From Nitrosopumilales archaeon CG15_BIG_FIL_POST_REV_8_21_14_020_37_12 (GTDB lineage Archaea > Thermoproteota > Nitrososphaeria > Nitrososphaerales > Nitrosopumilaceae), in NCBI GenBank assembly GCA_002781805.1, contig PFFZ01000102.1:1-16697 (forward strand): a stretch of 16,697 bases of DNA, in the 5' to 3' direction. Numbering within the stretch: position 1 is the first letter of the stretch; every line of letters begins with the position of its first letter. Both the position numbers and the translations under genes were made by a program. The notes under the pieces are model-generated. The model was not told the origin of the DNA. It did no database searches and saw only the letters and a program-made list of their open reading frames with translations. Shown here piece after piece: positions 1 to 16,697 of the stretch.

Positions 1-1331
1 AGAACTTTGTATTCTTTCTCAGGCTCCTTTCTCATGAATTTCAGTCTTGAAATATCTCTATCAAACAAAATATCAGCTATCCAATCAAGAAACACTCTAA
101 ATTTTTTATCCCATGTAGGTATTTTGGATATGTAGACATTCCTCCACAGAATCCATGCCAAAAGACCATGAATATTCATTCCCAAAAATGATGCGATACC
201 TGTACGTTTACCTATGATAGCCATCTGTCCCTTTGATTCATAGACAAACTTGGTTTTTTCTTTGTTTTTTATCAATGCATACAAGTTATTTGCAGCTATT
301 TTGGCTTGTGCCTCTGCTATCTGAGCCGTAGGCGCATATGGTCTTTGAGTATTAGGATCTAGAAATAATGCACAATCTCCAACTGCAAACACACCTGGAA
401 AATCTAAAACTTCAAGAAAATCATCAACAATTATTTTTCCCTTGTCTGTTTTGAAAAGCGATCTTTTGATTGTATTTACTGGAGTTACTCCAGCAGTCCA
501 AATGACAGTCTTGGTCTGAATTGAGCTAACAACAGAATAATCTGTTGCGTCCTTATCCACATTAAGTCTCTTAATCATTACTTCATCTCCATCGAAACTT
601 GTTACTGCTGTCTGTGTCTTGATTTCAATTCCACGACTAGATAATTTCTCCTGAGCAAACTTTGCAAGACTTTCTGTAAAACCAGGTAAAATATTTGGCA
701 ATGCTTCTAAAACAATTACCCGAATATCTTCTTTTTTGATATTTGGATAGTATTTTCTTACATCTAAAAGAAGATCCATAATCTCACCTGCGGTCTCAAT
801 TCCGGCAAAACCGCCACCCACAATCACTATTGTGAGAAGACTTTTTTTAAGAATTGGATTAGTTTCGTTTTCCGCTTGCTCAAGCATGTCTATCATCCTA
901 TTTCTTACTAAAACTGCGTCATTGAGCGTCTTCATTTGATATGCATTTTTTTCAAGATCACTCATACCAAAAAAATTCGTCTCGCTTCCTAATGCAACTA
1001 CTAGAAAGTCATAATGAATTGAAATTCCTCTCTTGTTTCCACTTCCCCACAAATTTACAATTTTTCCATATGGATCAATGTTTTTTACTCTGCCTTCATA
1101 AAAAATTGCTTTTTTTGTTATCGCTCTAATCGGCATAACAATATGTCGTGTTTCGATCATACCTGATGCAACTTGAGGCAACATTGGGGTAAACAACAAA
1201 AAATTATCTTCACTAACTAATACAATTTCTATCTCTGGTTCATTCTTGAAGAACTTCTCTAACCTTCTTGTACATTCTAATCCGGCAAAACCCCCACCCA
1301 AAATGAGGATTTTTTTCTTATTTCTTGCCAA
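1..1331 (-). CDS. ndh: Type II NADH dehydrogenase-like FAD/NAD(P)-dependent oxidoreductase (3' end cut by window)
   Basis: Reads leftwards off the window; 443 codons are visible. Residues about 8-19 (ILILGGGFAGLE) form the FAD-binding Rossmann loop. A second loop, VGGGFAGIE near residue 168, is the NADH-binding site, and FAVGDCA near residue 315 is the second FAD contact. Two dinucleotide domains, FAD motifs and about 450 residues fit the NDH-2 family, which passes electrons from NADH to quinones at the inner membrane face without pumping protons. Related sulfide:quinone reductases cannot be excluded. The start is a TTG at 1331: an in-frame TAA lies three codons upstream, no ATG or GTG lies between, and AAGGT sits a few bases before it. 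The next gene on this strand, an ACT protein, ends about 70 nt upstream. Confidence 0.8.
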   Translation of the reverse strand, partial: MARNKKKILILGGGFAGLECTRRLEKFFKNEPEIEIVLVSEDNFLLFTPMLPQVASGMIETRHIVMPIRAITKKAIFYEGRVKNIDPYGKIVNLWGSGNKRGISIHYDFLVVALGSETNFFGMSDLEKNAYQMKTLNDAVLVRNRMIDMLEQAENETNPILKKSLLTIVIVGGGFAGIETAGEIMDLLLDVRKYYPNIKKEDIRVIVLEALPNILPGFTESLAKFAQEKLSSRGIEIKTQTAVTSFDGDEVMIKRLNVDKDATDYSVVSSIQTKTVIWTAGVTPVNTIKRSLFKTDKGKIIVDDFLEVLDFPGVFAVGDCALFLDPNTQRPYAPTAQIAEAQAKIAANNLYALIKNKEKTKFVYESKGQMAIIGKRTGIASFLGMNIHGLLAWILWRNVYISKIPTWDKKFRVFLDWIADILFDRDISRLKFMRKEPEKEYKV

Positions 1332-1401
1332 TTGCTTTTACCTTGAAAACACTGAATATATCCTATGAGTTTAATTAACAAAAAAGTACAAAAACTACGA
1401 T

Positions 1402-2067
1402 TTATCGAACTCTGGATATCTCTGAATGAAGAATTTCATATGCCCTAGAGGCATCTGTCCCACGTAAAATTATGATTATGCTGTCTTGACTGAAAAATGC
1501 ATTTACCAATTCTATTCCATTTGCATGCAATACTTCTGCCACATAAGATACAACATCGGATTGGTTCTGGTTGATTGGAATTGATATTCGAATTTTTGCA
1601 AGTCCAGTACTAAAAAACTCATCCCTATTGGGAATATTTTCAAAAATTCGTCTTACATCATCGATATCTTCAGTTAGAAATCTAAACGAGTCAGAGAGCC
1701 TAAAAAACTCGTAATTGTTGGTAATTTTTGAGAATTTATCTAAAATTACCATAGGATCCATTGCAGAATCCTTTACCGAAAATTTAATGTCCATTATTCC
1801 ATCTGTTAGTGCCAATCTGGCGTTTTTGAGAACAGATTCATCTTTAATCTCATCCTTGCTCTCAAAAGAATCTGCATATCGTTTTATGGCCACTACAATC
1901 GTGTTTAGATTGACTGCATTTCCTAATACTTTTTCAACTTCAGGTTGAATCTTAACAGCTAATGCCGTATAGTTGATCAGATCCATCTTCATACAATCAT
2001 AAATTGAACGATTTCTTGTTATGATTTCTCTAACCACTTCAGGAACAGACATGCTTAAAGTACGCAT
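1402..2067 (-). CDS. ACT-domain protein with N-terminal helical domain, archaeal family
   Basis: 221 residues. The N-terminal part (residues 6-65, from MSVPEVVREI on) is helical and resembles the N-terminus of uncharacterised archaeal ACT proteins. The C-terminal part (about 155-218) has the ACT beta-alpha-beta-beta-alpha-beta pattern, including VAEVLHANGIELVNAF and SIIIILRG. ACT domains usually bind amino acids or other small ligands, so a regulatory role in metabolism is likely, but the ligand is unknown. Two starts are possible, ATG at 2067 and ATG at 2052 (Met6). TATA-like boxes on this strand at 2089-2096 and 2077-2086 fit leaderless initiation at the first and second respectively. Homologues tend to begin like the second. 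The gene is divergent from hsp20-cdc48 and shares its promoter region. Confidence 0.75.
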   Translation of the reverse strand: MRTLSMSVPEVVREIITRNRSIYDCMKMDLINYTALAVKIQPEVEKVLGNAVNLNTIVVAIKRYADSFESKDEIKDESVLKNARLALTDGIMDIKFSVKDSAMDPMVILDKFSKITNNYEFFRLSDSFRFLTEDIDDVRRIFENIPNRDEFFSTGLAKIRISIPINQNQSDVVSYVAEVLHANGIELVNAFFSQDSIIIILRGTDASRAYEILHSEISRVR

Positions 2068-2071
2068 TACG

Positions 2072-2101
2072 TACTATTATATAATGTCATTTATAATAGT
2101 A
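2072..2101. promoter_or_regulatory. Perfect 10-bp inverted repeat in divergent promoter (candidate operator)
   Basis: TACTATTATA at 2072-2081 is repeated exactly in inverse at 2092-2101 with a 10-nt spacer. The dyad overlaps the TATA-like boxes of the leftward ACT gene, so a protein bound here could block TBP/TFB. The sequence is AT-rich, which lowers the weight of any single palindrome. No regulator can be named. Confidence 0.45.
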
Positions 2102-2133
2102 TTTTGTAAAATAATGACAAATTAATAATAATC

Positions 2134-2158
2134 TTTATATAATGTAATGAGTATTACA
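2134..2158 (+). promoter_or_regulatory. TATA box and dyad before hsp20-cdc48
   Basis: TTTATATA at 2134-2141 is a good archaeal TATA box for the rightward operon. Directly after it, TGTAAT-GAGT-ATTACA at 2143-2158 is a perfect 6-bp inverted repeat between TATA box and expected start site, a usual place for an archaeal repressor site. Heat-shock control is plausible from the genes served but not shown. Confidence 0.5.
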
Positions 2159-2172
2159 AACTATAGGTGAAT

Positions 2173-2670
2173 ATGACAATGTTCTATGATGAAGAATTTG
2201 ACAGAATTTTCAAACGAATGTCCCAAAGTTTTTTCAATGCTGATGATATGTTTGAAGAATTCAAGGTAAAGGATTCGACTGGCCCATTTTATTACGGTTA
2301 TACTATGACTGTTGGTCCTGACGGAAAACCTGTGGTAAAGGAATACGGAAATGTAAAACCTGGATTACTTCCAGCAGCAGATATCCGGGAACCAGTTGTT
2401 GATACAATTGTGGATGAAAAGGAAAACCTTGTAAAACTCGTTGCAGAAATGCCTGGGGTTGAAAAGAATGATGTAAAAATCATGGTACAAGATAGAATTG
2501 TAGACATTTCTGCAGAAAGAGGCGAAAAGAAATATCACTCAAAAGTTCCAATTCAATACAAAGTTGATGAGAACTCTGCAAAAGCTTCCTACAAAAACGG
2601 AATTCTTGAACTAGTGTTTAAACTAATCCAAGAAGAAAAACCAAAAGGTAAAACAGTGGAGGTGGAATAA
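2173..2670 (+). CDS. hsp20: Hsp20/alpha-crystallin small heat-shock protein, first gene of operon with cdc48
   Basis: 165 residues from the chosen start. A 70-residue N-terminal arm rich in Phe, Tyr and Met precedes an alpha-crystallin domain at about 72-152, with the conserved AxxxNGIL-type motif (ASYKNGILEL, 138-147). The C-terminal tail carries a V-x-V motif (162-164), the usual contact that builds sHSP oligomers. Such proteins hold unfolding clients without ATP. ATG at 2173 is preferred because the SD AGGTGA (2165-2170) stands just before it; an in-frame GTG at 2167 would lie inside that site, and ATG 2179 is another option. The stop is 27 nt before the probable cdc48 start, so the two are likely cotranscribed: holdase first, unfoldase second. 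Confidence 0.88.
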   Translation: MTMFYDEEFDRIFKRMSQSFFNADDMFEEFKVKDSTGPFYYGYTMTVGPDGKPVVKEYGNVKPGLLPAADIREPVVDTIVDEKENLVKLVAEMPGVEKNDVKIMVQDRIVDISAERGEKKYHSKVPIQYKVDENSAKASYKNGILELVFKLIQEEKPKGKTVEVE

Positions 2671-2685
2671 TCCACCTAAATTTTT
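2660..2685 (+). terminator. Hairpin plus T-run between hsp20 and cdc48 (possible attenuator or processing site)
   Basis: AGGTGGA (2660-2666) and TCCACCT (2671-2677) form a 7-bp perfect stem with a 4-nt loop that contains the hsp20 stop codon. It is followed by AAATTTTT (2678-2685). The layout is like a weak intrinsic terminator inside the operon and could lower cdc48 relative to hsp20 or stabilise the upstream message. Confidence 0.45.
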
Positions 2686-2697
2686 ATGGAGAAAAAA

Positions 2698-4836
2698 ATG
2701 AGTGAAATTGTTTTAAAAATAGATGAAATTCCAAAACAACATGTTGGAAGAGGCAGGGCAATAATTGATCCTAAGATTTTAGAGGATACAAAATGGAGTA
2801 CGGGTCAGATTCTTGAATTAACTTACAATAAAAAGACACATGTAAAACTCTGGCCAGGATCTCCTGAAGAGTATGGCACAGGGATAATCAAAATAGATGG
2901 GATTACCAGGCAAAATATTGGGGCCGGAATTGGAGATAAAATTACAGTAAAGTCTGTTGAGGCTGTAAATGCCGAACAAATTATTTTATCACCCACTGAA
3001 AAAATTGCAACTGATGGATTACAAGAATACATGATTTACAATTATCTTAACCATGTATTTACTACTGGGGATACAATTTCTCTAAATACCCAAATGGGAG
3101 GAAGAGTTCAGTTTGTTGTAACTAGTACAAAACCTGCAAAACCAGTTATAGTCACTGAGCAAACAGTGTTCAAACTAGGTAACATGACAAAGGTTGTTGA
3201 TTCCTCTATTCCAAGAATCACATACGATGAATTAGGTGGTTTGAAAAATGAAGTTCAAAAAATTCGAGAAATGGTAGAATTACCAATGAGACATCCTGAA
3301 TTATTTGAAAAAATTGGTGTGGAGGCACCAAAGGGAGTTTTACTCTATGGACCTCCAGGAACTGGTAAAACTCTGTTGGCAAAGGCAGTTGCCGGTGAGA
3401 CAAATGCTCATTTTATCTCACTTAGTGGTCCTGAAATCATGGGCAAATACTATGGCGAAAGCGAAGAACGCATCAGGGAAATATTCAACCAAGCAGAAGA
3501 AAACTCTCCTAGTATAATCTTCATTGATGAGATCGATTCTATTGCACCAAAAAGAGATGAAGTAACTGGTGAGGTCGAGAAGAGAATTGTTTCTCAGCTT
3601 TTGACATTGATGGATGGGATGAAGAGCAGAGGAAAAGTAGTTGTTATTGCAGCCACTAACAGACCAGATTCTATAGATCCAGCATTAAGAAGACCTGGAA
3701 GATTCGATCGAGAAATAGAAATTGGAATTCCAGACGAGGATGGAAGATTCGAAATTCTTTCAATTCATACACGTGGAATGCCGATAGATGAAAAAGTAGA
3801 TCTTAAACAAATCTCAAAGATTACCCACGGCTTTGTTGGAGCTGATCTGGAAGTTCTTTCAAAAGAAGCAGCCATGAGATCATTAAGAAGAATATTGCCA
3901 GAGATTGATCTTGATGAAGAAAAAATCTCATCAGAGATACTACAAAAAATTCAGATTACGAGTGATGACTTTAGAGATGCATTAAAAGAAGTCAGACCAA
4001 GCGCACTAAGAGAAGTTCAGGTACAGATACCAAATGTAAGCTGGGATGATGTTGGCGGTTTGGACGAGCTAAAAGAAGAATTACGTGAAGCGATTGAATG
4101 GCCAATTAAACATAAAGAGGCATTTGAATACGTTGATGTTCAGTCACCAAAAGGAGTTTTACTCTATGGATCTCCAGGAACTGGTAAAACATTGATTGCA
4201 AAGGCATTAGCAAAAATGACCGAGTCAAACTTTATCAGCGTTAAAGGACCAGAATTACTCTCAAAATGGGTAGGAGAATCCGAAAAGGGTGTGAGAGAAA
4301 TTTTTAGAAAGGCACGCCAAGTTGCACCATGTATAATCTTCTTTGATGAGATTGATGCACTTGCACCCCGAAGAAGCGGAAGTGATTCATCTCATGTATC
4401 AGAAAACGTGGTTTCACAAATCCTTACTGAAATAGATGGTCTTGAAGAACTTCATAATGTACTGATAATTGGTGCCACAAATAGACTAGACATAGTTGAT
4501 GAAGCCCTTCTAAGACCTGGGAGATTTGATAGAATAATAGAAGTCCCAAAACCCGATGCAAAAGGAAGAGAGCATATCTTTAAGATTCATACTCAAAAGA
4601 AACCACTTGCAGAAGATGTTGATGTTTCCAAAATTGTTGAACTAACAAATGGATTCAGTGGAGCTGAAATTGCAGCGATTGCAAATAGAGCAGCAATTGC
4701 ATCCTTAAAGAGATATGTTGGAGGCAAGTCTCAAAATGTCAAAGACATAAAGATCTCTCAACAGGATCTTCTTGATGCTATTGAGAAGATTAAGCCAATA
4801 AAGAAAGAGACACCAATGACACACTCTATAAAATAG
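2698..4836 (+). CDS. cdc48: Cdc48/VCP/VAT-type AAA+ ATPase with two ATPase rings
   Basis: 712 residues, the normal size for archaeal Cdc48 (VAT), a hexameric unfoldase that feeds proteins to the 20S proteasome. Counting from ATG 2686, the N-terminal substrate domain covers about 1-185. D1 has Walker A GPPGTGKT (222-229), Walker B IIFIDE (277-282) and the arginine-finger segment RRPGRFDR near 335-342. D2 has Walker A GSPGTGKT (495-502) with Ser for the usual Pro, Walker B IIFFDE (550-555) and LLRPGRFDR. The protein ends in HSIK and has no C-terminal HbYX proteasome-docking motif. ATG 2698 is preferred over ATG 2686 because GGAG (2688-2691) lies 6 nt before it. It follows hsp20 in one operon. 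Confidence 0.96.
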
Positions 4837-4845
4837 TCTAAATAC
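4827..4845 (+). promoter_or_regulatory. TATA-like elements before the 72-aa gene
   Basis: Two candidates lie across the end of cdc48: TATAAAA at 4827-4833 and TCTAAATAC at 4837-4845, the latter 21-29 nt before the start codon at 4866. They suggest that the small gene can be transcribed separately from the cdc48 operon. Confidence 0.35.
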
Positions 4846-4865
4846 TAAGACAATGAACCTGGAAT

Positions 4866-5084
4866 ATGAAGCTGTATCTTGATTTTGAACCGTGTAGAGA
4901 ATGCAACACAATGATGAATGCACTAAGTAGTCCAGAAATGCTATTTGCCGATGCAAAGACAAGAGCTGATGAATCTGCAAAATTTCTTAGACATCTCACA
5001 TACAACCATAATGAAGTAGTTCAAGCTGTTATGGAAGATCTACCAAAACAAAAAAGAGATCAAGAATTTGATTTCTTTAAATAA
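4866..5084 (+). CDS. Small conserved-looking protein of unknown function with a CxxC motif
   Basis: 72 residues. I do not recognise the family. The N-terminus has PCREC (residues 9-13), a single CxxC pair that could bind metal in a dimer or act as a redox pair. The rest is predicted helical and rich in charged residues, ending in a Lys/Asp/Phe-rich tail (QEFDFFK). There is no signal peptide or membrane segment. It starts 29 nt after cdc48 on the same strand with its own TATA-like element, and two T-runs follow the stop. The composition looks like real coding sequence, and the gap-free placement between cdc48 and the next gene supports a gene. Confidence 0.65.
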   Translation: MKLYLDFEPCRECNTMMNALSSPEMLFADAKTRADESAKFLRHLTYNHNEVVQAVMEDLPKQKRDQEFDFFK

Positions 5085-5101
5085 TTTTTTAAATCATTTT
5101 T
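5085..5101 (+). terminator. Poly-T termination signal after the 72-aa gene
   Basis: TTTTTT (5085-5090) and TTTTT (5097-5101) directly follow the stop codon. Archaeal RNA polymerase stops at such T-runs without a strong hairpin. Confidence 0.45.
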
Positions 5102-5153
5102 AAAAATCGATAATCATATTCATATACAAAAAACCTATTTTATTATTACATCT

Positions 5154-5540
5154 ATGAAAAAGATAATTTTCCTTGGCTTATTTTTATTGTTGATCGGTTT
5201 TGATTACAGTTTTTCACAAGAAGCTAGACAGGAACCAGAACCTCCAAGAATTCCTGAGCCTATACCAGAACCAGAGCCAATAAAATTACCAGAACCAGAA
5301 CCAATCCCAGAACCATTTCCGGAAGAATCAGAATCAGAAAAAATTCAAAGATTAACAAAAGAGAATGAAAATCTCAAATCTCAGAATTTGAAACTTCAAG
5401 ATCAAATCTTGGATTTACAAAAAGAAAAATCAAAACTTGAATCAGAAATTGTTAAACTTTATGAACAAATAGAAAAATTATATAAAATTACTATGGAACA
5501 AATTAGAGTAATCATGAATTTAGTAAATAAAATGAACTGA
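5154..5540 (+). CDS. Exported Pro-Glu repeat and leucine-zipper coiled-coil protein
   Basis: 128 residues in three parts. Residues 1-21 are a signal peptide (MKK, then IIFLGLFLLLIGF), with a likely cut near SFS/Q. Residues 26-58 are a PEPEP-type run with eight or more Pro-Glu units, a stiff extended spacer. Residues 63-128 form a coiled coil with Leu at 67, 74, 81, 88, 95, 102, 109 and 123 (Gln at 116), an almost unbroken heptad register. It should be secreted or bound to the outer face, held off the surface by the Pro-Glu arm and oligomerised by the zipper. No known family is recognised. A start ATG follows an AT-rich region; no SD is visible. Confidence 0.75.
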   Translation: MKKIIFLGLFLLLIGFDYSFSQEARQEPEPPRIPEPIPEPEPIKLPEPEPIPEPFPEESESEKIQRLTKENENLKSQNLKLQDQILDLQKEKSKLESEIVKLYEQIEKLYKITMEQIRVIMNLVNKMN

Positions 5541-5560
5541 GTAATTTATCTATTTTTGGA

Positions 5561-5578
5561 ATTAATTTTAAAATTAAT
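5561..5578. terminator. 18-bp perfect palindrome between convergent genes
   Basis: ATTAATTTTAAAATTAAT reads the same on both strands and contains T-runs in both directions. It stands between the end of the exported coiled-coil gene and the end of the leftward Cys-rich ORF, so it probably serves as a two-way terminator. Confidence 0.5.
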
Positions 5579-5693
5579 CCGTACCTGATCTGATGTGAAA
5601 ATTAAAGCAACATCTGCATTCTTTTTTTATACATTCTAGATCTGGTGTGTGATTACACATGCCACAATTACAATGAATTTGGCTATAACTCAT
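5574..5693 (-). CDS. 39-aa Cys-rich miniprotein overlapping the tfb 3' end
   Basis: A short ORF of 39 codons: MSYSQIHCNCGMCN, then DLECIKKECRCC and a short tail. Seven cysteines at 8, 10, 13, 21, 26, 28 and 29, plus several His, give a dense metal-binding pattern (CxCxxC and CxxxxCxCC), probably for zinc. Its ATG lies inside the last codons of the TFB gene in another frame (overlap 5683-5693), and AGGG stands about 8 nt upstream, so translation is probably coupled to tfb. The family is not recognised. The Cys density in a short AT-rich ORF is unlikely by chance. Confidence 0.6.
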   Translation of the reverse strand: MSYSQIHCNCGMCNHTPDLECIKKECRCCFNFHIRSGTD

Positions 5694-6708
5694 ATTCGTT
5701 CCCTAAAATATTGAGAGTTTTTTTAATCAGAATGGCTCTGTTTCTGATTGTTACATCGCTAACTCCTGATTCCACAGAAAACTTCTTTTGACTTATTTTT
5801 TCCCCATTTAGTATACATGCTATATACAATGATGCAGCAGCTTGTGCAACAGGATGTTTTCCTGCAGTAATTCTCTTGTCTTCACATCTCTTAAGAATGT
5901 CAAATGCATCTCGTTTAGTCTTTTCTTTAAAATTCATGTTATTTGAAATCTTTGATATGAAAGATGTTGTATCGTATTGTTTTAGGCTTAATCCCAATTT
6001 TTTGATTATTGTTCTCAAGTCTCTAGACAAAATACGTCTTTCAATATTTCCTGCAGATGCAACATCATCCAAAGTCCTTGGAATGTTATTCTCCCTACAT
6101 GCAGCATATAGTGCAGCGGAAACCAAAGAAGCCATAGTTCTTCCACGTGTAAGCCTTGCAGATACTGCTTTTCTGTAGATATAGGCAGCACTTTCGACAA
6201 CATTATCAGGAACTCCAAGTTTTGTTTTCATTCCATGCAATAATGTAAATGCCTTGCTCAGAGTTGCGGTTTTTCTTGACTTGCTTCTCTGATCCCAAGT
6301 TCTGAGTCTGTTGAATTCATATTTTGTTTTACTTGATAACGCCTTGCCTGTGGAATCCTTGTCAATTCCTATGACTGTAGATAATCCTTTGTCATGCATT
6401 GTTAGTGAAGTTGCAGGACCTGTCCTTGTTTCTTTCATATACTCTTCTTGAGTAAAACCAGTGTTTTCATGTGAAACATCAGATATGTTTTGCACTAGAA
6501 CCAACCCGCATCCCCCGCAAAACATTTCTCCTCTTTCAGAATCTGTAATGACAGGGTAGGTTTTGCAAGTGTCAAGCTGACACTTTACATCATAATCATT
6601 AGAATAATTTACCACTACTAATTCATAATAGTAATTATCAGATAAAAGGAGTTTGTAATAGGCAAATTTGGAATTAACTTGTAACTTTGAAGACGAAAAA
6701 TTCCTCAT
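5683..6708 (-). CDS. tfb: Transcription initiation factor TFB (TFIIB homologue)
   Basis: TFB bridges TBP on the TATA box and RNA polymerase. The N-terminal zinc ribbon has C43-x4-C48-x15-C64-x2-C67 (CGGCGLV). The B-reader/linker region includes EETRTGPATSL-like sequence (KETRTGPATSL) and two cyclin folds follow (about 135-225 and 232-335), the first with the typical SLVSAALYAACRENNIPRT stretch. Archaeal TFBs are near 300 residues; this ORF is 341 with an unusual Tyr-rich leader of about 40 residues before the ribbon. A GTG at 6615 would remove 31 residues. A TATA-like TGTATATC at 6741-6748 favours the long ATG start at 6708 with a very short leader. Thaumarchaeota usually have several TFBs, so this may be a specialised copy. 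Confidence 0.93.
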   Translation of the reverse strand: MRNFSSSKLQVNSKFAYYKLLLSDNYYYELVVVNYSNDYDVKCQLDTCKTYPVITDSERGEMFCGGCGLVLVQNISDVSHENTGFTQEEYMKETRTGPATSLTMHDKGLSTVIGIDKDSTGKALSSKTKYEFNRLRTWDQRSKSRKTATLSKAFTLLHGMKTKLGVPDNVVESAAYIYRKAVSARLTRGRTMASLVSAALYAACRENNIPRTLDDVASAGNIERRILSRDLRTIIKKLGLSLKQYDTTSFISKISNNMNFKEKTKRDAFDILKRCEDKRITAGKHPVAQAAASLYIACILNGEKISQKKFSVESGVSDVTIRNRAILIKKTLNILGNEYEL

Positions 6709-6785
6709 TATTAATTTGGAATCTTACTAACTATCTTACGATATACATTGTATTAAATGTTAAAAAATTAAAAATCTAAAACAGA

Positions 6786-6980
6786 TTATTCTTTTCTGAT
6801 TGATTCTAAAGAATGACCGCGATTCATGATCATCTGAGTAACTGCCTCAGTTGTATAATCAATCCCATGTTCATCTTCAAAATGTTTTCTTAACTGTTCC
6901 AATATGCTGACGTTTTTTTCGCCTTCAAGAACAAAATCGCACTCAAAACCATAGTCTTCACATCGTAGTTTAATAGTCAT
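6786..6980 (-). CDS. DUF1059 family small protein
   Basis: 64 residues. The opening MTIKLRCEDYGFECDFVLEG matches the DUF1059 pattern (Cys, Asp, Gly, Cys, Asp, Phe spacing), followed by a helix and HFEDEHGI, typical of the family. The function is unknown; members are small soluble proteins common in archaea and some bacteria. ATG 6980 has TATA-like TTTTTATA on this strand (7005-7012) 25 nt upstream, so it is probably a leaderless single-gene transcript. It reads towards tfb, with tfb's promoter directly downstream. Confidence 0.8.
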   Translation of the reverse strand: MTIKLRCEDYGFECDFVLEGEKNVSILEQLRKHFEDEHGIDYTTEAVTQMIMNRGHSLESIRKE

Positions 6981-7237
6981 CTAATTTCGCAAAAATAACA
7001 AACCTATAAAAATCATGGGTACATTATCCACACTGACTATGACATTAGCACATAGCCAAATTTTAAGACTAAAATAGAATTATTCCTAATTTTTGCACAA
7101 AAAGTATACTTACAATCAAAACAACGTGAATTAACATAGACATTGCTATGACAAATTGGCCATGATTTTATGGACAATAACAACCCTTCCTAAGATCATA
7201 GTCGTTTTGGGTATATGTCTAAAAAATAAAAAGGGAA
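6981..7237. other. 257-nt intergenic region
   Basis: It holds the promoter of the DUF1059 gene at its left end and the 3' flank of the exported repeat protein at its right end. The rest is AT-rich, with no tRNA fold, repeat or convincing ORF. A 28-codon rightward ORF at 7162-7248 was seen and not accepted. Confidence 0.4.
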
Positions 7238-8272
7238 TTATTCAGTAAGTACTACTGCGTAGCTTACCGTGAATGGTGTTTCATTCATCGTATGGATTGC
7301 CATTGCATTGCCAGAAAATACCCAAGAGCCTGCAGATTTCTTTGGATCTACAAAGACTAATGCATAGTGAGTTTTTCCATCAGATGACCATGTAGGTTGT
7401 CCTTGCATATGTTTTGGAGAAACTGGACCAATCAATGATACTAACTGTATTGGTTCAGATGCATCATATGTCAGATGGCCTGAATATGGTTGCTCACGTG
7501 GTGGCAAAATTACTGCTAGTTGATGTGTCTCATGTCCGATTCCTGGATCCTGTTTTGAGGTAATTGTTCCTCGAAGAATCTTTTGGTTGTCCACTACATG
7601 TTCAGTGTATGAAACAGAATAAGTTACAGTAAATGGAGTCTCTTTCTTTGTGTGAACAGCCAGTGCGTTTCCCGTAAATTGGAATACACCTGCCGAGTTT
7701 TGATTATCAACAAAAGTTAGACCGTAAATTGTCTCTCCATCAGGAGTCCAGATAGCCTGTCCCTTATCCATTCCTGGTTTTAGAGGACCATTTAGCACAA
7801 CTAGTTGAACATTTTCAGTTGCAGAATATGTTAACTGCCCACGATAAATTTTGTCACTGGGTGGCAAAATTACTGCTAGTTGATGTGTCTCATGTCCGAT
7901 TCCTGGATCTACTGAGGAGATCATGCTTCCAGTAACAGTTCGTGCAAATTTGGTTGATTGTGCGACTGCGACTTTGGCCTTCTCCATTGTTTCAGCTTTG
8001 GTATCTTTCTTTGGTACATCTTTTGCTTTTTCAGCCTCTACAGATTTCTTTTCTTTTTTTTCTTCTTCTTTTTTCTTCTCTGTAGATTTTGTCATTTTTG
8101 GTATTTCAGAACATAATCTGTCTCCACAGACTTTCTTTGAGCCAATTTCACGAGTCTCAGTTCCTTTACTCTTCATGGCATCAGCTGGCTGTAGAAGTGC
8201 TACAGGTCCAGCAATACTTCCTGCTACCAAAACAACAATTGCAAATAATGCAACAAGTGATGTTTTTGTCAT
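7238..8272 (-). CDS. Exported protein with two tandem 120-residue repeats
   Basis: 344 residues from ATG 8272. Residues 1-32 are a signal peptide (MTKTSLVALFAIVVLVAGS..., ending PADA). C49 and C54 lie in VCGDRLCSE, a possible disulfide. Residues 60-105 are a Lys/Glu/Ala-rich linker. Two copies of a beta-rich domain follow, about 118-223 and 238-343, each starting with DPGIGHETHQLAVILPP and ending with ETPFTVxY. A third of the aligned positions or more differ, so the repeat is old outside its first motif. The domain is not recognised; a cell-surface binding or matrix role is possible. An upstream in-frame TTG at 8284 is rejected because a TATA-like CTTAAATG at 8295-8302 places transcription start at ATG 8272. 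Confidence 0.8.
   Translation of the reverse strand: MTKTSLVALFAIVVLVAGSIAGPVALLQPADAMKSKGTETREIGSKKVCGDRLCSEIPKMTKSTEKKKEEEKKEKKSVEAEKAKDVPKKDTKAETMEKAKVAVAQSTKFARTVTGSMISSVDPGIGHETHQLAVILPPSDKIYRGQLTYSATENVQLVVLNGPLKPGMDKGQAIWTPDGETIYGLTFVDNQNSAGVFQFTGNALAVHTKKETPFTVTYSVSYTEHVVDNQKILRGTITSKQDPGIGHETHQLAVILPPREQPYSGHLTYDASEPIQLVSLIGPVSPKHMQGQPTWSSDGKTHYALVFVDPKKSAGSWVFSGNAMAIHTMNETPFTVSYAVVLTE
7500..7549. repeat. 50-bp direct repeat, copy 1 (second domain)
   Basis: Identical to 7860-7909 at all 50 bases, exactly 360 bp apart, and encodes the DPGIGHETHQLAVILPP motif. Neighbouring coding sequence in the two domains has diverged. Confidence 0.9.
7860..7909. repeat. 50-bp direct repeat, copy 2 (first domain)
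   Basis: Partner of 7500-7549. Identity covers synonymous third positions too, which protein-level selection alone does not explain. Confidence 0.9.
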
Positions 8273-8403
8273 TATACAATTCAAGATATTATGACATTTA
8301 AGTGATCAACGAATTTTGAATTTCATGTTCGACTGAACACCAAAAAATAGTGTCCTGTGTAATCTTCAAGACCTGAGATAGACAAAAAAATTAGATAGAA
8401 TTT

Positions 8404-8485
8404 GCCTTGTATGGATAAGGCTAAGACATTAGCCTTGGTCTAGTAACCTAAACCGTGTTTTGCGAACACTGATAATGTATACCAG
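8404..8485 (+). promoter_or_regulatory. Structured leader upstream of crcB
   Basis: Several stems are possible in 80 nt. GCCTT (8404-8408) can pair with AAGGC (8417-8421). Alternatively AAGGCTAA (8417-8424) pairs perfectly with TTAGCCTT (8429-8436), a mutually exclusive fold. GGT (8437-8439) can pair with ACC (8446-8448), and GTGTT (8455-8459) with AACAC (8465-8469), followed by CTGATAATG. The order resembles fluoride (crcB) riboswitches, but their conserved 5' GAUG element is missing, so this is only a candidate regulatory RNA. Confidence 0.35.
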
Positions 8486-8508
8486 TAATGAAAAAAAGGA
8501 GGTAGCCA

Positions 8509-8889
8509 ATGAAAGGTTTAGAATTTGTATTTCTGGCAGGGGGCTCTGTTCTAGGAGCATTTATCAGATATAAAATTACAGAATCCCAGGTTTTGTTAAA
8601 CACTCTGCCTCTAAATGTTCTGTTTGTCAATATTCTAGGGGCATTTGTTCTAGGAATGTTTGTAATTTTATCTGAACAATGGAATCTTGATGGCAAATAC
8701 TCATTATTTGCTGCAATAGGATTTTGTGGCTCACTTACAACAATGTCCTCACTTGCTCTTGATTCTAGCAATCTATTAGATAATCGCCATTATGTTACAT
8801 TGGCAGTTAATCTTTTGGCAAATATTGGATTATCTATTGGTGCATTAATCGGAGGAAAATCATTGATGAATTATATTATTAATGGATGA
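8509..8889 (+). CDS. crcB: Fluoride ion channel CrcB/FluC
   Basis: 126 residues with four membrane helices, the standard size for FluC, a dual-topology homodimer that lets fluoride leave the cell. Family motifs are present: GGSVLGAFIRY (11-21), NILG (41-44, the pore Asn) and GFCGSLTTMS (71-80), corresponding to the GFCGgfTTFS signature around the central sodium site. The start is fixed by GGAGGT (8498-8503), 5 nt before ATG. It is transcribed divergently from the exported repeat protein. Its stop codon touches the stop codon of the leftward CBS gene with no spacer. A single crcB gene, as here, normally makes the homodimeric form. Confidence 0.93.
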   Translation: MKGLEFVFLAGGSVLGAFIRYKITESQVLLNTLPLNVLFVNILGAFVLGMFVILSEQWNLDGKYSLFAAIGFCGSLTTMSSLALDSSNLLDNRHYVTLAVNLLANIGLSIGALIGGKSLMNYIING

Positions 8890-9354
8890 TTAATTGTATG
8901 GACTATATTGTTTGTATACTTTAATGACTGATTCATGAAACATTTTCTGTATATCCTCTTCAGTTGATATTGCTAACTGATTTACAAGATCCGTTGCTGT
9001 CACAATTCCTATAACTTGATCATTTTCAATTACAGGTAATTTTCTAACACCTCTTGTATACATTAAATCTGAAACCATCCACACTGTTTCTTCTGGTCCT
9101 ATTGCAATCAAAGGAGAAGACATTATTTGTTTGACAGGCGTTGAAATCTGATATGCGTGAGCTGCCACTTTCACTGCAAAATCTCTGTCAGTAACAATTC
9201 CTATAGGTAAATTATTTTCCATAATTATGACAGATCCAACTTTTGAATCTTCCATCATTTTTGCTGCTTCATTTATTGTAATTGATGCATCTACTGCAAT
9301 TACTGATTTATTCATAATATCTTTCACAGTAATTCGCGTAGGATCCTTATTCAC
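8890..9354 (-). CDS. Two-CBS-domain protein (first of the island)
   Basis: 154 residues with a CBS pair at about 11-65 and 75-128. Each shows the pattern IM-x-V-x-I-x-VTDRD/VTATD, and the pair forms a Bateman module that usually binds AMP, ATP or related nucleotides. No catalytic domain is attached, so it probably acts by binding a partner. The start is GTG 9354; a TATA-like ATAATATAA on this strand (9376-9384) lies 22-30 nt upstream, which fits a leaderless message. Residues 80-92 and 22-32 are encoded by DNA blocks identical to those in the CBS gene at 9965. It ends directly against crcB, tail to tail. Confidence 0.9.
   Translation of the reverse strand: MNKDPTRITVKDIMNKSVIAVDASITINEAAKMMEDSKVGSVIIMENNLPIGIVTDRDFAVKVAAHAYQISTPVKQIMSSPLIAIGPEETVWMVSDLMYTRGVRKLPVIENDQVIGIVTATDLVNQLAISTEEDIQKMFHESVIKVYKQYSPYN
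9079..9125. repeat. 47-bp inverted repeat, copy 1 (CBS gene)
   Basis: All 47 bases match the reverse complement of 10182-10228. It encodes MSSPLIAIGPEETVW. Confidence 0.9.
9261..9291. repeat. 31-bp inverted repeat, copy 1 (CBS gene)
   Basis: Matches the reverse complement of 10016-10046 without mismatch and encodes DASITINEAA. Confidence 0.9.
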
Positions 9355-9467
9355 TTCAATGGACTTTATTTTTCGTTATATTATGGTCTTTCTATAATAT
9401 CATAATTGAAAATCAAAAACGATAATGCATAGAAACATCTTAAACCTGACTAAATACTACAGCTACT

Positions 9468-9887
9468 GTGAGCATAAAGAAGATACTTGTACCGCTTGAT
9501 GGCTCCAAAAATTCCATGAGGGGACTGGATGAGGCGATTTATCTAGCTAGACAATGTCATGCGACTATTACTGGTTTGTATGTTATTCCATTATCCAAAC
9601 CACAAACGGATTCTCAAATTTCTTATGTTGAGAAACATCTTCTTCAAAATGCATCAAAATTTATGTCCAAGGCAAAAAAACGTTCAGCCCAAAACGGAAT
9701 TGATTTTTCTGATATGGTAATTTATGGTGATGAAGGATCAAAAATTGTCAATTATGCAAATAGTAAAAAATTCGACATGATTGTAATTGGTTCAAGAGGT
9801 ATGGGTTCAATAAAGGAAACTTTTCTTGGAAGTACTTCGAATTTTGTTTTACATAAATCTAAGCTGCCAGTTTTGATAGTAAAATAA
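9468..9887 (+). CDS. UspA universal stress protein, ATP-binding type (copy A)
   Basis: 139 residues, one Usp domain. KKILVPLDGS (4-13) holds the Asp that contacts ATP, and G108-x2-G111-x9-G121-S122 is the full ATP-binding loop, as in MJ0577-type proteins. These bind ATP and act as dimers in stress or energy adaptation; the target here is unknown. The start is GTG 9468, with the TATA-like ATCTTAAAC about 25-32 nt upstream. Codons 2-41 are encoded by a 119-bp segment nearly identical to that of the UspA at 11119-11547 on the other strand. A T-run follows the stop at 9894-9899. Confidence 0.93.
   Translation: MSIKKILVPLDGSKNSMRGLDEAIYLARQCHATITGLYVIPLSKPQTDSQISYVEKHLLQNASKFMSKAKKRSAQNGIDFSDMVIYGDEGSKIVNYANSKKFDMIVIGSRGMGSIKETFLGSTSNFVLHKSKLPVLIVK
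9472..9590. repeat. 119-bp inverted repeat, copy 1 (UspA copy A)
   Basis: Identical to the reverse complement of 11416-11534 except for one silent base (G at 9533, GAG versus GAA). A second 30-bp identical block lies at 9764-9793. Confidence 0.93.
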
Positions 9888-9964
9888 TACCATTTTTTCA
9901 AATTTCAATTTCTTTTCATGAAAATTAAGATCTTATTTATTAGAATAATCATCAAAATAACTTC

Positions 9965-10405
9965 ATGGCTCATACATTTGTAAAAGATGTAATGATCAGA
10001 GATTTAGCTGAATTGGATGCATCAATTACAATAAATGAAGCAGCAAGGATAATGGATTACAGGAACATCGGTTGCATAATAGTAACCAAAGATAATGCTC
10101 CGGTTGGGATTCTAACCGAAAGAGACTTTGTAAAAAAAATTACTGCCAAAGAAATTTCACCAACCTTCTCTTTAGATAAAGTAATGTCTTCTCCTTTGAT
10201 TGCAATAGGACCAGAAGAAACAGTGTGGGAAGCGGCACAAATTATGAAAACAAAAAACATTCACAAGTTACCTGTCATGCAAGATGGTAAAGTTATTGGA
10301 ATAATTACAACTACTGATCTAGTTAAAATTTGTAGTGTAGGATCTGATTCAGAAATGAGAAGAATTTGTGATCAAATCTTAACACGTATGGAACAAAACA
10401 AGTGA
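9965..10405 (+). CDS. Two-CBS-domain protein (second of the island)
   Basis: 146 residues with CBS pairs at about 8-62 and 72-124 (GILTERDF and GIITTTDL ends). It is a paralogue of the CBS protein at 8890-9354 and shares identical DNA blocks with it. As a stand-alone Bateman module it should sense adenine nucleotides and signal through a partner. TATA-like CTTATTTATTA at 9932-9942 lies 23-33 nt before ATG 9965, pointing to a leaderless mRNA. The stop overlaps the start of the next small ORF (GTGA), suggesting a two-gene unit. Confidence 0.9.
   Translation: MAHTFVKDVMIRDLAELDASITINEAARIMDYRNIGCIIVTKDNAPVGILTERDFVKKITAKEISPTFSLDKVMSSPLIAIGPEETVWEAAQIMKTKNIHKLPVMQDGKVIGIITTTDLVKICSVGSDSEMRRICDQILTRMEQNK
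10016..10046. repeat. 31-bp inverted repeat, copy 2 (CBS gene)
   Basis: Partner of 9261-9291. Confidence 0.9.
10182..10228. repeat. 47-bp inverted repeat, copy 2 (CBS gene)
   Basis: Partner of 9079-9125. The flanking codons on both sides differ, so identity is sharply bounded. Confidence 0.9.
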
Positions 10406-10638
10406 TTTACATGGTATATTCTTATCAAGTAATAAAATTCCAAACAATCACGTTTGTTCAGGGTACTCATTGGTCTCAATCTATTGGTGAAAAAGGAATT
10501 TTATACAAATCTCTAAAAGATCCTTTCTCAAAAATTATCATACAGTCAAATAACTCAAAAAAACTATTTCATGTACCTAAGGATAGAACAGTCCTAGTGG
10601 ATCATGATATTGTACACTTTTTAGGAGAATTAAGTTAG
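10402..10638 (+). CDS. Small protein of unknown function coupled to a CBS gene
   Basis: 78 residues, not recognised. The sequence alternates short beta-like stretches (YQVIKFQTITFV, SKIIIQ, RTVLVDHDIVHFL) and has no Cys pair, signal or membrane helix, so it may be a small beta-rich soluble protein. Two starts are possible: GTG 10402, which overlaps the CBS stop by 4 nt (GTGA), and ATG 10411. Either way translation is probably coupled to the CBS protein, which makes it a candidate partner. It ends 3 nt from the leftward UspA stop. Confidence 0.6.
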   Translation: MIYMVYSYQVIKFQTITFVQGTHWSQSIGEKGILYKSLKDPFSKIIIQSNNSKKLFHVPKDRTVLVDHDIVHFLGELS

Positions 10639-10651
10639 TCTTTATCTAACT
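10633..10651. terminator. Small dyad at convergent gene ends
   Basis: AGTTAG (10633-10638) and CTAACT (10646-10651) can form a 6-bp stem with a 7-nt loop. It includes both stop codons of the two convergent genes and may terminate transcripts from both sides. Confidence 0.35.
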
Positions 10652-11109
10652 AAAAGCACAGGACAACTTGCCTGCTCAGAAACTTTTCTGCTTACACTAC
10701 CCAAAGTTTTGATCTTTCCTATTCCATGAAGACCTTGACTACCCATTATTATTAACGAAATTTTTTTCTTTTTTGAAAAATTTAATATTTCATTTGCAAT
10801 ATTGCCTCTAGCGATACTATATGATACAGTAATTCCATTCTCTTTGCATTTCTTTGCAGCTGTCTTCAACATCTTCTCAGCATCACCAATTACAATCTTC
10901 TGCCATTTTTTCATAGATTCTTTTTCTGATTTTGTTCTGATCAAACCCAACATTCCAGGTGGCGAAATATATCCAATACTAACTACGGAAAATAAAAAAA
11001 CTTCCGAGTCTAAATTATGTGCTAATTCCATTGCATGTGATAACGCTTTAGATGAAAACTTGGAACCATCATATGGAACAAGAATTCTAGTTAACATTTT
11101 AGAAAACAC
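10642..11109 (-). CDS. UspA universal stress protein with altered ATP loop (copy C)
   Basis: 155 residues from the chosen start. RILVPYDGS gives the N-terminal ATP-contact Asp, and a longer middle part (IGYISPPGMLGLIRTKSEKE) precedes the helix. The ATP loop reads G-SQ-G-LHGIGKIKTL-GS, with ten instead of nine residues between the second and third Gly, so nucleotide binding may be changed. GTG 11109 is preferred because AGGTGA (11115-11120), which overlaps the stop of the upstream UspA gene, lies 5 nt before it. GTG 11118 and ATG 11097 are alternatives. It is the second gene of a leftward UspA pair with no real gap. Confidence 0.88.
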   Translation of the reverse strand: MFSKMLTRILVPYDGSKFSSKALSHAMELAHNLDSEVFLFSVVSIGYISPPGMLGLIRTKSEKESMKKWQKIVIGDAEKMLKTAAKKCKENGITVSYSIARGNIANEILNFSKKKKISLIIMGSQGLHGIGKIKTLGSVSRKVSEQASCPVLLVR

Positions 11110-11118
11110 TTCATTCAC

Positions 11119-11547
11119 CTACTTTATGACTAATACGGGAACTTTTGATTTATGAACTATAGCTTTTGCAACACTACCCAAAAATATTTCTTTTAATCCA
11201 CTTTGACCTCTGGAACCAATTACAATCATGTCGAATTTTTTAGTATTTACCATATCATTAATTTCAGCTGTTGGACTACCAAACACTACTTTTGATCTAA
11301 ACACAATTCCTTTCTGTGCACATTTTGTTTTTGCCTCACTCATGAACTTTTTAGCTGATTTTTTAAGATGAATTTGATAAGGCATAATTGCATCAGCAAA
11401 ATTCCTCGGATAAATTGGAATAACATACAAACCAGTAATAGTCGCATGACATTGTCTAGCTAGATAAATCGCTTCATCCAGTCCCCTCATGGAATTTTTG
11501 GAGCCATCAAGCGGTACAAGTATCTTCTTTATGCCTTTTTTAGTCAT
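11119..11547 (-). CDS. UspA universal stress protein, ATP-binding type (copy B)
   Basis: 142 residues. IKKILVPLDGSKNSMRG near the start is identical in protein to copy A for about 40 residues. The ATP loop G-SR-G-QSGLKEIFL-GS is canonical. The body between the two conserved ends differs clearly from copy A (for example IYPRNFADAIMPYQ). ATG 11547 is the first start; AGAGG lies about 10 nt upstream. It leads a two-gene unit with the UspA at 10642-11109. Confidence 0.93.
   Translation of the reverse strand: MTKKGIKKILVPLDGSKNSMRGLDEAIYLARQCHATITGLYVIPIYPRNFADAIMPYQIHLKKSAKKFMSEAKTKCAQKGIVFRSKVVFGSPTAEINDMVNTKKFDMIVIGSRGQSGLKEIFLGSVAKAIVHKSKVPVLVIK
11213..11242. repeat. 30-bp inverted repeat, copy 2 (UspA copy B)
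   Basis: Matches the reverse complement of 9764-9793 exactly and encodes KKFDMIVIGS, the start of the ATP loop. Confidence 0.85.
11416..11534. repeat. 119-bp inverted repeat, copy 2 (UspA copy B)
   Basis: Partner of 9472-9590, one mismatch in 119. Both copies lie in the same frame and at the same place in their genes. Confidence 0.93.
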
Positions 11548-11673
11548 TTACTTCTGCCTCTCATTTTTTAGATCTAAGATCAAGTTAAGATTATCAATTA
11601 TAAGAATATCTTCTAGTTTCATCATTGATGATTTTGAAGTTTAGTTAAATATTCAAAATATGTAAACTTCTAC

Positions 11674-12102
11674 ATGAGAAAATCACTTTATATGAATATT
11701 CTAGTTCCGCTGGATGGATCAAAATATTCGGAAAAGGCACTGTTACATGCATGTGACATGGCAAAAAACTATCATTCTCGTTTGATACTTTTACATGTAG
11801 TTGAAAAAACATTTCCGATCAATTTCTTGGATAGAAAAGAATATCTTGACATTTTAAGAAAATTTGGGAATAAAGTTTTGATTAAAGCAAAAAAAACAAC
11901 CACTATGAAAGGCCTTGATTCAAAAATAATTATAAAAGAAGGAAACATTGTTAATGAAATAATTAAGCTTGCAAAAAAAGAACAATGTAATCTGATTATT
12001 ATGGGAAGTAAAGGTCTTGGTGCAACAGCCCGATTCTTTCTTGGAAGTGTATCCAATAAACTTGCAAATAACTCACCTTGCTCAATTCTTATAATAAAAT
12101 GA
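11674..12102 (+). CDS. UspA universal stress protein, ATP-binding type (copy D)
   Basis: 142 residues. MNILVPLDGSKYSEKAL and the canonical loop G-SK-G-LGATARFFL-GS mark an ATP-binding Usp protein. It is more distant from copies A and B in sequence and shares no long DNA identity with them. ATG 11674 has TATA-like GTTAAATATT at 11644-11653, 21-30 nt upstream, favouring it over ATG 11692 (Met7). It is divergent from the UspA pair on the left and ends 2 nt before the stop of the four-CBS gene on the opposite strand. Confidence 0.92.
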   Translation: MRKSLYMNILVPLDGSKYSEKALLHACDMAKNYHSRLILLHVVEKTFPINFLDRKEYLDILRKFGNKVLIKAKKTTTMKGLDSKIIIKEGNIVNEIIKLAKKEQCNLIIMGSKGLGATARFFLGSVSNKLANNSPCSILIIK

Positions 12103-12104
12103 TT

Positions 12105-12968
12105 TTAGGTTTCTGCAATTGCTTTTACAATATCTGTTTTAGTAATAATTCCAACAAGTCTTGATTTTTTTACGACAGGAATCCCACTGATATTGTTTCT
12201 TATCATTAACAAAACAGCGACTCCCACATCTTCGTCAGCATCAACTGTAATAGGATTGGCTGACATTATGTCTACTGCTTTAAAATGCAACAAGTGACTC
12301 ATCTGATTTACATGGTATTCTGCAAAATTACTTTTCATTTTATACTCTTGAACCTCCTTCGGATCGGCTGATTGGGCAATCCAATAAGGTAATTTTGCTG
12401 GTACAAAATCCCTAAAAGTTATAATGCCTACAGGCATCTTATTTCGTTCTACCACGATTCTAGCTATTCTATTATGAATCAACAAACTTTCTACATACAA
12501 CAATGAATCTCCAGGCATAACTGTAATTACATTTCTAGTCATTATTTTTGAAACTTTGAGTGGAGCTACTGCATGAGTAAGGAAAAGCGACGCCAAATCT
12601 GTTTTTGTAACAAGTCCTTCTAAAACTCCCTCTTTGCCTAAAACAATAATGGAGCTAATTCGATTTTTCTTCATCAATTTAGCACAATCATAAACGGAAT
12701 CTGTTTTCTTTACAGTAATCAATTTTTTTGACATAAATCCAGATACTTTTACAGATTTGATCGGCTTGTCTCCAAGCGCATAGATGGTTTTTGCAATGTC
12801 TTTTTCTGTAATTATTCCCACTGGTCGATTTTTTGCGTCTATGACTACCAATCTTTTCAAATTATGCCTTAGCAAAATCTCTCTAGCATCTAGAAGTGTA
12901 GCGTTGGGGCTAACAGTCACAGTTCTCTTAATAATCACCTGATTGAGATCTGCATTTTTTAATCGCAA
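12105..12968 (-). CDS. Four-CBS-domain protein
   Basis: 287 residues with four CBS domains at about 11-62, 79-130, 141-190 and 233-285, ending in the usual GIITEKD, GLVTKTD, GIITFRD and GIITKTD. That makes two Bateman modules, enough for two or more nucleotide sites, joined by a 40-residue helical insert (190-230). There is no effector domain, so it is probably a sensor acting on partners. The start is TTG 12968: no other start lies between it and the upstream in-frame stop, and the TATA-like ATATATTTA on this strand (12993-13001) lies 25 nt before it. A leaderless TTG start would be unusual; GTG at codon 11 is the alternative. Confidence 0.88.
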   Translation of the reverse strand: MRLKNADLNQVIIKRTVTVSPNATLLDAREILLRHNLKRLVVIDAKNRPVGIITEKDIAKTIYALGDKPIKSVKVSGFMSKKLITVKKTDSVYDCAKLMKKNRISSIIVLGKEGVLEGLVTKTDLASLFLTHAVAPLKVSKIMTRNVITVMPGDSLLYVESLLIHNRIARIVVERNKMPVGIITFRDFVPAKLPYWIAQSADPKEVQEYKMKSNFAEYHVNQMSHLLHFKAVDIMSANPITVDADEDVGVAVLLMIRNNISGIPVVKKSRLVGIITKTDIVKAIAET

Positions 12969-13049
12969 TACAGCATTATCAATTTAATTCGTTAAATATA
13001 TCCATTCAAATACCACACATGAAAATCAGCACTGAAAATCTGGGTTTTC

Positions 13050-13062
13050 TTTTAATTTAAAA
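13050..13062 (+). promoter_or_regulatory. TATA-like box before the CBS-HPF-like operon
   Basis: TTTAATTTAAAA at 13050-13061 is the best TATA candidate for the rightward operon and would start transcription about 10 nt before ATG 13094. No SD is seen at this start. Confidence 0.4.
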
Positions 13063-13093
13063 CTGGGAAGATGTCCAGATAGTTAGAGCAAAA

Positions 13094-14260
13094 ATGATTA
13101 CAGATACAATTCATGAGCATTTAAAAGACATAAAATCCTCTAAGGTTAAACCACTTGTTTCAAAGGCCACAATAATTGATCCATCCGATACCCTTTCAAA
13201 TGTTATTGGTAAAATTTCAAAAAATAATGCATATGATGTGTTTTGTCTAAATGGAAAATCAACCCTTTCAACTAATATCAGAACACTACTGGATGCCAAA
13301 AATATCACCTCAATGAAAGTAGAACCATTTCTTTATCCTATTCCTTATCTAAACCCTGATGATTCCATCCAAAAAGCAGCAAACATAATTTCTCACTATA
13401 GAATTCGCGAAGTGCCTGTAGTTCAAAAAAATAAAATTATAGGAGTAGTGACTGCACAGCGAATACTAAAGCTTCTTTCAACCAAAGATAACAAATGGAT
13501 AAAAGCCAATTTAATTTACACTCAAAATCCAATAACCATTTCTGCAGAGGAATCGCTTAGTAATGCCAGACGAACTATGACATCCAAGAGGATTGATCAC
13601 TTGCCAGTACTGAATCAAGGGAAAATTAAACAAGTTTTAACATCTGCACATATTCTGGAATTGATCATACCACAAGAAAGACAAGGAAAAAAATCAATGG
13701 GAAGTAAAACCATTCACAAGTTAGAATCTAGGATTGGAAATATAGGAAGCACAAGAATACCTCAATGCTCACCAAATGACAATCTCAACAAGATCATAAA
13801 TTCAATGTTAAAAACAAACACTTCATGTTGTTTAGTTAATCTTTGGGAAAATCTGCAAGGGATAATCACTTTTAGAGACATACTTGAATTATTGGCGTCT
13901 AAAGTAGAAACTCCCATTCCATTATACATTGTAGGGCTACCTGAGGATCAAAAAAATATGACTCTTATCAGCAAAAAATTTGAAAATACTCTCAAAAGAG
14001 TTCAAAATGTTTATTCAGAAATTCAAGAAGCTAGAGTTTCAATAAAGCAACAAAGAACTGGAAACAAAAAAGAAGGAAAATATGAGGTATCAATCATGAT
14101 CATAACCCCACACCACGCACCTCTAATTTACAATTCAATAGGGTTTGATCTGAGTGAAGTTTTAGAAGACTTGAGCCAAAAATTACTAAGAACATTATCC
14201 AAACGTGCCAAAAGACGTTCTAAAAAAAGCATTAGAAAAATTGGATTACCAATATTCTAG
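13094..14260 (+). CDS. Four-CBS protein with C-terminal HPF/RaiA-like domain (putative ribosome hibernation factor)
   Basis: 388 residues. Four CBS-like domains, partly degenerate, lie at about 15-70, 76-130, 140-192 and 210-268. From 274 on comes IPLYIVGLPEDQ, then a helix, a strand (EARVSIKQQ), a charged loop (RTGNKKEG), a strand (YEVSIMIITPHH), a strand and a helix (VLEDLSQKLLRTL). The order and spacing match the beta-alpha-beta-beta-beta-alpha fold of ribosome hibernation promoting factors. A tail rich in Arg and Lys (KRAKRRSKKSIRK) could bind RNA. My reading is a nucleotide-sensing ribosome-associated factor. The HPF match is by pattern, not by search. First gene of an operon with PAC2 and Hsp20; the gap to the next gene is 2 nt. 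Confidence 0.75.
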   Translation: MITDTIHEHLKDIKSSKVKPLVSKATIIDPSDTLSNVIGKISKNNAYDVFCLNGKSTLSTNIRTLLDAKNITSMKVEPFLYPIPYLNPDDSIQKAANIISHYRIREVPVVQKNKIIGVVTAQRILKLLSTKDNKWIKANLIYTQNPITISAEESLSNARRTMTSKRIDHLPVLNQGKIKQVLTSAHILELIIPQERQGKKSMGSKTIHKLESRIGNIGSTRIPQCSPNDNLNKIINSMLKTNTSCCLVNLWENLQGIITFRDILELLASKVETPIPLYIVGLPEDQKNMTLISKKFENTLKRVQNVYSEIQEARVSIKQQRTGNKKEGKYEVSIMIITPHHAPLIYNSIGFDLSEVLEDLSQKLLRTLSKRAKRRSKKSIRKIGLPIF

Positions 14261-14262
14261 TT

Positions 14263-14982
14263 ATGAAAGTTAGCAAACCAAATCAAGAAAATATCTTATT
14301 AGTAGGCTTTCCAAGCAATGGTCTTGTAGGAACTTTCTCAATTTCGTACCTTGTTCATTATTTAGGAATGAAACAAATTGGAGAAATTGATCATCCTGAT
14401 TTGCCTCCCACACTATTTGTAGAAGACGGCGAAATATTGGCTCCGATCAGAATTTACAAAAAAGATAACCTCTTTGTAATTATGTCAGATCTTCCGTTTG
14501 ATCCCTATCGAGCATATGATTTTTCAGAATCTATCTTACAATACTGCAAAAATAATGATATAAAAAAAATAATCATAGTCAGTGGGATGGAAACAATAAA
14601 CCGTGAACCCAATACACCCAAAATTTACGGACTAGTTACCCATCAATCACTTGAAGAAATTCTTTATGATAATCAAATATCCAAATTCCTGTCAGGTTCA
14701 ATTTTTGGAACTGATGCTGCAATAATTACAGTATTTAGAAAATCCAAGGTACCTGCATTAATTTTGTATGCTGAATGCCATCCATTCTTTCCCGATCCTG
14801 AAGCATCAATTTTAGCTATAACGACTCTTGCCAAAGTTTTGAATGTCAAAGTTGATACAACTGACATTAAAAAAAGAATGGAAAGATTGAGAATACAACA
14901 CAGAAATCTCATGGAGGAGACTATACGTGCCTTACAACAACAGCAACAGGATAAAACAAGGGTTCCACAAATTTATCGGTGA
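14263..14982 (+). CDS. PAC2-family proteasome assembly chaperone-like protein with HbYX tail
   Basis: 239 residues. The start (ILLVGFPSNGLVGTFSISYLV, 11-31), LPPTLFVEDGEI, the central IIIVSGME and the FGTDAAI and CHPFFPDPEAS segments are typical of archaeal PAC2 proteins (PbaA/PbaB type). A coiled helix with a Gln run follows, and the chain ends IYR, a HbYX motif (hydrophobic-Tyr-any). In PbaA/PbaB and proteasomal ATPases this motif inserts between alpha subunits of the 20S proteasome. Role: binding the alpha ring, in assembly or as an adaptor. The ATG lies 2 nt after the upstream stop, so cotranslation with the CBS-HPF-like gene is likely. Confidence 0.9.
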   Translation: MKVSKPNQENILLVGFPSNGLVGTFSISYLVHYLGMKQIGEIDHPDLPPTLFVEDGEILAPIRIYKKDNLFVIMSDLPFDPYRAYDFSESILQYCKNNDIKKIIIVSGMETINREPNTPKIYGLVTHQSLEEILYDNQISKFLSGSIFGTDAAIITVFRKSKVPALILYAECHPFFPDPEASILAITTLAKVLNVKVDTTDIKKRMERLRIQHRNLMEETIRALQQQQQDKTRVPQIYR

Positions 14983-14986
14983 TTAT

Positions 14987-15382
14987 GTGAAAACAATAAA
15001 CGAAAATAATTTGGATATAAGGACAATTCAACCCTCAATCATCTCTTTATTTAATGATGATGTGATTAGCCATATACTGTCACCACTTTCTTGTATTAGG
15101 GAATTTGGTACTTATTGGTTGTTAGAATTTGATCTTCCTTTAGTAAATAAGAAAGACATCAAGGTTACTTTTGATAAAAATACAATCAGCGTAGAAGCAA
15201 AACTTAGAGAAGTCTATTCCGAGAAAAAACTGGGCATTACAACAAAATTTCAATATTTCAAAAAAACTATTTCACTTCCAGAAAACATAAACAAAAATAA
15301 AACTACTGCAAAATTTGAAAATGGGAGATTGAAAATTACTATGCCGAAAAAGATTTCTGGTCAGAAGATCAAAATAGATTAG
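14987..15382 (+). CDS. hsp20: Small Hsp20/alpha-crystallin protein, third gene of the operon
   Basis: 131 residues from GTG 14987. The alpha-crystallin domain covers most of the protein (WLLEFDLPLVNKKDIKVTF to LKITMPKK), with the AxxxNGxL motif as AKFENGRLKI and a C-terminal I-x-I (KIKID). It has almost no N-terminal arm, so oligomers may be small. GGTGA (14978-14982), which spans the PAC2 stop, stands 4 nt before GTG 14987 and suits stop-restart coupling. A GTG at 14927, with GGAGG 9 nt upstream, would add 20 residues and overlap PAC2 by 56 nt. The stop overlaps the stop of the leftward gene by 4 nt. It is quite divergent from the other two Hsp20s here. Confidence 0.85.
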   Translation: MKTINENNLDIRTIQPSIISLFNDDVISHILSPLSCIREFGTYWLLEFDLPLVNKKDIKVTFDKNTISVEAKLREVYSEKKLGITTKFQYFKKTISLPENINKNKTTAKFENGRLKITMPKKISGQKIKID

Positions 15383-15651
15383 GTGAAAAATTTCTCTACC
15401 TGATCTCTGTATTTCAATACAAGCTTCCCAAATTCAGAAAAATCATCAGCAGTTGGGTATTTCATTCTCATTGCATATTGATTTACAAACACGGAAAGAG
15501 CACTGCCTACTATCAGGTTGTAAACACCGTCAGCTAGATTGTTGGAGTAGGGGAATGCAACTTTAATGAACGGCAGATAAGTTTCTGTCTGTGAAATCAT
15601 TAATTTCATATTCTTTTCGACATAGTCTTGAACATCTGCAGGAATGGCCAT
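15379..15651 (-). CDS. Small conserved-looking helical protein of unknown function
   Basis: 90 residues from ATG 15651 (MAIPADVQDYVEKNMKL...). Predicted mostly helical, with a moderately hydrophobic middle (DGVYNLIVGSALSVFVNQY) too short and polar to be a clear membrane helix. The family is not recognised. ATG 15651 is chosen because TATA-like TTTTTATAA on this strand (15675-15683) is 24 nt upstream, fitting a leaderless transcript; the TTG one codon earlier is not needed. It converges on the operon Hsp20 with a 4-nt stop overlap and is divergent from the third hsp20. Confidence 0.7.
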   Translation of the reverse strand: MAIPADVQDYVEKNMKLMISQTETYLPFIKVAFPYSNNLADGVYNLIVGSALSVFVNQYAMRMKYPTADDFSEFGKLVLKYRDQVEKFFT

Positions 15652-15686
15652 CAAGTATTACTAGAAACGGTTTCTTATAAAAAGAC

Positions 15687-15708
15687 GTATTATTTTCATT
15701 CATAATAC
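15687..15708. promoter_or_regulatory. 7-bp dyad in divergent promoter before third hsp20
   Basis: GTATTAT (15687-15693) and ATAATAC (15702-15708) are a perfect inverted repeat with an 8-nt spacer, between the promoter of the leftward 90-aa gene and that of hsp20. The half-site core TATTAT/ATAATA recurs in the 2072-2101 dyad, though spacing differs. TATA-like TTTTTTATGTAA at 15745-15756 serves the hsp20. Confidence 0.3.
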
Positions 15709-15774
15709 ACAAACCTAATTCTCAACAGTGAAATTCATCCTACTTTTTTATGTAAATATTACCGTATTACTTGT

Positions 15775-16263
15775 GTGATTGCAAAAAAATCTATAAAAAA
15801 CAAGTCAAAGGTAGCGCCTTTTTGGGCATCTAGTTGGTTAGATATTGACAGATCTATAGAAAATCTACGCAAGGATATGGAAAAAGCTTTTTCATCATTT
15901 CCATCAATACACACACAGTCATTCCCAAATCTCCCCAAAGCATCATGCGATGTAATAGATGAAGGAAATCAATTTAGGATAAAAATGGATGTGCCTGGAG
16001 TCAAGAAAAACGAGATCAATCTGAATGTAACCGACAATGCTTTAGAAATATCTGCAGAACACAAAGAAACATCTGAAGAAAAGAAAAAGAATTATCTCAG
16101 AAAGGAAAGAAGTCATCTTTCATATTACAGAACACTACCATTGTCTGAAAAAGTTATTTCTGGACAAGTAAAAGCTAAACTCACAGATGGTGTATTGGAT
16201 ATTACTCTACCAAAAGCAAAACCAACTAAAGTACAACCAAAAAAATCTGTTTCTATACAATAG
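15775..16263 (+). CDS. hsp20: Hsp20/alpha-crystallin small heat-shock protein, class with N-terminal arm
   Basis: 162 residues. The N-terminal arm (1-55) is basic then amphipathic, with WASSWLDIDRSIENLRKDMEKAF. The alpha-crystallin domain covers about 56-148 (CDVIDEGNQFRIKMDVPGVKKNEI ... AKLTDGVLDITLPK), and the tail ends with V159-S-I161, an I/V-x-I assembly motif. This is the most typical bacterial/archaeal sHSP of the three in the window and should form large ATP-independent holdase oligomers. The start is GTG 15775, the only good start in frame at this point. The TATA-like run at 15745-15756 lies about 20-30 nt upstream, so a leaderless GTG message is likely. Confidence 0.92.
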   Translation: MIAKKSIKNKSKVAPFWASSWLDIDRSIENLRKDMEKAFSSFPSIHTQSFPNLPKASCDVIDEGNQFRIKMDVPGVKKNEINLNVTDNALEISAEHKETSEEKKKNYLRKERSHLSYYRTLPLSEKVISGQVKAKLTDGVLDITLPKAKPTKVQPKKSVSIQ

Positions 16264-16273
16264 ATTTTTATTT

Positions 16274-16483
16274 TTATCTTATTATCTGCTCCAAGTATTT
16301 TTCTTTGCCTTTTCTACTACGGGGAAGACACCTTAGCTGCCTGTTGCAACATGGACAAGTAATTCCTTCATAATCTACAAATACCTCGCAATAATTGCAT
16401 CTCTTCTGTCCTGCGGCATATCTGCCAATCTGTGTTGGCTTTGTTGCTTTGTACTCTCTACATTTTCCAATACAGTAAGCCAT
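16274..16483 (-). CDS. Small zinc-ribbon-like Cys-rich protein
   Basis: 69 residues. Cysteines occur as C-x3-C (MAYCIGKC), C-x2-C (RCNYC), C-x1-C-C (CPCC) and a last one (LRCLPR). The last two groups are spaced as in a zinc ribbon (CNYC-x10-CPCC). The tail is Lys/Arg-rich, which suits nucleic-acid binding. The function is unknown; small zinc ribbons like this are common in these archaea. ATG 16483 is fixed by GGAGG (16490-16494) 6 nt upstream. A longer ORF from 16507 would put that SD inside the coding region and is not supported. Confidence 0.8.
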   Translation of the reverse strand: MAYCIGKCREYKATKPTQIGRYAAGQKRCNYCEVFVDYEGITCPCCNRQLRCLPRSRKGKEKYLEQIIR

Positions 16484-16544
16484 ATTTTTCCTCCTTGTTT
16501 TTCTCATTTATTAAATTAATTAGAAAATATTGGGAATGATTCAT

Positions 16545-16697
16545 TTATCCTCTTCCCATTGCTGCGTATTTGCCAGATCTTCCTCTAATGAAGAAGGCTG
16601 CTGCAATACCACCAAAGACTGCACCTGCAATCACTGAAGCGCCGACTACACCGCTTGCATCAAGGTAAGGTGTACCTGAACCAGATGCTGGGTTTGC
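16545..16697 (-). CDS. C-terminal end of a membrane-anchored protein (5' part beyond window)
   Basis: The last 50 codons of a leftward gene: a Gly/Ser/Pro-rich segment (ANPASGSGTPYLDASG), one hydrophobic helix (VVGASVIAGAVFGGIAAAFFI) and a short basic end (RGRSGKYAAMGRG). This is a classic C-terminal anchor with the basic tail inside the cell, as seen on exported thaumarchaeal surface proteins, so the missing N-terminal part is probably extracellular. The product cannot be named from this fragment. Codon use is richer in G and C than its neighbours. Confidence 0.75.
   Translation of the reverse strand, partial: ANPASGSGTPYLDASGVVGASVIAGAVFGGIAAAFFIRGRSGKYAAMGRG

Follow-up and report, generated by a model that had tools for sequence, protein, structure and literature searches.

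A probable divergent HibA, an archaeal ribosome hibernation factor, in a conserved locus of Nitrosopumilaceae

The ORF at 13094-14260 of the window (the whole stretch of DNA analyzed, 16,697 nucleotides from a Nitrosopumilaceae archaeon) very probably codes for a divergent HibA, a factor for ribosome hibernation in archaea. The HibA type itself is already known, having been published in April 2026 ("A family of ribosome hibernation factors widespread in Archaea," Nat Commun; PMC13324472), and the query is filed as a further member. According to the excerpts of that paper on which all our statements about it are based, HibA of P. abyssi consists of a four-CBS module (residues 1-269) and an HPF/RaiA domain (residues 270-392), the HPF domain of HibA carrying two archaeal-specific insertions. 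HibA contacts the 30S and 50S subunits and inhibits translation in vitro, and Thermococcus barophilus without HibA shows delayed regrowth and a lower 70S pool (PMC13324472). The query gene and the parts of its product are located as follows.

13094..14260, plus strand: HibA-like gene; 388 aa, ATG start, four-CBS module followed by an HPF/RaiA-like domain
13094..13900, plus strand: CBS module, residues 1-269; three PF00571 stretches, collinearity with the P. abyssi protein, columns invariant across 39 rows
13661..13732, plus strand: CBS3-CBS4 loop, residues ~190-213; placed by alignment, matching the PTC loop of HibA in place and length
13901..14257, plus strand: HPF/RaiA-like C-terminal domain, residues 270-388; profile evidence, pI 10.0
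14189..14257, plus strand: basic tail, residues 366-388; 10 K/R and no D/E among 23 residues

The ORF is a genuine gene, since a homology search found 21 related loci in named genomes and dN/dS against seven relatives was low in both halves of the protein (CBS module, 0.03-0.09; C-terminal domain, 0.045-0.12), showing that each is under purifying selection. The closest of these loci, in a Nitrosarchaeum MAG, encodes a protein 99% identical to the query, in agreement with the ammonia-oxidizing host proposed in an earlier note on this DNA. That note had also read four CBS domains, an HPF/RaiA-like C-terminal domain and a strongly basic tail in the protein, an architecture that our analysis bears out. 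Pfam recognized three CBS stretches (PF00571, E = 7.7e-29); the N-terminal CBS1 is degenerate and was assigned solely by collinearity with P. abyssi HibA, in an alignment that included Nitrososphaerales and other Thermoproteota.

The search for homologous proteins returned 652 sequences. The JGI name of one relative, P0126, is "CBS domain-containing protein/ribosome-associated translation inhibitor RaiA," and P0035, among the best 120 of the 652, likewise has RaiA paired with a CBS or regulator label. The fusion of CBS and RaiA as such had thus already been flagged by automatic annotation. Two further copies of the gene deserve mention. A divergent second paralogue of 390 aa, 32% identical to the query, is present in a genome of the same genus (G012; locus L045, 992-2164, minus strand), and Nitrosarchaeum sp. 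BD3 has a second, frame-broken HibA copy (L019, 6001-7166, and L051) together with an intact one (L013).

By sequence profile, the C-terminal domain is homologous to bacterial HPF/RaiA. PF02482 (HPF/RaiA) matched residues 271-388 of the query with an E value of 0.0041 and 18.3 bits, below the curated cut-off of 23.7, and a PF02482 search of the query's own genome gave no match. Just 7 of the 39 full-length rows were matched at E ≤ 0.1. A pterin-synthase-related NCBIfam model scored about level with the HPF model on the query (18.2 bits, for a cut-off of 69.35). This second match, together with the weakness of the single-sequence Pfam match, is what one would expect if the domain resembled HPF by chance, through being basic and rich in lysine. 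We rejected that explanation, which we regard as extremely unlikely. Two full-length relatives passed the PF02482 cut-off (G231, 32.2 bits; G147, 24.4 bits), as did the stand-alone homologue of N. maritimus (26.4 bits). A profile of canonical HibA C-terminal domains scored 25.5 bits on the real query domain and -0.3 on the CBS module alone; of 20,000 shuffled sequences, 19,608 were scored and none reached the real value, the best attaining 14.7 bits. Similarly, none of 2,017 scored non-HPF ORFs from the fetched loci came above the query, and the nearest one, in L125, is itself a PF02482 match.

Searches of 177,635 PDB sequences with domain profiles also placed HPFs first. With a 21-row profile, the top four matches were bacterial HPFs (E = 3.1e-6 to 3.2e-3; best non-HPF, 0.013). 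A 16-row profile built from fused proteins only, without the stand-alone ones, gave HPFs as its top three matches (9.6e-5 to 4.4e-4; best non-HPF, 0.035). These rankings, the two relatives above the Pfam cut-off and the controls with shuffled sequences and non-HPF ORFs all argue for homology with HPF. Profile-profile comparison with canonical HibA C-terminal domains in turn returned probabilities of 96.4% and 95.4%.

The assignment to HibA in particular is suggested by the match along the whole protein. The best PDB sequence match of the query was chain 9sr9_H (E = 1.2e-12, query residues 27-328), from entry 9SR9, the ATP-bound HibA of P. abyssi (PMC13324472), and a 39-row profile of the query family aligned with the same chain over positions 21-373 (E = 9e-16). 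Applied to 23 Thermoproteota ORFs that had been preselected for an HPF match, the family profile matched 21 in one collinear stretch (e.g., 22-375, E = 6e-31) and the remaining two, L119 and L129, in pieces. Four other CBS chains (9zng_7, 9zni_7, 9l96_a and 9znf_5) outranked HibA in the PDB search with the family profile. In a tree of CBS modules, a branch with 100/99 support separated those of Nitrosopumilaceae, other Nitrososphaerales, other Thermoproteota and P. abyssi HibA from those of stand-alone four-CBS proteins, a split that carries a long-branch warning. P. abyssi was represented in the tree by a single row, and all stand-alone modules came from loci of the Nitrosopumilaceae type, with no CM-1, CM-4 or CM-5 of other archaea; one row entered as stand-alone (L019_316oth) is the frame-broken HibA copy, L059 appears twice and the long-branch L045 was omitted. 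Because of the long branches and the four higher-ranked chains, the filing as a divergent HibA depends less on CBS sequence than on collinearity and on the way the domains are combined.

The CBS part was also matched by the NCBIfam models for HhpR and PrdR, and some relatives among the best 120 of the 652 homologues are named "predicted transcriptional regulator" by JGI, as would be the case for a transcription regulator of the CBS type, HhpR for instance, carrying an unrelated tail at its C terminus. We rejected this highly unlikely reading, given that both scores were far under the cut-offs (HhpR, NF053603, 33.5 of 520 bits; PrdR, 62.7 of 795) and that the profile of the C-terminal domain ranks HPFs first. 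A divergent HibA is the reading that we retain.

We looked for a nucleotide site in the CBS module. Its CBS4 contains a T-x-x-D sequence, which we take to be the ribose motif of nucleotide binding; T259 and D262 are invariant in 39 rows. The corresponding sequence of CBS3 is T-x-x-H186, with His in place of the motif Asp. The module probably binds one adenylate, at CBS4. The earlier note had proposed ribosome silencing under direct control by adenine nucleotides. The first half of that proposal gains from the fact that P. abyssi HibA, the nearest characterized protein with this architecture, is a hibernation factor. The second half is not supported: as described in the same excerpts, P. abyssi HibA binds AMP (Kd, 12 μM), its best-bound nucleotide, yet its conformations on the ribosome are largely unchanged with AMP or ATP (PMC13324472), and in the query the motif is confined to CBS4. 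Since the ribosome-bound states hardly respond to nucleotides, we treat direct control as a hypothesis and not as a finding.

If the protein works as its homologue P. abyssi HibA does, its basic HPF/RaiA domain would lie in the small subunit's mRNA/tRNA channel and block it, and the tethered four-CBS module would fill the vacant tRNA sites of the large subunit. The CBS3-CBS4 loop would extend to the peptidyl-transferase centre. It lies at the same place as the PTC loop of P. abyssi HibA (residues 190-207; PMC13324472) and equals it in length in our alignment; its sequence differs. With the channel and the tRNA sites both filled, idle 70S ribosomes would be kept inactive and protected until growth returns. 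By analogy with its characterized relative, we thus infer that the query protein may bind ribosomes, inhibit translation and sense nucleotides.

The gene is part of a conserved row, a stress locus that it leads in many relatives. Its neighbors in the window are the following.

12105..12968, minus strand: divergently oriented stand-alone four-CBS protein, 287 aa; PF00571, E = 8.3e-54, four stretches
14263..14982, plus strand: PAC2-family protein; PF09754, E = 1.2e-36, start 2 bases past the HibA-like stop
14927..15382, plus strand: Hsp20, third gene of the conserved row; PF00011, E = 1.8e-14, and synteny, start codon uncertain

The order divergent four-CBS gene, HibA-like gene, PAC2 and Hsp20 was found in the window and in L001, L006, L007, L008, L010, L013 (where PAC2 is in two pieces), L021, L032, L034, L035, L037 and L041. 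PAC2 starts 2 bases past the stop codon in the window and in seven relatives (L001, L006, L007, L008, L010, L015 and L021), and the two genes overlap by 4 bases in three others (L033-L035). The distances are -68, 64 and 18 bases in L032, L037 and L041, respectively, and 1.7-2.1 kb in L039, L040 and L042; PAC2 was not detected in other relatives such as L009, L011, L016, L043, L044 and L047. The PAC2 gene is a probable operon partner of the HibA-like gene and a candidate link from ribosome hibernation to proteasome assembly. With the GTG start as listed, the Hsp20 ORF overlaps PAC2; most relatives have shorter ORFs, mostly of 126-133 aa, so that the true start is probably further downstream.

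The four-CBS protein encoded at 12105-12968, whose top PDB match was 9zni_6 (E = 3.3e-21), is a possible second hibernation candidate. We examined 19 genomes that have a stand-alone HPF gene, and in 16 of them that gene adjoins this same divergent four-CBS gene, which is 55-60% identical to the window's copy; N. maritimus itself (L058), L060 and L061 depart from the arrangement. Neither PAC2 nor Hsp20 was detected beside the stand-alone HPF genes within the stretches fetched for these 19 genomes. Elsewhere in the window, a conserved 91-aa ORF lies between two Hsp20 genes (15379-15654, minus strand; no Pfam match). The segment 8890-12102 contains two small CBS-type ORFs and several relatives of ORF 11674-12102, presumably universal stress proteins like that ORF; a similar order is found in several relatives.

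In many relatives the gene is tightly coupled to those for PAC2 and Hsp20, and its sequence diverges strongly from canonical HibA. This could also mean that the protein has been repurposed, with an HPF-like domain that folds and binds RNA or protein and a main job in other regulation, for example as a CBS energy sensor acting with its PAC2 and Hsp20 neighbors in protein quality control. We consider this quite improbable, because similarly strong purifying selection acts on both domains, the length of the CBS3-CBS4 loop is retained and HPF-only genes persist in related genomes.

A conserved element precedes the gene.

13020..13062, plus strand: conserved intergenic block; two TGAAAATC copies, an imperfect palindrome, then TTTAATTTAAAA, from an alignment of the window and 9 relatives

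The block with TGAAAATC and the putative TATA-like box TTTAATTTAAAA is invariant in this alignment. The TGAAAATC copies form a direct repeat, and the imperfect palindrome is located at 13034-13049. A search of six genomes found the palindrome once each in G000, G011 and G013 and not in G014, G023 or G087; occurring at most once per genome, it revealed no regulon. Rfam and tRNA scans of the window gave no matches.

We determined the distribution of the family. In the excerpts considered, the HibA paper names Nitrosopumilaceae among the lineages without identifiable hibernation factors and leaves open whether they do without ribosome hibernation or use unrecognized factors (PMC13324472). It also reports stand-alone proteins resembling HPF/RaiA, found "mostly" in DPANN and Nitrososphaerales; should Nitrosopumilaceae fall within that order as the paper uses it, some of the stand-alone proteins may already have been counted there (PMC13324472). 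With our domain profile (E ≤ 1e-3), the HPF domain was found in 128 of 250 Nitrosopumilaceae genomes, in 86 of the 131 of good quality and in 14 of 22 genera. Judged by frame length, 80 of the 128 genomes have a fused gene and 49 a stand-alone one, 4 of these having both, and 3 have fragments only. The full-length profile matched 129 of the 250 genomes at E ≤ 1e-10, and 245 of 400 genomes and 60 of 82 genera across the class, counts that are upper bounds because they include CBS-only matches (e.g., G166).

By handle order, the genus that includes N. maritimus (g14) was assigned 47 genomes with a stand-alone and 8 with a fused gene, and in genus g13 a single genome (G073) of about 31 was matched. 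As this seemingly open-ocean genus is almost devoid of matches, the published absence may hold for planktonic Nitrosopumilaceae, not family-wide. The canonical-domain HibA profile barely reached the query (21.2 bits, E = 0.005); of nine fused Nitrosopumilaceae proteins, it left two unmatched and matched a third only outside the domain. This marginal reach could explain why Nitrosopumilaceae were missed. Our literature searches found nothing on ribosome hibernation in Nitrosopumilus or on RaiA with a CBS domain in Thaumarchaeota, and the further literature, among the matches listed, held nothing on the query protein family.

The stand-alone HPF proteins fell outside the fused clade in a domain tree that has few columns and long branches. 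The Nitrosopumilus proteins may even so be recent truncations of the fused gene, a simple reading in keeping with the shared four-CBS neighbor in 16 of 19 genomes though not with this tree. One row of this tree (L037), cut at wrong domain bounds and with 37% of its columns filled, bears no claim. HPF-less CBS modules of 269-275 aa are nested in the HibA clade (L049, L050 and L064; G137, G155 and G158); their genomes also hold a stand-alone HPF, and G155 carries a fused copy besides.

Ammonia-oxidizing archaea, which in sea and soil count among the most abundant archaea, lead a life close to starvation. With an HPF domain, fused or stand-alone, in about half of the genomes examined, hibernation in Nitrosopumilaceae can be tested in culture, for example with Nitrosopumilus maritimus for the stand-alone form and Nitrosarchaeum for the fused one. 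The fused, split and missing states provide a natural comparison set. We tentatively suggest, as a scenario that we hold to be rather doubtful, that these states of a HibA-type system form a series tracking the starvation and fluctuation met by each lineage. In the fused state, the gene would form an operon with PAC2 and Hsp20 through which the parking of ribosomes is tied to protein quality control. In the split state, the HPF would stand alone, accompanied in a few genomes by an HPF-less CBS module, and the system would be missing above all in a seemingly open-ocean genus. If so, the split genomes would reveal whether the CBS module acts on the ribosome without a covalent tether.

Among known systems, Dri of Pyrobaculum also brings CBS modules to archaeal ribosomes, as described in the excerpts available of two papers (PMC13324472, PMC12607858). 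It has two CBS modules and no HPF domain, whereas the query combines a single CBS module with an HPF-like domain. HVO_2384 of Haloferax volcanii, a haloarchaeal protein that co-purified with a Pat2 variant according to an excerpt (PMC12607858), is set beside the query by description. The HPF/RaiA family protein of N. maritimus (P0241) is homologous to the C-terminal domain of the query; it comprises 115 aa, without a CBS module. Bacterial HPF/RaiA (YfiA) likewise has the homologous domain, with a basic C-terminal end as in the query, and no CBS module; the query taken alone stays below the Pfam cut-off for this family. The query differs from P. abyssi HibA in its low sequence identity, in H186 replacing the CBS3 Asp and in its PAC2/Hsp20 locus. 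Like P. abyssi HibA, it has a four-CBS module (residues ~1-269) followed by an HPF/RaiA domain (~270-390), collinear throughout, with a CBS3-CBS4 loop of equal length and the T-x-x-D motif in CBS4.
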